A DNA stretch of 61,208 nucleotides from Terriglobia bacterium (GTDB lineage Bacteria; Acidobacteriota; Terriglobia; Acidiferrales; UBA7541). Of the stretch, positions 1-61,208 are shown one piece after another. The number at the start of each line of letters is the position of its first letter. Position 1 is the stretch's first letter. The notes under the pieces were generated by a model. That model saw only the letters and a program-made list of their open reading frames with translations, did not search any database and was not told the DNA's origin. Made by a program: the position numbers and the translations under genes. The stretch is from NCBI GenBank assembly GCA_020073585.1, contig JAIQEV010000021.1:1-61208 (forward strand), read 5' to 3'.

Positions 1-109
1 CATCCCCCAACCCCGTAAGGGGAGGCCGGGGAATCAGGGCCTCAGGCTCCACCTTCCCCGGCCAGTAAAATGGAGGGTGCGCACTGCACACCAACAATCA
101 AATCCGGTG

Positions 110-130
110 GCACAGGCGTCCCGCCTGTGC
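110..130. repeat. REP-like hairpin
   Basis: A 9-bp perfect inverted repeat (GCACAGGCG, loop TCC, CGCCTGTGC) lies 40 bp upstream of hicB and is followed by TA. It resembles the short GC-rich palindromes found between genes elsewhere in this window (21197-21251, 22292-22312, 25701-25719, 59541-59635). It has no T-run after the stem, so it is better read as a dispersed intergenic palindrome than as a terminator. Confidence 0.6.
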
Positions 131-169
131 TAATCTACCATTATCTCTATTTTTTCAGAGGACAAACGC

Positions 170-397
170 ATGAAGCCCATTAAAGTTATCGTCGAAAAAC
201 ATCCGGATGGTTACATCGCCTACCCCTTGGGCTTAAAAGGAGTGGTGGTTGGACAGGGTGATACCTATGAGGAAGCCATGGCAGATATCAGGTCGGCCAT
301 CAATTTTCATATCGAAACCTTTGGACCGGAAGTTCTGGAGGTTGACCCTCCAATTCTCGAGGCGTTTGTCGCTGAAACTGCAATTGAAATCTTATGA
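170..397 (+). CDS. hicB: HicB-family antitoxin
   Basis: This 75-residue protein matches the compact HicB fold: an N-terminal strand (KVIVEKHPDGYIAYP), a central GVVVGQGDTYEEAMADIRSA segment typical of the family, and an acidic tail ending ETAIEIL. HicB proteins neutralise the HicA mRNA interferase and often repress their own operon. The usual partner should follow directly. Here an ATG overlaps the stop codon at 394 and begins MMKFPDL, as HicA proteins of this type do, but the frame then loses all similarity. The antitoxin therefore appears orphaned. The block is AT-richer than the neighbouring housekeeping genes, which fits acquired DNA. HicB assignment is from recognised sequence pattern only. 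Confidence 0.8.
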   Translation: MKPIKVIVEKHPDGYIAYPLGLKGVVVGQGDTYEEAMADIRSAINFHIETFGPEVLEVDPPILEAFVAETAIEIL

Positions 398-525
398 TGA
401 AGTTTCCCGATCTGGTTTTTTTCTTCATGGGGTCCCTCCCCCTTCAAAAAAAATCCCGCCATTTTGAAGTTAAACATAAGCAAATGGCTTATATAAGTAT
501 CAGAGATTATTCAGTTTTTTCTTGA
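394..525 (+). pseudogene. hicA-like toxin remnant
   Basis: An ATG overlapping the hicB stop starts a 43-codon frame whose first residues, MMKFPDL, look like the start of HicA toxins encoded downstream of this HicB type. The rest (phenylalanine- and lysine-rich, ending YSVFS) shows neither the GSH motif nor the PDH/VP motif of HicA. I read it as a decayed or truncated toxin gene. The N-terminal resemblance is only seven residues, so chance is possible. Confidence 0.35.
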
Positions 526-719
526 CATATTGGGAGAACGTGTTAACAAAAGAGAAACCCGGGAGAACTTTGGCGAGCGATTCCGGGTTCCAGATGCTGT
601 GTCTATACCAGGAGGCGATGCGGGCAGTGCGGCAGTGGCGCTATTCGCCAACGCTCCTCGAAGGCCAGCCGGTGGAAGTGGAAACGACAATTGATGTGAT
701 TTTTTCGCTCAATTACTAG
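522..719 (+). pseudogene. TonB C-terminal domain fragment
   Basis: The last ~38 residues (from about 606) read as the final helix and strand of a TonB energy-transducer C-terminal domain: EAMRAVRQWRYSPTLLEG followed by QPVEVETTIDVIFSL. TonB proteins couple the inner-membrane proton gradient to outer-membrane receptors. The membrane anchor, proline-rich spacer and first half of the domain are absent, and the upstream 25 codons do not look like TonB. This is a broken 3' end of a tonB gene, possibly left by insertion of the neighbouring hicB block. Confidence 0.65.
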
Positions 720-976
720 AGGTAAGCAGGGCCCATGGGTGCTCCTCCGGACGCAGCTTTTCCGACAGTTCTGGCTGCTCGGTGTTCCGCCGAGGAGGAC
801 AGTCAAGGTTTTCCTTCCGCCTTGCGGAGCTGTTTCTCCCAAAGAATGGAGCCAGATGAGAGAAGTCTGTGAGAATTTGTATATTGGAAGTGCCTAGGGC
901 CAGAAAATAGCGCCTGAGAAATCCTTATGCCGTGCATATTCAGTGAGTTGCGTTTTCCCAGTGTTCCCCGTGATAG

Positions 977-992
977 TGGCATGCGGCTTGCA
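977..992 (+). promoter_or_regulatory. Sigma-54-type -24/-12 promoter
   Basis: TGGCATGCGGCTTGCA matches the RpoN consensus (TGGCAC-N5-TTGCW), with one change in the -24 block. The invariant GG (978-979) and GC (990-991) are exactly 12 bp apart. Transcription would begin near 1003. A small perfect palindrome, TATGC-CGT-GCATA, sits at 926-938. No protein gene starts within 400 bp downstream, but an intrinsic terminator does. Confidence 0.6.
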
Positions 993-1002
993 CTTCTTTA
1001 GC

Positions 1003-1110
1003 GACAACTAACATAAGATTGGCTTCCCGGGGTGGCCGCATCCGACCTCGACTGGATCGCGGTTCTGGGGACCAAGAGCTAAAAAGGGGGCCCGCACCGG
1101 CCCCCTTTTT
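1003..1110 (+). ncRNA. Candidate sigma-54-dependent small RNA
   Basis: A transcript from the sigma-54-type promoter to the terminator would be about 108 nt. It contains several self-complementary GC-rich stretches (GGCTTCCCGGGG, GGTTCTGGGGACC) and ends in a perfect 12-bp hairpin with a U-tail. I do not recognise a known RNA family: it is not tmRNA, SRP RNA or RNase P by their conserved cores. The call rests entirely on promoter-terminator spacing. Confidence 0.35.
1081..1110. terminator. Bidirectional intrinsic terminator
   Basis: AAAAAGGGGGCC (1081-1092), loop CGCACC, GGCCCCCTTTTT (1099-1110): a perfect 12-bp inverted repeat whose arms carry A- and T-runs, so it can stop transcription on either strand. 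Confidence 0.85.
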
Positions 1111-1521
1111 CATTTCCCGGGGCTTTTGCGGTCCCGGCGCCTGCCTGCCTGATTCCTCATCTCGGACCAAGAAGGCTGGACCATCGAACGGAGGTAGTGC
1201 GCGAAGGTGGCCAGGGTGTGGGGCCAAGAAAAGAGCGGCCGGTGGGGGTGCCGGCCGCTCGGGGCGTGGGGTGATGGAGGGTATCCTGATTCATGACCGG
1301 CGCCGGCGCGCCCTTGCGGGCTCGCTCAGCTTCCGATCACGAGATGATTCTGCTTGAGGGCCCTTGCGCGGGCTATAGTCCCGGTGGTTCATTCGCGGGA
1401 GTACTTTTGAGTAGTACCTTGGTCCCTGTGGACATTTTCCGCGCCCAGCTCCCCCCGCGGTCGAAGCAGGTTTCGCCCGGCGCTACAACGGCCAAGCGCT
1501 TTGCGGTATTCTCCTAGGACC

Positions 1522-2667
1522 ATGCATGATCTGAGTTATTTCCGGGAACATCTGGACCTGTACGCGGAGATGGCGAAGCGCCGCGGGATCACGCTGGACC
1601 TCGAAGGGTTCCGGGGACTGGACCGCGAGCGGCGCGAGCTGATCACCGCGACGGAGCAGCTGAAGGCGCAGCGCAACAAGGCCAGCGAAGAGATTGCGCG
1701 GTTGAAGAAGGACAAGCAGAACGCGGACGCGCGGATCGCGGAGATGAAGGTGGTCTCCGAGCGCATCAAGCAGGCGGACGAGCGGATCACCAATCTGGAC
1801 GCCACGCAACGCGAGCTGCTGCTGACGATACCCAACGTGCCGCACAGCTCGGTGCCGGCGGGAACGAGCGCGGCGGACAACCAGGAAGTGCGGCGCTGGG
1901 GCAGCGCGCCGAAGTTCGATTTCTCGCCGCGGCCGCACTGGGAAGTGGGCGAGCGCGCGGGGATTCTGGACCTGCCGGCGGCGACGAAGATGACCGGGGC
2001 GCGCTTTGCGGTATACAAGGGCTGGGGAGCGCGGCTGGAGCGGGCGCTGGCTAATTTCTTCCTGGACGTGCATACGCGGGAGCACGGCTACACGGAGATC
2101 CTGCCGCCGTTTGTGGTGAATACGGCGTCGCTGATGGCCGCGGGGCAACTGCCGAAGTTTGCCGCGGAACTCTTCAAGCTGCAGGATACCGATTACTGGC
2201 TGACGCCGACTTCGGAAGTGGAGCTGCACAACCTATACCGCGACGAGACCCTGCCCGAGGAGCAACTGCCCATCCGCGTGACCGCCTGGACGTCCTGCTT
2301 CCGCTCGGAAGCCGGCGCGGCGGGCAAGGACACCCGCGGGATCCTGCGGCAGCACCAGTTCCAGAAGGTGGAGCTGTTCAAGTTCACGCAGCCGGAGAAA
2401 AGCTACGAGGAACACGAAGCGCTGGTGCGCAACGCGGAGACGATTCTGCAGAAGCTGGGGCTGCACTACCGCACCGTGCTGCTGTGCTCCGGGGACACTT
2501 TGCTATACTCGCCGGCATGCCCGCTACGCCCAAAAAACTCTTCCTCGTGGACGCCATGGCGCACATCTACCGCGCCTTCTTCGCCCCCATGGACCGCCTG
2601 CGCACCGCTTCGGGCATGCCCACCAAAGTGCCCTTTCTTTTCGGCAACATCGTGCGCCGCCTGCTGA
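1522..2667 (+). pseudogene. serS: Seryl-tRNA synthetase, 3'-truncated at polA junction
   Basis: Seryl-tRNA synthetase charges tRNA-Ser. The frame starts at ATG 1522. Residues ~30-100 form the long antiparallel coiled-coil tRNA-binding arm. The class II core follows, with motif 2 clear near residues 258-280 ([14 protein letters not shown], then LRQHQF). Similarity stops near 2495, at the equivalent of LLCTGD just before the MGF segment. The frame then reads out of frame through the start of polA for ~57 residues. Motif 3 (the NGSG...GR segment needed for ATP binding) and about 100 C-terminal residues are missing, so the product should be inactive. SerRS is essential, so either another copy exists or the junction at ~2495-2505 is a deletion or a misassembly. 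Confidence 0.8.
2504..2509 (+). promoter_or_regulatory. Possible polA -10 element
   Basis: TATACT lies 7 bp before the polA ATG, which would give a nearly leaderless mRNA. The matching -35 position falls inside serS sequence and is poor, as expected if the upstream flank was replaced at the serS/polA junction. The same hexamer precedes the toxin-antitoxin operon (28982) and occurs before 43844 and 32637. Confidence 0.4.
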
Positions 2668-5132
2668 AGGATTATCAGCCGGACTACATCGCCATCGTCT
2701 TCGACACCAAGGCCCCGACCTTCCGCGACAAGCTTTTCGAAAAATACAAAGCCAAGCGCCCGCCCATGCCCGACGATCTGGCCGTGCAGCTTCCTTACGT
2801 GCGCCGGCTGTGCGAAGCGCTGCGCCTGCCCATCGTGGAATTCGACGGCTACGAGGCCGACGACGTGATCGGCGTGCTGGCGCGGCAAGCCGCGAAGAAA
2901 CACCTCGAGGTGCTGCTGGTCACCAACGACAAGGACATGCTGCAGCTCGTCGGCAACGGCATCCGCGTGCTGCGCACGGGCCCGGGCGGCGCCAAGGGCG
3001 ACGTCCTCGTGGACGAAGCGGGGGTCGAGGAGATTCTCGGGGTTCCGCCGGAGAAGGTGATCGAGGTGATGGCGCTGATGGGCGACACCATCGACAACAT
3101 TCCCGGGGCCAAGGGCATCGGCGAAAAGGGCGCCACCGAGCTGATCCGCAAATACGGCAGCGTGGAAAGCGCCCTGGAGCATGCCGATGAAGTTCCCAAC
3201 AAACGCTACCGCGAAGCGCTGCAGCAGCAGCGCGAGCAGGTGATGCTCTCGAAGCAGCTCGCGACGATCTCGACCGACGTGCCGCTGGATCTCGATCTGC
3301 ACCTTCTCGAGCGGCGCGAGCCGGACGCCGCCGCGCTGCGCGAGCTCTACAGCGAGCTGGGCTTCACCTCGCTCCTCAAGGAGCTCGGCGCCGCCCCGGC
3401 CGCCGCGCCCGCAGACGGAGAAGCGCCGGCGGATTACGCGCAGCTCGCTTCCCCCGCGGAATTCCGCGGCTATCTTGCGCGGCTCCCGGCCAAGAAGCCG
3501 CTGGCCGTGTGGCTGAATCTCGAAACGGGCGGGCGCGAAAGCGAAGGCTTCGGCACGCGCATCGTGTCCATCGAAGTTTCACCCGGAGCGGGCGAAGGCC
3601 GCGCCGTCTGGCTGGGCGAAAAGGGCGACGCCCTGACGGCGCTCGCGCCGTTTCTCGCCGACGCCAAGCGTCCGAAGATCGTCCACGATCCGAAACTCTT
3701 CCAGCTTCTGGCCGGGCCGGTGGCCGGCATCCGGCACGCCACGCAGCTCTATTCCTATCTGCTGCGGCCCACCACCGCCAATCACAACTTCGCCGACGTG
3801 GTCCTGCGGCACCTCAACGCCATGCTCACGAACGCGCCGGGCGAGCGCGCCGAGTTGCTGCAGCGCCTGGCTCCGGTGTTGCGCGCGCAGGTCGAGGAGC
3901 AGCAGCTCGCGGAGGTCTACGAGAGGATCGATCTGCCCCTGGCTCCTGTTCTCGCGGCCATGGAGCGCGCCGGGGTGCGCGTGGATCCCGCGGCGCTGGA
4001 GGCCATGTCCCAGGCCATGGAGAAGGAGGTGCGCCGGCTGGAGAAAGAGATCTGGGCGCTGGCGGGCGCGGAGTTCAACGTCAACTCCCCCGCGCAGCTC
4101 GCGGAAATTCTTTTCGACAAGCTCAACCTGCAGCCCTCCCCGCGGCGCGGCAAGGCCAAAGCGCGCTCGACCGCCGCGGACATCCTCGAAGAACTGCGCG
4201 CGCAGCACGCGCTGCCCGGAAAGATCATCGAGTACCGCGAAATCAGCAAGCTGAAATCCACGTACGTGGACGCGCTGCCCAAGCTCATTCACCCGGAAAC
4301 CGGGCGCCTGCACACCAGCTTCAGCCAGACCGGCACGGCCACCGGGCGCCTCAGCTCCTCCGACCCCAACCTGCAGAATATTCCGGTGCGCAGCGAACTC
4401 GGCCGGGAGATTCGCGCGGCGTTCGCCGCGGAAAAAGGGAAGCTGCTGCTCTCCGCCGACTATTCGCAGATCGAGCTGCGCATCATGGCCCATTTCTCGG
4501 ACGACCCGGTGCTCGTCGCGGCCTTCCGCAACGGGGAGGATATTCACGCGCGCACCGCGCAGGAGGTTTTCGGCGTGGGCCCACTGGCGCAAACCGCGGA
4601 GCACCGCCGCGCCGCCAAGGCCATCAACTTCGGCATCATCTACGGCCTTTCGGCCTTCGGCCTGGCGCAGCAACTGGGCATCGAGCAGAAGGAGGCCGCG
4701 CAGTTCATCTCCGCCTATTTCCAGCGCTACCGCGGCGTGAAGCAGTACCTCGACCGCATCCTCGAAGAGACCCGCAAGAGCACCGTGGCGAAAACGCTGT
4801 TCGGGCGCATCCGGCCCATACCGGAGATCGCTTCGCCGCAGGTGCAGCTGCGCAACTTCGCCGAGCGCACCGCGCTCAACTCCCCGCTGCAGGGCACCGC
4901 CGCGGACCTCATCAAGCTGGCCATGATCTCCATCCAGCGGCGGCTGGCCGCGGAAAGGCTGGAGGCGCGCATGATCCTGCAGGTGCACGACGAGCTGCTC
5001 TTCGAAGCGCCGCGCGGCGAGCTCGAGAGCTTGCGCGCCCTGGTCCGCGAGGAGATGCAGAACGTTTACGCCCTGAAAGTGCCGCTGGTCGTGGACGTGA
5101 AGTCCGGCCCCAACTGGCGCGATATGCAGTAG
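2517..5132 (+). CDS. polA: DNA polymerase I
   Basis: This 871-aa family A polymerase fills gaps in repair and removes RNA primers. Residues 1-290 are the 5' nuclease ([43 protein letters not shown]). The polymerase domain has motif A DYSQIELR (~650), the O-helix motif [10 protein letters not shown] (~700) and motif C VHDE (~823). The middle domain looks like an inactive 3'-5' exonuclease: the FDTET metal site reads LNLET, and the DTML aspartate region reads HATQL. Proofreading is therefore probably lost, as in many bacterial Pol I enzymes. Start: ATG 2517 opens the conserved [12 protein letters not shown]; an upstream ATG at 2484 would add residues from serS sequence. It follows the truncated serS directly. 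Confidence 0.95.
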
Positions 5133-5268
5133 CCGGGGAGCAACGGGCCGGCCGCCGCCGCGGCTCTTTTCGGAATTCTTTTCTTTTCTTCCCCGGCGGC
5201 GCCTCCCGGACGTAGAATGCCCGCGAGGGGGCGTGACCTTGCGTCCGGGTCACCTGCCCGGGGAGGCA

Positions 5269-5775
5269 ATGATGCGTCACATCTTCACCGTTTTCGCGGC
5301 CCTGGCACTGGCGGGGTTTGCGGGCTCGCGCATTCCGCAGGCAAAACCGCAGGAGGCGCCCCCAGCGGATGCCAAGGTTCCTTCGGAATACTCGAGCAAG
5401 AGCAATCCCGTGAAGCCGACTCCGGCCGGCCTGGAAGAGGCGCGGCGCATTTACGGCTACGATTGCGAGATGTGTCATGGCAAGGACGGCAGGGGCAAGG
5501 GCGACCTCGCCGGAGACATGAAGCTGGACATGCACGACTGGCGCAATCCGGCCGCCCTCGAGAAATATTCCGACGGCGAGCTCTTCTACATCATCACCAA
5601 GGGCAAGGGCAAAATGGTGCCCGAGGGCGATCGCGTCAAGGAAGAGGTGCGCTGGCAGCTGGTCAACTACGTCCGTTCGCTCGCCAAGAAGGGCGGAGCG
5701 GAAGCCACCAAACCCAAGGAGGAAGCACCCAAGCCGGCGGAAGATGCAGCCAAGCCGCCCGCCGCTCTGCGCTAG
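5269..5775 (+). CDS. Secreted monohaem cytochrome c
   Basis: A 168-aa protein with an N-terminal signal segment (MMRHIFTVFAALALAGFAG), a single CEMCH haem c site near residue 66 and a likely distal methionine at KMVPEG (~115). This is a class I cytochrome c-like domain, followed by a lysine/alanine/proline-rich tail. It probably shuttles electrons in the periplasm. The acceptor cannot be read from context, although a terminal oxidase operon lies 4 kb downstream. GGGAGG at 5261-5266 favours the second ATG (5272) over the first (5269). A stand-alone gene followed by a rhodanese. Confidence 0.85.
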   Translation: MMRHIFTVFAALALAGFAGSRIPQAKPQEAPPADAKVPSEYSSKSNPVKPTPAGLEEARRIYGYDCEMCHGKDGRGKGDLAGDMKLDMHDWRNPAALEKYSDGELFYIITKGKGKMVPEGDRVKEEVRWQLVNYVRSLAKKGGAEATKPKEEAPKPAEDAAKPPAALR

Positions 5776-5888
5776 CTGGACGCCGAAGACGGTCCGATAG
5801 TTGCTGTCCTGTCCCGGCTAATTCCAGGCGCAGCCGCCGCGCCTGGGCCAGATTTTTGTTTTGATATTCCGTCACACCGGAGGCTCCC

Positions 5889-6260
5889 GTGGCCCATGCG
5901 CCGCAATTCCTGAAACTCGTCAATGACGCCAAAACCCGCATCAAGGAAACCAACGTCGCCGGCGTCAAACGCCGCATGGAGGCCGGCGAGAAGTTCCTCC
6001 TCGTGGATGTGCGCGAGGAGAGCGAGTGGGCCCAGGGCCATCTCCCCGGCGCGGTGTACATGGGCCGCGGGGTGATCGAGCGCGACATCGAGCAGAAGAT
6101 CCCCGACACCGGCGCCAAGCTGATCCTCTATTGCGGCGGCGGCTTCCGCTCCGCGCTGGTGGCGGACAACCTCCAGAAGATGGGCTACACGAACGTCGAG
6201 TCCATGGACGGCGGGTGGAAAGGCTGGCTCGACGCCGGCCTGCCCACGGCAAAAGGGTGA
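5889..6260 (+). CDS. Rhodanese-like domain protein
   Basis: A 123-aa single-domain rhodanese. It shows LLVDVREESEWAQGHLPGAV (residues ~38-57), the catalytic loop YCGGGFRS with the persulfide-forming cysteine near residue 82, and the closing MDGGWKGW motif. Such proteins transfer sulfane sulfur to cyanide, thioredoxin or biosynthetic enzymes; the substrate here is unknown. There is no signal peptide, so it is cytoplasmic. The GTG start at 5889 is supported by GGAGG at 5879-5883, five bases upstream. It may serve sulfuration of the molybdenum cofactor of the convergent hydroxylase, but that is only a neighbourhood guess. Confidence 0.88.
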   Translation: MAHAPQFLKLVNDAKTRIKETNVAGVKRRMEAGEKFLLVDVREESEWAQGHLPGAVYMGRGVIERDIEQKIPDTGAKLILYCGGGFRSALVADNLQKMGYTNVESMDGGWKGWLDAGLPTAKG

Positions 6261-6350
6261 CCGGGAGAAAAGACGCGCTCCTGGAAATCGGTAAGAGCGT
6301 CTCCCACTGCCGCCAATCATCCCGAAACTCTCCGCCGATGGGTCAGAACA

Positions 6351-9107
6351 TCAGGAGCACCTTGCGCCGCCTATCAGGGCCGCCAGACGAGAGGGCGTAG
6401 CCGGGAGATGGTGGATGCGAATTCCCGTGGCGTTGGCGATGGCGTTGGCGATGGCGGGGGCCACAGCCACTGTCGCACACTCGGCTACGCCCTTAGCTCC
6501 GAGGCTCGCCGAGGGATCCATCATCTCCACCATCAACGGGACGACTTCCGGGGTTTCCCGCGCGGTGGGAATGCGGTATTGCTTGAAGCCCGTGGTCACG
6601 CCGGGGTGGAATTCCTCCTTGAGGGCGAACCCCATTCCCAGGGACACGGCTCCTTCTATCTGTCCTTTCAGCCCCTGAGCAAAGATAGCGCGCCCCACAT
6701 CGTGGGCAGCCACTACCCGGAGCACGCGCACCGTCCCCTGTAGCGTGTCCACCTCCACCTCGGCCATATGGGTCGCGGACACATGCACCAGATACGGGCT
6801 GGGGCCCCCGCTCAGCGAGTCGCGCACAAGGACGGGATGGAAGCTCCCCTTGAACCGCAGGGGAAGCCCTGCCGACAGCCTGGCCCGGGCCACCTCCGCC
6901 AGGGATATCCACACGCCAGAAGCGCCGGCGGGTCTCCGCGGGGCCACCAGTCCTTCTCTCAGTTCCAGGTTCTCGGAGGGGATTTGCAGCAGTCCGGATG
7001 CCGTCGAAAGGATGGCCTCCTTGAGCCGGGCCGCGGCCTCCTTCGCCGCGTTGCCCTCGGTATAGACGACCCGGCTGCCGGAGGAGGGGCCGGTATCGGG
7101 GGTGCGAGTGGTGTCGCCACTCACCACGGACACCGATTCGAGGGGCAACGCCAGCTCGCCGGTGACGATGAGCGCCAACGCGGTGTCGGTGCCCTGGCCC
7201 ATGTCCATGGCCCCGGTGAAAAGGCGCACACGGCCATCGCTCTCCAGCTCCAAGGCCGTCTCCGGCGGTTGCGCCGTGGCGTAGCCGATGCCATAGCGCA
7301 TGGAGGCGATTCCCACTCCGCGACGCCAGCGGCCATCGCGCGGAGCGCTGGCTTGCCGTGCCCGCAACGCGTGCTCATAGTAGGGACGGACAGCCTCCAG
7401 GGTTTCCCGGTAGGCCGCCTCCTGCTCCAAGTCCTGAGGTGTGGCCTCAGCAGCACTGGACCTGCGGCGGTTCATTAACCGGAACTCCAGAGGGTCGATG
7501 CCCAACCTGGCAGCCATGATGTCCATCTGGGACTCGATGGCAAAGGCCACTTGTGGGGCACCGAAGCCGCGCATGGCGCCGGCCAAGGTGTTGTTGGTGT
7601 ACACGACCCGCCCATGGATCAACGCATGGGGGAACTGGTAGGGGCCCACGAGCGACACAAAGGCCCGGATCATGATTTCGGGGCCCGCCGAGGCGTAGGC
7701 CCCGGTATCAGCCAGCACCTCCGCGGCGAGGGCGGTGAGCCGGCCATCCCGGGTCACGCCGGTCCGGCAGCGCATTCGGAAGGGGTGCCTCTTGGTGGTG
7801 GAGGCGAAGGACTCGGCGCGGCTGTAGACGATCTTTACTGGGTGGCCGGTCTTCAAGGCGAGCAGGGCCACGACGCACTCGCAGGAGACATCCGTCTTGC
7901 CGCCGAAGGCGCCGCCCACCACAGTGGGCAAAATGCGCACCTGCTCCAAGGGCAGGCCCATGGTTTCGGCCACGATCCTGCGGTGCAGGTGCGAGTGCTG
8001 GGTGGCGGAGCGCACCACCAGGTGGCCTTCGTTGTCCCGGTAGGCCAAGGCCGATTCCGGCTCCAGGTAAGCGTGCTCGCAAAATGGCGTGGTGTACGTC
8101 TCATCCACCACGATGTCCGCCTGGGCCAGCGCTGTTTCCACATCGCCCCAGTGGACCTCTCTCTCGGCCAGAAGGTTGCCGCTGTCGTGGACCAGGGGGG
8201 CGCCGTCCTGCAGGGCCTCGGCGGGATCCAGGATTGCCGAAAGAGGCCGATAGCTCACGCGAATCAGCGACAGCGCCTGGACCGCTGTCTCCGGGGAGGT
8301 CGCGGCCACGGCAGCCACCGCATCCCCGATCTGGCGGACCCGGCCATCCGCCAAAACGGCCTGATCCTTGACGGTGCGCCCGAAGCGATTGAGTCCGGGC
8401 ACATCCCGGGCCGTGATTACGGCCGCTACACCCGGCAGGGCCCGGGCCTCGCTAGCATCAATGTGGAGGATGTCGGCGCGAGGGTGAGGGCTGCGCAGAA
8501 CCGCGCCATGAAGCATGCCGGGCATAGTGAGATCGGCGGCATAGAGAGCGGTACCCAGCACCTTGTCTTGCGCATCGGCCCGCCGGTGCGCCTCGCCCGA
8601 CACTTGGGGCTCCGGGCACGGGACGCCCCTGGCAAGATCGGCTGCGCGCGTGACCGCTTCAAGGATGCTGGTGTAGCCGGTGCAACGGCACAGGTTGCTC
8701 CCCAGGGCTTTGACGATCTGCGCCCGGGTGGGGGCCGGATTGCGGTCCAGCAGCGCCTTGGCCGCCATGATCGCTCCCGGCGTGCAGAAACCGCACTGGA
8801 CGGCATCGGCCTTGATGAAGGCTTCCTGCAAGGGATGAAGCCGCTCGGGGGTCCCCAGTCCCTCGATGGTCAGAACAGTTTTGCCTTGCACACGATCCAC
8901 GGGGACGCGGCAGGCGCGAGCCATCGCGCCGTCCACGATGACCGTACAGGTGCCGCAGGTACCGTCATCGCACCCCTGCTTGGCGCCGGTGAGGCACAGA
9001 ACGTCGCGCAACGCCCCCAGGAGGGTCTGGCGAGGATTCGCCAATAGCGGGTACTCCTTGCCGTTGACGTTGAGCGTTAAGGGGATCTGGGCTGTTTTTT
9101 TCCGCAC
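6351..9107 (-). CDS. Molybdenum hydroxylase, fused 2Fe-2S and Moco subunits
   Basis: A 918-aa xanthine oxidase-family enzyme. Residues 1-80 carry a plant-type 2Fe-2S site (GCDDGTCGTC plus a later Cys). Residues ~95-150 carry the second, helical 2Fe-2S site (QCGFCTPGAIM, LCRCTGY). Residues ~175-918 form the molybdopterin part, with GGAFGGK, AMRGFGAPQ, MGQGTDTAL and the catalytic glutamate in GAKGVAE (~876). The length and one-chain layout without an FAD domain match the Mop-type aldehyde oxidoreductase of Desulfovibrio. The substrate could be an aldehyde, purine or nicotinate-like heterocycle and is not decidable here. Start: GTG 9107 behind GAGGAAGG. A perfect CRP-type palindrome lies 35-50 bp upstream. 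No cofactor-insertion chaperone (XdhC) is adjacent. Confidence 0.88.
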   Translation of the reverse strand: MRKKTAQIPLTLNVNGKEYPLLANPRQTLLGALRDVLCLTGAKQGCDDGTCGTCTVIVDGAMARACRVPVDRVQGKTVLTIEGLGTPERLHPLQEAFIKADAVQCGFCTPGAIMAAKALLDRNPAPTRAQIVKALGSNLCRCTGYTSILEAVTRAADLARGVPCPEPQVSGEAHRRADAQDKVLGTALYAADLTMPGMLHGAVLRSPHPRADILHIDASEARALPGVAAVITARDVPGLNRFGRTVKDQAVLADGRVRQIGDAVAAVAATSPETAVQALSLIRVSYRPLSAILDPAEALQDGAPLVHDSGNLLAEREVHWGDVETALAQADIVVDETYTTPFCEHAYLEPESALAYRDNEGHLVVRSATQHSHLHRRIVAETMGLPLEQVRILPTVVGGAFGGKTDVSCECVVALLALKTGHPVKIVYSRAESFASTTKRHPFRMRCRTGVTRDGRLTALAAEVLADTGAYASAGPEIMIRAFVSLVGPYQFPHALIHGRVVYTNNTLAGAMRGFGAPQVAFAIESQMDIMAARLGIDPLEFRLMNRRRSSAAEATPQDLEQEAAYRETLEAVRPYYEHALRARQASAPRDGRWRRGVGIASMRYGIGYATAQPPETALELESDGRVRLFTGAMDMGQGTDTALALIVTGELALPLESVSVVSGDTTRTPDTGPSSGSRVVYTEGNAAKEAAARLKEAILSTASGLLQIPSENLELREGLVAPRRPAGASGVWISLAEVARARLSAGLPLRFKGSFHPVLVRDSLSGGPSPYLVHVSATHMAEVEVDTLQGTVRVLRVVAAHDVGRAIFAQGLKGQIEGAVSLGMGFALKEEFHPGVTTGFKQYRIPTARETPEVVPLMVEMMDPSASLGAKGVAECATVAVAPAIANAIANATGIRIHHLPATPSRLAALIGGARCS

Positions 9108-9141
9108 CGCGTGACCTTCCTCCGCTTCGTGCCCCGAAATC

Positions 9142-9157
9142 TGTGACCCGTATCACA
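9142..9157 (-). promoter_or_regulatory. CRP-family operator
   Basis: TGTGACCCGTATCACA is a perfect match to the CRP half-site arrangement TGTGA-N6-TCACA. It lies 35-50 bp upstream of the molybdenum hydroxylase GTG and 50 bp from any tRNA promoter elements, so control of the hydroxylase is the natural reading. The CRP-family member that binds it (cAMP, CO, redox or other effector) cannot be told from the site. Confidence 0.65.
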
Positions 9158-9306
9158 TCGTTCGTCTGGAAGGAAACCAAGGTCTCGTGCGCGGAATGGC
9201 AGTAGTTGCCAACTCAAGAATCCGTTCGCGGTCTACGGCACTCTTCGGGCGGGCGGGTTCTTGAAACAGCCGACGCCACCGAGACCATCATTTTTGGAGA
9301 GGAAAT

Positions 9307-9382
9307 TGGCTGGGGCGGAAGGATTCGAACCTTCACCATCCTCATTAACAGTGAGGTGTCCTACCGGTTGGACCACGCCCCA
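9307..9382 (-). tRNA. tRNA-Asn (GTT)
   Basis: The complement folds into a full cloverleaf of 76 nt: acceptor TGGGGCG/CGCCCCA, D-stem GTCC/GGAC, anticodon stem CCTCA/TGAGG with loop CTGTTAA (anticodon GTT, asparagine), and T-stem GAAGG/CCTTC with loop TTCGAAT. The discriminator G and an encoded CCA end follow (9307-9310). Confidence 0.95.
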
Positions 9383-9699
9383 GCAGCCACTGAAGAGACT
9401 TCACCGAAAACTGCACCGCCAAGAATCTTCCCAATATAACACGACTTGCCCGCTTCAAACGAGCGTTTGCCGCGAAAAAAATTCTCCTGTGCCGCCGCGC
9501 GGCGCATTCCGCGCGCCGCGCTTCCTCGTCTTTCCCGGAAGCAAACAAAAAGTTCGCATCTGGGGTTGCATTCTAAAAAGTTTTATCGGAAACTATTCGG
9601 TCTATGGTCACCGGGTTTTTTGCGCTTCCCGGTTGAATGTGGTGGAGTTTGGTCTTACGCCCGCAGTTGGTGTGCTCCCCGCACAAGCGCAACGCAAAC
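9383..9699. other. Leader region of the respiratory operon
   Basis: This 317-bp gap precedes actA and must hold the promoter of the long respiratory operon. I see no strong -35/-10 pair or sigma-54 site. A 6-bp inverted repeat, ACCGGG/CCCGGT, spans 9610-9633 with a T-rich loop. Short frames here show no similarity to known proteins. Confidence 0.4.
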
Positions 9700-10359
9700 A
9701 TGGCACAGATTTTTCATCGCAGCTCGAACTTTGTCGCTCGCGCCACTCTGGTCCTGGCGCTGTCCGCGGGCGGCCTGGCCCTGGCGGTCATCGGCGGGCT
9801 CGCGCGCTCCCCATACCTGACCAATCAGAACGTGGCGCGCCAGCAGCCCGTGCAGTTCAGCCACAAGCATCACGCCGGCGATGTCGGCATTGACTGCCGC
9901 TACTGCCACACCTCGGTGGAATCTTCCGCGGTGGCCGGCCTGCCCCCGACCAAGACGTGCATGAACTGCCATTCGGTGCTCTTCAGCAATGCCGGCTATC
10001 TCGAGCCGGTGCGCGAAAGCTTCCGCACGGGCCAGTCCATTGCCTGGGTCAAGGTGCACCGCCTGCCGGACTTCGTCTATTTCAATCACAGCATTCATAT
10101 CAACAAGGGCGTCGGCTGCGCTTCCTGCCACGGCCCGGTCAACCAGATGCCGCTGCTGTGGCAGGCTTCGCCGCTGCTGATGAGCTGGTGCCTCGACTGC
10201 CACCGCAATCCCGAGCCGAACCTGCGGCCCAAGAGCGAAATCTTCAACATGGATTGGAAAGCTCCCGCGAATCAGGCCGAACTCGGCAAGAAACTGGCGG
10301 CGGAATACAAACTGCGCACGACGGCCGAGCTGATCAGCTGCTCGACCTGTCATCGCTAA
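9700..10359 (+). CDS. actA: Alternative complex III subunit ActA, pentahaem cytochrome c
   Basis: A 219-aa protein with one N-terminal membrane segment (~12-32) and five CxxCH haem sites: CRYCH, CMNCH, CASCH, CLDCH and CSTCH, the last at the extreme C-terminus. This is the ActA pattern of alternative complex III, a quinol:acceptor oxidoreductase that replaces cytochrome bc1. The haem domain faces the periplasm and passes electrons toward the monohaem subunit ActE or the oxidase. ATG 9700 is chosen because it opens MAQIFHRSSNF just before the anchor; upstream codons are not conserved in character. First gene of the act operon, with actB 34 bp downstream. Confidence 0.93.
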   Translation: MAQIFHRSSNFVARATLVLALSAGGLALAVIGGLARSPYLTNQNVARQQPVQFSHKHHAGDVGIDCRYCHTSVESSAVAGLPPTKTCMNCHSVLFSNAGYLEPVRESFRTGQSIAWVKVHRLPDFVYFNHSIHINKGVGCASCHGPVNQMPLLWQASPLLMSWCLDCHRNPEPNLRPKSEIFNMDWKAPANQAELGKKLAAEYKLRTTAELISCSTCHR

Positions 10360-10393
10360 GAGAAACGCCCGGAGAGAACGCAAAACACACGGT

Positions 10394-13509
<3,116 letters not shown>

Positions 13510-13513
<4 letters not shown>

Positions 13514-14889
13514 GCAGCACGCCCAAGAATCCTCCTCCGCTGCGCCGGCTCGCGCCGGTGCTCGAGCCCGGGCATACCTACGCCTCGGTCACCGACAAGA
13601 TCAGCGCCATCGTGCTGACCCGGCCGGCCGGGATCGCCTGGTTTCTCGGTATTTCCCTGGGCTTCGGTCTGGTCATGATTCTGGGCATGGCCCTGGCCTA
13701 CCTCATCGCCAAGGGCACCGGAATCTGGGGCATCAACATTCCCGTCGGCTGGGGCTTCGCCATCGTCAATTTCGTCTGGTGGATCGGTATCGGCCACGCC
13801 GGCACGCTGATCTCCGCCATTCTCCTGCTGCTCAATCAGAAGTGGCGCACCTCCATCAACCGTTTCGCCGAGGCCATGACCCTCTTTGCCGTGGCTTGCG
13901 CGGGCATCTTCCCGCTGATCCACACCGGGCGCCCGTGGTACGCCTTCTGGATGTTCCCCTATCCCAGCGCCATGGGCATCTGGCCGCAGTTCCGCAGCCC
14001 GCTGATCTGGGACGTATTCGCGGTCTCCACCTACGGCACGGTCTCTCTGCTGTTCTGGTTCGTCGGCCTGCTGCCCGACCTGGCCACGCTGCGCGACCGC
14101 TCCAAATCGCGCGCCGGCCAGATGATCTACGGCATACTGGCCATGGGCTGGCGCGGCTCCGCGCGCCACTGGCACCGCTACCAGAGCGCCTATCTGCTGC
14201 TGGCCGGACTGGCAACCCCGCTGGTCGTTTCCGTGCACACCGTGGTGAGCTTCGATTTCGCGGTGGCCATCGTGCCCGGCTGGCACACCACCATCTTCCC
14301 GCCGTACTTCGTCGCCGGCGCCATCTACTCCGGCTTTGCGATGGTGCTGACCATCGCCATCCCGCTGCGCAAGTTTTACGGCTTGGAAGATTTCATCACC
14401 ATGCGCCATCTCGAGAACATGGCCAAGGTCATGCTGGCCACGGGCCTGGTCGTAGCCTACGGATACATGATGGAATTCTTCATGGGCTTTTACGGCGGCA
14501 ACAAGTACGACACCTTCCTGGCGTGGAACCGCCTGCACGGGCCGTACGCGCCGTTTTACTGGTCGCTGATTTTGTGCAACATCGTGATCCCGCAGCTGCT
14601 GTGGTTCCACCGCATCCGCACCAACGTCGTCGTGCTCTTCCTGCTTTCGCTGGTGGTGAACGTGGGCATGTGGCTGGAGCGCTTCGTGATCGTGGTCCTC
14701 AGCCTGCATCGCGATTACATGCCCTCCGCCTGGGGCCGCTACTCCCCCACGGTCTGGGATTGGGCCACCTACGCGGGCACAATCGGCCTGTTCGTGACGC
14801 TGATCTTCCTGTTCGTGCGCGCGCTGCCGGTCATCTCCATCGCCGAGATGCGCGAGCTGGTCGCGCACACCTCCGAGGAAAAGCCATGA
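13510..14889 (+). CDS. actC: Alternative complex III subunit ActC, NrfD-like quinol-binding membrane protein
   Basis: A 459-aa polytopic membrane protein of the NrfD/PsrC family with about ten predicted helices. Clear features are the WWIGIGHAGTLISAIL segment, FAEAMTLFAVACAGIFPLIH, and paired helices near ALVVSVHTVVSFDFA and MLATGLVVAYGYMMEFF. In alternative complex III, ActC holds the quinol-oxidising site and interacts with ActB. The start codon overlaps actB and the stop overlaps actD (ATGA at both ends), as expected for stoichiometric expression. It carries no haem, in contrast to cytochrome b of complex III. Confidence 0.93.
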
Positions 14890-15431
14890 GCGAGCAACGC
14901 TCCAACCTCCATGGCGTGCTGGCGGAGTTTGCCACGACGGAGCAGCTCCTGGCCGCCGCCGCAAAAACCCGTGAAGCGGGCTACACCTGTCTCGACGCGT
15001 ACGCGCCCTTTCCGGTGGAAGGCCTGGCCGACGCTCTGGGCCTGCGCCGCCCCCTCGTGCCCCTGCTCACCCTGCTGGGCGGAGTGCTCGGCGGCTGCGC
15101 CGGATTCGGCCTGCAGTACTGGGCTTCCGTCATCAACTACCCGGTCAATGTCGGCGGCCGCCCCCTCAACAGTTGGCCCGCCTTCATTCCCGTGACCTTC
15201 GAGCTGACGATTCTTGGCGCTTCGCTGTTTGCCGTCTTCGGCATGCTGGCGCTGAACAAGCTGCCCCAGCCGCATCACGCCATATTCAACGTGCCGCGTT
15301 TCGCCCTGGCCTCGCACGACCGCTTCTTTTTGTGCATCGAGGCCGGCGACCCCAAGTTCGACCGTGTGCGCACGGCGCAGTTCCTGGAAAGTCTCCAGGC
15401 GTATGCAGTCAGCGAGGTGCTGGATGAGTAG
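14886..15431 (+). CDS. actD: Alternative complex III subunit ActD (DUF3341)
   Basis: A 181-aa protein with a cytoplasmic N-terminal domain (HGVLAEFATTEQLLAAA...GYTCLDAYAPFPVEGL), two adjacent membrane helices (~60-85 and ~100-125) and a cytoplasmic tail containing FLCIEAGDPKFD. This is the DUF3341 family, subunit ActD. It has no cofactor and is thought to stabilise the membrane part of the complex. It is coupled by ATGA to actC and overlaps the start of actE by eight bases. Confidence 0.92.
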   Translation: MSEQRSNLHGVLAEFATTEQLLAAAAKTREAGYTCLDAYAPFPVEGLADALGLRRPLVPLLTLLGGVLGGCAGFGLQYWASVINYPVNVGGRPLNSWPAFIPVTFELTILGASLFAVFGMLALNKLPQPHHAIFNVPRFALASHDRFFLCIEAGDPKFDRVRTAQFLESLQAYAVSEVLDE

Positions 15432-16050
15432 CGCGGCGCGTTTTTCTTCGCTTCCGCGCCTGGCGGGCGCCGTGTGCGCCGCCGCGTGTTTGCTCGTGCT
15501 GGGCGGTTGCCGGCAGGACATGGCCCGCCAGCCGAAGTACCGGGCGCTGGCCCCCTCGACCTTCTTCGAGGACGGCCGCTCCGAGCGCCAGCCGGTGGAA
15601 AACACCGTGGAGCGCGGGGCTCTGGCCGATGACGACCTCAACATCCCCAAGGATTCCAACGCCTTTCCGCTGCCCGTCACGCAGCAACTGCTCGAGCGCG
15701 GCCAGGAGCGCTACAAAATTTTCTGCAGCCCGTGCCACGGCCTGCAGGGCGACGGCAACGGCATGATCGCCATCCGCGGCATGAAGCATCCGCCCAGCTA
15801 TCACCAGGATCGCCTGCGCCAGGCTCCCGTGGGCTATTTCTACGACGTGATCACCCACGGCTTCGGCGCCATGTACGACTATTCCGCGCAGATTCCTCCG
15901 CGTGACCGCTGGGCCATCATCGCCTATGTCCGCGCGCTGCAGTTGAGCCGCAACGCTCCGGCCGCGGATCTTCCCCCCGCGCTGCGCCAGAAACTCGGCG
16001 CAGGCGGCGCTCCGGCGGCGGCCGCGCACGCAGGAGGCGCCGAGAAATGA
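15424..16050 (+). CDS. actE: Alternative complex III subunit ActE, monohaem cytochrome c lipoprotein
   Basis: A 208-aa protein with a lipoprotein signal (LLVLGGCRQD, lipidation at ~Cys29), the segment AFPLPVTQQLLERGQERYKIFC, one haem c site CSPCH (~101) and candidate axial methionines in GMIAIRGMKHP. ActE is the mobile-like monohaem subunit that passes electrons from the complex to the oxidase. ATG 15424 lies inside the last codons of actD. An earlier in-frame start would be inside actD and would bury the signal peptide. The C-terminus is alanine/glycine-rich and overlaps actF by four bases. Confidence 0.92.
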   Translation: MSSAARFSSLPRLAGAVCAAACLLVLGGCRQDMARQPKYRALAPSTFFEDGRSERQPVENTVERGALADDDLNIPKDSNAFPLPVTQQLLERGQERYKIFCSPCHGLQGDGNGMIAIRGMKHPPSYHQDRLRQAPVGYFYDVITHGFGAMYDYSAQIPPRDRWAIIAYVRALQLSRNAPAADLPPALRQKLGAGGAPAAAAHAGGAEK

Positions 16051-17222
16051 CGGAACAGAACTATATGGCGCCCGAAAGCGTTTCGCGCCTTGCGCAGCGC
16101 GCGTTGATCGCCGGTTTGCTGGGCTTCGCCGGCTGCGCCGCCGGCGTGCTCACGAATTCCGAGCAGTTTTTCCGCTCCTATCTGATCGGCTATCTGCTCA
16201 CGCTGGGCGTGGCCCTCGGGTGTCTCGGCCTGCTCATGGTGCAGCACATGACCGGCGGCAATTGGGGCATCCTCATCCGCCGCCCGCTGGAGGCCGCCAC
16301 GCGCACCATCCCGCTGCTGGCCATCCTCTTCATTCCTATCGTCGTGGGCATGCGCAGGCTTTATGTCTGGACCGGCCCCATGAAGGAGCCGCTCTCCAAT
16401 TTCCAGAAGGGCTATCTCACGACTCCGGGATTCCTCAGCCGCGCCGTCTTCTATTTCGGGGTCTGGATCCTGCTTTCGCTGCTCCTCAACCGCTGGTCCC
16501 TCGAGCAGGACACCAACAGCGAAGACCGCGCGCTGCGCCGCAGGCTGCAGTTGCTCAGCGGTCCGGGCATCGTTCTCTACGTTTTCACCATGACCTTTGC
16601 CGCGGTGGACTGGGTGATGTCTCTCTCCCCCCACTGGGTCTCCACGATTTACGGCTTTCTCTTTGTGGCCGGCCAGGCCATCTCGGCCATGTCCCTGATG
16701 ATCATCGTGATCGTCATGCTCTCGCGCTCCGAGCCCATGTCCCACGTCCTGCAGCCGCGCCACCTGCACGATCTCGGCAAGCTGCTCTTCGCTTTCATCA
16801 TGCTGTGGGCCTATTTCTCTTTCTCGCAGCTGCTGATCATCTGGTCCGGCAACCTGCCCGAAGAGATCGTCTTCTACAGCGCGCGCCTGCACGGAAGCTG
16901 GGGCGTGGTGGCGGTGCTGCTGCTCCTGTTCCATTTTGCGCTGCCGTTCTCCCTGCTCCTCTCCCGCGACCTCAAGCGCAGCGCCAGGTTCCTGCCCAAG
17001 ATCGCCGCGGCCATCATCTTCATGCGTGCCGTGGACCTCTTCTGGCTGGCCGGGCCGGAGTTTTTCCCGAAGGGCTTGCATCTTAGCTGGCTCGATTTCG
17101 CCGCGCCCCTCGGCATTGGTGGTATCTGGCTGGCCGTATTTGCGGCACAATTGAAGCAGCGGCCGCTCCTGCCCCTGGGCGATCCCAAGCTGGCGGAGGC
17201 CATCGAACACAATGAGCACTGA
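16047..17222 (+). CDS. actF: Alternative complex III subunit ActF, membrane protein
   Basis: A 391-aa polytopic membrane protein with roughly ten helices, distantly related to ActC but lacking a quinol site. It shows the family hallmarks LMVQHMTGGNWGILIRRPLEA, FAAVDWVMSLSPHW and FSQLLIIWSGNLPEEI. It completes the actABCDEF set, so the complex should be fully encoded here. The ATG overlaps the actE stop by four bases, and its own end overlaps the next small gene by eleven bases. Confidence 0.93.
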   Translation: MTEQNYMAPESVSRLAQRALIAGLLGFAGCAAGVLTNSEQFFRSYLIGYLLTLGVALGCLGLLMVQHMTGGNWGILIRRPLEAATRTIPLLAILFIPIVVGMRRLYVWTGPMKEPLSNFQKGYLTTPGFLSRAVFYFGVWILLSLLLNRWSLEQDTNSEDRALRRRLQLLSGPGIVLYVFTMTFAAVDWVMSLSPHWVSTIYGFLFVAGQAISAMSLMIIVIVMLSRSEPMSHVLQPRHLHDLGKLLFAFIMLWAYFSFSQLLIIWSGNLPEEIVFYSARLHGSWGVVAVLLLLFHFALPFSLLLSRDLKRSARFLPKIAAAIIFMRAVDLFWLAGPEFFPKGLHLSWLDFAAPLGIGGIWLAVFAAQLKQRPLLPLGDPKLAEAIEHNEH

Positions 17223-17673
17223 TCCGCACAATACGGGACACGGCGCCGGCCAGGAGCCTACGCACGACGACGTGGCCTTCGAGCCCCGCGACGTCAAGGT
17301 TTCCAGCGTCATGAAGTTCCTGATCTACATGGGAATTTCCATCGTCGCGGTCTATTTCATCTGTATCGGCATCTACCGCACCATGACCGAGGAGCGCGCC
17401 GCTTCCGATGTCCCGCCGCCCGCCGTGCGCATGGGACAGCCCGCGCGGATGCCGCCCGAGCCGCGCCTACAGGGCGTGCCGGGCCACGAGACGGACGCCC
17501 AGCAGGACCTCCGCGACAAGCTGGCCGCGGACAATCAGGACCTCGCGGAAGCGCACTGGGTGGATGAAAAGGCGGGCATCGCGCAGATTCCCGTGGAAGA
17601 CGCGATGACCATCATCGCCGAGAAAGGTTTGCCGGGCGTTGCTCCCGCGCCGGCTGCAAAGAAGAAAAAGTAG
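17212..17673 (+). CDS. Small membrane-anchored protein of the act/cox operon
   Basis: A 153-aa protein with a His/Asp-rich N-terminus, one membrane helix (~37-57, VMKFLIYMGISIVAVYFICI), a periplasmic proline-rich linker and a C-terminal segment ending in a run of lysines. It lies between actF and sco, overlapping actF by 11 bases, so it is co-translated with the respiratory complexes. The C-terminal region WVDEKAGIAQIPVEDAM...IIAEKGLP is reminiscent of a recurring segment in acidobacterial respiratory operons. I know no assigned function; assembly or tethering of the complex III/oxidase pair is a guess. Confidence 0.75.
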   Translation: MSTDPHNTGHGAGQEPTHDDVAFEPRDVKVSSVMKFLIYMGISIVAVYFICIGIYRTMTEERAASDVPPPAVRMGQPARMPPEPRLQGVPGHETDAQQDLRDKLAADNQDLAEAHWVDEKAGIAQIPVEDAMTIIAEKGLPGVAPAPAAKKKK

Positions 17674-17677
17674 GCCT

Positions 17678-18544
17678 ATGAAATTGCTCCGCAGCATCGC
17701 CGGAATCGTCGCGCTCCTCGCGCTGGCGCTCGCGGCGCGGGCGCAGACCGTGCCCGAGGACGTCACCCTGCCCGGGCTGCCCCCGGCGCTGCGCGGTGTG
17801 GGCTTCGATCCGCAGCTCGACGCGCCGATCCCCGCCGAGATCGCTTTCCGCGACGAAACCGGGCGCACCGTGCGCTTCGGCGACTACTACGGCCAGCGGC
17901 CCGTGGTCGTCGCATTGGTCTATTACGGCTGCCCCATGCTCTGCAACGAAGTCCAGCAGACCCTCGTGAGCGTCCTGAAAACGCTCTCGTTCAATCCCGG
18001 CCGGGAATACGAAGTGGTCTTCGTCAGCTTTGACGCCCGGGAAACCCCGGAGATGGCCGCGGACAAGAAGAAAGAGGCGATGTCCCGCTTCGGCCGCCCG
18101 GAAACCGCCGGCGGCTGGCATTTCCTGACCGGCTCGCAAGCCTCGATCGACGCCCTGACCCGCGCCGCCAATTTCCGCTACCGCTTCGACGAAAAGAGCC
18201 AGCTCTTCGCGCACACCAGCGGCATCCTGCTGCTCACTCCCGCGGGCCGCATCTCCCGCTACTTCATGGGCGTCAACTATCCGCCGCGCGACGTTCGCCT
18301 GGGCCTCGTGGATGCCTCTTCCGGCAAGATCGGCACGCCCACCGACCATGTGCTGCTCTTCTGTTTCCAGTATGATCCGGCGTCCGCACGCTACAGCGCC
18401 ACGATTCTGACCATCATCCGCGCCGGGGGCATACTTACGATCTTCGCCATTTTAGTGGGTGTCGTTTTCTTCCGCTGGCGTGAACACCGTGCCGCGCGCC
18501 TCGCCAAGCGCGGGGCAGGTCCGAATTTGCAAGGAGCACACTAG
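17678..18544 (+). CDS. SCO1/SenC-type copper chaperone
   Basis: A 288-aa protein with a signal peptide (to ~23), a thioredoxin-like domain carrying the copper-binding CPMLC motif (~85-89) and the partner histidine in FAHTSG (~178), plus a C-terminal membrane helix (ILTIFAILVGVVFF). SCO proteins deliver copper to, or reduce, the CuA site of cytochrome oxidase subunit II, which is the next gene. The C-terminal anchor differs from the usual N-terminal one. ATG 17678 directly precedes the signal peptide. Confidence 0.92.
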   Translation: MKLLRSIAGIVALLALALAARAQTVPEDVTLPGLPPALRGVGFDPQLDAPIPAEIAFRDETGRTVRFGDYYGQRPVVVALVYYGCPMLCNEVQQTLVSVLKTLSFNPGREYEVVFVSFDARETPEMAADKKKEAMSRFGRPETAGGWHFLTGSQASIDALTRAANFRYRFDEKSQLFAHTSGILLLTPAGRISRYFMGVNYPPRDVRLGLVDASSGKIGTPTDHVLLFCFQYDPASARYSATILTIIRAGGILTIFAILVGVVFFRWREHRAARLAKRGAGPNLQGAH

Positions 18545-18548
18545 AACC

Positions 18549-19529
18549 GTGCAGTCGCAACTTCCATTGTTTCCGGAGCAGGCGTCCAACTTCGCCGGCA
18601 GCATTGACGCCTTGATGTTCTACATTCTGGTGACCGCGGTTTTCTTCGCCGTCACGGTCACCCTAGTCGTTCTCTACTTCGCCGTGAAGTTCCGCCGCAC
18701 GGACGAGAAGGAGATCGGCACACCCATCCATGGTTCCACGACCCTCGAGGTTGCCTGGACCATCCTGCCCTTGATCCTCGCCTTGGTCATGTTCGCCTGG
18801 GGCGCGTCCATCTACGTCAACTATCGCCAGCCGCCCGCGGACACCCTGGACATCTACGTCATCGGCAAGCAGTGGATGTGGAAGCTGCAGCAGCCCGACG
18901 GGCGCCGCGAGATCAACGAACTGCACATTCCGGTGAACCGCAACGTCAAGCTCATCATGGCCAGCGAGGACGTGATCCACGATTTCTTTGTCCCCGCTTT
19001 CCGGGTCAAGATGGACGTGGTGCCGGGCCGCTACACCACCCTGTGGTTCCGGCCCACCAAGACCGGCCGCTACCACTTCTTCTGCTCCCAGTATTGCGGC
19101 ACCAACCACGCCATCATGGGCGGCTGGGTCACCGTCATGGAACCCGCCGATTACGCCGCCTGGCTCAGCGGCGAGCAAGCGGACATCAATCCCGCGGCCG
19201 CCGGTGAAAAGCTTTTCGCGCAATTCGCCTGCAGCTCCTGCCACCTGCTGACGGGCAAGGGGCGCGGGCCCTCGCTCATGGGGGTCTACGGCTCCAAGGT
19301 GCTGCTCGCCGACGGCTCCACGGTGCTCGCCGACGAGGCCTACATTCGCGAATCGATCCTCAATCCCAAGGCCAAGATTGTGGCCGGCTACCAGCCCTTG
19401 ATGCCTACATTCCAGGGCCAGGTCAGCGAGGATCAGATTCTCAGCCTGACCGCCTACATCAAGTCTCTGCAGGTGCAAACGGCTCCGGCAGCTCCTGCCG
19501 CAGCGGCGCCGGACACGGGGAAGAAATAG
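18549..19529 (+). CDS. ctaC: caa3-type cytochrome c oxidase subunit II
   Basis: A 326-aa subunit II. Two N-terminal helices (~15-45 and ~63-83) are followed by the CuA cupredoxin domain with QWMWKLQ and the CuA site [12 protein letters not shown] (~179-190). A fused cytochrome c domain has CSSCH at ~228 and a likely axial Met in PLMPTFQG. The fused haem domain defines the caa3 type, which accepts electrons directly from a membrane donor such as ActE. Start: GTG 18549 is chosen because it lies just after the sco stop with AAGGAG 12 bases upstream; earlier in-frame starts are inside sco. The C-terminus is Ala/Pro-rich. Confidence 0.92.
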
Positions 19530-19533
19530 TCTT

Positions 19534-21189
19534 ATGAACGCAACAGCAACAAAACCGGAGGCTTTTCCGGAAAAACATTACGTGAACGCGGAGTACGGCA
19601 TCCGCTCGTGGCTGCTCACGACGGACCACAAGCGCATCGCCCTGCTGTATCTCGTCTCCGTCACGGGGTTCTTCTTCATCGGCGGCATCTTTGCCGCCTT
19701 GATCCGCATTCACCTGCTCACCCCCGCGGGATATCTGGTTACCCCGGAGACCTACAACAAGCTTTTCACCATGCACGGCGTCGCCATGATCTTCTTCTTC
19801 CTGATCCCGGCGATTCCCGCGGTGCTCGGCAATTTCCTGATTCCCCTGATGATCGGCGCGAAGGATCTGGCCTTTCCGAGGATCAATCTGCTGAGCTGGT
19901 ACCTGTACATGATCGGCGGAGGGCTGGTGCTCTTCTCCTTCCTCAGCGGCGGCCTGGATACCGGCTGGACCTTCTACACCCCGCTGAGCAGCGTCTATTC
20001 CAATTCCGCCGTGGCCCCCGCGGTCCTCGGCATTTTCATCAACGGCTTCTCCTCGATTCTCACCGGGCTGAACTTCCTGGTGACCATCCACACCATGCGC
20101 GCCCCGGGCATGACCTGGTTCCGCATGCCCATGTTCGTCTGGACCCATTACGCCACCAGCATCATCATGATCCTGGGCACCCCGGTGGTGGCCACCACCC
20201 TGGCCCTCGCCGGCATGGAGCGCCTCTTTCATCTCGGCTTCTTCAATCCCGCGCTGGGCGGCGATCCCGTTCTCTTCCAGCATCTTTTCTGGTTCTACTC
20301 GCACCCCGCCGTGTACATCATGATTCTCCCGGCCATGGGCGTGATCAGCGAGATCATCACCACCTTCGCGCGCAAGCCGCTGTTCGGCTACAAGGTGATG
20401 ACCGCGGCCAGCCTGGCCATCGCCGTCGTCGGCTTCCTGGTGTGGACCCATCACATGTTCGTCGCCGGGCAATCCACGTACGCCGCCCTGGCCTTCTCGC
20501 TTCTGACCATGCTGGTGGCCGTGCCCTCCGCGGTCAAAACTTTCAACTGGACCGCCACGATGTACAAGGGCTCGGTTTCCTACGACACGCCGATGCTCTA
20601 CGCCTTCGGCTTCATCGGCCTCTTTCTCATCGGCGGCCTCACCGGCTTGTTCCTGGGCACCCTGGGCACGGACATCCACATCCACGACACCATGTTCGTC
20701 GTCGCCCACTTCCACTACATCATGGTCGGCGGCGCCGTTTTCGGTTACATGGGCGGCCTGCACCTGTGGTGGCCGAAGATCAGCGGGCGCATGTATCCGG
20801 AGTTCGTGGCGCGCATCTCCGCCATCGTCCTCTTCGTCGGCTTCAACATGACTTTCTTCCCGCAGTTCGTCATGGGCTACATCGGCATGCCCCGGCGCTA
20901 CCACACCTATCCGCCGGAGTTCCAGGTGCTCAACGTGCTCTCCACCGCCGGGGCTTCCATTCTGGCCATCGGCTACATTGTTCCGATTTTCTATTTGCTG
21001 TGGTCCATCCGCCATGGCGCCATCGCCGGGCGCAACCCCTGGCCCAGCACCGGCCTGGAGTGGCAGACGGCTTCGCCGCCGCCCACGGAAAACTTTGCGG
21101 TGACGCCCGAAGTGACTTGGGAGGCGTACGATTTCGACAACCGCCCGGACCTCGGTCTGGCGAGGGCCGCGGACCGCGGCCACAAGTAG
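19534..21189 (+). CDS. ctaD: Cytochrome c oxidase subunit I, A2 type
   Basis: A 551-aa, ~12-helix catalytic subunit that reduces oxygen and pumps protons. It has a haem a ligand in [11 protein letters not shown], the CuB ligand segment [12 protein letters not shown], the WTHHMF histidine pair, and the [14 protein letters not shown] ligands for haem a3 and a. The proton-channel glutamate of A1 enzymes (GHPEVY) is replaced by YSHPAVY, so this is an A2 oxidase of the Rhodothermus/Thermus caa3 kind, where Tyr-Ser serve the D-channel exit. It begins four bases after ctaC. Two GC-rich palindromes separate it from ctaE. Confidence 0.96.
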
Positions 21190-21196
21190 TTTGTAG

Positions 21197-21251
21197 CGCC
21201 GGGCTTCGTCCCGGCGTGGTTCTGGTTTGTAGCGGCGGGCTTCAGCCCGCC
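21197..21251. repeat. Pair of REP-like palindromes between ctaD and ctaE
   Basis: Two consecutive hairpins, each preceded by TTTGTAG: CGCCGGG/CCCGGCG (21197-21216) and GGCGGGC/GCCCGCC (21234-21251). They sit inside the operon, eight bases after the ctaD stop. They could protect upstream mRNA or attenuate readthrough, so ctaE and ctaF might be expressed below ctaD. Confidence 0.75.
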
Positions 21252-21303
21252 ACTGTGCCGCCCGCAACGGCGCCACATCTTGCATGCAGAAGGGGAGTGC
21301 GGA

Positions 21304-21951
21304 GTGCATCGCACCGGAGAACTGTACGGACACTTCAAGACGCCCGGGCAGCAGCGCGAAGCTGCTTCGCTGGGCATGTGGGTCTTCCTCATCACCGAAA
21401 TCATGTTTTTCGGCGGCATCTTCCTGACCTACGCCATCAACCGCTCCATGTATCCCGATATCTTCGCCGAAGCCAGCCGCGAGCTGAACGTGCGCATGGG
21501 CGGCATCAACACCGCCGTGCTCATCGCCAGCAGCTTCACCATGGCCATGGCCGTCTGGGCCTCGCAGACCGGCAAGAAGAAGCAGCTCACCCTTTTCCTG
21601 ATTCTCACGCTCATTCTTGGCAGCGTCTTCCTGGGCGTGAAGTATTTCGAATACGCCGAAAAATTCCACCACCATCTCGTTCCCGGCAGGAACTTCCAGT
21701 TTCCCGGCGATGTCGGCAGCCGCGCCCATGCGCAGCTCTTCTTCTCCCTCTATTTCGGCATGACCGGATTGCACGCCCTGCACATGATTGTCGGCGCGGG
21801 CCTGCTGCTCTGGCTCGTCAAGGAATCGCTGCGCGGCCGCTATACGCCGCAATACAACACCCCGGTGGAGCTCGTCGGGCTCTACTGGCATTTCGTGGAT
21901 ATTATCTGGATCTATCTGTTCCCGTTGCTGTATCTGATCGATCGTCACTGA
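21304..21951 (+). CDS. ctaE: Cytochrome c oxidase subunit III
   Basis: A 215-aa membrane protein of the subunit III family with about five helices. Typical segments are REAASLGMWVFLITEIMFFGG, SSFTMAMAVWAS, FFSLYFGMTGLHALHMIVG and VGLYWHFVDIIWIYLFPLLYL. It supports stability and proton delivery of the oxidase. GTG 21304 is chosen because AAGGGGAG lies six bases upstream; a longer TTG start at 21280 has no ribosome-binding site. It follows the paired palindromes and is followed after 17 bases by ctaF. Confidence 0.92.
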   Translation: MHRTGELYGHFKTPGQQREAASLGMWVFLITEIMFFGGIFLTYAINRSMYPDIFAEASRELNVRMGGINTAVLIASSFTMAMAVWASQTGKKKQLTLFLILTLILGSVFLGVKYFEYAEKFHHHLVPGRNFQFPGDVGSRAHAQLFFSLYFGMTGLHALHMIVGAGLLLWLVKESLRGRYTPQYNTPVELVGLYWHFVDIIWIYLFPLLYLIDRH

Positions 21952-21968
21952 AGGCTGGGAGAAGAGGC

Positions 21969-22259
21969 GTGTCTGAGCACATTGTATCCCGTGGAATCTA
22001 TGCCGGCATCGGCGCCACGCTGCTGATTTTCACCGGCATCACCTATTACGCCGCCACCGTGGACCTCGGCCCGCTCAACGTCGTCATCGCCCTGACCATC
22101 GCCACCTTCAAGGCCTCGCTCGTCGTCCTGTACTTCATGCACGCGCGCTATAGCCCGCGCCGCACGCAGTTGGTGATTGTCGCCGGCTTCTTCTGGCTGG
22201 CCCTGCTCCTGGGCATGACCCTCAGCGATTACCTCACCCGCGCCTGGCAAAGCATCTAA
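21969..22259 (+). CDS. ctaF: Cytochrome c oxidase subunit IV
   Basis: A 96-aa protein with three predicted helices: GIYAGIGATLLIFTGITYYAA, LNVVIALTIATFKASLVVLYFMHARY and LVIVAGFFWLALLLGMTLSDYL. The TFKASLVVLYFMH motif is diagnostic of the prokaryotic subunit IV family. GTG 21969 is supported by a GA-rich Shine-Dalgarno (GGAGAAGAGG) just upstream. It is the last gene of the respiratory operon and is followed by a terminator-like hairpin. Confidence 0.9.
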   Translation: MSEHIVSRGIYAGIGATLLIFTGITYYAATVDLGPLNVVIALTIATFKASLVVLYFMHARYSPRRTQLVIVAGFFWLALLLGMTLSDYLTRAWQSI

Positions 22260-22773
22260 CCCGTTTTTTTCCACGCCACGGAAACCCGTAGGGGCACGGC
22301 ACCGCCGTGCCCGTCTTTGTTTTTGCTTATTGCGAGAGTTCGCGGGAGAGCGGCGCAGAGGCAGTGCAGCGTGGAGAGAACCTCCGGCACACCAGAGGTC
22401 CAGAAAAGTGGGGGAGTCTCGAACCGGCCCAGCCCTCAATCCCCTAAAAGGGATCTCGGCTCGCCTCCCCCACCCTCACTCTTTGCACGTCATCAGCCAT
22501 GACTAATGCCTGTGTTTTCTAGAGCTTATAGATTGGAAGCCGCGTAAAAACGTACCACCCCCCAAGAAAATTTACCCGCCGCCTTTTTCCGGCAGTTTCT
22601 CCCCCCGCTCCCGCCACCTTTGCCCCCTCCAGGACATCCTCCCGCCCCTGGCCGCGCGAAACGCGCCGGGCCGCGGCTTGACCGCGCTCTCGGCCCTTGC
22701 TACCGTGAAGAGTTATTCTGGCCACAGTCTACCCACTGTGCGCCGAGGCTCCTGTGGGGGGCGCACAAGTTCT
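22260..22773. other. Intergenic region between respiratory operon and uvrA
   Basis: About 514 bp. The only clear element is the terminator hairpin at 22292-22312. The middle (22330-22500) has no repeats or promoters that I can defend. The region just before uvrA is pyrimidine-rich, and no LexA-like box is evident. I see no RNA gene. Confidence 0.4.
22292..22312 (+). terminator. Terminator of the act/cox operon
   Basis: GGGCACGGC, loop ACC, GCCGTGCCC, followed by GTCTTTGTTTTT: a 9-bp GC stem with a broken T-run, 33 bp after ctaF. The stem is preceded by CCGTAG and shares the GTAG flank of the dispersed palindromes, so it may be a repeat copy serving as a terminator. Confidence 0.7.
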
Positions 22774-25659
<2,886 letters not shown>

Positions 25660-25700
25660 CTCCCGCAGCCCCCTGTAGAGCCACTGTCGCGCCCCTGTAG

Positions 25701-25719
25701 CGCAGGGCGAAGCCCTGCG
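25701..25719. terminator. REP-like hairpin / uvrA terminator
   Basis: CGCAGGGC, loop GAA, CGCAGGGC complement (25712-25719), preceded by CTGTAG and followed by the pyrimidine tract GCCTTTCTCTTCC. It lies 42 bp after uvrA. The GTAG flank places it in the dispersed palindrome family; the T-rich 3' side could allow termination. Confidence 0.6.
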
Positions 25720-25796
25720 GCCTTTCTCTTCCTCAGTTCCGCATCTTCTCCTTGCCTGCCACCGCCATTCCCCTTAGAGTGAAAGTGAACTCTTCC

Positions 25797-26786
25797 ATGA
25801 GCCTCTACTCCATTTCGCCGCTCACCCTCGACGCCGTCGCCACTTATCCGTTGGCCTCGCGCAAGAGCAAGGTCAGCGTGCGCGACTTCGCTCGCCCCGT
25901 CTCCGGCGCCGCTTCGCTCAAAAAGTTTCTCGATTCGCTCCCCAACCTCCTCGCCGCCGGCGATCTCCGCGCCCTCCTCGCGGCCATGCACCGCGCGCGC
26001 CAGCAGCGCAAAGCCATTCTCTGGGGTCTCGGCGGCCACGTCATCAAGGCCGGCCTCGGCCCCGTCCTCATCGATCTCATCCGCCGCGGCTTCGTCTCCG
26101 GCATCGCCATGAACGGCGCCGCGCTCATCCACGATTTTGAAATCGCCCTCGTCGGCAACACCTCCGAGGACGTGGACGCCGCCCTCGGCGGCGGCAAGTT
26201 CGGAATGGCCGCGGAAACCGGCCAGTACATCAACGACATCGCCCAGGACGCCGCGCGCGGCGGCATCGGCTACGGCGAAGCCGCCGGCAAGCTGCTCACC
26301 GGCCGCCGCCTGCGCCTGCGCCATGCCGATTCCAGCGTCCTCGCCGCTGCCTATCGCGCCCGCATCCCCGTCACCATCCATCTCGCCATCGGCACGGACA
26401 TCCCGCACATGCATCCCGCCGCCGACGGCGCCGCCCTCGGCGCCGCCACGCATCACGATTTCCGCCTCTTCTGCGCCCTCGTTCGGCGCATGCACCCCGG
26501 CGGCGTCTATCTCAACTGGGGCTCGGCCGTGCTGCTCCCCGAAATCTTTCTCAAGGCCGTTTCCGTCGTGCGCAATCTCGGTGTGCCCCTCCGCCCCATC
26601 ACCACCGCCAATTTCGACTTTATCCAGCACTACCGTCCGTTGCAGAATGTGGTGAAGCGCCCGACCGCGCCGGAACGTGGCCGCCGCGGCCCGGAATCCC
26701 GCGGCTACGCCATCACCGGCCACCACGAATTGCTTCTGCCGCTGGTGGCCGCGGCGCTCGCAGCCGGCTGGCCAGCCAGACGTTGA
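25797..26786 (+). CDS. Deoxyhypusine-synthase-like protein of unknown function
   Basis: A 329-aa cytoplasmic protein. Characteristic segments are ILWGLGGHVIKAGLGPVLID, GIAMNGAALIHDFEIALVG with NTSEDV, and HLAIGTDIPHMHP. I associate these with the bacterial deoxyhypusine-synthase-like (Rossmann, NAD-binding) family. The active-site lysine segment of true DHS (WGKI) is not visible, and bacteria generally lack the eIF5A substrate, so hypusine formation is unlikely. The substrate is unknown; the name is a family resemblance, not a function. ATG 25797 precedes the conserved region; a TTG at 25752 would add 15 weak residues. A short palindromic repeat overlaps its stop codon. Confidence 0.5.
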   Translation: MSLYSISPLTLDAVATYPLASRKSKVSVRDFARPVSGAASLKKFLDSLPNLLAAGDLRALLAAMHRARQQRKAILWGLGGHVIKAGLGPVLIDLIRRGFVSGIAMNGAALIHDFEIALVGNTSEDVDAALGGGKFGMAAETGQYINDIAQDAARGGIGYGEAAGKLLTGRRLRLRHADSSVLAAAYRARIPVTIHLAIGTDIPHMHPAADGAALGAATHHDFRLFCALVRRMHPGGVYLNWGSAVLLPEIFLKAVSVVRNLGVPLRPITTANFDFIQHYRPLQNVVKRPTAPERGRRGPESRGYAITGHHELLLPLVAAALAAGWPARR

Positions 26787-26830
26787 CCGCTTGCGGTCAC
26801 ACTTAGCGAAGACCGCTTGCGGTCACACTT
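26784..26830. repeat. Tandem palindromic repeat GACCGCTTGCGGTC
   Basis: Two exact 20-bp copies (26785-26804 and 26811-26830), each a GACCGC-TT-GCGGTC palindrome followed by ACACTT, separated by six bases. The first overlaps the stop codon of the upstream gene, and the second ends four bases before the CPBP start. A related palindrome with loop TTC occurs at 60661-60677. This may be an operator or a small mobile palindrome. Confidence 0.75.
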
Positions 26831-26834
26831 GACT

Positions 26835-27698
26835 ATGACCCCTTTCGACAACGATCCTCTGAACTCGGACATTTCTTCCGCCGATCCCTCGGCCGCGCCC
26901 GGCGGCGGCGCGCCTCCGGCCTCGCCGCTCTCTGCGCTGCCCGAAGATATGCGCATCTCCTGGTCCTGGCCGCATTTCGCCGTTTTTCTGGTCTTCAGCA
27001 TCGGCAACTTCGTGGTCACGCAAGTTGCGCTCGTGAGCTATCTCACTTCCTACCGCCACATGACCATCAAGGAGATTCAGAGCGCGCCCTCGTTTGTGGC
27101 TCCGTATCTGGTGGCCACGCAGGTGCTCTTCTTCGCCCTCGAGCTGCTCTTTCTCTACGTCACGCTCGGCCTCCTTCCGGACGCGCCCTTCTGGCGCTCC
27201 GTGGGCTGGCGCCGTCTGCCGCCGGGCCCCTCGCGCGGCCGCGGCTGGCTCTACTTTTTCTCGGGCTGCGGCCTGGCCATCTGCGTGGCGGTGGCCAGTC
27301 TGAGCGTCCACCCCAAGGAAAAACTGCCGATCGAGGAGCTTTTCAAGGATCGCACCAGCACCGCGCTGCTGATGCTCATGGCCGTCCTCGTCGCCCCGCT
27401 GATCGAAGAGACCGTCTTTCGCGGCTATCTCTACCCCCTGTTTGCGCGCAGCTTCGGCGTGCCCGCGGCCATCGGCATCACCGGCGTGCTCTTCGGCATC
27501 CTGCACGGCGCGCAACTGGGTTGGACGCGCGAGCTGGTGGTCATGATGAGCCTGGTGGGCATGGTCTTCACCTACGGACGCGCGCGGGCCCGTACCGTCC
27601 TCGGCAGTTACTTGCTGCACCTCGGCTACAACTCCATGATCAGCGTCACCATGCTCATTGCCACCCGCGGTTTGCAGCACTTTCCCCCGGCCACCTGA
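26835..27698 (+). CDS. CPBP-family intramembrane metalloprotease
   Basis: A 287-aa membrane protein with about seven helices after a proline/alanine-rich cytoplasmic N-terminus. The CPBP (Abi/CAAX-like) motifs are present: EETVFRG (~191), FGILHGAQ (~222) and the last motif HLGYN (~264). The glutamates and histidines coordinate metal in this family. Roles include prenyl-protein processing, bacteriocin self-immunity and anti-sigma cleavage; none can be chosen here. ATG 26835 lies directly after the tandem palindromes, leaving almost no leader, so those repeats could affect its translation. Confidence 0.85.
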
Positions 27699-27807
27699 CG
27701 GTTTCCTCATCCGCTCCGCCTCCGCTACAATGTTCATGGGGTCGCGCGGGGCGCCGTCTCTCTTGGAATTGTCCGCGGGCCGCACAGATCGCGAGGAAAT
27801 TGCACGC

Positions 27808-28854
27808 ATGTACGTGGCACAGCCCATTGCCTGGACCGACCGCGGTGTGGTCATGCTCGACCAGCGCCGCCTTCCCGCGGAAGAGATCAGCTACACCTAC
27901 ACCGACTACCGCGAAGTCGCCAAAGCCATCCGCGAGATGGTCATCCGCGGCGCACCGGCCATCGGCGTGGCCGCGGCCATGGGCGTGGCCCTCGGCGTCC
28001 TGCACTCCCGCGCGGCTTCGCTTGAAGCTCTGCGCGGCGAGTTCGCCGCAATCTGCGACACCCTCGCGCAAACCCGCCCCACCGCCGTGGACCTCTTCTG
28101 GGCCCTCGAGCGCATGAAGCGCCGCTTCGCCGAGCTTTCCGCCGCGACCTCGGACCTCGCGCAAATCCGCCAGGGCCTCGTCGCGGAAGCCAAGCTGGTG
28201 CATCTCGAGAAGAAAGCCACCGATGAAGCCATCGGGCGCTTCGGCGCGGAATTCATGCCCGCCGCGGGCCAGGTCATGACCCAGTGCAACGCCGGCGCTC
28301 TGGCCACCGCCGGCATCGGCACCGCGCTCGGCGTCATCCGCGTCGCTTTCCAGCAGGGGAAGAAGCTGCACGTGCTGGTGCCGGAGACCCGCCCGTACTT
28401 GCAGGGCGCGCGCCTCACCGCCTGGGAACTGCATCGCGGCGGCATCCCGCTCACGCTCATCACCGACAATATGGTCGGCCACTTCCTGAAGTCCGGCAAA
28501 GTCGGCGCCATCGTCACCGGCGCGGACCGCATCGCCGCCAACGGCGACACCGCCAACAAGATCGGCACCTACCAGATCGCCGTGCTGGCCAGGGAAAACG
28601 ACGTGCCCTTCTACATCGCCGCGCCCGTCTCCACCCTCGATCTCTCCATCCCCGACGGCAGCCACATCCCCATCGAGGAGCGCGCCGCCGCCGAAGTCAC
28701 GCACATCCAGGGCGTGCGCATCGCCCCCGACGTGCACGCCGCGCACCCCGCCTTCGACGTCACCCCCGCGCGCTACATCGCCGCCATCTTCACCGAGCGC
28801 GGCGTGGCCCGCGCTCCCTACACCGATTCCCTCCGCGCTCTCGCCGCCTCCTAG
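27808..28854 (+). CDS. mtnA: S-methyl-5-thioribose-1-phosphate isomerase
   Basis: A 348-aa aldose-ketose isomerase of the methionine salvage pathway, converting methylthioribose-1-phosphate to methylthioribulose-1-phosphate. It has [13 protein letters not shown] (~50), the catalytic cysteine in TQCNAGAL (~160) and the catalytic aspartate in [10 protein letters not shown] (~240). The length is normal for the family. ATG 27808 gives the usual short N-terminus ([20 protein letters not shown]). The last 86 bp, coding for roughly [13 protein letters not shown] and [10 protein letters not shown], recur downstream at 30767-30852, and the last ~34 coding bases plus eight more recur at 29584-29625. 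No other mtn gene is nearby. Confidence 0.93.
28769..28854 (+). repeat. mtnA 3'-end repeat, copy 1 (in gene)
   Basis: The functional copy of an 86-bp segment ending at the mtnA stop. Copy 3 (30767-30852) matches it with five mismatches by eye. Copy 2 (29584-29625) matches 28821-28862 with two mismatches in 42 bp. Confidence 0.9.
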
Positions 28855-28958
28855 CCCAGCGCCGCCCCGTTCAGTTAGCGGTTCTGTGCCGGAAATATCC
28901 CGGAGTTTGCCCCGGCTCCCGCCGGGGCGCCATTCCGTAGCCAGGCGAAACCGTTCAC

Positions 28959-28987
28959 TTGCCCGTCTGGCATTTAAAAGTTATACT
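28959..28987 (+). promoter_or_regulatory. Promoter of the RHH/MazF operon
   Basis: TTGCCC (28959-28964), a 17-bp spacer and TATACT (28982-28987). The antitoxin ATG begins six bases after the -10, so the mRNA would be leaderless. Confidence 0.65.
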
Positions 28988-28993
28988 CAGGGT

Positions 28994-29230
28994 ATGAAAA
29001 CTGCAGTGTCTATTCCGGACGATGTTTTTGAAGGCGCGGAACGCCTTGCCCGGCGGACCAGGAGGTCGCGGAGCCGCTTGTTCAGCGACGCGTTAAAGGA
29101 GTATTTGGCGCGCCACACTCCGGACAAGGTAACCGAGTCCATGAACAAGGCCTGTGCCGAGATCGGCGAAGTGGAAGAGCGGTTTGTTTCCTCCGCCGCC
29201 CGCCGCATTCTAGAGCGAGTCGAGTGGTAA
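28994..29230 (+). CDS. Ribbon-helix-helix antitoxin
   Basis: A 78-aa protein with a CopG/MazE-like ribbon-helix-helix N-terminus (MKTAVSIPDDVFEGAERLAR, then RSRSRLFSDALKEYLARH) and an acidic C-terminal arm suited to wrap a toxin. It should repress its own promoter and block the MazF-like toxin encoded next. The toxin GTG starts within its last codons (7-base overlap). ATG 28994 follows a good -10 element and has no Shine-Dalgarno, consistent with leaderless translation. The pair sits between two copies of the mtnA 3'-end repeat. Confidence 0.85.
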   Translation: MKTAVSIPDDVFEGAERLARRTRRSRSRLFSDALKEYLARHTPDKVTESMNKACAEIGEVEERFVSSAARRILERVEW

Positions 29231-29568
29231 TCTCACAGGGCGAGATCTGGTGGGCGGATTTACCCGCTCCGGCGGGCTCCGGTCCCGGGTTCCGAAGACC
29301 CGTGGTTGTAGTCCAGTGTGACGCGTTGAACCGCAGCCGCATCGCCACGGTCGTCTGCGTTCCCTTGACCAGTAACCTCAAATGGGGCTTAGCCCCCGGG
29401 AATGTCCGTCTCTCGGCGCGTCTTACGGGGCTTCCGAAAGATTCCGTGGCTAACGTGTCGCAAATCGTCACACTGGACAAAGATCTTCTTACCGCGCGCG
29501 TCGGCAAACTGCCACGCCCCAAACTGGAATTGCTGCTCTCGGGGATCGACGTGGTCCTCGGCAAGTAG
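29224..29568 (+). CDS. MazF/PemK-type mRNA interferase
   Basis: A 114-aa toxin with the SH3-barrel family signature: GEIWWADLPAP at the N-terminus, RRPVVVVQCDALNRSRIATVVCVPLT and the conserved SVANVSQIVTLDK segment. MazF toxins cleave single-stranded mRNA at short motifs. The catalytic arginine (RRPVV) and threonine/serine (LTSN) appear intact, so it is probably active. GTG start, coupled to the antitoxin by a seven-base overlap. The module ends 15 bp before copy 2 of the mtnA-tail repeat. Confidence 0.88.
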   Translation: MVISQGEIWWADLPAPAGSGPGFRRPVVVVQCDALNRSRIATVVCVPLTSNLKWGLAPGNVRLSARLTGLPKDSVANVSQIVTLDKDLLTARVGKLPRPKLELLLSGIDVVLGK

Positions 29569-29583
29569 TCCCGCGAACCGCCG

Positions 29584-29625
29584 CACCGATTCCCTCCGCG
29601 CCCTTGCCGCCTCCTAGCCCAGCGC
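29584..29625 (+). repeat. mtnA 3'-end repeat, copy 2
   Basis: 42 bp matching 28821-28862 (last 34 coding bases of mtnA and eight bases beyond) with two mismatches. Similarity begins abruptly at CACCGATTCCC, 15 bp after the mazF stop. Confidence 0.85.
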
Positions 29626-29690
29626 GGAGCAAGGGTAGCCATGTATAGGTTTAGTCTCCGGTAATCAGAATGTACCTGCGCAGCTGATGC

Positions 29691-29720
29691 TTGACAGTAT
29701 GTCTGCTCTCGGGTAGTTTC
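29691..29720 (+). promoter_or_regulatory. Putative sigma-70-type promoter
   Basis: TTGACA (29691-29696), an 18-bp spacer and TAGTTT (29715-29720), about 70 bp upstream of the secreted-protein gene at 29791. The -35 is perfect and the -10 moderate. Confidence 0.5.
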
Positions 29721-29790
29721 CTCGCTGGTCCCAGCGTTCTTCATCCCCCCGGCATTTTACGTCCCTTCGAAATTCAGGAGGTTTGCACCC

Positions 29791-30672
29791 ATGAACAAAC
29801 TCAGCCGTTTTCTATTGGGATTGTCTCTCGCGGCTACGTGTGTTTGCATGACCGCGGCGCAGGAGATGTCGCCGGGAAGCATGTCCGTGCCGAAGGTGTT
29901 GCAGATCACGCGTGAATTTACCAAACCAGGGAAGGTGGGCATGGTCCACGAAAAGGCCGAGAGCGCTTTTGTCCAAGCCATGGCCCGTGCCAAGTGGCCG
30001 ACGCGCTACTTGGGCATGACGTCGCTCTCGGGCAAGCAGCGCGCCTTATTCCTGACCATGTATCCTTCCTTCGAAGCCTGGGAAAAAGACCTCGCGGCAA
30101 TCGCGAAGAACACCGCCCTCTCCGCCGCGCTGGATCGCGCCGGCATGGCCGATGGAGAACTGCTCGATTCCATGGACCAGGGTGTCTTCGTCTTCCGCGA
30201 CGAAATGAGCCTCCGGCCGAAGGCCGACCTCGCGCCTATGCGCTACTTGGAAATCTCGGCGTTCCATGTTCGCCCGGGCCACGGCAGGGAATGGCGCGAG
30301 CTGGTCAAGATGGTTAAAGCTGCCTATGAGAAGGCTCTGCCCGAAGCGCACTGGGGCGTCTTCGAGCAGATGTACGGCGGTGATGGCGGCACCTATCTCG
30401 TCCTCACCGCGCGCAAAACCCTGGCGGAAGTCGACCGCGCCTCCCAGAACCACGAACAATTCGCTGTGGCCATGGGCGAAGACGGCATGAAGAAGCTCGA
30501 CGAACTCTTCGCTGCGTCCGTCGAGTCTTCCCAACATCAAGTGTTCGCATTCAACCCGCGCATGAGCTATGTCGCGGACGAATGGATCAAAGCCGACCCG
30601 GATTTCTGGAAGCCGAAGGCGGCTGCTCCTGCGGCAAAGCCCGCCGCGGAGGATAAGAAAGCCAAGCCATAG
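29791..30672 (+). CDS. Secreted protein with two dimeric alpha/beta-barrel-like halves
   Basis: A 293-aa protein with a signal peptide (MNKLSRFLLGLSLAATCVCMTAA) and a lysine/alanine-rich C-terminus. The body has two halves with similar flow: VLQITREFTKPGKVGMVHEKAE and later YLEISAFHVRPGHGREWRELV, each followed by a segment ending in an aromatic-rich strand. This is reminiscent of NIPSNAP/dimeric alpha-beta barrel proteins, but the assignment is by pattern only. AGGAGG precedes the ATG by nine bases. The gene is bracketed by copies 2 and 3 of the mtnA-tail repeat and followed by a strong hairpin. Function unknown. Confidence 0.7.
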   Translation: MNKLSRFLLGLSLAATCVCMTAAQEMSPGSMSVPKVLQITREFTKPGKVGMVHEKAESAFVQAMARAKWPTRYLGMTSLSGKQRALFLTMYPSFEAWEKDLAAIAKNTALSAALDRAGMADGELLDSMDQGVFVFRDEMSLRPKADLAPMRYLEISAFHVRPGHGREWRELVKMVKAAYEKALPEAHWGVFEQMYGGDGGTYLVLTARKTLAEVDRASQNHEQFAVAMGEDGMKKLDELFAASVESSQHQVFAFNPRMSYVADEWIKADPDFWKPKAAAPAAKPAAEDKKAKP

Positions 30673-30703
30673 CTTTCCGCCCCGCGCTTTAGCAGCGCAT
30701 TTC

Positions 30704-30736
30704 GGGAGCGGCTCCGGGAACGTCGGAGCCGCTCCC
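30704..30736 (+). terminator. Strong hairpin after secreted-protein gene
   Basis: GGGAGCGGCTCCG, a 7-nt loop, CGGAGCCGCTCCC: a perfect 13-bp stem, followed by TTCACTTTTGG. It is a likely terminator, 31 bp after the stop codon and 30 bp before copy 3 of the mtnA-tail repeat. Confidence 0.75.
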
Positions 30737-30766
30737 TTCACTTTTGGCTGACGAGGAAAACACCGG

Positions 30767-30852
30767 CGCGCTGCATCGCCGCCATCTTCACCGAGCGCGG
30801 CGTGGCCCGCGTTCCGTACACCGATTCCCTCCGCGCCCTCGCCGCCTCCTAA
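30767..30852 (+). repeat. mtnA 3'-end repeat, copy 3
   Basis: 86 bp equal to 28769-28854 except for five substitutions, one of which turns the stop TAG into TAA. The reading frame of the mtnA C-terminus is preserved but has no start, so this is a gene-end remnant, not a gene. Confidence 0.9.
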
Positions 30853-30986
30853 AGCGCCGCCGCAGCTGCTACGAAGGACTCTTGTGAGCAGGGCGCGTTA
30901 AGCTGCTATCGGGGGAGAAAGAAAGTCACTTTCCGCTCTGCGTTGTTTATACTGAACTCTGTAAATTTTTTCGCTGGGGAGCATTG

Positions 30987-32405
30987 GTGTCCCTGCAAGT
31001 CCAGCCAAATCCCAACTCTGTCAGGGAAAGATTCCATGCGCTCCTGCTTCGGCTGACGCCAACGGAACGCCAGAGGCTCTTGATGCTCACGATCTTGAGC
31101 GGATGCCTCTGTGGACTGGCCGCGGTATCTTTTCACATAGGCATAGACAAGGCCGAAACGCTCCTGATCAACCGTGCGCTGGTGGCACCCCGCTTTACTT
31201 GGATCTTCTGGAGCATTCTGACGCCGGCGCTGGGCGGGTTGGCGATTGGCCTTGCGCTGCATTACTGGGTTCCCGGCGCTGTGGGTAGCGGCATTCCCCA
31301 GGTTAAGTTCGCATACGCGCGGCACTCCGGATACGTCCCTTTGCGCGATGCGGCAGGCAAGTTCATTCTTGGGATCGTCCAAATCGGGAGCGGCGCCTCT
31401 CTGGGGCGAGAGGGCCCGACGGTCCAGATTTGCGCGGGAATTTCCAGTTTACTGGCCCGAGTTTCGTTTCTTTCGCGGCAGAGCCAACGGCGCATGACGT
31501 CCATCGGGGTTGCGGCGGGCATCGCCGCGGCATTTAACGCCCCGATTGCCGCCGTGACATTTACCCTCGAGGAGATTATCGGCGACCTCGATCAAACGAT
31601 GCTCTCGGGTGTAATCGTTGCCGCCGCCATCGCTGCCGTGGTGGAGCGCGGTATCCTGGGACAACATCCGGTATTTGCGATGCTGCGAACTTATACGCTG
31701 GGGCCCGCGAGCTCGCTGGTGTCCTATGCGATTCTAGGCGTGCTCGCGGCAATCGTCTCTGTTGGTTTTACCGATTCACTGCTGGGCCTGCGCGGGTGGT
31801 TCAAGCGATTCACCAGGGTGCCCAAATGGGTTCACCCCGCAATTGGCGGAGCGCTAACCGGAACTCTGGCGGTGGCGGGCATAGCCTGGCTGAAGCAGGA
31901 TGGAATCACAGGAGGAGGCTACCGAACCCTTGCTCTGGCACTGACGGGTTCGCTCCCGGCAAAGGTGCTCATCGGTCTGTGCCTGCTGAAAGTTGCCGCG
32001 ACAGTTTGCTCGTACAGCAGCGGCGGAGTTGGCGGGATATTCGCCCCGGTCTTATTTATTGGCGGGATGCTCGGAGGAGCGGTCGGATATGTGGACGTCG
32101 CGGTTTTCCATCATTCGACGGATTCGATCGGCGCGTTCGCTCTGGTAGGGATGGGAGCCGTTTTTGCGGGGAGCATCCGCGCACCGATGACCTCGGTCTT
32201 GATCATCTTTGAAATGACGGGGGGCTACGGTCTTATCCTTCCATTGATGATTGCAAATATGAGCGCCTTTGCCCTGGCCCGGCACTGGCGGAAGGTTCCG
32301 GTCTATGAGGCTTTGTTGTCGCAGGATGGCGTTGTTCTGCCACACGGAAAGCCGGTTACGCCCGAGAAAGCCGAGCTGGAATTGCCCGGCGAGGTTCCGC
32401 CGTAG
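30987..32405 (+). CDS. CLC-family chloride channel or transporter
   Basis: A 472-aa membrane protein of the CLC family. The selectivity filter segments are intact: GSGIPQ (~97), GREGPTVQ with the gating glutamate (~137), FTLEEIIGD carrying the second glutamate used for proton coupling (~192), and GGVGGIFAPVLFIGGM (~346). The proton glutamate suggests a chloride/proton exchanger rather than a channel. No C-terminal CBS domains. Start: GGGGAG five bases upstream favours GTG 30987 over TTG 30984. Its composition is less GC-rich than its neighbours, and it begins just after copy 3 of the mtnA-tail repeat. Confidence 0.92.
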   Translation: MSLQVQPNPNSVRERFHALLLRLTPTERQRLLMLTILSGCLCGLAAVSFHIGIDKAETLLINRALVAPRFTWIFWSILTPALGGLAIGLALHYWVPGAVGSGIPQVKFAYARHSGYVPLRDAAGKFILGIVQIGSGASLGREGPTVQICAGISSLLARVSFLSRQSQRRMTSIGVAAGIAAAFNAPIAAVTFTLEEIIGDLDQTMLSGVIVAAAIAAVVERGILGQHPVFAMLRTYTLGPASSLVSYAILGVLAAIVSVGFTDSLLGLRGWFKRFTRVPKWVHPAIGGALTGTLAVAGIAWLKQDGITGGGYRTLALALTGSLPAKVLIGLCLLKVAATVCSYSSGGVGGIFAPVLFIGGMLGGAVGYVDVAVFHHSTDSIGAFALVGMGAVFAGSIRAPMTSVLIIFEMTGGYGLILPLMIANMSAFALARHWRKVPVYEALLSQDGVVLPHGKPVTPEKAELELPGEVPP

Positions 32406-32593
32406 CGATCGCTTCTGTTGACGTTAACCAACCGCGCGCCTTTGTGCACGCCTCTTTCTGGGCTTCCGCTTGCGCTCTTTCCCGCGGGAGTAATGCCGAA
32501 TTTAGGACCCAACACTCCTGTAGAAAATCAGTCGTGAGGCCTTCCGAATGGTCCTCGTTTCCGTTCCGTGGTTCATTGCTTGAACACCTGGTA

Positions 32594-32599
32594 TATACT
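32594..32599 (+). promoter_or_regulatory. Possible -10 for DUF1326 gene
   Basis: TATACT preceded by TGG in an extended -10 context, 37 bp upstream of the ATG at 32637. No convincing -35. Confidence 0.35.
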
Positions 32600-32636
32600 T
32601 CCCGCCTCTCGGATACCGCGTTGCAAGGAGACTCGC

Positions 32637-33254
32637 ATGAATACCAAATGGGCGATGAAAGGCACACTCCTGGGAGCCTGCAGTTGCGACTGGGGCTGCC
32701 CCTGCAGCTTCGACGCGCCACCGACGCGGGGCTTCTGCGAAGGCGGCTACCTGTGGCACGTGGATAAAGGGAACTTCGGCGGCGTCTCTCTGGACGGGCT
32801 TTCCTTCACCTGGCTGGGGCATTCGCCCGGCCCGCTGCACAAGGGCGACGTCACCTGGCTGGTGGCCGCGGACGAAAAGGCCGATGCCGCGCAGCGCCAG
32901 GCTCTCGCCACGCTCTTCGAAGGGAAATCCGGCGGCCCCTGGACGATCTTCATGGCCGTTGCCGGAAAATATCTGGGAACGCATTTCGTTCCGTTTGAAC
33001 TGGCGCTCGATGGCCTGAACAGCAAAGCGCGCGCCGTGGGCATCGCGGAATACGAAATCGGCCCCATCCTCAATCCGATCACCGGCGAACCCGAGGAACT
33101 CTACCTGGACAAGCCCACCGGTTTTACGTCCAAGCGCGTCACGCTCGGCGCCGCGCGGGTCTATCGCGTGACCACCCCGCATCTGAGCTACGACCACAGC
33201 GGCAAATACGGCGAGTACTCCACCTTCGAGTACACCGGCGAGAGCCCGGCCTGA
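32637..33254 (+). CDS. DUF1326 domain protein
   Basis: A 205-aa soluble protein. The family hallmark is the N-terminal motif LLGACSCDWGCPCSFDAPPT with closely spaced cysteines (CSCDWGCPC), suggestive of metal or thiol chemistry. The rest is strand-rich (GGPWTIFMAVAGKYLG, VGIAEYEIGPI). AAGGAG lies six bases before the ATG. DUF1326 genes often sit beside DUF2182 membrane protein genes, as here (next gene, 23 bp away), so the two probably act together. No biochemical function is established to my knowledge. Confidence 0.88.
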   Translation: MNTKWAMKGTLLGACSCDWGCPCSFDAPPTRGFCEGGYLWHVDKGNFGGVSLDGLSFTWLGHSPGPLHKGDVTWLVAADEKADAAQRQALATLFEGKSGGPWTIFMAVAGKYLGTHFVPFELALDGLNSKARAVGIAEYEIGPILNPITGEPEELYLDKPTGFTSKRVTLGAARVYRVTTPHLSYDHSGKYGEYSTFEYTGESPA

Positions 33255-33277
33255 ACTTCGCCCGCCGCCGGAATCCC

Positions 33278-34108
33278 ATGCACGAAGAAACTCACAGCGG
33301 ACTGCTCCTCGCCGCCGAAGCGGGTCCGCCTCCGGCCTTCACCCGCGACGAACTGTGGCCCCGTGTGTTTGCCACGGGCATATTTACCGCCGCCGCCGCG
33401 CTCACCTGGCGCGGCGTGCGCTCCATGAGCGGCGGCATGCCCATGCCCGGCGGCTGGACCATGCCCATGATGTGGATGGTCATGCCCGGCGAAGCTCCCT
33501 GGAACGCCGCTTGGATGTTCCTGCTGATGTGGCAGGCGATGATGATCGCCATGATGCTGCCTTCGACCTGGCCCATGCTCTCGCTCTACCGCCGCACCGC
33601 GCAGCACACCGCCACGCGCCGCGCCGGCCTCGCCACTTTTCTCGCCGGCGCCGGCTATTTTGCAGTTTGGCTGGCCTTCGGCGCCGTGGCCTTTGCTCTT
33701 GGCCTGGAACTCTCCCGCCTGGCCATGCAATCGGACCGCCTGAGCCAGTGGATTCCCCCCACAGCGGGCCTGGCGCTGATCGTCGCCGGCATCTACCAGC
33801 TCACTCCGCTCAAGCAGGCTTGCTTGCGGCACTGCCGCGACCCCATCCTCTTTCTCGGCCACGCCTGGCGCCCCAGCTTTGCCGGCGCCTTGCGCGTCGG
33901 CATCCATCACGGCGCATACTGCGCCGCCTGTTGTTGGGCGCTCATGCTGATTCAGATGGTTCTCGGGGTGATGAATCTCGGCGTGATGATTGCCGTCGCC
34001 GCCGTCATCGCCGGCGAAAAGCTCTGGAAGCGCGGCCCGCTCCTCGCTCGCGCCACCGGCATCGCCGCCATAGCCGCCGGCGCCGTCCTCCTCGCCCGCT
34101 CTCTGTAG
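33278..34108 (+). CDS. DUF2182 predicted metal-binding membrane protein
   Basis: A 276-aa membrane protein with about seven helices. It is unusually methionine-rich near residues 48-92 (MSGGMPMPGG, MPMMWMVMPG, MWQAMMIAMMLP), a pattern common in copper-handling membrane proteins. It also has QACLRHC, HHGAYCAACCWALM and the late QMVLGVMNLGVMI, so several Cys, His and Met residues could bind metal. DUF2182 proteins are annotated as predicted metal-binding membrane proteins. Together with the upstream Cys-rich DUF1326 protein it looks like a two-gene metal-trafficking unit, but the metal is unknown. Confidence 0.88.
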   Translation: MHEETHSGLLLAAEAGPPPAFTRDELWPRVFATGIFTAAAALTWRGVRSMSGGMPMPGGWTMPMMWMVMPGEAPWNAAWMFLLMWQAMMIAMMLPSTWPMLSLYRRTAQHTATRRAGLATFLAGAGYFAVWLAFGAVAFALGLELSRLAMQSDRLSQWIPPTAGLALIVAGIYQLTPLKQACLRHCRDPILFLGHAWRPSFAGALRVGIHHGAYCAACCWALMLIQMVLGVMNLGVMIAVAAVIAGEKLWKRGPLLARATGIAAIAAGAVLLARSL

Positions 34109-34211
34109 CGCAGTTTTTGCCCGCCGCTCTGCGCTGCACTCTCCGTTCTCTTTCTCTGCGCCCTCTGCGTCTCCGCGTTGTCTCTTTCTTCGAGTTTTTC
34201 CCTGAGGGAGC

Positions 34212-34616
34212 TCACCCTGGCCGGATGGCCATCACGATGCGCTGCCGCCGCCGGAACATCGCCAAAAAGTCCAGCAGTTGCTTCCACGGCACATACTTCC
34301 GGTTCAGCAGCCGCATCCCCAGCGCCGCTTCCTCGCCCGTGAGAATCTCCGCCCGCGCGGCAACCCACTCGCCCAGCAATCCCCCGCGCGTGTCGCACGG
34401 AGCAATCCGCACCCGCGCATTATTCCGGATGCGCTTCGCCTTGCCGGACTCCGCGATCGTGTTGGCATACAGCTTTTGCGGCCCGGCGCCTTGCGCCGCA
34501 TCCTCGGCCGCGGCGAACCACACTGGCGTCCGCACCGCCCTGCCGTCTTTCCGGTACGTCTCCAGATTCAAGTATCTCTTCCCTGCAAACGCGGAAAACA
34601 AATTGTCGGTCGTCAT
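34212..34616 (-). CDS. PPOX-class F420/flavin-binding protein, Rv2061-like
   Basis: A 134-aa split-barrel protein. YLNLETYRKDGRAVRTPVWFA and SGKAKRIRNNARVRIAPCDTRG are typical of the PPOX-class F420-dependent family related to mycobacterial Rv2061. Such enzymes bind F420, FMN or haem and reduce diverse substrates. F420 use in this organism is not shown by anything in the window. It lies convergent to DUF2182 and upstream of, on the same strand as, the ABC permease pair. No operon partner is clear. Confidence 0.82.
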   Translation of the reverse strand: MTTDNLFSAFAGKRYLNLETYRKDGRAVRTPVWFAAAEDAAQGAGPQKLYANTIAESGKAKRIRNNARVRIAPCDTRGGLLGEWVAARAEILTGEEAALGMRLLNRKYVPWKQLLDFLAMFRRRQRIVMAIRPG

Positions 34617-34682
34617 GGTCGTTTCCTGACCTCTTGTGGGACAGGCATTCTTGCTTGTCCCGCAGTCTCCTGCCGAGGAGCT

Positions 34683-36011
34683 CTATTCGTACCGCAGCGC
34701 CTCCACCGGATCCAGCCGCGCCGCCTTCCACGCCGGGTACATCCCGAAGCCGATCCCGATCGCCGCGCACAGCGTCAGCGCCGTCAAGATCCAGAACACC
34801 GAGAGCGTCGCCGGAAACGACAGCACAAAACGCAGCGAAAGCCCCAGCCCCGATCCCGCCAGCACTCCGATCACCCCGCCCACCGCGCACAGCACCACCG
34901 ACTCCAGCAGAAACTGCAGCAGAATGTTGCCGCGCTTCGCCCCCATCGCCTTGCGCACCCCGATCTCCCGCGTCCGCTCCGTCACGCTCACCAGCATGAT
35001 GTTCATCACCCCGATCCCTCCCACCAGCAGCGCCACGAACGCCACCGCGAACGTCAGGATGAAGATCAGCCCGCTGATCTTGTTCCACAGCTCCAGAAAA
35101 TAGTCCGAGGTGAACAGCGCGAAATCGTCCGGCTTGTCGCTCGCCAGCCGCCGCTTCCGCCGCAGCAGCTCGCGGATCTCTTCCACCGCCTCCCCCACCT
35201 TTTCGGGATCGCGGGCCTTCGCGAAGATCACGTAGTCCTTCTGGTTCGGATAGAGCTTGCGCAGCGTCGTATCCGGCATCATGGCGATGTTATCTTCGGG
35301 ATTCTTGCCCCCGGAGATCCCCTGCTTGCGCTTCTGCGCCGTCCCGATCACCGTGAAGAGCTGCCCGTCCAGCGTGACCTCCTTCCCGACGGGGTCCTCC
35401 TGCGGATCGGGAAAAAGGATGCGCGTCGTGTCGTAGCCCAGCGCCACCACCGGCGAACGGTGCTCCATGTCCGTCTCCGTCAGCCACCGCCCGCGCTCCA
35501 GCTTGATCTCGAAAATCTTCCCCAGGTCCGGCGCGTTCCCCTGCAGGATCACGTTCTTCGCCCGGTACCCGCCGCGCCGCACGCTCGCGCTTCCGCTCCC
35601 GAACTGCGGCAGGAAAATCCGCAGCGACGCCGACGCCGCCGACACCTGCGGCAGCAGCGCCATCTCCTCCGCCCATTCCGGCTGCAGCTCCTTGCGTGTG
35701 AACCACTCGCTCGGCGGCCGCGACAGCGTCGCCCACGGAAAGCGGTAGCAGATGATAGTGTCCGAGCCCAGCTCGCGGATGCCCCCCAGCACGTTTTCGT
35801 TCAGCCCGTTGATCACCGTGCTCACCGCGATCACCGTGGTGATCCCGATCACGATGCCCAGCACGGTCAGCGCCGAGCGCAGCGGATTGCGCCGCAGCGA
35901 ATCCATGGCCAGCAGGAACGTCTCGCGCAGCTCCACCTGCCGCGCCGTCCCCGCCAGCCCGCGCAGCCGCCCCGCTCTCGCTCCGCTCATGGTCCGGCTC
36001 ATCGTGGCCAT
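34683..36011 (-). CDS. MacB-like ABC transporter permease (second gene)
   Basis: A 442-aa permease with a MacB/FtsX layout: an N-terminal helix (LRSALTVLGIVIGITTVIAVSTVI, ~45-70), a large periplasmic MacB_PCD domain to ~310, then three helices. The conserved loop GIGVMNIMLVSVTERTREIG (~335-355) and the terminal ARLDPVEALRYE are diagnostic. These proteins transmit ATP-driven force to periplasmic partners for export or signalling. No nucleotide-binding subunit is fused or adjacent, so the ATPase must be encoded elsewhere. It lies 12 bp downstream of a paralogue and probably forms a heterodimer with it. Confidence 0.9.
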   Translation of the reverse strand: MATMSRTMSGARAGRLRGLAGTARQVELRETFLLAMDSLRRNPLRSALTVLGIVIGITTVIAVSTVINGLNENVLGGIRELGSDTIICYRFPWATLSRPPSEWFTRKELQPEWAEEMALLPQVSAASASLRIFLPQFGSGSASVRRGGYRAKNVILQGNAPDLGKIFEIKLERGRWLTETDMEHRSPVVALGYDTTRILFPDPQEDPVGKEVTLDGQLFTVIGTAQKRKQGISGGKNPEDNIAMMPDTTLRKLYPNQKDYVIFAKARDPEKVGEAVEEIRELLRRKRRLASDKPDDFALFTSDYFLELWNKISGLIFILTFAVAFVALLVGGIGVMNIMLVSVTERTREIGVRKAMGAKRGNILLQFLLESVVLCAVGGVIGVLAGSGLGLSLRFVLSFPATLSVFWILTALTLCAAIGIGFGMYPAWKAARLDPVEALRYE

Positions 36012-36023
36012 CGTTCGTCCGCC

Positions 36024-37265
36024 CTACTCCGAGCGCAGCGCCACCACCGGGTCCAGCCGCGCCGCCTTCGACGCCGGATAGGTCCCGAAGAACAGCCCCA
36101 CGCTCAGCGCCACCAGCAATCCCCCCAGCACCGACCACAACTGCACCGCGCTCGGCAGCGGTGAGACCCACGACACCAGCTTCGCCACCAGCACTCCCAG
36201 CGCCACTCCCAGCGCCCCGCCGACCAGCGCGATCGTGGACGACTCGATCAGGAACTGCAGCAGAATGTCCGCCCGCCGCGCTCCCACCGACTTCCGCAGC
36301 CCGATCTCCCGCGTCCGCTCCGTCACGCTCACCAGCATGATGTTCATGATCACGATCCCGCCCACCACCAGCGAAATCGAGGCGATGGCGATGGTCACGA
36401 AGAAAAACGTCGAGCTGATGCTCTTCCACAGCTCCAGAAACGAATCGCTCGTCTCCAGGCTGAAATCATCCTTCGCTCCATACATCAGGTGCCGCCGCCC
36501 GCGCATGATCTGCCGCACTTCATCCACCGTCACCTGAATGCGCGCCGCCGCCGCTGTCCGCGCCGTCACCCGCAGCGAATCCCGCGGCGACCCGAACTCC
36601 TTCCGGTAGGTGTTCAGCGGCAGGATGATCCAGTTGTCCTGCGAATTCCCCAGCGCCGACCCCAGCTTCGTCCCCACCCCGATGACCTGGCAGGGCAGAT
36701 TGTTCCAGCGGATCTCCTTCCCCAGCGCGTCCACCCCCGGCAGCAGATTCTCCACCACGTCCCAGCCCAGCACGCACACCGGCGCCGCGCTGCGCATGTC
36801 GGACTCGTTGATGTGCCGCCCCGCCGCCAGCTCCACGTCGTAGAGCTGCGCCATCTGCGGCGTCCACGCCCGCAAATTCGTGTCCTTCACCGAGTTCAGC
36901 CCGGACTTCGTCTCCACCCGCCCGCCCAGCGACGCTCCCACTTCCGTGCAGCTCCGGCACAGCTCGCGCACCGCCTCGTAGTCCTCGTAGGTGATCGGCT
37001 TGCGCTTCTGAAATTCCAGGTAGTCGTCCACGTTGGTGACGATGGACGGCTGCTTGGCCAGACCGAAGACGTCCGCGCCCAGCCGGAACACCTTCTCCGT
37101 GACGTAGCGGTTGGCCCCGTTGATCAGGCTCACCACCGCGATCACCGAGGTCACCCCGATCACCACGCCCAGCAGCGTCAGCACACTGCGCAGCTTGTGC
37201 GCCCACAAACTGGACGTGGCAATCCCCACCGCCTCCGAAAAATTCATCGTCGATCGTCGCGCCAT
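36024..37265 (-). CDS. MacB-like ABC transporter permease (first gene)
   Basis: A 413-aa paralogue of the downstream permease. The first helix is LRSVLTLLGVVIGVTSVIAVVS, the MacB_PCD periplasmic domain spans ~60-280, and the conserved IVIMNIMLVSVTERTREIG and ARLDPVVALRSE segments follow. The tandem arrangement suggests a heteromeric transporter. The start could be MARRSTM at 37265 or the internal MNFSEAV (37247); the latter gives the usual N-terminal cytoplasmic helix. It carries no ATPase domain. A convergent/adjacent TonB receptor gene begins upstream on the same strand, separated by a terminator. Confidence 0.9.
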   Translation of the reverse strand: MARRSTMNFSEAVGIATSSLWAHKLRSVLTLLGVVIGVTSVIAVVSLINGANRYVTEKVFRLGADVFGLAKQPSIVTNVDDYLEFQKRKPITYEDYEAVRELCRSCTEVGASLGGRVETKSGLNSVKDTNLRAWTPQMAQLYDVELAAGRHINESDMRSAAPVCVLGWDVVENLLPGVDALGKEIRWNNLPCQVIGVGTKLGSALGNSQDNWIILPLNTYRKEFGSPRDSLRVTARTAAAARIQVTVDEVRQIMRGRRHLMYGAKDDFSLETSDSFLELWKSISSTFFFVTIAIASISLVVGGIVIMNIMLVSVTERTREIGLRKSVGARRADILLQFLIESSTIALVGGALGVALGVLVAKLVSWVSPLPSAVQLWSVLGGLLVALSVGLFFGTYPASKAARLDPVVALRSE

Positions 37266-37363
37266 AATCCCAGAAATTCATCCTAGCACACGCAATACCG
37301 GGGGCAGAGATTCCAGCCCGGGGACGCGGCATAAGGCCGGGGCACGTCCCAGACCATAAAAAA

Positions 37364-37392
37364 AGGGCGTCCCGATCGGATCGGGACGCCCT
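37364..37392 (-). terminator. Terminator of the TonB receptor gene
   Basis: Read on the minus strand: AGGGCGTCCCGATC with its complement forms a 12-14-bp GC-rich stem with a tiny loop, followed by a run of eight T (plus-strand A-run 37357-37364). It lies 42 bp downstream of the receptor stop codon and isolates the receptor from the permease pair. Confidence 0.9.
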
Positions 37393-37433
37393 GAAAAGCA
37401 GCCGTCGCGCCGCTCCGGCGCGCCGGGAAGGGG

Positions 37434-40400
37434 TTAGAAGGTGAACCGCAGCCCCAGACGGATGCTACGGCCCGTCTGGAACAGATAGGGCTTTCCGTAT
37501 TGGCTGTTCACGGTGATCGGACCAGCACCGCTGACCAGGTTGGTTGGCGCGTTGTTTAGCAGGGCCGCCACGTTATACGGATGCTCGGCGGCAGAGTAGA
37601 AGGGCGCACCGTCAAAGATGGCATGCCCTCCGGGCGTGATGAACTGTTGGGAATAGTTGGAGTCAATCTGCGAATAGTACGCAGTGGTTGCCCTCCTGTT
37701 GAACAGGTTGGTGAAATTTGCGTAGAACCTGATGGCCATTCTTTCGTGGAATTTGAGGTTCTGTCCCACGTTGAAGTCGGCCTGTGTGAACCAGGGTGTC
37801 CGCTTGACATAGGGATTGCTCACGGTAATTACGCCCGTGGCCGGGTCTTGGGTGACGTCTATCCACTTCCCACGGCCTGCGACCAGCGTCGGGAATGCTC
37901 CCGGAAAGGCGTAACCAACGTCCACGTAGCTGGTCTGCGCCGTGCCACTGTAAGCGTTGGCGAACAGCCCGATGTCGGTAGAGTGGTGGTGGCCCTCTGT
38001 CAACTCGTAATACGCCCATCCCTTAAAGGCATTCGGGCGATCGGTGGGCAGCGGTCCGCTGGCGGACTTGCCGTTCGCGTCCCAGGAGAAGTAAGGTTCG
38101 TCGAAGGCGCGGCTGTTGTTCGGCGAATTACGTCCTCCGCCGGCGTCACCGAGGTCCGTGCTGGTCAGGCCCGAGTAATTACCCCACAGCCTGCTATAGG
38201 TATAGGAGAACGAGCCGGCCCAATGGCTGCTGTATGCCTTTGTCAGGCGAATTTCCAGCCCATCGTAATTGCGCTGCACCGGGATGTTGTCCGGGCAGGC
38301 CGGGGTGGACGTTGCTGTGCATCCGCTGGAGACGCCGTAAAGGAACTTGTAGAAACCATCGAAGGTTTTGTTGACGCCTTCGCCGGGGTTAACGATGACG
38401 AAAGTCTCGCCAATGTTGGGGTTGAATATGGCCGAGTCTTCGATCGCGTGATCGAGACGGCGGCGGTCCCAACGCGCTTCGAGGGCCAGGTTTTTTGCCA
38501 CTTGGTAGTCAGCTCCAAGCGTGGATTCATGTTGCCGGTAGGGTTTGAGGCCTGGAACTACACCCTCTTGCGTGGCCGTGCATGTGGCGCACGTGGTGGG
38601 AAAGGTGCGGTAATTTTGGTTTTCCAGGAACGTCAGCCCCGCAGGGGTGGTACCCCCTGCCCAATTGGCTTGGCTGGAGGCATCCGGGCCACTGCAGTAG
38701 CGGCCATTGTTGTCGAACGCCGGAAGGATCGAGGCGAGGTTCGATGTATCAAGAGCGTAGGCGCAGTTCTGCCAGTACTGGCCGCCAAAGGAACTGATGG
38801 CCAGATTCAGCTTCATGATGTCATTGACTACGCCGTAGCCCCCGAACACCTTCAACTTGCCGTTCCGGAAAACGTCCCAAGCGGCGCCCAGGCGGGGAGC
38901 AATCTTATCGCCCCAGCCGAAGCTGATGGGAGTTGACGGTGCGCCGGCTGGCTGATTCTCCGCGGGCAAGTATTCCTTCTCGATGCGCATGCCCGCATTG
39001 ATGGTGATGCCATGCCCCACGGTCCAGGAATCCTGGAGAAAGAAACCGTGGTTGCGGCTGAGGGCATAGCCGGAAGAACCATAATCCTCCACCTGCGCCC
39101 AGCCGTAGAGACCCTGGCATTGGCCGTAGAGGGAGACGAACGGTGCGCAATTGGCCGTGCCGACCGGGCCTTGCGCAACGTAGGGAGATGCGGTTCCGAC
39201 GTATAGATTCACCGCCGGTTCATTGAACCGCTGGTAGATGTCGTTGCTCAATTGATTGAGCTGATAGCCGAACTTGAAGTTGTGAGTGCCCCGCCATCCG
39301 CTCTTGTACCAGGCAAAATCCTGGTTGAACTGGGTATGCTTGTTTGCGTTGCGGACCGTGGTGTTGATGTTGTGCGCCACATTGAAGTAGCCGGTGCCTT
39401 GCTGCAAGGAAGCGGGCAGCGCATTTCCCTGCGCGTCCGTTGCGCCCGGAAGGCCGCTCGTCTGCCAGATGAATATGCTGCCACCCGTCGGGAAGCCGAA
39501 GTCCCGATAGTTCTCAAAATAATAGCCGAACCTGGTGGTGGAGATCAGGCGCTGCGTAATCGTGTAGTCGGCGCCGACGTTAAGGGTATTGTTGGGAGCG
39601 CCGAAGCCCAGAGCGTGATTGAACGCAAAGGCCGGTATGGTCGAGCTGACGTTATAGAAGCCCTGAGTCGAATCCGCGTAAGGCATTGCCTGGCCGCTTT
39701 CGCGCTGATACTGGTAGAGCCAGGACACATACACGCGAAGCTTGCTCGTTACGCTCAGATCCACGCGCGCGTTGGTATAGTAGGTTTGCTGGTTCTGGTC
39801 AAAGTTCAGTGTGCCTAAACCTTGTGAGCTGAAGTCCACCGCTCGGCGGATCTTTGTGAATTGCGGATTGAACCCCACGAAGAACCAGAGACGATCCTTC
39901 TTGACGGGGCCGCCCAGCGTGAAACCGGGGAAGAAGTCCCTGACGCTGTCCTTCTTGGGATTGTATTGCTGGTACGTGGGGTCGATTGCCCCCCAGCTTG
40001 TTGGCGTGCCATTCGAACTGGGATCGTAACGGGAGTAGTCGGGTGCCGCCGCACTCATCCCCGACGAACTGTACTGTGTGAACAGGGAACCGTGCCAAGT
40101 GTTGCCGCCCTTCTTCATGATCACGTTGGCCACGCCACCCAAAGCGCCGCCGTGTTCGGCTTCGACGCCCGAAGTCTTCACCTGTACTTCCTCGATGAAA
40201 TCGAATGGCACGTTGGTGTGGGAATAACCGCCGATATTGTTGGCCGTATCCTGGCCTTCGACAAGGTATCCGTTTTCCGAGTCCGCAGCGCCGCCGACCT
40301 GGTATCCGGCTGACGCGCCGTTCGAACATCCTGTCGGAGAGCAGCCCCCTGTGCCGGCGAAGTTGTTGTACCCGTTCCCCCCCATCAAGGGCTCGTTGCG

Positions 40401-40934
40401 CGCAGAGGGAGCAAACTGGATGATCGACTGGAAAGACTCCCCATGCGGAACAAGATTGATAACGTCCTGGGTAACGTTCGTCATGGTGCGTGAAGTCGTA
40501 GTGTCAATTAACGGAGTTTGGGCGCTTACCTCCACAACGGTTTCCGAGCCGCCAACTTCCAGAGCAATATCGATCGAGGGCAGGTGTCCGACCTCGAGAT
40601 TTAGGCCTTCGCGCTTGACGGTCCTGAAGCCTTTCGCCGTCACCGTGATGGTGTAACTGCCCGGCGGAAGATTGGCGAAACGATAGTAGCCGCTTGCATC
40701 CGTCTCGGCTTCCTTGCTGCCCACCAGCGCAGTGCCTGTCACCACCACCTTCGCATTGGGCACCACCGCCCCGGAGGGATCCTTGACCGTACCCTGCAGA
40801 CCGCCCGTGGTCTCCTGGGCGGACACGCTGGCGACGAACGGCAGCCTCTGCGTGGGCATCAGGCCGGGTATGGCTAGCAGCAGGATCGCCAACCACGCGA
40901 CACGTATGACCGCGTATCTAGAATGCATCTTCAT
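37434..40934 (-). CDS. Oar-like TonB-dependent receptor with N-terminal regulatory-like domain
   Basis: A 1166-aa outer-membrane protein. It has a signal peptide (to ~40), then a carboxypeptidase-regulatory/Cna-B-like domain (TGGLQGTVKDPSGAVVPNAKV ... YRFANLPPGSYTITV, ~45-125). A plug-like region follows (~145-270, with a PLIDTTTSRTMTNVTQ segment), then a long beta-barrel ending RLGLRFTF with a C-terminal phenylalanine. This architecture is abundant in Acidobacteriota, where such receptors are thought to import plant-polymer oligosaccharides or peptides; the ligand here is unknown. It is monocistronic, with its own terminator (37364-37392) and a sigma-54-type promoter at 41105-41120. No SusD partner is present. 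Confidence 0.92.
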   Translation of the reverse strand: MKMHSRYAVIRVAWLAILLLAIPGLMPTQRLPFVASVSAQETTGGLQGTVKDPSGAVVPNAKVVVTGTALVGSKEAETDASGYYRFANLPPGSYTITVTAKGFRTVKREGLNLEVGHLPSIDIALEVGGSETVVEVSAQTPLIDTTTSRTMTNVTQDVINLVPHGESFQSIIQFAPSARNEPLMGGNGYNNFAGTGGCSPTGCSNGASAGYQVGGAADSENGYLVEGQDTANNIGGYSHTNVPFDFIEEVQVKTSGVEAEHGGALGGVANVIMKKGGNTWHGSLFTQYSSSGMSAAAPDYSRYDPSSNGTPTSWGAIDPTYQQYNPKKDSVRDFFPGFTLGGPVKKDRLWFFVGFNPQFTKIRRAVDFSSQGLGTLNFDQNQQTYYTNARVDLSVTSKLRVYVSWLYQYQRESGQAMPYADSTQGFYNVSSTIPAFAFNHALGFGAPNNTLNVGADYTITQRLISTTRFGYYFENYRDFGFPTGGSIFIWQTSGLPGATDAQGNALPASLQQGTGYFNVAHNINTTVRNANKHTQFNQDFAWYKSGWRGTHNFKFGYQLNQLSNDIYQRFNEPAVNLYVGTASPYVAQGPVGTANCAPFVSLYGQCQGLYGWAQVEDYGSSGYALSRNHGFFLQDSWTVGHGITINAGMRIEKEYLPAENQPAGAPSTPISFGWGDKIAPRLGAAWDVFRNGKLKVFGGYGVVNDIMKLNLAISSFGGQYWQNCAYALDTSNLASILPAFDNNGRYCSGPDASSQANWAGGTTPAGLTFLENQNYRTFPTTCATCTATQEGVVPGLKPYRQHESTLGADYQVAKNLALEARWDRRRLDHAIEDSAIFNPNIGETFVIVNPGEGVNKTFDGFYKFLYGVSSGCTATSTPACPDNIPVQRNYDGLEIRLTKAYSSHWAGSFSYTYSRLWGNYSGLTSTDLGDAGGGRNSPNNSRAFDEPYFSWDANGKSASGPLPTDRPNAFKGWAYYELTEGHHHSTDIGLFANAYSGTAQTSYVDVGYAFPGAFPTLVAGRGKWIDVTQDPATGVITVSNPYVKRTPWFTQADFNVGQNLKFHERMAIRFYANFTNLFNRRATTAYYSQIDSNYSQQFITPGGHAIFDGAPFYSAAEHPYNVAALLNNAPTNLVSGAGPITVNSQYGKPYLFQTGRSIRLGLRFTF

Positions 40935-41104
40935 CTGTTCTCCTTACGAATTGTTGTTCAATTGCCTCTGAACTCAGAGTACGGACGCCCCGTTTTACCC
41001 AACGAAAACCATTTTCGGGTTTATTCGACAACTGAACCCGCACGCCACAACCCCTCTGGCGCAAATTAAATCTCACCGGGTGACACTTGGGCGGGCGGCT
41101 TCAC

Positions 41105-41120
41105 TGCAAGAAAGTAGCCA
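41105..41120 (-). promoter_or_regulatory. Sigma-54-type promoter of the TonB receptor
   Basis: On the minus strand TGGCTACTTTCTTGCA matches the -24/-12 pattern, with GG and GC 12 bp apart. The start would fall near 41093, leaving a ~160-nt leader before the receptor ATG. Confidence 0.55.
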
Positions 41121-41213
41121 GGATCAGTGTTATATAGCTCCTGTGTAATCTGCATGATAGGAGCATGTATACAGGAGTATTTCCTCTTGTTCCGTTTTTT
41201 CAAATTTTTATAC

Positions 41214-41236
41214 GTAATATGGTATCGCCATATTAC
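41214..41236. promoter_or_regulatory. Palindrome, possible enhancer-binding site
   Basis: GTAATATGG, spacer TATCG, CCATATTAC: a perfect 9-bp inverted repeat centred about 105 bp upstream of the -24 element. That is the usual distance for activators of sigma-54 polymerase. Confidence 0.45.
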
Positions 41237-41522
41237 TTTGACCATTCTTTCTGATTTGCTCTCGTCTAGTTGGGCTAGGCAGAGGACGTAGAACTGACAG
41301 TTCCGTCAAGACGATCCGGCCATTTCCATCACCCCGCCGGCCGCTTTTACGCTTCGCATTGCCCGGAAATGGCGGCGAAATTCAGACTTACGCCGCAGAA
41401 TTCGGCAAATTGAGAGGCACCACAACCGTCTCGGCTTTTTCCTGCCGTGCCGCGACGCACTTCAGCCAATCAGTTGTCTTCAGGGAATTGAAATGGGAAT
41501 AAGAATGAGAAGGAGAAGGGAA

Positions 41523-42191
41523 CTACTTCGCGTGCCGGATCCGCTCCGCCAGCGCCCGCGCCCGCTGCCGCGCCACCTCGACGAACCGCGTGTCGTCCGC
41601 GATCTGCTCCAGCAACCCCAGCGCGCGCTGCGGCTCGGGCAGAAGATTGCGGTTCAAGTCCGTTTCAAACTGCAGCAGCGCGTCGTTCACTCCCAGCCGG
41701 TCGTACTTGCTCCGCCGCTCCAGCGTTGTCAGGTGCTCCTGCTGCCGCGCCAGCCCTTCGAAGATCTGCATCATCTCGTTGGCCGCCGCATTCAGCGTGT
41801 AGTTGAACTTCGTCTCGTGCGCTTCCGTTCCGCGCTCCCAGCGCAGCGTCTTCTCGCCCAGATTCGCGATCTTGCGGTGCACATCCAGGTCCAGGCCCTG
41901 AAAATTATTCAGTTCTCCCGCCAGCGCGAAGAGCTTTCCCCGCAGCGCCGCGCCCACCTCGAACGGCGCCGCGCCCGGCTCTTCGTCCAGTTGCCGGATC
42001 TCGAAGCTCGCGGCGTCGCCTTCCTCGCGCACGGTAATCTCGATAAACTCCGGCGAGCTGGATGGGAACACCCGCCGGTAGGTCAGCTTTGCTCCGGAAG
42101 GCGTGGCCGCGCCGCCAACGAGCAGCGGCGCGCAAAGCAGCGCCGCGAGGCAGCAGAGAAAAGCGCAGCGTGGGAGCGTGGGTTTCATCAT
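41523..42191 (-). CDS. Secreted protein of unknown function
   Basis: A 222-aa protein with a signal peptide (CAFLCCLAALLCAPLLVGGAA). The mature part contains a strand-rich first half (KLTYRRVFPSSSPEFIEITV) and a helical second half rich in Glu/Arg/Leu (ETDLNRNLLPEPQRALGLLEQIADD). I recognise no family. It ends the ruvC operon strand-wise: its ATG touches the ruvC stop codon (shared base 42191), so the two are probably co-translated. Co-occurrence with a Holliday junction resolvase does not indicate a DNA role, since the protein is exported. Confidence 0.7.
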   Translation of the reverse strand: MMKPTLPRCAFLCCLAALLCAPLLVGGAATPSGAKLTYRRVFPSSSPEFIEITVREEGDAASFEIRQLDEEPGAAPFEVGAALRGKLFALAGELNNFQGLDLDVHRKIANLGEKTLRWERGTEAHETKFNYTLNAAANEMMQIFEGLARQQEHLTTLERRSKYDRLGVNDALLQFETDLNRNLLPEPQRALGLLEQIADDTRFVEVARQRARALAERIRHAK

Positions 42192-42748
42192 CAGCAGGAG
42201 GTGCGCGCGGCGCGCGCAAGAACTCTTTCCGCCGTGGACGCTGCGGGCAGGCCGAATCGCCGCCGCGTCTGCTCGGCCTGCAAGTGGCAGAGCGCCACCG
42301 CCAGCGCGTCCGCCGCATCCGCTGGCTGCGGCGTCTCGCTCAGCGCCAGCAGCGCGCGCACCATCACCTGCATTTGCTCCTTGGACGCGTTGCCGTGACC
42401 CGCCACCGACGCCTTGATTTCCCGCGGCGAATAGCTGTGCACCGGCAGCCCGTGCTGCTCCGCCGCCAGCAGCACCACCCCGCGCACTTCCGCCAGCCGC
42501 AGCGCCGTCTTCATGTTCAGCGCCGCAAACACCGATTCCACCGCCACCACCTGCGGCCGGTACTCCGCAATCAGCCGCCCCAGCAGCGCATGCACTTCCG
42601 CCAGCGCCGCTCCCCCCGATTCCTCCTGCCGCTTCCGGGCCACGCGCAGCGCCCCGTAATGCAGCATCCGGCAGCTCCGCCCGTCGCTTTCCACGATGCC
42701 GTAGCCCGTGGGTCCCGCCGCCGCGGGGTCCAGTCCCAGCACGCGCAT
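42191..42748 (-). CDS. ruvC: Holliday junction resolvase RuvC
   Basis: A 185-aa endonuclease that cuts four-way DNA junctions with RuvAB. The catalytic acidic residues are placed as expected: Asp in LGLDPA (~6), Glu in VAVESVFAALN (~66) and the late DAADALAVALCH aspartates. ATG 42748 (MRVLGLDP) is preferred because the family starts immediately before the first strand and AAGGA lies seven bases upstream; ATG 42775 would add nine residues. It forms the usual yebC-ruvC neighbourhood, although 138 bp separate them; ruvA and ruvB are not in the window. Confidence 0.94.
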   Translation of the reverse strand: MRVLGLDPAAAGPTGYGIVESDGRSCRMLHYGALRVARKRQEESGGAALAEVHALLGRLIAEYRPQVVAVESVFAALNMKTALRLAEVRGVVLLAAEQHGLPVHSYSPREIKASVAGHGNASKEQMQVMVRALLALSETPQPADAADALAVALCHLQAEQTRRRFGLPAASTAERVLARAARTSC

Positions 42749-42886
42749 CACGCTTTCCTTCGCGGAAGCTTTCACGGGGGATAGTTTACTTCTTCGGGGA
42801 AACGCGAAACCACCTTTTCTTCGCGCCTTTTCCTTGCGCGGGGTACTCGGCGATTTCCTTCATTTTTGCTTAGCCCTGCGGGGTGC

Positions 42887-43642
42887 TCATCCGGCGCTGA
42901 CGGCGGCCTGAATCTCCGACTCGTCAATGTCGAAGTTGGCGTAGACGTGCTGCACGTCGTCGTGCTCTTCCAGGGCTTCCACCAGCCGCAGCATCTGCTG
43001 GGCCTGCGGCCCGGTGAGCTTGATGAAGTTCTGCGGCACCATCCCGATCTCCGCCGAGTCCGGCGTGATGCCTTCTTTGCTCAGGGCTTCCTTCACGGCG
43101 TCCAGCGCTTCCGGCGGCGTGGTGATGTACCAGGTCGAGCCGTCGTCCTTCAGGTCGTCGGCGCCCGCGTCCAGCACGATCCCCATCAGCTTGTCCTCGC
43201 TGGCCGCTTCCTTGGGCACCACGATTTCGCCCTTGCGGTGGAACTGCCAGCCCACCGCTCCGGCTTCGGCCATGTTCCCGCCGTTCTTGCTCATCAGGTG
43301 GCGCATCTCTCCGACGATGCGGTTGCGGTTCGTCGTCACCACCTGGATCAGCATGCCCACGCCGCCCGGCCCGTAGCCTTCGAACGTCGCTTCCTCATAC
43401 TGCTCGCCTTCCAGTTGCCCCGTGCCGCGCAGGATGGCGCGCTCGATGTTCTCGCTCGGCATGTTCTCGTTCTTGGCCGAGGCGATGGCCGTGCGCAAGC
43501 GCGGATTGGTGTTCGGATCGCCCCCGCCGGTCCGCGCCGCAATCGTGATTTCGCGGATGTACCGCGTGAACACGCGCCCGCGCTTCGCGTCGGTGGCCGC
43601 CTTCTTATGTTTAATGGTGGCCCATTTTGAATGCCCAGACAT
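42887..43642 (-). CDS. YebC/PmpR-family protein
   Basis: A 251-aa member of the YebC/PmpR/TACO1 family. It begins with the invariant MSGHSKWATIKHKKAATDAKRG and contains GGDPNTNPRLRTAI and YEGYGPGG-like sequence (EGYGPGGVGML). Members are described as DNA-binding regulators and, more recently, as translation factors relieving ribosome stalling at proline-rich stretches. The length and motifs are normal. It is upstream of ruvC on the same strand, a widely conserved order. Confidence 0.95.
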   Translation of the reverse strand: MSGHSKWATIKHKKAATDAKRGRVFTRYIREITIAARTGGGDPNTNPRLRTAIASAKNENMPSENIERAILRGTGQLEGEQYEEATFEGYGPGGVGMLIQVVTTNRNRIVGEMRHLMSKNGGNMAEAGAVGWQFHRKGEIVVPKEAASEDKLMGIVLDAGADDLKDDGSTWYITTPPEALDAVKEALSKEGITPDSAEIGMVPQNFIKLTGPQAQQMLRLVEALEEHDDVQHVYANFDIDESEIQAAVSAG

Positions 43643-43823
43643 GACACATCCTCTTTGTTTGGAGACGTTTCAGGTGCCCTGCGCCCGGACGCCCAAATTG
43701 GTTGGGGTGCTCTGGCCGTGCCAACCCGCCCCGCGGGTTCACGGCGTTCGTCTACCCATCGGCTCGCAAACCCCGGCGCAAACCAACCTAGTCTAGCACA
43801 GCGAAGAATGCGGAGAAACCGGG

Positions 43824-43829
43824 TATACT
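43824..43829 (+). promoter_or_regulatory. Possible -10 of the polysaccharide cluster
   Basis: TATACT, 14 bp before the first glycosyltransferase ATG (43844). The -35 is poor and there is no clear Shine-Dalgarno. Confidence 0.35.
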
Positions 43830-43843
43830 CCCTTGCATCAGCT

Positions 43844-45166
43844 ATGACTGCGACCCTCTCGCCGCCATCCGCCACGCCCTTGCACACCGCGCCCGCGCCG
43901 CGCCGCTACCGCGTCCTGGCCGTCGCCACCCATCCCGTCCAGTACGCAGCGCCGGTCGTCCGCGAAATGGCCCGCCATCCCCAACTGGACCTGCAGATGG
44001 CCTATTGCAGCCTGCAGGGAGCGCAAGCCGGCGTGGACCCCGAGTTTGGCGTCAATGTGCAGTGGGATATGCCCCTGCTCGAAGGCTATCCCTGGGTGCT
44101 GGTTCCCAACCGCTCCTGGCGCCCGGGCCTCGGCCGTTTCTTCGGCCTTTGCAACCCCGGCTTGTGGACGCTGCTGCGCCGCGGCTCGTTCGACGCCGTG
44201 ATTCTCTGGACCGGCTATGTCTGTGCCAGCTTTTGGATCGCCCTCCTGGCGGCGAAACTCCACGGTGTCGCGGTTTTGTTCGGCACCGACGCCACGACCA
44301 TCGAGCCCCGCAACGGCCGCCCCTGGAAGCGCGCCCTCAAAAAAATTGTTTGGCCGCGCCTGTTCCGCCTCGCCGATCAAGTGATTGTCCCCTCTTCCGG
44401 CGCGCGCGATCTCATGCATTCTCTCGGCATCCCTCAGGATCGCGTTACGCTTACGCCCTACTCCGTGGACAACGACTGGTGGATGCAGCAATCCGCGAAG
44501 GTTGACCGCCTGGCCGTCCGCGCCGCCTGGGGCGCCACGCCAGCCAATCCCGTCGTCCTCTTCTGCGCCAAGCTCCAGCCCTGGAAACGCCCTTCCGATC
44601 TTTTGCGCGCTTTTGCCGGGGCCGCGCTCGCCGATGTCATCCTCGTCTTCGCCGGAGAAGGGCCGCTGCGCGCGCAGCTCGAGGCCGAAACCGCCGCCCT
44701 CGGCCTTCGCGACCGCGTCCGCTTCCTCGGTTTCGTCAACCAGTCGCAGCTCCCCGCCATCTACACCGCCGCCGATATCATGGTTCTCCCCTCCGAGTAC
44801 GACGCGTTCGCTGTGGTCGTCAACGAAGCCATGTGCTGCGGCTGCCCGGTCATCACCAGCGACCGCGTCGGCGCCGCACGCGATCTTGTTCTCCCGGTTC
44901 GCCCCGAATTCGTCTATCCCTGCGGTGACGTGGACGCTCTCGCGCATCTCTTGAAAACGGCCTTGGCCGATCGCGCCAGTCTCGAACGTTTCGGCCGGGC
45001 AGCCCTCGCCCGCATGCGCACCTGGTCCCCCGCCCAGAACATCGCCGCCACCGTCGAAGCCGTCCAGCGCGCCGTCGCCCATGCCCGCCCGCCCGCGCCT
45101 CACTTGGTTTCCCTTCCTGCCCATACCGATGAGAAACGGAGCACTTCGCAGCAGCTCTCCAAATGA
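43844..45166 (+). CDS. Glycosyltransferase, GT-B fold (GT4-like)
   Basis: A 440-aa GT-B transferase. The N-terminal acceptor domain opens RYRVLAVATHPVQYAAPVVREM. The C-terminal donor domain has VVLFCAKLQPWKRPSDLLRAF, VFAGEGPLRAQLE and the GT4-type acidic pair region VLPSEYDAFAVVVNEAMCCGCPVI. It probably adds a sugar to a lipid-linked precursor in the cytoplasm. ATG 43844 is chosen because upstream codons overlap the divergent yebC leader and lack similarity. The stop overlaps the next gene (ATGA at 45163), so this is the first gene of the surface polysaccharide cluster. Confidence 0.9.
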   Translation: MTATLSPPSATPLHTAPAPRRYRVLAVATHPVQYAAPVVREMARHPQLDLQMAYCSLQGAQAGVDPEFGVNVQWDMPLLEGYPWVLVPNRSWRPGLGRFFGLCNPGLWTLLRRGSFDAVILWTGYVCASFWIALLAAKLHGVAVLFGTDATTIEPRNGRPWKRALKKIVWPRLFRLADQVIVPSSGARDLMHSLGIPQDRVTLTPYSVDNDWWMQQSAKVDRLAVRAAWGATPANPVVLFCAKLQPWKRPSDLLRAFAGAALADVILVFAGEGPLRAQLEAETAALGLRDRVRFLGFVNQSQLPAIYTAADIMVLPSEYDAFAVVVNEAMCCGCPVITSDRVGAARDLVLPVRPEFVYPCGDVDALAHLLKTALADRASLERFGRAALARMRTWSPAQNIAATVEAVQRAVAHARPPAPHLVSLPAHTDEKRSTSQQLSK

Positions 45167-46329
45167 ACCTGCTCGTCTATTCCCATTTTTTCGCCCCCAG
45201 CATCGGCGGCGTGGAAACCATCGTCCTCTCCCTCGCTCGCGGCCTCGCGGAATTGCGCGCGCCCGGCGGTGCCGCGGAATTTGACGTGACCCTCGTAACC
45301 CAGACCCCGGCAGGGAATTACGACGACGGCGCGCTCCCTTTTCTCGTCATCCGCCGCCCCGGTTTCCGGCAGCTCTGGCGTCTGCTCCGTGCCGCCGACG
45401 CCGTCCATCTCGCCGGGCCCGCCCTTCCCCCGCTCTTTCTCGGCCTCCTCGCGCGCAAGCCCGTAGTCCTCGAACATCACGGCTTTCAAACTATCTGCCC
45501 CAACGGCCAATTTTTCTTCGAACCAACGCAGGAGCCCTGCTCCGGCCACTTCATGGCCGGACGCCACGCCCAATGCCTCCGCTGCAATTCCGCCCAGGGC
45601 CCGCTGGCCGGCTCCAAGCTCTGGCTGCTCACCTTCCTCCGCCGCTTCCTCAGCAAGCGCGTCGCTGCCAATATCACCCCGGTGCAGTGGCTCGTGGGGC
45701 TTCTAGGCTTGCCGCGCGCGCAAGCCATTCCCCATGGCCTGGATACCTCCCGCGTTTTCCCCGAGCGCCAACCCCCGCCCGGCCCGCCCGTCATCGCCTT
45801 TCAGGGGCGCCTCGTCACTACCAAAGGCATCCGCGTTCTCTTCGAAGCCGCGCGCCTCCTGCAGCAGCAATCCCTTCCCTTCGCCCTGCACATCATCGGT
45901 GACGGCCCCGAACGCCCATCGCTCGAATCCCTCGCCAGGGCATGGCAGCTCACGCCGCGCGTGCGTTTTTTCGGCTCCCTGCCCGCCGCCGAGCTGGACG
46001 CCGTCCTGGCGCAGGCCACGGTCGTCATCGTGCCCTCCCTCGGCGGAGAAGTTTTCGGCCTGGTCGTCGCGGAAAACATGCTCCGCGGCCTGCCCGTGCT
46101 CGCTTCCGGCCTCGGCGCCTTCGTGGAAGTCCTCGGCGACGCCGGCCTCACCTTCCGCACCGGCGATGCCGCGGATCTCGCCCGCCGGCTCGCCGCTCTT
46201 CTCCGTAACGATGCGCACCTCGCGCGCCTTGGAGCCCTTGCCCGTCAGCGCGTGCTCGCTTTCTTCGGCATGAGCCGTATGATAGAAGCTCATGCTAGCG
46301 TGTACCGGAGAATCCGGGATGCGGCGTAA
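45163..46329 (+). CDS. Glycosyltransferase family 4-like
   Basis: A 388-aa GT4-like protein. SHFFAPSIGGVETIVLSLARGL is the typical glycine-rich N-terminus; the donor domain has VIAFQGRLVTTKGIRVLFEAA, HIIGDGPERPSLE and VPSLGGEVFGLVVAENMLRGLPVLAS (E-x7-E). A central cysteine-rich insert, CPNGQFFFEPTQEPCSG followed by CLRCNS, recalls the cysteine-rich stretch of some GT4 enzymes that transfer to polysaccharide chains. Translationally coupled to the preceding transferase. Confidence 0.92.
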   Translation: MNLLVYSHFFAPSIGGVETIVLSLARGLAELRAPGGAAEFDVTLVTQTPAGNYDDGALPFLVIRRPGFRQLWRLLRAADAVHLAGPALPPLFLGLLARKPVVLEHHGFQTICPNGQFFFEPTQEPCSGHFMAGRHAQCLRCNSAQGPLAGSKLWLLTFLRRFLSKRVAANITPVQWLVGLLGLPRAQAIPHGLDTSRVFPERQPPPGPPVIAFQGRLVTTKGIRVLFEAARLLQQQSLPFALHIIGDGPERPSLESLARAWQLTPRVRFFGSLPAAELDAVLAQATVVIVPSLGGEVFGLVVAENMLRGLPVLASGLGAFVEVLGDAGLTFRTGDAADLARRLAALLRNDAHLARLGALARQRVLAFFGMSRMIEAHASVYRRIRDAA

Positions 46330-46338
46330 ACTCGAATA

Positions 46339-47184
46339 ATGATGGAACGCGTCTTATCGCAGATTGCCGGAAAGATGCCTGCGGCTTTGCGCCGCGGACT
46401 GCTGGGCGGTCCCGACCGGCCCACGGGCCTGGCCACACTCATCCACGGGCTTTTGAACCGCCTGCCCGTCGAGCGCTTTCCCGTGCTTGCTTGCCAGGGT
46501 CCCTTGAAAGGCTTGCGCATGCGCGTGGACTGGACCACGCAGCGCAGCTTCGCCTACGGAACCTGGGAGCCCGCCGTAACGGAAGTCCTCCAGGCCCAGA
46601 TTCAGCCGGGAATGACCGCGTTGGATATCGGCGCTCATGTGGGCTTCTATAGCCTGCTTCTCGCGCGCCTCGTGGGCCCCCGGGGACGCGTCATTTCCTT
46701 CGAGCCGATGCCCGATAACTTTGCCCGGCTCGTCGAAAACCTCCGGCTCAATCAATTGCAGCAGGTCACTCCAGTGAATCTGGCCGTGCTCGCGCGCAGT
46801 GGAGAATTGGAGGCCAATGTCCCGGAGGGAGAGCCCTATTCCGGCAGCATCTCCCTCTATCAGGATTATGGGACACCGCGCATTCGTGTGCGCGCCACTT
46901 CCCTGGACGAATTCTTCGCGAACTCGGCGGAGCGTCTGGAGTTCATCAAGATGGACGTGGAAGGCGCCGAAGGAGAGGTGCTGCGTGGCGGAATCGAAAC
47001 CCTGCGGCGCTTTCGCCCGCGCTTCCTGATCGAGCTGCATCATTTTGACGGCGACGTTTCCGCGAATCCCGTTCCCGCTCTGCTCGAATCTCTGAACTAC
47101 GATGTGACTTGGCTCGAGCGCTGGAAGATGACCAGCCACATCCTGGCCGTCCCGCGGAACGCAAAGCCCCTCGCTGGAGAATGA
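46339..47184 (+). CDS. FkbM-family methyltransferase
   Basis: A 281-aa SAM-dependent methyltransferase of the FkbM family: MTALDIGAHVGFYSLLLARLVG is the SAM-binding motif I (~93-112), GRVISFEPMPDNFARL follows, and FIKMDVEGAEGEVLRGG (~197-213) is the family hallmark. In sugar clusters such enzymes O-methylate exopolysaccharide or O-antigen sugars. It begins nine bases after the previous gene. A 17-bp stretch of its 3' end (TGACTTGGCTCGAGCGC, 47105-47121) recurs at 47182-47198, spanning the stop codon. Confidence 0.92.
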   Translation: MMERVLSQIAGKMPAALRRGLLGGPDRPTGLATLIHGLLNRLPVERFPVLACQGPLKGLRMRVDWTTQRSFAYGTWEPAVTEVLQAQIQPGMTALDIGAHVGFYSLLLARLVGPRGRVISFEPMPDNFARLVENLRLNQLQQVTPVNLAVLARSGELEANVPEGEPYSGSISLYQDYGTPRIRVRATSLDEFFANSAERLEFIKMDVEGAEGEVLRGGIETLRRFRPRFLIELHHFDGDVSANPVPALLESLNYDVTWLERWKMTSHILAVPRNAKPLAGE

Positions 47185-47198
47185 CTTGGCTCGAGCGC
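47105..47198 (+). repeat. 17-bp direct repeat at the fkbM 3' end
   Basis: TGACTTGGCTCGAGCGC occurs exactly at 47105-47121 (coding) and 47182-47198 (overlapping the stop codon and running into the spacer), 77 bp apart. Confidence 0.85.
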
Positions 47199-47223
47199 AC
47201 ATCTTGACCGGTCAGGCGCGGAC

Positions 47224-48816
47224 ATGAGGATAGGATCCGGCGCGGGTGCGGGCGTGTTCAGCTCTTCGCAGGCGATCGCCATTCCCATTGTTCTTTTTGG
47301 TCTCCTTCTCGGCTACGTTGCGGTCAACTCCATTCTCCGCGGCGACTTCAGTCAATTTGTCTTCGTGGTGCTGGCCTTTGCCGCCTTGCTCGTGGTTCTG
47401 GCCATCGTCAGAAACTGGAGAAACGGTCTCTACATCTTTCTGGGCTGGCTGCTGTTTGAAGACCTGCTCCGCAAATACCTCGGCAACAACATGGCCATCT
47501 ACTTCGGCAAGGATTTCCTGGTCGCCTTGGTCTATCTGTCGTTTCTGGCGGCCGTGCGCCGCAAGGAAGTCCAGGTTTTCCGCTTTCCCTTCTTTCGTCC
47601 GCTCTCCCTTTTCATCTGGTTCGGCGTCCTGCAGGTCTTCAACTTCGCCTCCGGAAGCGTGGTCTTCGGTCTGCTTGGACTGAAGCTGTACTTCTATTAC
47701 GTGCCCCTGCTCTTCGTCGGCTATGCCCTTTTCGAATCGGAAGCGGATCTCCGCCGCTTCTTTTCCTTCAACGCTCTGCTTGTCCTTGCGATTGGCGGCC
47801 TGGGCATCGTCCAGGCCATTGTGGGGCCCTCCTTTCTAAACCCCGCGGAACTCCAGGAGGATATTCGTGGGTTGAGCACTCTTTATCGAGAGGCTCCGCT
47901 CTCGGGGGCCATCGCCTACCGCCCCAATTCGATCTTTGTCAGCACCGGCCGCTTTGCCAACTACATGATCCTTTCCGCCCTGATCGGATTCGGCTTCGCG
48001 GGGTATCTACTGCTGCGCCATCGCCGGGGACGCACACTGGCGTTTGCTGGCCTGGCCATGGCCACTGCCGCCGCCATCATGACCACCTCCCGCGGCGCCT
48101 TCCTCTGGACCTTGGGCAGCCTTTTTCTCGGTGCTATAGCCTTCCTCTGGGGCGCCCCCTGGCGCCAGGGTGAGGTGATCCGCACTCTCCGCGCCCTTCA
48201 GAGAGCTGTGCTCTTCCTGGGTCTGGCCATTGCCGTACTCCTGTTCACTTACCCGGAGGCGCTGCTCTCCCGCCTCGCCGTCTATTCCGAGACTCTTTCA
48301 CCATCGAGTTCCGCCAGCGAGTTGACGCACCGCGCCTGGTATTACCCTCTGCGCAATTTCCTCATGGCCTTTGACCACCCCCGCTGGCCCTACGGCTACG
48401 GCATCGGCAGTAACTCCCTCGGCATTCAATACATCAGCCGCATCTTGCACATCCCTCCCCTGGGTGTCGGCGTGGAGAGCGGTTATGGCAACATCGTTGT
48501 CGAGCTGGGCATTGGGGGCCTCATCCTCTGGCTGGTCTGGACCACCGCACTCGTCTTCTCCGCCTGGAGCGTAGTACGCAAGCTCCGCGGCTCCCCCTGG
48601 TTTCCCCTGGCTTTCATGATCTTCTGGTACGCGTTTCTCTTGCTGTTTCCCATCACCTTTGCCAGTTTCGTGGCCTACCAGGATTTCGTCCTGAACGCCT
48701 ATCTCTGGCTCCTCGTTGGCATCCTCTTCCGCTTGCCGCAGATGGCCCAGGCCGCGCAGATGCAAGCCGCGGCCGTTGCATCCGTCGTGCAGCCCGCTCG
48801 CCGCTGGAGATTTTAG
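47224..48816 (+). CDS. O-antigen polymerase/ligase-like membrane protein
   Basis: A 530-aa protein with 10-12 predicted helices and a long periplasmic loop (~340-420) containing LTHRAWYYPLRNFLMAF and YGYGIGSNSLGIQ, then VESGYGNIVVELGIGGLILWLVW. That layout and the late VE.G..N...ELG pattern fit the Wzy/WaaL family that polymerises or ligates polysaccharides on the periplasmic face. Which of the two cannot be told. It lies between the methyltransferase and the third glycosyltransferase. No flippase (Wzx) is in the window. Confidence 0.8.
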   Translation: MRIGSGAGAGVFSSSQAIAIPIVLFGLLLGYVAVNSILRGDFSQFVFVVLAFAALLVVLAIVRNWRNGLYIFLGWLLFEDLLRKYLGNNMAIYFGKDFLVALVYLSFLAAVRRKEVQVFRFPFFRPLSLFIWFGVLQVFNFASGSVVFGLLGLKLYFYYVPLLFVGYALFESEADLRRFFSFNALLVLAIGGLGIVQAIVGPSFLNPAELQEDIRGLSTLYREAPLSGAIAYRPNSIFVSTGRFANYMILSALIGFGFAGYLLLRHRRGRTLAFAGLAMATAAAIMTTSRGAFLWTLGSLFLGAIAFLWGAPWRQGEVIRTLRALQRAVLFLGLAIAVLLFTYPEALLSRLAVYSETLSPSSSASELTHRAWYYPLRNFLMAFDHPRWPYGYGIGSNSLGIQYISRILHIPPLGVGVESGYGNIVVELGIGGLILWLVWTTALVFSAWSVVRKLRGSPWFPLAFMIFWYAFLLLFPITFASFVAYQDFVLNAYLWLLVGILFRLPQMAQAAQMQAAAVASVVQPARRWRF

Positions 48817-48817
48817 C

Positions 48818-50059
48818 GTGCGCCTCGCTGTCGTCTCGCCTTTCCTCGACCGCCGCTACGGTACCGAGCGCTGCATCGTGGAACAGATCGAGCGGCTTGC
48901 CAAGCAACCGGGCTGGGAGATTCACCTCTATTCCCAGCACGTCGAGCAGGTCGCAGGCGTGTGCCTGGACTCTTCCCCGGATGCCTGCTCTCCATCCGGT
49001 GCTCGGATCATCTGGCACAGGATTCCGGATCTCCCCGGGCCGCACCTTCTGCGCTACCTCTGGTGGTTTGCCGCGAATCACTTTTACCGATGGCGCGACC
49101 GGCGCTCTGAAAGGGTCCGCCCCGATCTGGTCTACTCTCCTGGAATCAATTGCGCCGATGCGGACGTTATCGCCGTGCACATTGTATTTCGCGAATTCTA
49201 TCGCCAGGTGCGCGGCGAACTTCGCCTGCGCAAGCTTCCTTTGCGAAGCTGGCCCCTGACGCTCCATCGGAAACTCTACTATCTGCTGATCATGGGCCTG
49301 GAGGGATGGATCTACCGCAATTCCCGGATTCGGCTGGCTGCCGTATCGCATCTGGCCGCGCGCCAATTGGCGAAGCACTTTCAGCGCGGCGACGTCGCGG
49401 TCATTCCGAATGCCGTTGATGCGGGAAAATTCCACCCACTTGCTTGCGAGCAGGCACGCTCCTCTGCGCGGAATCGCCTGGGTTTAGAGACCGCTGACTT
49501 TGTTCTTCTGCTCATCGGTAATGACTGGAAGAAGAAGGGGCTGGACGTGCTGCTGCAGGCGCTGGCCCTATGCCGCAACCTGCCCTTGCGGCTTCTGGTA
49601 GTGGGCAAAGATGACCGTCGCGGCTATGAGGAATTCCTCAGGCAGCTTGGTCTGGCAGAAAGGGTGCGCTTCCTGGAGCCTTCACCGGACGTCGTGCAGT
49701 TCTACGCCGCCGCGGATGCCTACGTTGGGCCGTCGCGCGAGGATGCCTATGGCCTGCCCATTCTTGAAGCCATGGCCTGCGGCCTGCCGGTGATCGCAAG
49801 CGCGCGCGCCGGTGCGAGCGAGATTATCGCGGATGGAAAAAATGGTCTCATTCTCCGTAATCCGGAGGATTCCCGGGAACTCGCGGAGCATCTCCGGCGC
49901 CTGGCCTCGGACAAGAACCTGTGCGCGCGGCTGGGAGAAGCCGCAGCGGCCACGGCGCGCGAACACACCTGGGACCGCAATGCTGCCGAAACTTGGGAGT
50001 TTCTGCGGAAAGCGGCGGAGCGAAAGAAGAGCGCTGGGCAGGGAAAAGACTGCGCTTAG
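48818..50059 (+). CDS. Glycosyltransferase family 4-like
   Basis: A 413-aa GT4-like protein. The N-terminus RLAVVSPFLDRRYGTERCIVEQI is the acceptor-domain start. The donor domain has LLLIGNDWKKKGLDVLLQAL, LLVVGKDDRRGYEEFL and VGPSREDAYGLPILEAMACGLPVIAS (E-x7-E). GTG 48818 is chosen because GGAGA lies seven bases upstream and the preceding gene ends at 48816; a longer frame from 48716 would lie inside that gene. Its stop overlaps the convergent gene's stop by four bases. Confidence 0.9.
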   Translation: MRLAVVSPFLDRRYGTERCIVEQIERLAKQPGWEIHLYSQHVEQVAGVCLDSSPDACSPSGARIIWHRIPDLPGPHLLRYLWWFAANHFYRWRDRRSERVRPDLVYSPGINCADADVIAVHIVFREFYRQVRGELRLRKLPLRSWPLTLHRKLYYLLIMGLEGWIYRNSRIRLAAVSHLAARQLAKHFQRGDVAVIPNAVDAGKFHPLACEQARSSARNRLGLETADFVLLLIGNDWKKKGLDVLLQALALCRNLPLRLLVVGKDDRRGYEEFLRQLGLAERVRFLEPSPDVVQFYAAADAYVGPSREDAYGLPILEAMACGLPVIASARAGASEIIADGKNGLILRNPEDSRELAEHLRRLASDKNLCARLGEAAAATAREHTWDRNAAETWEFLRKAAERKKSAGQGKDCA

Positions 50060-50970
50060 CGCCGGGCTTCGTGCGTCTGGGGGTTGCCGCTGTGCTCCTT
50101 CACCGCTTTGCGCGTGGCCTGCAGCGTGAAGGTCAGCGATTCGCGCGGAATGCTGGTGATAAACGGTCCGATCAGCCAGCCCAGCCCAGCCGGGATGTCT
50201 CGCGTGAGCGACGCCGCCTCGCTCTGCACGTACACCCCGCCGTCGCGCTCCTCCATCCGCCACCACGTCTCCATCTTCCACAGGAAGCCGTCGTCGTTCC
50301 CCGCGGGTTTTTCCCGCTCGTTGTTCTGCCCCGCGTCGTCCACCTGCGCGATGCGGATCGCCGAGCTCCGGCTGTGCGCCCGCCCCGCCGCATCCCGGTA
50401 ATACTGCACGTCGTGCTCCGTGTTCAGCACTACGGTGATCACCTGGTGCCGCCGGAAGCGCAGAAACACCCGGAAATGATCGCCGTCCCGCGCTTCCACC
50501 CGCGAGCGCTCTACCTCCGGCGCGTAGTAGCTCGCGTGATGATCGTAATCCTGCAGCACCTCGAGCACTCCGTTCAGCGTCGCACCCGGAATGAACACCA
50601 GCCCCACCCAGTGATGGATTATCCCTCCGGGACACGCGATCTTCCGCCCCGCTTCCCGCGTCTCCAGCCGCTGCATCTCCATCCCGCCTCGTCGCAGCTC
50701 CGCGTAAGCTTCCGCGCGTTCCGCCTCCGCCAGGTCGTCCACCCACAGCCACGGCGCGTCCTTGCGCTGCTCTTCCTCGTTCCGCGCTTCCGTCAACTGC
50801 ACGTAGCGCGCGAACGCCGCGGCCGTCTCGGCGCGCGGCCGCTGCGCCTGCGCCGCCGCGGCTCCCCCCGCCGCTCCGCAGAGCAGTAGCGCCAGCAGGA
50901 CGTAACTCCCCAGGCTGCCCCTGCCGCGTGCGGGCAGCAGGTGGCGTCCAGGCGTGTCATTCACTCCCAA
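50056..50970 (-). CDS. START/SRPBCC-like exported protein
   Basis: A 304-aa protein with an N-terminal hydrophobic segment (SYVLLALLLCGAAGGAAAA, signal or anchor). The body begins with a helical region rich in charged residues, then WVGLVFIPGATLNGVLEVLQDYDHH, VFLRFRRHQVITVVLNTEHDV and a closing IGPFITSIPRESLTFTLQATRKAV. This resembles a START/polyketide-cyclase barrel with its long C-terminal helix, a lipid- or ligand-binding fold. The assignment is by pattern. Function unknown. It is isolated, convergent to the polysaccharide cluster. Confidence 0.65.
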   Translation of the reverse strand: MGVNDTPGRHLLPARGRGSLGSYVLLALLLCGAAGGAAAAQAQRPRAETAAAFARYVQLTEARNEEEQRKDAPWLWVDDLAEAERAEAYAELRRGGMEMQRLETREAGRKIACPGGIIHHWVGLVFIPGATLNGVLEVLQDYDHHASYYAPEVERSRVEARDGDHFRVFLRFRRHQVITVVLNTEHDVQYYRDAAGRAHSRSSAIRIAQVDDAGQNNEREKPAGNDDGFLWKMETWWRMEERDGGVYVQSEAASLTRDIPAGLGWLIGPFITSIPRESLTFTLQATRKAVKEHSGNPQTHEARR

Positions 50971-51496
50971 AGCTTGCTCCCCAAACCCCGCAGGATCATG
51001 CGCGAGGAACTTCTTGTCCCCGGCACGCCCCCTTTATGGATGCACGTCCCGGGCCATTGGTTTTCAGGGTTTTCTTTCCGTTGCGCAGGGCCACGGGCGT
51101 CGCTGTCCTTCCGGTGCCTGGTGCGTGCAGCCGCTTCCCGCCGCAGGGCGAGAAATAGGCGGGTTGGGTAGCTGCACACGGCCCCTTGCGGAGCCGTTGT
51201 CCCCGCGCGGCCCCCCAACCCGTTCTTGAAAGCTTAGGGGCAACTCCGCGAGGGCTCAATGGACCATCCGAGCCACTTTCTCCGGTACCCGCGTAGTAGT
51301 ACGCTCTCCCGGGCGGCCGGCAGAGCCCCCTTGAATCCAAGCTATGTGCTGTGTCTTCAATTAGATATGGAATACACCGGAAAGGGTAAATCTCGCCGGC
51401 CGTTCTCGGACCTTGCTGCTGCGCCAAACTCTAGCGCTTCGCCGGTCAAAATTCCCTGGAAAGCGCCAGGAAACAGAACAGGCCCGCCCGCGAATT
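50971..51496. other. Intergenic region, possible structured segment
   Basis: 526 bp. A CGGGTTGGG arm near 51159 pairs with CCCAACCCG near 51213, with further internal pairing, so an RNA structure is possible. I cannot assign it to a family. The short frames here are compositional and have no recognisable domain. Confidence 0.35.
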
Positions 51497-52096
51497 CTAC
51501 TGCAATGCCCTGATGCTCAGTGTCAGCGAAGCGGGAGTCTGTTTCGTCGTTTCGTTGACCATCTCGGCTGCGGTATCAATCATGAAGCGGTTATCCAGGG
51601 CCTGTACCGTTACACGGACTTTGTCATTCGCTCCGACGAAATACCAGGTCTCGTCGTGGGTCTTTTCGCTGCCTTTGGATCCTTCCTTAAACCGCAGGCC
51701 GGCATCGCACGCCTGCAGTTCCGCCTTGATCCGCTCATACTCCGGCTTGATCTCGGCCATCGTCTTCGCCCGCCGCATCTGGCAGGCGTACAACGCCCGC
51801 GTCATCCTGCCCTGAACTTCTTGATGCGGCCAGACGTTGCAGGTGGTTTGGGCATCCGGCGTGAGCTTGCCCTCGTAGTTCCCGAAAATCTTATCCGCCT
51901 GCTCCGTGCGGATCGCCGCGAAATCATCCGCCTGGGCCGCCCGCACCTTCTCGATGAATTCGCAGAGCGCCGGCTTGGCCGTGCTTTCTTTCGCCGCCGC
52001 CGCGCTCTGCGGTTTGTCCGGCTCCGCCTTCTGCTGCGCCAGGGCTGCCGCGCCCGCCGCCAGAATCACGATCATGAGTGTCCGTTTCCGCATCAC
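51497..52096 (-). CDS. Secreted protein, single copy of a cysteine-containing domain
   Basis: A 199-aa protein with a signal peptide (TLMIVILAAGAAALAQQ) and one ~155-residue domain. The domain has PALCEFIEKVRAAQADDF, a TTCNVWP cysteine, LYACQMRRAKTMAEIKPEYERIKAELQAC, and a strand-rich C-terminal part ending SIRALQ. The same domain appears twice in the next gene (52126-53247), with identical spacing of the cysteines. I know no name for it. The four cysteines could form two disulfides in the periplasm. The genes are 29 bp apart on the same strand. Confidence 0.75.
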   Translation of the reverse strand: MMRKRTLMIVILAAGAAALAQQKAEPDKPQSAAAAKESTAKPALCEFIEKVRAAQADDFAAIRTEQADKIFGNYEGKLTPDAQTTCNVWPHQEVQGRMTRALYACQMRRAKTMAEIKPEYERIKAELQACDAGLRFKEGSKGSEKTHDETWYFVGANDKVRVTVQALDNRFMIDTAAEMVNETTKQTPASLTLSIRALQ

Positions 52097-52125
52097 CGTC
52101 TCCTTGCTTCTGTATTTGGCGAGCG

Positions 52126-53247
52126 CTACTGCAGGAACTGAATCTGCAGCCTCAGCGATACGGGCGCCTGCTTGGTTTTGACGTCCACCTTTTCCGGGTC
52201 GGTCTTTAGCATGTATCCATCGTCGCGCGCCTCCACCGTGAGCTGGTAGAGCGCATCCTTTCCCGAAAAAAACCAGATATCGGCGTGCTCCCCCTCGCTG
52301 TCATTTATATTTTCATCGAACCTCAGGTTGGAGTAGCACCCCTGCAATTCGGTCTTCAGCCGTTCATATTCCGGCTTGATCTCCTCCATCGTCTTCGTCC
52401 GGCGCAATTCGCAGAGATAAAACGCCTGTTTGTTACCGCCCGAATGGGGAGGGTAGACCTTGCAGATGGATTGCGTATCCGGCCGGAGCGTGCCCGCGAC
52501 GGCCCCCGAGGCTTCCGCCGGCTTGGCCGAGCGCAGCGCCGTGTAATTATCCTGTCGTGCCGCCCGCACCTTCTCGATGAATTTGCAGAGCGGCAAGTTG
52601 GCCGTCATTTCCTGCGCCGCCGCCGTTTTGGGCTTTTCCTTTTCCGGGAGCGTGTCGCTCACGTCCAAGAGCACCATTACGCCAGGCCTGCCCGAAGATT
52701 CTCCGCTCACCATTTCAGCCAGATTCCCCCAATCATACAAGCTGAGTTCCGCGGTGAAGCCGGCCTGCTCGGCGGTCAATTTCCAGCTCTCTTCGCGCTT
52801 CGATTCCTCTCCTTCTTTTTTCTCCACGAACTTCCACTTCGGAAATGCCGCGCGCAATTCCGCGGCCGCCTTTTCGTACACCGGCTTGGCATCCGGGAGC
52901 ATTCGATACGGTCCTAGTTGGCAGGAGTAGAGCGGAGGATTCTCCATCTGGGCGCCGCGCCGGGTGTGCAACGTGCATTGGGAATCGGCGTCCAGCGCCA
53001 GCGTGCCATGAAACATATTGTGTTTGTCTTTGCCCAGAAGCGTATCTTCTTCGCCCTGGAGCGGGGCGAACTCCTCGGGGGCCGCGGCGATCACTTTCTT
53101 CACAAACGCGCACAGCGGCGTGTTCCTTGCTGCCGGCGCCGCTTGGCCTGCGGTCTGCGGCGCGCTCGCCCCTGCGTACATCACGGTGCAAACGCCGGCG
53201 ACGAGCAGGGAAATGGGCAGGGCCGCCTTGCGCAGAGCAATGTTCAT
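52126..53247 (-). CDS. Secreted protein with two copies of the same cysteine-containing domain
   Basis: A 373-aa protein with a signal peptide (LPISLLVAGVCTVMYAGASA). Domain one (~43-200) begins TPLCAFVKKVIAAAPEEF, with SQCTLH, LYSCQLG and KPVYEKAAAELRAAF. Domain two (~218-373) begins LPLCKFIEKVRAARQDNY, with SICKVYP, FYLCELRRTKTMEEIKPEY and LQGCYSNLRF, and ends IQFLQ. Domain two is much closer to the protein encoded at 51497, so that gene probably arose by duplicating the second domain, or the reverse. Domain one has lost the fourth cysteine. No function is known. Confidence 0.75.
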   Translation of the reverse strand: MNIALRKAALPISLLVAGVCTVMYAGASAPQTAGQAAPAARNTPLCAFVKKVIAAAPEEFAPLQGEEDTLLGKDKHNMFHGTLALDADSQCTLHTRRGAQMENPPLYSCQLGPYRMLPDAKPVYEKAAAELRAAFPKWKFVEKKEGEESKREESWKLTAEQAGFTAELSLYDWGNLAEMVSGESSGRPGVMVLLDVSDTLPEKEKPKTAAAQEMTANLPLCKFIEKVRAARQDNYTALRSAKPAEASGAVAGTLRPDTQSICKVYPPHSGGNKQAFYLCELRRTKTMEEIKPEYERLKTELQGCYSNLRFDENINDSEGEHADIWFFSGKDALYQLTVEARDDGYMLKTDPEKVDVKTKQAPVSLRLQIQFLQ

Positions 53248-53291
53248 GTTCTTGTCCTCGTGCTCTCGTTCGGGGTTTTAGAATGTGCGGA

Positions 53292-53711
53292 TCAATTCTT
53301 GTATTTTTTGTTCTTCAGCGGGGCGCGGGAATACATCAGCCGCAGCGTGATGCTCTTCGTTTCGCCCGCCTGCAGCGTCACGTTTTTTACCCATTCCGAA
53401 AAGATGCCCTTGGACGACGCCCGCAGGTCATAGTTATCCGCCTCCAGGTGCGCGATGGAAAACCGCCCGCGCGCATCGGCGTGCACCGCATGGGGCATCG
53501 CTCCGAACGACGACTGGTAGGTGATGCTGGCGTGCGGCGCCGGCTTATCGTCCGGCCCGATCACCACCCCGCTCAGTGTCGAGTGGCCCTTGTGCTGCGG
53601 CACGGCGTGCGCCGGCGCCGCGAAGACCAATCCGCTGAGCGCCGCAAACGATCCGCTGGCGCACAGCAAGAGGATGGCATGCATGGCGATTCGGCTGAGA
53701 GTACGCGGCAT
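53292..53711 (-). CDS. Small secreted carboxypeptidase-regulatory-like protein
   Basis: A 139-aa protein with a signal peptide (AMHAILLLCASGSFAALSGLVFA) and one Cna-B/carboxypeptidase-regulatory-like domain: STLSGVVIGPDDKPAPHASITY, RGRFSIAHLEADNYDLRASSKG and LQAGETKSITLRL. The same fold heads the TonB receptor at 37434, but here it stands alone and ends with a basic tail (KNKKYKN). ATG 53711 precedes the signal peptide; a longer upstream start would add a 31-residue charged stretch. It probably belongs to one transcription unit with the two cysteine-domain proteins downstream. Confidence 0.78.
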   Translation of the reverse strand: MPRTLSRIAMHAILLLCASGSFAALSGLVFAAPAHAVPQHKGHSTLSGVVIGPDDKPAPHASITYQSSFGAMPHAVHADARGRFSIAHLEADNYDLRASSKGIFSEWVKNVTLQAGETKSITLRLMYSRAPLKNKKYKN

Positions 53712-53867
53712 AGTGGTTGGCTCCCTGTGCTTGACTTGCCACCATCTTAAGCGGGGAGCGCCGCCGCGCGCGCACTCCCGCCCGCGCATGTGCCGCGCTG
53801 CCAACCTGCCTCTTCGTACAGGTGCTGCCCGTCAGCAGCTTGAATTCGCCGAAGCGCGGTGCGTTTG

Positions 53868-55058
53868 TCATCGGGTAGCCGCGGCGGCGGGCTGCAGCTT
53901 TTCTTCTTGCGGGTGGGAGTGTTCGGGCAGAGAGAGCGAGAGGAGCCAGGCAAAGACGGGGAGCACGGCCAGGATCAGGAACATCGAGGGAAGCCCGTAG
54001 TGGTCGGCCAGGCGGCCGAGAAGCGGGGCGAAGAGCCCGCCGACGGTGATGGCCAGGCCGAAGGTGACGCCGGAAGCGGTGCCCAGGCGCGTGGGCAGAT
54101 ATTCGTGGCTGAGCACGACCATCACGCTGAACGGCGCGAACAGCACCAGGCCCACAAGAAACAGCAGCAGGCTGGCCAGCGCGGTGTGATGCGCCAGCAG
54201 CAGCAGGCCCAGGAGCGGGCCGAGCAGCCCGTAGGTCCACAGCAGCAGGCGGCGGTGGCCGATGATGTCCGCGGCCCAGCCGCCCGCCAGCGTGCCCACG
54301 GCGCCGGCGCCCATGAACAGGGAAAGCGCCAGGCCCCCGGCGGCCTTGGTGGCGCCGAGGGCGCGGATCCAGTAGAGCGGCAGAAAGGTGCTCAAGCCGA
54401 AAAAGATGACCGAGCGGACCATCACCGCGCCGGTCAGGCGCAGGAACGGCGGCCACTGGTCCTTGCCGGTCGCGGCCTGCGCCGCGATGCGCACCGCGTG
54501 GGACTTGGCCAGCGCGGCGAAGTCCGCCATGCCGGTCAGCAGCGCAATCCCTCCCAACAGGGGCGCCAGGATCAGCCACCCCGAACCGTGCAGGCCGAAA
54601 GCCAAGGCCAGCGCGGTGACCACCAGCGGGCCGATGGCGAAACCCAGGTTTCCGCCCACGGTGAAAAGGCTCATGGCCGCGTTGCGGCGGTCTCCGGCGG
54701 CGAAGCTGGTCAGCCGCGCGGCTTCCGGATGGAAGGCGGCGCTGCCGATACCCGCGAGGACCAGCGCGAGGAAGAGCGGGGAGTAGTGCGTCAGAAAGCC
54801 CGAGCCCGCCACGCACACGCCGGCCAGGAGCAGCCCGAAAGGCATGAGCCACGGAGCGGAGCGCCGGTCGGCGAGATGCCCGAACGCCGGCTGCAGCACC
54901 GAAGAGCTGATATTGGCGGCAAAGATCAGGCCGCCCGCCGCGGCGTAGGAGATGTGCAGGTCGCTGACGAAGAAGGGCAGCAGCGCCGGGATGGAGCCCT
55001 GGCAGAAGTCGATCCACAGATGGCCGGAGGCCAGCAGCGCGACCAGGCGGCGCTGCAT
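53868..55058 (-). CDS. MFS transporter, fosmidomycin-resistance-like
   Basis: A 396-aa twelve-helix major facilitator. The N-terminal half has LLASGHLWIDFCQGSIPALLPF and the motif-A-like FGHLADRRSAPWLMP; GIGSAAFHPEAARLTS and FTVGGNLGFAIGPL are typical of the Fsr/fosmidomycin-resistance subfamily of drug exporters. The second half repeats motif A as GGWAADIIGHRRLLL. The substrate is unknown. ATG 55058 is preferred because residues before it are Pro/Arg-rich and not membrane-like. Confidence 0.88.
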   Translation of the reverse strand: MQRRLVALLASGHLWIDFCQGSIPALLPFFVSDLHISYAAAGGLIFAANISSSVLQPAFGHLADRRSAPWLMPFGLLLAGVCVAGSGFLTHYSPLFLALVLAGIGSAAFHPEAARLTSFAAGDRRNAAMSLFTVGGNLGFAIGPLVVTALALAFGLHGSGWLILAPLLGGIALLTGMADFAALAKSHAVRIAAQAATGKDQWPPFLRLTGAVMVRSVIFFGLSTFLPLYWIRALGATKAAGGLALSLFMGAGAVGTLAGGWAADIIGHRRLLLWTYGLLGPLLGLLLLAHHTALASLLLFLVGLVLFAPFSVMVVLSHEYLPTRLGTASGVTFGLAITVGGLFAPLLGRLADHYGLPSMFLILAVLPVFAWLLSLSLPEHSHPQEEKLQPAAAATR

Positions 55059-55261
55059 CAGGAGTTGCTCCGCGCGGCGCGGTGGCGCGGCGCTAAGGGG
55101 ATCATGGAGAGATGGGGCGTCATGTTTCCGGGTGCACCCTGGGTCCAGAAGCTCTTGCCGCCGCAAGCGACGGCAGAAGAAAAACTGTACAGGAAAAAAC
55201 GAGCCGAAGGAAGGAGAGACGGGAGGGCGCGCGAAGGGGGCGGGGGGGCCGCCAATTTTTT

Positions 55262-55353
55262 GCAAGTGTGGATTACAAAGGAGTTTAAGTTCAGCAATTT
55301 TGTAAGTGTGGATTCCACGGGGGTTGCGCGGCGATTTTTTGTAAGTGTGGATT
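55262..55353. repeat. Three direct repeats, GYAAGTGTGGATT
   Basis: Copies at 55262-55274, 55302-55314 and 55341-55353, spaced 40 and 39 bp. Each is preceded by a T-run; the first and third are also followed two to three bases later by AAAGGAGTT. The spacing (about four helical turns) would place protein-binding sites on one face of the DNA. Confidence 0.75.
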
Positions 55354-55384
55354 GGAAAGGAGTTAGAGGAGAAGAAAAAAGTTC

Positions 55385-55406
55385 AAGAGTTGACAGTTGA
55401 AAGTTG
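55385..55406. repeat. Dispersed 22-bp repeat, copy 1
   Basis: AAGAGTTGACAGTTGAAAGT plus TG; an exact second copy lies at 59250-59271. Both are followed by G-rich sequence of the form GGAGGGGAGRGGAAG (55411-55428 and 59296-59311). Confidence 0.8.
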
Positions 55407-55524
55407 AAAGTCCAGAGGGGAGGGGAAGAGGGATTCGCCACGCCGACCGGGGCGCGAGTGAACCGGGCCGGGCCGGGGCAGGCACCGGAAGAGAGGAGAG
55501 TGGGCGCGGGAAGCATAGGCGGGG

Positions 55525-55926
55525 TCAGGGTTGGGAGGGAGGGACGGGGAAGGCGCGGCGGAGGGTTTGTTCCCAGGCGGAGAGGCCCTGGGCCATGGAG
55601 ATCTCGTGCTTGACGGCGGGGAGGCTGTGGAGGAGGAGCTGGCCGATGTAGGCGAGGATGGCGACGTTGCGGCGGGGGATGCGGTTGCCGGCGAGGAGGG
55701 CGAAGAGTTTGCCGAGGACGTGATTGACATCGCTGGCGGTCTGGAATTCGCCGGAGAGGGAGGCGAGCTCGGCGGCGATGCGGTCGGCTTCGAGGAGCTG
55801 GCGCTCCTCGCGGGCGTGGACGAGGCAGAGGCGCGGGTGGGTGGCGGAGCGGGGGAGGCGGCATTTGCGGCCGTCGGAGAAGGGCTGCTGGCATAGGGTG
55901 GATTCAGGGATTTTGGAGCGTTTCAT
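55525..55926 (-). CDS. Cys/His-rich small protein of unknown function
   Basis: A 133-aa cytoplasmic protein. The N-terminus contains CQQPFSDGRKC, then LCLVHAREE: three cysteines and a nearby histidine, a plausible zinc site (~12-37). A helical middle follows (LASLSGEFQTASDVNHVLGK), then LFALLAGNRIPRRNVAILAYIGQLLLHSLPAV. I recall similar proteins recurring in acidobacterial genomes, with no function. The compact Zn-like head with a helical body suggests nucleic-acid or protein binding. It sits next to triple direct repeats and a dispersed repeat, so a link to repeat-bearing DNA is worth testing. Confidence 0.65.
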   Translation of the reverse strand: MKRSKIPESTLCQQPFSDGRKCRLPRSATHPRLCLVHAREERQLLEADRIAAELASLSGEFQTASDVNHVLGKLFALLAGNRIPRRNVAILAYIGQLLLHSLPAVKHEISMAQGLSAWEQTLRRAFPVPPSQP

Positions 55927-56505
55927 GGGTTAAGTCCTTGAAAAGATTGGCCACCCCGACAGAGTCGGGGCAGGCGCCGAGAACAGAGGTGCGGAAGAGG
56001 AAAGAAGGGTAGGGTCGAACGGCGACGCTCAGGGCAGCTAGTCACAGCACATGTTAGCATGGGCGTTATATGCTGTCAATAGGTTACTGAAAGAGCATTC
56101 GAATGGCTGTGGAAAAGTGAGCAGCGGGATTCGAAACACGAAATACGAAAAGCGCGAGGAAGATGCCGTCCTCCAGACATTGCCGAGGAGCCACGTCAAG
56201 AGCGTGCCACCCGACTTGGTGATTCGAAACGTCAAGAGCCCGCGTGCCCCAGCAGGAGCCGGGATAGACGCCGGCACATGGGGCACCTGGATTGGCCAAT
56301 CGGTTCTTTAGCTGGCTGGCCTGCTCAACAGGTCAAAACCGGCTTTTATTAAATGCTCTGCGAGCGTCCGGCAACCGCATTTGCACTTAGGATCACTCAG
56401 GAGGGCAATTCCTCCGACCACCAAGAGAATGCCCAGTCCCATCGAGTTTGATGCTCGGCTATTCATGTAGCTTTACCCCTCTTCGCCGCTCTCTGCGAAT
56501 TCCGC
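55927..56505. other. Intergenic region, AT-richer
   Basis: 579 bp with no convincing gene. It marks the start of an AT-richer stretch reaching to ~58600. A cluster of CGAAA-type words lies at 56117-56152 and resembles those at 59326-59372 and 59655-59712. Short frames have no similarity I recognise. Confidence 0.4.
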
Positions 56506-56787
56506 CTACGCATGCGCAAGACCGACCCATGCACTTCGGGAATACTCGGCCACAATGACGCCGAATTTCCGTCCCGTCGTCTGGGCAGCCTCCGCAGCCA
56601 GAGTTCGCACGCTCTCCAGTCCCGAGTCCGTATGAACTACATATTCAGCTGTCGGCAACTGGTAGGTGAGGCCGTTGTTGCCTGTGACTTCTCTTGAAAA
56701 GCCACGATCGGCCATTGCGGCATGCAACGTTTCGTAGTCATCCCACACAGCGCTGTGAAGCTCGACTCTCGCCAAGAACTTGGCCAT
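56506..56787 (-). CDS. GhoS/DUF2622-like small protein
   Basis: A 93-aa protein beginning MAKFLARVELHSAVWDDYETL with AAMADRGFSREV, LTYQLPTAEYVVHT and a C-terminal KFGVIVAEYSRSAWVG. The ferredoxin-like flow and the FxxRVELH...LPTAEY pattern match what I recall of the DUF2622 group, which includes GhoS, an RNA-cleaving antitoxin of a type V system. No membrane toxin like GhoT is visible beside it. The ATG overlaps the stop of the upstream gene (ATGA), so the two are translationally coupled. The family link is tentative. Confidence 0.5.
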   Translation of the reverse strand: MAKFLARVELHSAVWDDYETLHAAMADRGFSREVTGNNGLTYQLPTAEYVVHTDSGLESVRTLAAEAAQTTGRKFGVIVAEYSRSAWVGLAHA

Positions 56788-57041
56788 CAGTCCTCCTCAA
56801 AAGCCGTGAGTTTCCGAAACTTGCCATGCCTGCCCTGAATATGAATCGTTCCGCTGCCAGCCAGCTCCTGGGCTCTTTCGATGGCCTCTGCCTGCGTATC
56901 AAATACCGCGCTGGCGCGCTCGGCATTCGGTTTGCTCACTGCCCAGCCTTGGTCGTGAATCTTTACGAACACCTCATTGTGACGATGGCCACTCACTTCT
57001 AGCTCCTTTCCGACTTCCATTTCGAAATTCCATTCCGACAC
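56787..57041 (-). CDS. DUF2188-like small protein
   Basis: An 84-aa protein; residues ~15-70 read HRHNEVFVKIHDQGWAVSKP, then RASAVFDTQAEAIERAQELA and IHIQGRHGKFRKLT, the strand-helix pattern of DUF2188 (short proteins with a GWAVK...T..EAI..A motif). Role unknown. The GTG start at 57041 has AGGGTG eight bases upstream and sits 26 bp from a strong promoter; ATG 57020 is an alternative. First gene of a two-gene operon with the GhoS-like gene, transcribed away from the XRE/ImmA pair. Confidence 0.6.
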   Translation of the reverse strand: MSEWNFEMEVGKELEVSGHRHNEVFVKIHDQGWAVSKPNAERASAVFDTQAEAIERAQELAGSGTIHIQGRHGKFRKLTAFEED

Positions 57042-57066
57042 GATTTCACCCTGCCGGTTCGTCCCC

Positions 57067-57095
57067 AAAGTACGCCGCCTGAAAGGAGGTGTCAA
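57067..57095 (-). promoter_or_regulatory. Promoter of the DUF2188/GhoS-like operon
   Basis: On the minus strand: TTGACA (57090-57095), a 17-bp spacer, TACTTT (57067-57072). The perfect -35 and ideal spacing make this the best sigma-70-type promoter in the window. It lies between the two divergent operons, about 92 bp from the XRE start. Confidence 0.75.
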
Positions 57096-57110
57096 GAGGC
57101 AAAGCACAAA

Positions 57111-57116
57111 TATAAT
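57111..57116 (+). promoter_or_regulatory. Possible -10 of the XRE/ImmA operon
   Basis: TATAAT on the plus strand, 71 bp before the XRE GTG, in an AT-rich stretch (ATATAATGTTTCTATATAAG). The -35 is weak, as expected of a promoter needing help or autoregulated. Confidence 0.4.
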
Positions 57117-57187
57117 GTTTCTATATAAGCCATTCCACTTGCAGTAGGGGATTGACGATGTTGCGGCGGTGAGGTAGAAAAGAGGAC

Positions 57188-57607
57188 GTGGCGTTGTCTC
57201 AAGGACCTTTCTATAGGACGCTTGGTGAACGGGTGCGCCGCGCGCGCCTGTCGGCGAGGTATAGTCAGGGAAGACTGGCGAGCTGCGTAGGGCTCTCGAG
57301 GTCGTCCGTCGCCAATATAGAGACCGGCCGCCAGCCGGTTTATATACATGCACTGCTCCGGATTGCCAAACAGCTTCGGACCCCGATTTCAGATTTGATC
57401 CCACCAACTGACAAGGAGTTGGACGCTGCGGAATCTGAAGACGTGAAGCGTCTCCCTGAGGCTGAACGCCGGTTTGTGAATCTAATTCTTGGCAGGTCAA
57501 GTTCTGATAAGAAGGAGAGAGATGGCTCCGAGATACTCCCTGGCAAGAAGGCAAGCGGCCGGTCTGCTAAAACGAGGGCGGGTCAGACGGGCGCCGATTC
57601 CCATTGA
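57188..57607 (+). CDS. XRE-family HTH repressor
   Basis: A 139-aa regulator. Residues ~10-65 form a lambda-repressor-like helix-turn-helix domain (LGERVRRARLSARYSQGRLA, then GLSRSSVANIETGRQ). The C-terminal part is charged and probably flexible, a suitable target for the downstream protease. It starts at GTG 57188 and overlaps the ImmA-like gene by 86 bases in another frame. XRE repressors paired with ImmA-type peptidases control mobile elements and stress responses; the peptidase cleaves the repressor. The AT-rich divergent intergenic region is the obvious operator. Confidence 0.85.
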   Translation: MALSQGPFYRTLGERVRRARLSARYSQGRLASCVGLSRSSVANIETGRQPVYIHALLRIAKQLRTPISDLIPPTDKELDAAESEDVKRLPEAERRFVNLILGRSSSDKKERDGSEILPGKKASGRSAKTRAGQTGADSH

Positions 57608-58052
57608 GAAGCTCGCGGCACTCCTCGATGCCGAAATCGTGCTTCAGCCGTTCTCAGGGGAGATATCCGGCATCGTTCATCGAAACAGGGATGGAAGCGC
57701 GGTCATAGGCGTAAACTCATCGCATACTATCCAGCGCCAGCGATTCACAATCGCGCACGAGATCGGTCACCTACTACTTCATACAGATGAGAATTTGCAT
57801 GTGGATAAGAACTTCCCGATTGGACTAAGAAACGAAATTTCCGGGAAATCAGTGAATGAAAACGAAATTGAGGCAAATCAGTTTGCCGCCGCACTGCTCA
57901 TGCCTCCTGATCTCATAGCGGAAGATGTTAAGCCCTTTATCGGAAGAGATGTGCAATTAGCAATCCAGAAGCTCGCCAAGAAATACAGGGTTAGCGAACA
58001 AGCGATGTCAATTCGACTTTCATCGCTACGCTATGTGGAGTTGGGAACTTAA
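57522..58052 (+). CDS. ImmA/IrrE-family metallopeptidase
   Basis: A 176-aa zinc protease with the HEIGHLLLH site (~79-87) and the downstream helix NEIEANQFAAALLMP carrying the third ligand glutamate. In ICEBs1 the ImmA protease cleaves the ImmR repressor, and in Deinococcus IrrE cleaves DdrO, both to release silenced genes. ATG 57522 is chosen because GGAG lies just upstream (AAGGAGAGAG) and the N-terminus MAPRYSLARRQA follows; an earlier ATG at 57489 lacks a site. It overlaps the XRE gene by 86 bases, indicating tight coupling. Confidence 0.9.
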   Translation: MAPRYSLARRQAAGLLKRGRVRRAPIPIEKLAALLDAEIVLQPFSGEISGIVHRNRDGSAVIGVNSSHTIQRQRFTIAHEIGHLLLHTDENLHVDKNFPIGLRNEISGKSVNENEIEANQFAAALLMPPDLIAEDVKPFIGRDVQLAIQKLAKKYRVSEQAMSIRLSSLRYVELGT

Positions 58053-58627
58053 ATATCTAAACGTGGGATATTCATTTTTGGTCAAGCTCTGCACGCAGCG
58101 CCAGCGGCCTTGACCCTGGACCTTCTCAAACACAGACTCATCCGGTGTGTGAGCCTGCCGGAGTCTGAAGATGGGCTGGATGAACTTAAGTAAACTTGTC
58201 AGAACGAATTCGCGGACGAAGAAGTAGGCGGAACAAGTTCTAGAAGATCAGCGTCGGAACGCGAAAGCGGTTGTGTCTCGAAAGCTGTAGAAAAGTGGAT
58301 GGCATAACTTCTCTGAGAAGTCATGAAATTCTTTTTTTTATGCAGCTGCCTTTTTTTGCCTCCGATGTCGCGGTACCCTTTGATGCGCCGCAGCTTCATC
58401 TAACCGCTGACCCACAGCCCGAAGAACACTCGCAGCACGGCGCCTTCATTCGGCAGCGCCGCCTAAGAAACTGCTGAAGAAACGGAATCTGTCGTTCTGA
58501 GCCCAGCCGATGAGGATGGGTGAAGAATCCCAAGTTCATGTGTTGCCGAAACCTGCCGCTGAGATCCTTCGGCGAACCTCATCGGTTCGCCTCAGGATGA
58601 CACCTTTACGTGAGTTTTCCGCAGCCT
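58053..58627. other. Intergenic region after immA-like gene
   Basis: 575 bp with no gene I can support. It includes a composite hairpin at 58564-58598 (ATCCT...AGGAT enclosing GGCGAACC/GGTTCGCC), of the kind that recurs in intergenic DNA of many environmental genomes. Composition returns to GC-rich toward 58600. Confidence 0.45.
58564..58598. repeat. Composite intergenic palindrome
   Basis: Outer arms ATCCT (58564-58568) and AGGAT (58594-58598) and inner arms GGCGAACC (58571-58578) and GGTTCGCC (58584-58591). A related word set (GATTCCTCGCTGCGCTCGGA) occurs near 59461-59480. Confidence 0.7.
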
Positions 58628-59194
58628 CTAGCGCAGATCGCCGGGGGAGAGGCCGGCTTTGCGGGCGGCGTCTTCGAGGGTGTCGAGCTGGGATTGGAGC
58701 TGAGCTCTTTTGGCGGTGAGCTGGCGGAGCTGGTCTTCGGGGGAGGCGGAATTCGGGCGGCGGTTGGGCAGGAGGCCGGGGGAAGAAGAGGGAGTGCCTT
58801 GCTGGAAGCTATGCAGGTCGGCGATTTGCTTGTCGAGCTGGGCGAGATCGGCGCGGAGTTTGCGCAGGGCTTCGCGGAGCCGGGCGATTTGCAATTCTTT
58901 TTCCCTGGCGGCTTCGCGGGCGGCTTGGGAATTGGGGCGGGGGGAAGAATTTTTGGCCGGCTGGGGCGGTGCGCCGACGACGGAGACGCTTGTGCCACTG
59001 AGGGTGGGGAGGTCGTCGTTGGTCCAGACTTTCTTGGATTTTTTGGCAGGCGGGGCGGGAGGCGCGGGCGTTGCGGCGGCATTCGAGGCGGCGGGTGCGG
59101 GGTCTTGCGGCGGCGGCGCGGGAGGTTGTTGCGCGGACGCGGCGAGCGCGGCGCAGAGGACGAGGAGCGGAAGAGAGGAGAAGCGGCGGGGCAT
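58628..59194 (-). CDS. Periplasmic coiled-coil protein
   Basis: A 188-aa protein with a signal peptide (SSLPLLVLCAALAASAQ), a proline/alanine-rich linker (~22-50), a basic patch KKSKKVWTNDDLPTLS and a heptad-rich coiled coil (REKELQIARLREALRKLRAD and QLDKQIADLHSF), followed by a second helix EDQLRQLTAKRAQLQSQLDTL. The KVWTNDDL motif recurs in acidobacterial secreted proteins I have seen. It is probably a structural or tethering protein; no enzymatic motif. Located near the dispersed repeats. Confidence 0.7.
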   Translation of the reverse strand: MPRRFSSLPLLVLCAALAASAQQPPAPPPQDPAPAASNAAATPAPPAPPAKKSKKVWTNDDLPTLSGTSVSVVGAPPQPAKNSSPRPNSQAAREAAREKELQIARLREALRKLRADLAQLDKQIADLHSFQQGTPSSSPGLLPNRRPNSASPEDQLRQLTAKRAQLQSQLDTLEDAARKAGLSPGDLR

Positions 59195-59249
59195 GCGGCC
59201 TCCTGGATGCTTATGATAGCGGGGAATGGGGGAAAGTTGATGGGAAGTT

Positions 59250-59271
59250 AAGAGTTGACAGTTGAAAGTTG
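59250..59271. repeat. Dispersed 22-bp repeat, copy 2
   Basis: Exact copy of 55385-55406, in the same orientation. A degenerate third unit follows (GTTGAGAGTGGGCAGTTGAA, 59280-59299). Confidence 0.8.
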
Positions 59272-59540
59272 GCCGGGAGTTGAGAGTGGGCAGTTGAAAG
59301 TTCGGAGGGGAGAGGAAGCGCGGGAAGAACGAAATTCGGAAGGCGAAACGCGAAATTCGAAAAACGAAATTCGGAAGAAAGAGGGGCGCCGCGTTTGGCC
59401 GCGCTGGGGATGAATTCCGCTGATGCTACAAGTCATCGCATAAATGCAAGAACCGAAGAGAGATTCCTCGCTGCGCTCGGAATGACAGTGTTTCTTGCTC
59501 TTTTCAAGACAGTGCTAAAGTCCGGCGCTACAGGAAGAGC

Positions 59541-59635
59541 GGGCGCAGCGAGCTGCGCCCCTACAGGAGGAAAAGAGACGCGGAGAAGAGCGGGCACGGC
59601 TCCGACTGCTGTCCGGAGCAAAGCGTGCCGTGCCC
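59541..59635. repeat. Two REP-like hairpins with CTAC flank
   Basis: GGGCGCAGC/GCTGCGCCC (59541-59560, followed by CTACA) and GGGCACGGC/GCCGTGCCC (59592-59635, followed by CTACG and enclosing GCTCCG/CGGAGC). In reverse complement both show the GTAGGG flank of the palindromes at 21197-21251, 22292-22312 and 25701-25719. Confidence 0.75.
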
Positions 59636-59742
59636 CTACGGGAGAAGGCGCGGGAAGAACGAAATTGGAATTACGAAATTCGAAAAATGAAAAAACGAAA
59701 TTCGGAAGGAAGAAGGAAGAAGGAGGAAGGAGGAAGTGAGCG

Positions 59743-60705
59743 TCAGGGAGTGGGCTTGGGGGCTGGAGCGGCGGGTGGAGCGGGGGCGGGGATGGCGAGT
59801 TCGGCGCGGAAGAGGGGGAGGGCTTCGCTGGGGGGGCCGATGCGGCGGTAGCGGGTGGCGAAGGTGCGTTCGTGGATGGCCACGGTGGAGAAAAATTTGC
59901 GGCCGTCGAAATCGTATTCGGTGGAGGAGGCCAGCCAGACGCCGGGAGCGATTTCGGAGCGCTCCTGCGAGAAGTGGCTGCCCTTGTAGACCTTGGCGAG
60001 GAAGAGGCCGATGGAGATGTCGGAGATGACTTCGCCTTCGACGCGCACGAGCTGGGCGGAAGCCTCGTCAATCCAGATAGTGCCGCGCACCTTGGCGAAG
60101 ATGGCGGTGGCGCGGGAAACCGGTTTGTAGGCGGGGTTGGGCTCGAGGCGGAATTTGGCGAGGAGGCGGCCGGCGCGGGGTTCGCGGGCGACGAAGGTGA
60201 AGAGAAAGGCGGAGCGCGTGGCTTCGATGATGACGTTGCGGTCCTTCTTCCTGCGGGCGAATTTTTCGAAGGCGTCGCGCTGCGGGCGGCCGGACTGCGC
60301 GGCCCACTCCAGGACCTTGAGGAGGTTTGCGAGGCTGGCACGGTAGGCGGCGGGATCGGCGGGCGTAGCGTCGGGGCCGAGGGCGATGCGGTAATTGCCG
60401 GTGCCGGAGGGAACGATGCGCGAGACGCGGACTTCGGCGGGCTGGGCGTCGGCAGGGTGGCGGCGGATCTCCAGGCGCTCGAGGCGTTCGTAGAGATCCA
60501 GCGCGGCGTCATTCTGTTGCAGGTTGGCGACGACGCGGTCGAGGAGCGCGTTCTGCTCGGCGGCGCTGGGAGCGGCGGTGGACGCGGGCGGCGCGGGCGC
60601 GGGTTCCTGTGCGGGGGCGCGGCTACCCGCGAGGGCCAGGAAGAGCGCTGCGGCCAAAGTTGACCGCTTCGCGGTCACCCATAAAAATGAATTGCGTGCG
60701 CGCAT
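59743..60705 (-). CDS. Secreted protein of unknown function
   Basis: A 320-aa protein with a signal peptide (STLAAALFLALAGSRAPAQ), a proline/alanine linker and a C-terminal strand-rich domain. Features are LLDRVVANLQQNDAALDLYE, a region RNVIIEATRSAFLFTFVAREP, and a long beta-meander with IWIDEASAQLVRVEGEVISD, SIGLFLAKVYKGSHF and WLASSTEYDFDGRKFF. This is like LolA/LolB-type or other outer-membrane-associated lipoprotein folds, without a defined match. ATG 60705 (MRARNSFLWV) is preferred, as the upstream residues are low-complexity. The palindrome TGACCGC-TTC-GCGGTCA (60661-60677) lies inside its signal-peptide codons. Confidence 0.68.
   Translation of the reverse strand: MRARNSFLWVTAKRSTLAAALFLALAGSRAPAQEPAPAPPASTAAPSAAEQNALLDRVVANLQQNDAALDLYERLERLEIRRHPADAQPAEVRVSRIVPSGTGNYRIALGPDATPADPAAYRASLANLLKVLEWAAQSGRPQRDAFEKFARRKKDRNVIIEATRSAFLFTFVAREPRAGRLLAKFRLEPNPAYKPVSRATAIFAKVRGTIWIDEASAQLVRVEGEVISDISIGLFLAKVYKGSHFSQERSEIAPGVWLASSTEYDFDGRKFFSTVAIHERTFATRYRRIGPPSEALPLFRAELAIPAPAPPAAPAPKPTP
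60661..60677. repeat. Palindrome related to the 26785 tandem repeat
   Basis: TGACCGC, loop TTC, GCGGTCA: same arms as the pair at 26785-26830 with one extra loop base. Here it is within coding sequence. Confidence 0.6.
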
Positions 60706-60851
60706 AGGATCGTGGAAAAAGAGTTCCGCCAGCGTGCTGGGGATTGGATTCCGCGAGCGGCGTGGCTGTTGCATGGCTGGGAGCGGGAGAGGGCGTGGAG
60801 CAAGACCCCTCCCGTCCGGCGGAGCGCCCGGCCGGAACGAAAAGGCTGCGG

Positions 60852-61208
60852 CTAGGGCTGCTCGTCGTGCTGGTGCTGCGGTTTTTCCTGCTCTTTCTTC
60901 TGCTGCTCGGCGGTCCACGGCGGCACCACGCCGGTCATGCGCGCGTAGGCGATGGATTGGCCGAGATGCTCGCCCAGATGCGCGGCAATGTGGAAGAGCA
61001 GGCCGCGCTGGGTGGTCTGCTGGCCGAAGAAATTGACGGGCTTGTCGAGGTCGGCGTCGCTCACTGCGGCGATGGACTTTTGCATGAAGGCGAAAGAGTC
61101 CTTGAGGGCCTGAACGGTTTTGGGCTTGTCCTTGGTGGCGCTCATGATCTCCTTGGGATCCACGCCGGGCGGAGGCGGGACGCCGAGCATGCGCAGGAAC
61201 ATGTAGTT
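60852..61208 (-). CDS. DinB-like protein, N-terminus beyond window
   Basis: At least 118 residues of a DinB/YfiT-like four-helix metal-binding protein: SFAFMQKSIAAVSDADLDKPV, RGLLFHIAAHLGEHLGQSIAYARMTGVVPP, with the histidine-rich helix that carries two metal ligands. The tail is basic/Gln-rich (QKKEQEKPQHQHDEQ). These proteins are thiol transferases or stress proteins of uncertain role. The frame stays open to the window edge (61208), and the expected N-terminal helix with the first histidine is missing, so the start lies outside. Confidence 0.8.
   Translation of the reverse strand, partial: NYMFLRMLGVPPPPGVDPKEIMSATKDKPKTVQALKDSFAFMQKSIAAVSDADLDKPVNFFGQQTTQRGLLFHIAAHLGEHLGQSIAYARMTGVVPPWTAEQQKKEQEKPQHQHDEQP

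Follow-up and report, generated by a model that had tools for sequence, protein, structure and literature searches.

What drives the transcription of a large Oar-like outer-membrane receptor in an uncultured Terriglobia acidobacterium from soil? The question is raised by a contig of 61,208 nucleotides (the window, by which we mean the whole stretch of DNA analysed) from a 4.03-Mb genome assembly of 113 contigs, whose dozens of Oar-like receptors are, as far as our literature search shows, under undescribed control. An earlier note on this DNA had read a sigma-54 promoter and an upstream palindrome ahead of the receptor and had proposed activator-dependent control. The features of the receptor region are:

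37434-40934, minus strand: Oar-like receptor of 1166 aa, with a CarboxypepD_reg domain and an outer-membrane beta barrel (OMP_b-brl_4).
41105-41120, minus strand: -24/-12 element TGGCTACTTTCTTGCA, located by direct reading and supported by orthologue comparison.
41138-41177, minus strand: inverted repeat CTCCTGT...ACAGGAG, specific to the window; no function is claimed.
41209-41226, minus strand: activator-site-like dyad GATACCATATTACGTATA, from sequence comparison; it starts 105 bp before the TGGC and is centred at about -123.
41214-41236, minus strand: perfect palindrome GTAATATGG-CGATA-CCATATTAC with 9-bp arms, the right arm lying inside the conserved dyad.

Two Pfam families exceed the cut-off in the receptor, PF13620 and PF25183 (a carboxypeptidase-regulatory-like N-terminal domain and a large outer-membrane barrel). 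No Pfam plug family reaches E 0.001, weak FepA/CirA matches at about 240-292 being far below the cut-off, and the structure model (mean pLDDT 32) is too poor for use; the label of TonB receptor is likely. Its ribosome-binding site and start codon occupy 40947-40932 on the minus strand, with the ATG at 40934. Two MacB/FtsX-type permease genes lie 3' of it (34683-37265, minus strand). A conserved receptor operon was rejected, as these genes do not follow the receptor in the nearest-orthologue locus (L078); among loci L078-L088, the window has its neighbours on the ruvC side in common only with L078 and L080. The latter belongs to Candidatus Acidiferrum typicum UBA7541, a Terriglobia acidobacterium, and over 400 bp its receptor upstream does not differ from the one in G034, a genome marked as the same genus.

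On the minus strand (41120-41105), TGGCTACTTTCTTGCA has GG-N10-GC spacing and is the -24/-12 site that the earlier note had described. The TGGC starts 186 nt ahead of the receptor ATG, the note's figure of about 170 bp fitting the -12, and the usual sigma-54 spacing would place the transcription start near 41094. Taken alone, this match is not significant and no rarer than chance: the window holds two matches to TGGC-N7-TTGCW versus 1.46 expected. Genome-wide, the strict pattern yields 96 sites versus 56 for a backward control; the weights for the -24/-12 and sigma-70 elements used throughout are approximations. The genome encodes one rpoN and gives about 20 strong matches to the enhancer-binding-protein ATPase (PF00158 profile), a profile that alone is unspecific (matches in 14 of 14 control genomes); a GAFTGA-like motif is present in 18 of 19 of these ATPase matches.

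The perfect 9-bp palindrome was also found as described, and chance estimates make it rare: 0.03 occurrences of its core, with up to 3 mismatches, are expected in the window, one other place in the 4.03-Mb genome resembles it (3 mismatches), and a perfect 9+9 palindrome (gap 3-9) arose within 600 bp upstream in 0.3% of 300 shuffles. The second inverted repeat does lie between palindrome and promoter. Among 50 receptor upstreams the exact palindrome core occurs once, and so does the 41138-41177 repeat, each time in the window itself. Absence of the palindrome from orthologous loci had been named beforehand as a refutation, and none of the other 49 upstreams has its exact core; the full palindrome as a conserved operator and the repeat as a conserved element were both rejected. 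The conserved element, ATACCATATTACGTAT, includes the right arm of the palindrome and is shifted towards the promoter relative to it. The proposal of an activator site some 105 bp above the -24 is supported by comparison, but the palindrome as written is not that site, only its right half being conserved. A reversed match to the dyad model overlaps the dyad site of the window, and the palindrome may be readable as an inverted second half-copy of the dyad.

The dyad, with a pattern of about WTAYN-N6-NRTAK, is common to the clade of receptor orthologues. Among the sources of the orthologues is a class sample in which 28 of 399 genomes, ours included, gave a match at E up to 1e-250; partial matches lacking the N-terminus (L037, L038, L044, L047, L049, L050, and L090) were left aside. 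Of the 50 upstreams, 8 were dropped as near-duplicates and 12 as belonging to more distant receptors, and 420 bp upstream of each of the 30 non-redundant orthologues entered motif discovery. The dyad motif scored 88 (restarts 74 and 72), as against 50.2 +- 2.7 and at most 55.5 for 40 shuffles; with the set reduced to 24 sequences the scores, obtained without a motif read-out, were 59-61, and 30 shuffles reached no more than 51.6. The model was built on 22 sites picked by hand from the 30 orthologues, the other 8 having no usable dyad. A -24-like element stands 99-110 bp from the dyad in 13 of the 22 (counting L141 by its second-best site and L036 with a weak -24 of 5.3), 124 bp away in two, and 131-132 bp away in another two. 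When the sites are collapsed to 17 dyad groups, the -24/-12 falls at 98-111 bp in 9 and at 98-133 bp in 12, with 0 or 1 in the other 14-bp bins. Models that leave out one clade at a time keep a distance of 99-132 bp in 15 of 22, and 5 of the 20 upstreams outside the model show it at 102-114 bp (L034, L035, L041, L042, and L127, the last unconvincing in that it sits too close to the start codon). At 7.5 bits, -24/-12 elements are found in 21 orthologues on the forward and 6 on the reverse strand, and in 8 paralogues; by position, 5 of 29 paralogues (L014, L016, L022, L025, and L031) have a dyad match at 96-122 bp, none of them with a -24 score of 7.5. The dyad pattern has 23 matches in the genome; of the 22 that were scored (L163 being the one without a score), the receptor alone combines the dyad with a good -24 at a suitable spacing. 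As the main clade of the receptor tree does not include L041 and L042, the arrangement of dyad and promoter may have arisen earlier and been lost in places; the tree itself, whose group labels were assigned after the sites had been seen, is undecided on its age (4 changes versus a shuffled mean of 4.6).

A scan with the receptor model picked out a second place in the window, 866-992, where a near-consensus -24/-12 is followed about 100 bp on by a terminator, before serS:

866-883, plus strand: dyad of the same type TCTGTGAGAATTTGTATA, upstream of the small RNA and 110 bp before the TGGC.
977-992, plus strand: -24/-12 element of the small RNA TGGCATGCGGCTTGCA, from pattern match and locus alignment.
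1001-1112, plus strand: small-RNA candidate, conceivably a short ORF, with an intrinsic terminator at 1086-1110.

A second copy, 92% identical, is located at G000:C108:2531-2683. Searches at the DNA level matched 35 of 101 relatives (G057 over 43 bases only), and a covariance model matched 41 of 399 class genomes, including 34 of the 36 of the genus, the matches outside the genus being mostly weak and some partial. An alignment of 30 loci, five of which (L172, L174, L179, L180, and L195) were misplaced by framing, shows conservation of the promoter, the RNA body, and the terminator; in 28 clean sequences, 5 of 23 stem pairs changed on both sides and still pair. A search of window 700-1500 against 4227 Rfam families (E up to 1) returned one sub-threshold match, at 811-844 on the other strand. 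By these comparisons the candidate has a predicted sigma-54 promoter, a structured body, and a terminator, and with no convincing Rfam match we regard it as a so far undescribed RNA. In 12 loci chosen from the better assemblies glmM, a gene for the synthesis of cell-envelope precursors, always lies 0.3-5.8 kb upstream of it, and serS lies downstream in 9. Compared with 67.5 kb of G009, only 602-2497 of the window matches (99.9%), the match stopping inside serS (about 2497), and the genome holds a second glmM-RNA-serS copy on C108. The first 2.5 kb of the contig probably stem from elsewhere in the genome or from a different genome, a chimera that affects the RNA copy of the window, not the receptor region.

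Do receptor and small RNA answer to the same activator? In each of the 28 distinct RNA upstreams the receptor dyad model scores highest at the same place, 110-114 bp from the TGGC, these upstreams being close relatives and hence few independent tests (single-locus shuffle p 0.01 to 0.49). When the best dyad at 96-135 bp was scored for each of the 96 strict -24/-12 sites, the receptor reached 14.9 (as expected with a model trained on its orthologues, its own site left out), followed by the two RNA copies with 12.0 and 10.4 and by a fourth site with 6.0. From this, one shared activator appears rather likely. It is fairly unlikely that the receptor depends on sigma-54 while another activator controls the small RNA, the two sites resembling each other by coincidence: such a reading would account for the differing left half (TCTGTG versus mostly TAC), for the wide range of single-locus p values, and for the family-level matches of the RNA (L248-L251), where a clear -24/-12 is found in L249, L250, and L251, not in L248, and the dyad is not clearly kept in any of the four, yet it leaves the constant position in all RNA upstreams and the rank of both copies directly after the receptor as accidents. 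Both dyads of the window also have the 9-mer AAAGAATGG a few tens of bases above them (841-849, plus strand; 41242-41251, minus strand), either a further shared element or a coincidence.

Most sister receptors of the same genome present another promoter class. The own-genome search gave 43 rows (the receptor, 29 others with a locus, 4 second pieces, and 9 further places), and our statements on paralogues cover 29 of the approximately 38 other places. Blind motif discovery on these 29 upstreams returned CTTGACA, with TTGAC in 22 of the 29 best sites; -24/-12 elements at 9 bits occur in 2 on the forward and 4 on the reverse strand. At 11 bits or more they are found in 9 of 30 orthologue upstreams on the forward strand and 1 of 30 on the reverse strand, versus 0 of 29 paralogues. 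The expectation that other Oar-like receptors would carry the same promoter and palindrome found no support, and a receptor regulon was rejected, the 29 examined paralogues being without it. The TTGACA model scores at least 8 in 1 of 30 orthologues (L138) versus 8 of 12 more distant receptors, and the clade of the window receptor therefore mostly lacks the TTGACA-type box usual in its sisters. A -24-like site scoring about 10 bits is present in two paralogues, L011 and L028. The upstream of the latter, also an Oar-like receptor (G000:C33:15903-16667, minus strand), has no TTGAC but carries TGGAATGTGTCGTGCA at 223 bp from the start and, another 140 bp above that, a site resembling the dyad; L028 is a possible second sigma-54 receptor.

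These comparisons bear on a reading that we consider improbable, in which the -24/-12 and the AT-rich dyad reflect chance or shared ancestry and a sigma-70 promoter reads the receptor. A weak sigma-70-like site does exist (TTGAAA-16-AATACT, 41203-41176), itself at chance level (1 found versus 0.6 expected), as is the -24/-12 match when taken alone. What this reading fails to explain is that the distance from dyad to -24/-12 is kept while the spacer between them, in the window and its nearest orthologue L033 (88 and 89 bp), has sunk to the shuffled level of identity (0.56 versus 0.58); of five other spacer pairs, two are at or below the shuffled mean identity and three above it. Moreover, the method that recovers TTGACA-type boxes in the paralogues does so in a single orthologue. 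Still less probable is that the dyad serves some other kind of regulator (a repressor or a sigma-70 activator) and that the -24/-12 matters little, for even though 5 of the 22 dyad-bearing orthologues (L122, L125, L135, and L137 among them) have no -24/-12 at the expected spacing, the dyad stands at widely varying distances from the start codon and at a steady one from the -24/-12.

We thus hold with good confidence to sigma-54 transcription of the receptor, with an enhancer-binding protein at the dyad and the same activator probably acting on the small RNA. Sigma-54 RNA polymerase would transcribe the receptor from the -24/-12 at 41105-41120; a putative bacterial enhancer-binding protein, encoded off this contig, would bind the dyad at 41209-41226 (about -123) and drive open-complex formation. 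Because the open complex would need the activator at the dyad, receptor expression would stay absent or low as long as nothing triggers that activator; the small RNA near glmM would probably be switched on by this protein too. The earlier claim of sigma-54 control of an Oar-like receptor accordingly stands as a prediction, backed by what comparison brings out: a conserved site at a conserved spacing, and paralogues that belong to a different promoter class. Beyond this, we infer an activator, a shared regulon, dependence on sigma-54 in vivo, and any physiological role.

As to the activator, PF00158 has no match on the contig, and BLAST with one of the genome's own activators as query gave no match in the window or near orthologues L078-L088, on which grounds a locally encoded activator was rejected. 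The first candidate is a 331-aa enhancer-binding protein without a recognisable sensor domain, encoded after rsfS. It stands beside glmM and the small RNA in G033 (L210:7976-8968), in the order obgE-nadD-rsfS-activator-glmM-RNA, and in our own genome it is found elsewhere, in a nadD-rsfS-activator run (L213, G000:C55). With 18 own activators as queries, none was detected near the RNA in the other 11 loci or in the window; its adjacency in G033 is only a lead. With one receptor clade set apart by a distinct promoter class and a definable site, both activator and signal become searchable, and an envelope circuit is suggested by the associated small RNA, which almost all genomes of the genus carry.

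To our knowledge, the dyad of the window matches no known activator site. The arrangement resembles sigma-54 promoters with upstream enhancer-binding-protein sites in its GG-N10-GC spacing, in a dyad about 100-130 bp up, and in the presence of rpoN and activators; the dyad and the putative activator of the window are predictions from sequence. A full-text literature search, with most subscription journals outside its coverage, found nothing on this arrangement. In one study, sigma-54 control of TonB (COG0810) is predicted in Flavobacteriia and unconfirmed by its authors (PMC12316311); it likewise links sigma-54 to TonB-type uptake, but concerns TonB itself, and the searched text holds no instance of 'acidobact'. 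The view of sigma-54 as controller of the bacterial exterior, whose targets concern the cell exterior (PMC3162934), offers a general likeness to the receptor case; 'acidobact' and 'tonb' do not occur in the searched text of that paper. A further likeness is the QseF-glmY circuit of E. coli, which comprises a sigma-54-dependent cell-envelope small RNA with upstream activator sites and an activator that also serves a protein gene, rpoE (PMC6075780). Its site consensus, TGT-N12-ACA, is unlike the window dyad, and glmY adjoins its activator (same source), whereas our RNA lies near glmM with an activator gene adjacent in 1 of 12 loci. By the Rfam search of the window copy, our RNA is unrelated to GlmY/GlmZ. 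What we propose as common to both is a sigma-54 small RNA and a protein gene under one activator. Tentatively, and with rather less than even confidence, we suggest that in Terriglobia one enhancer-binding protein, with the 331-aa protein as first candidate, may couple the glmM-near small RNA to the Oar-like receptor, as a counterpart of QseF-GlmY built from unrelated parts.
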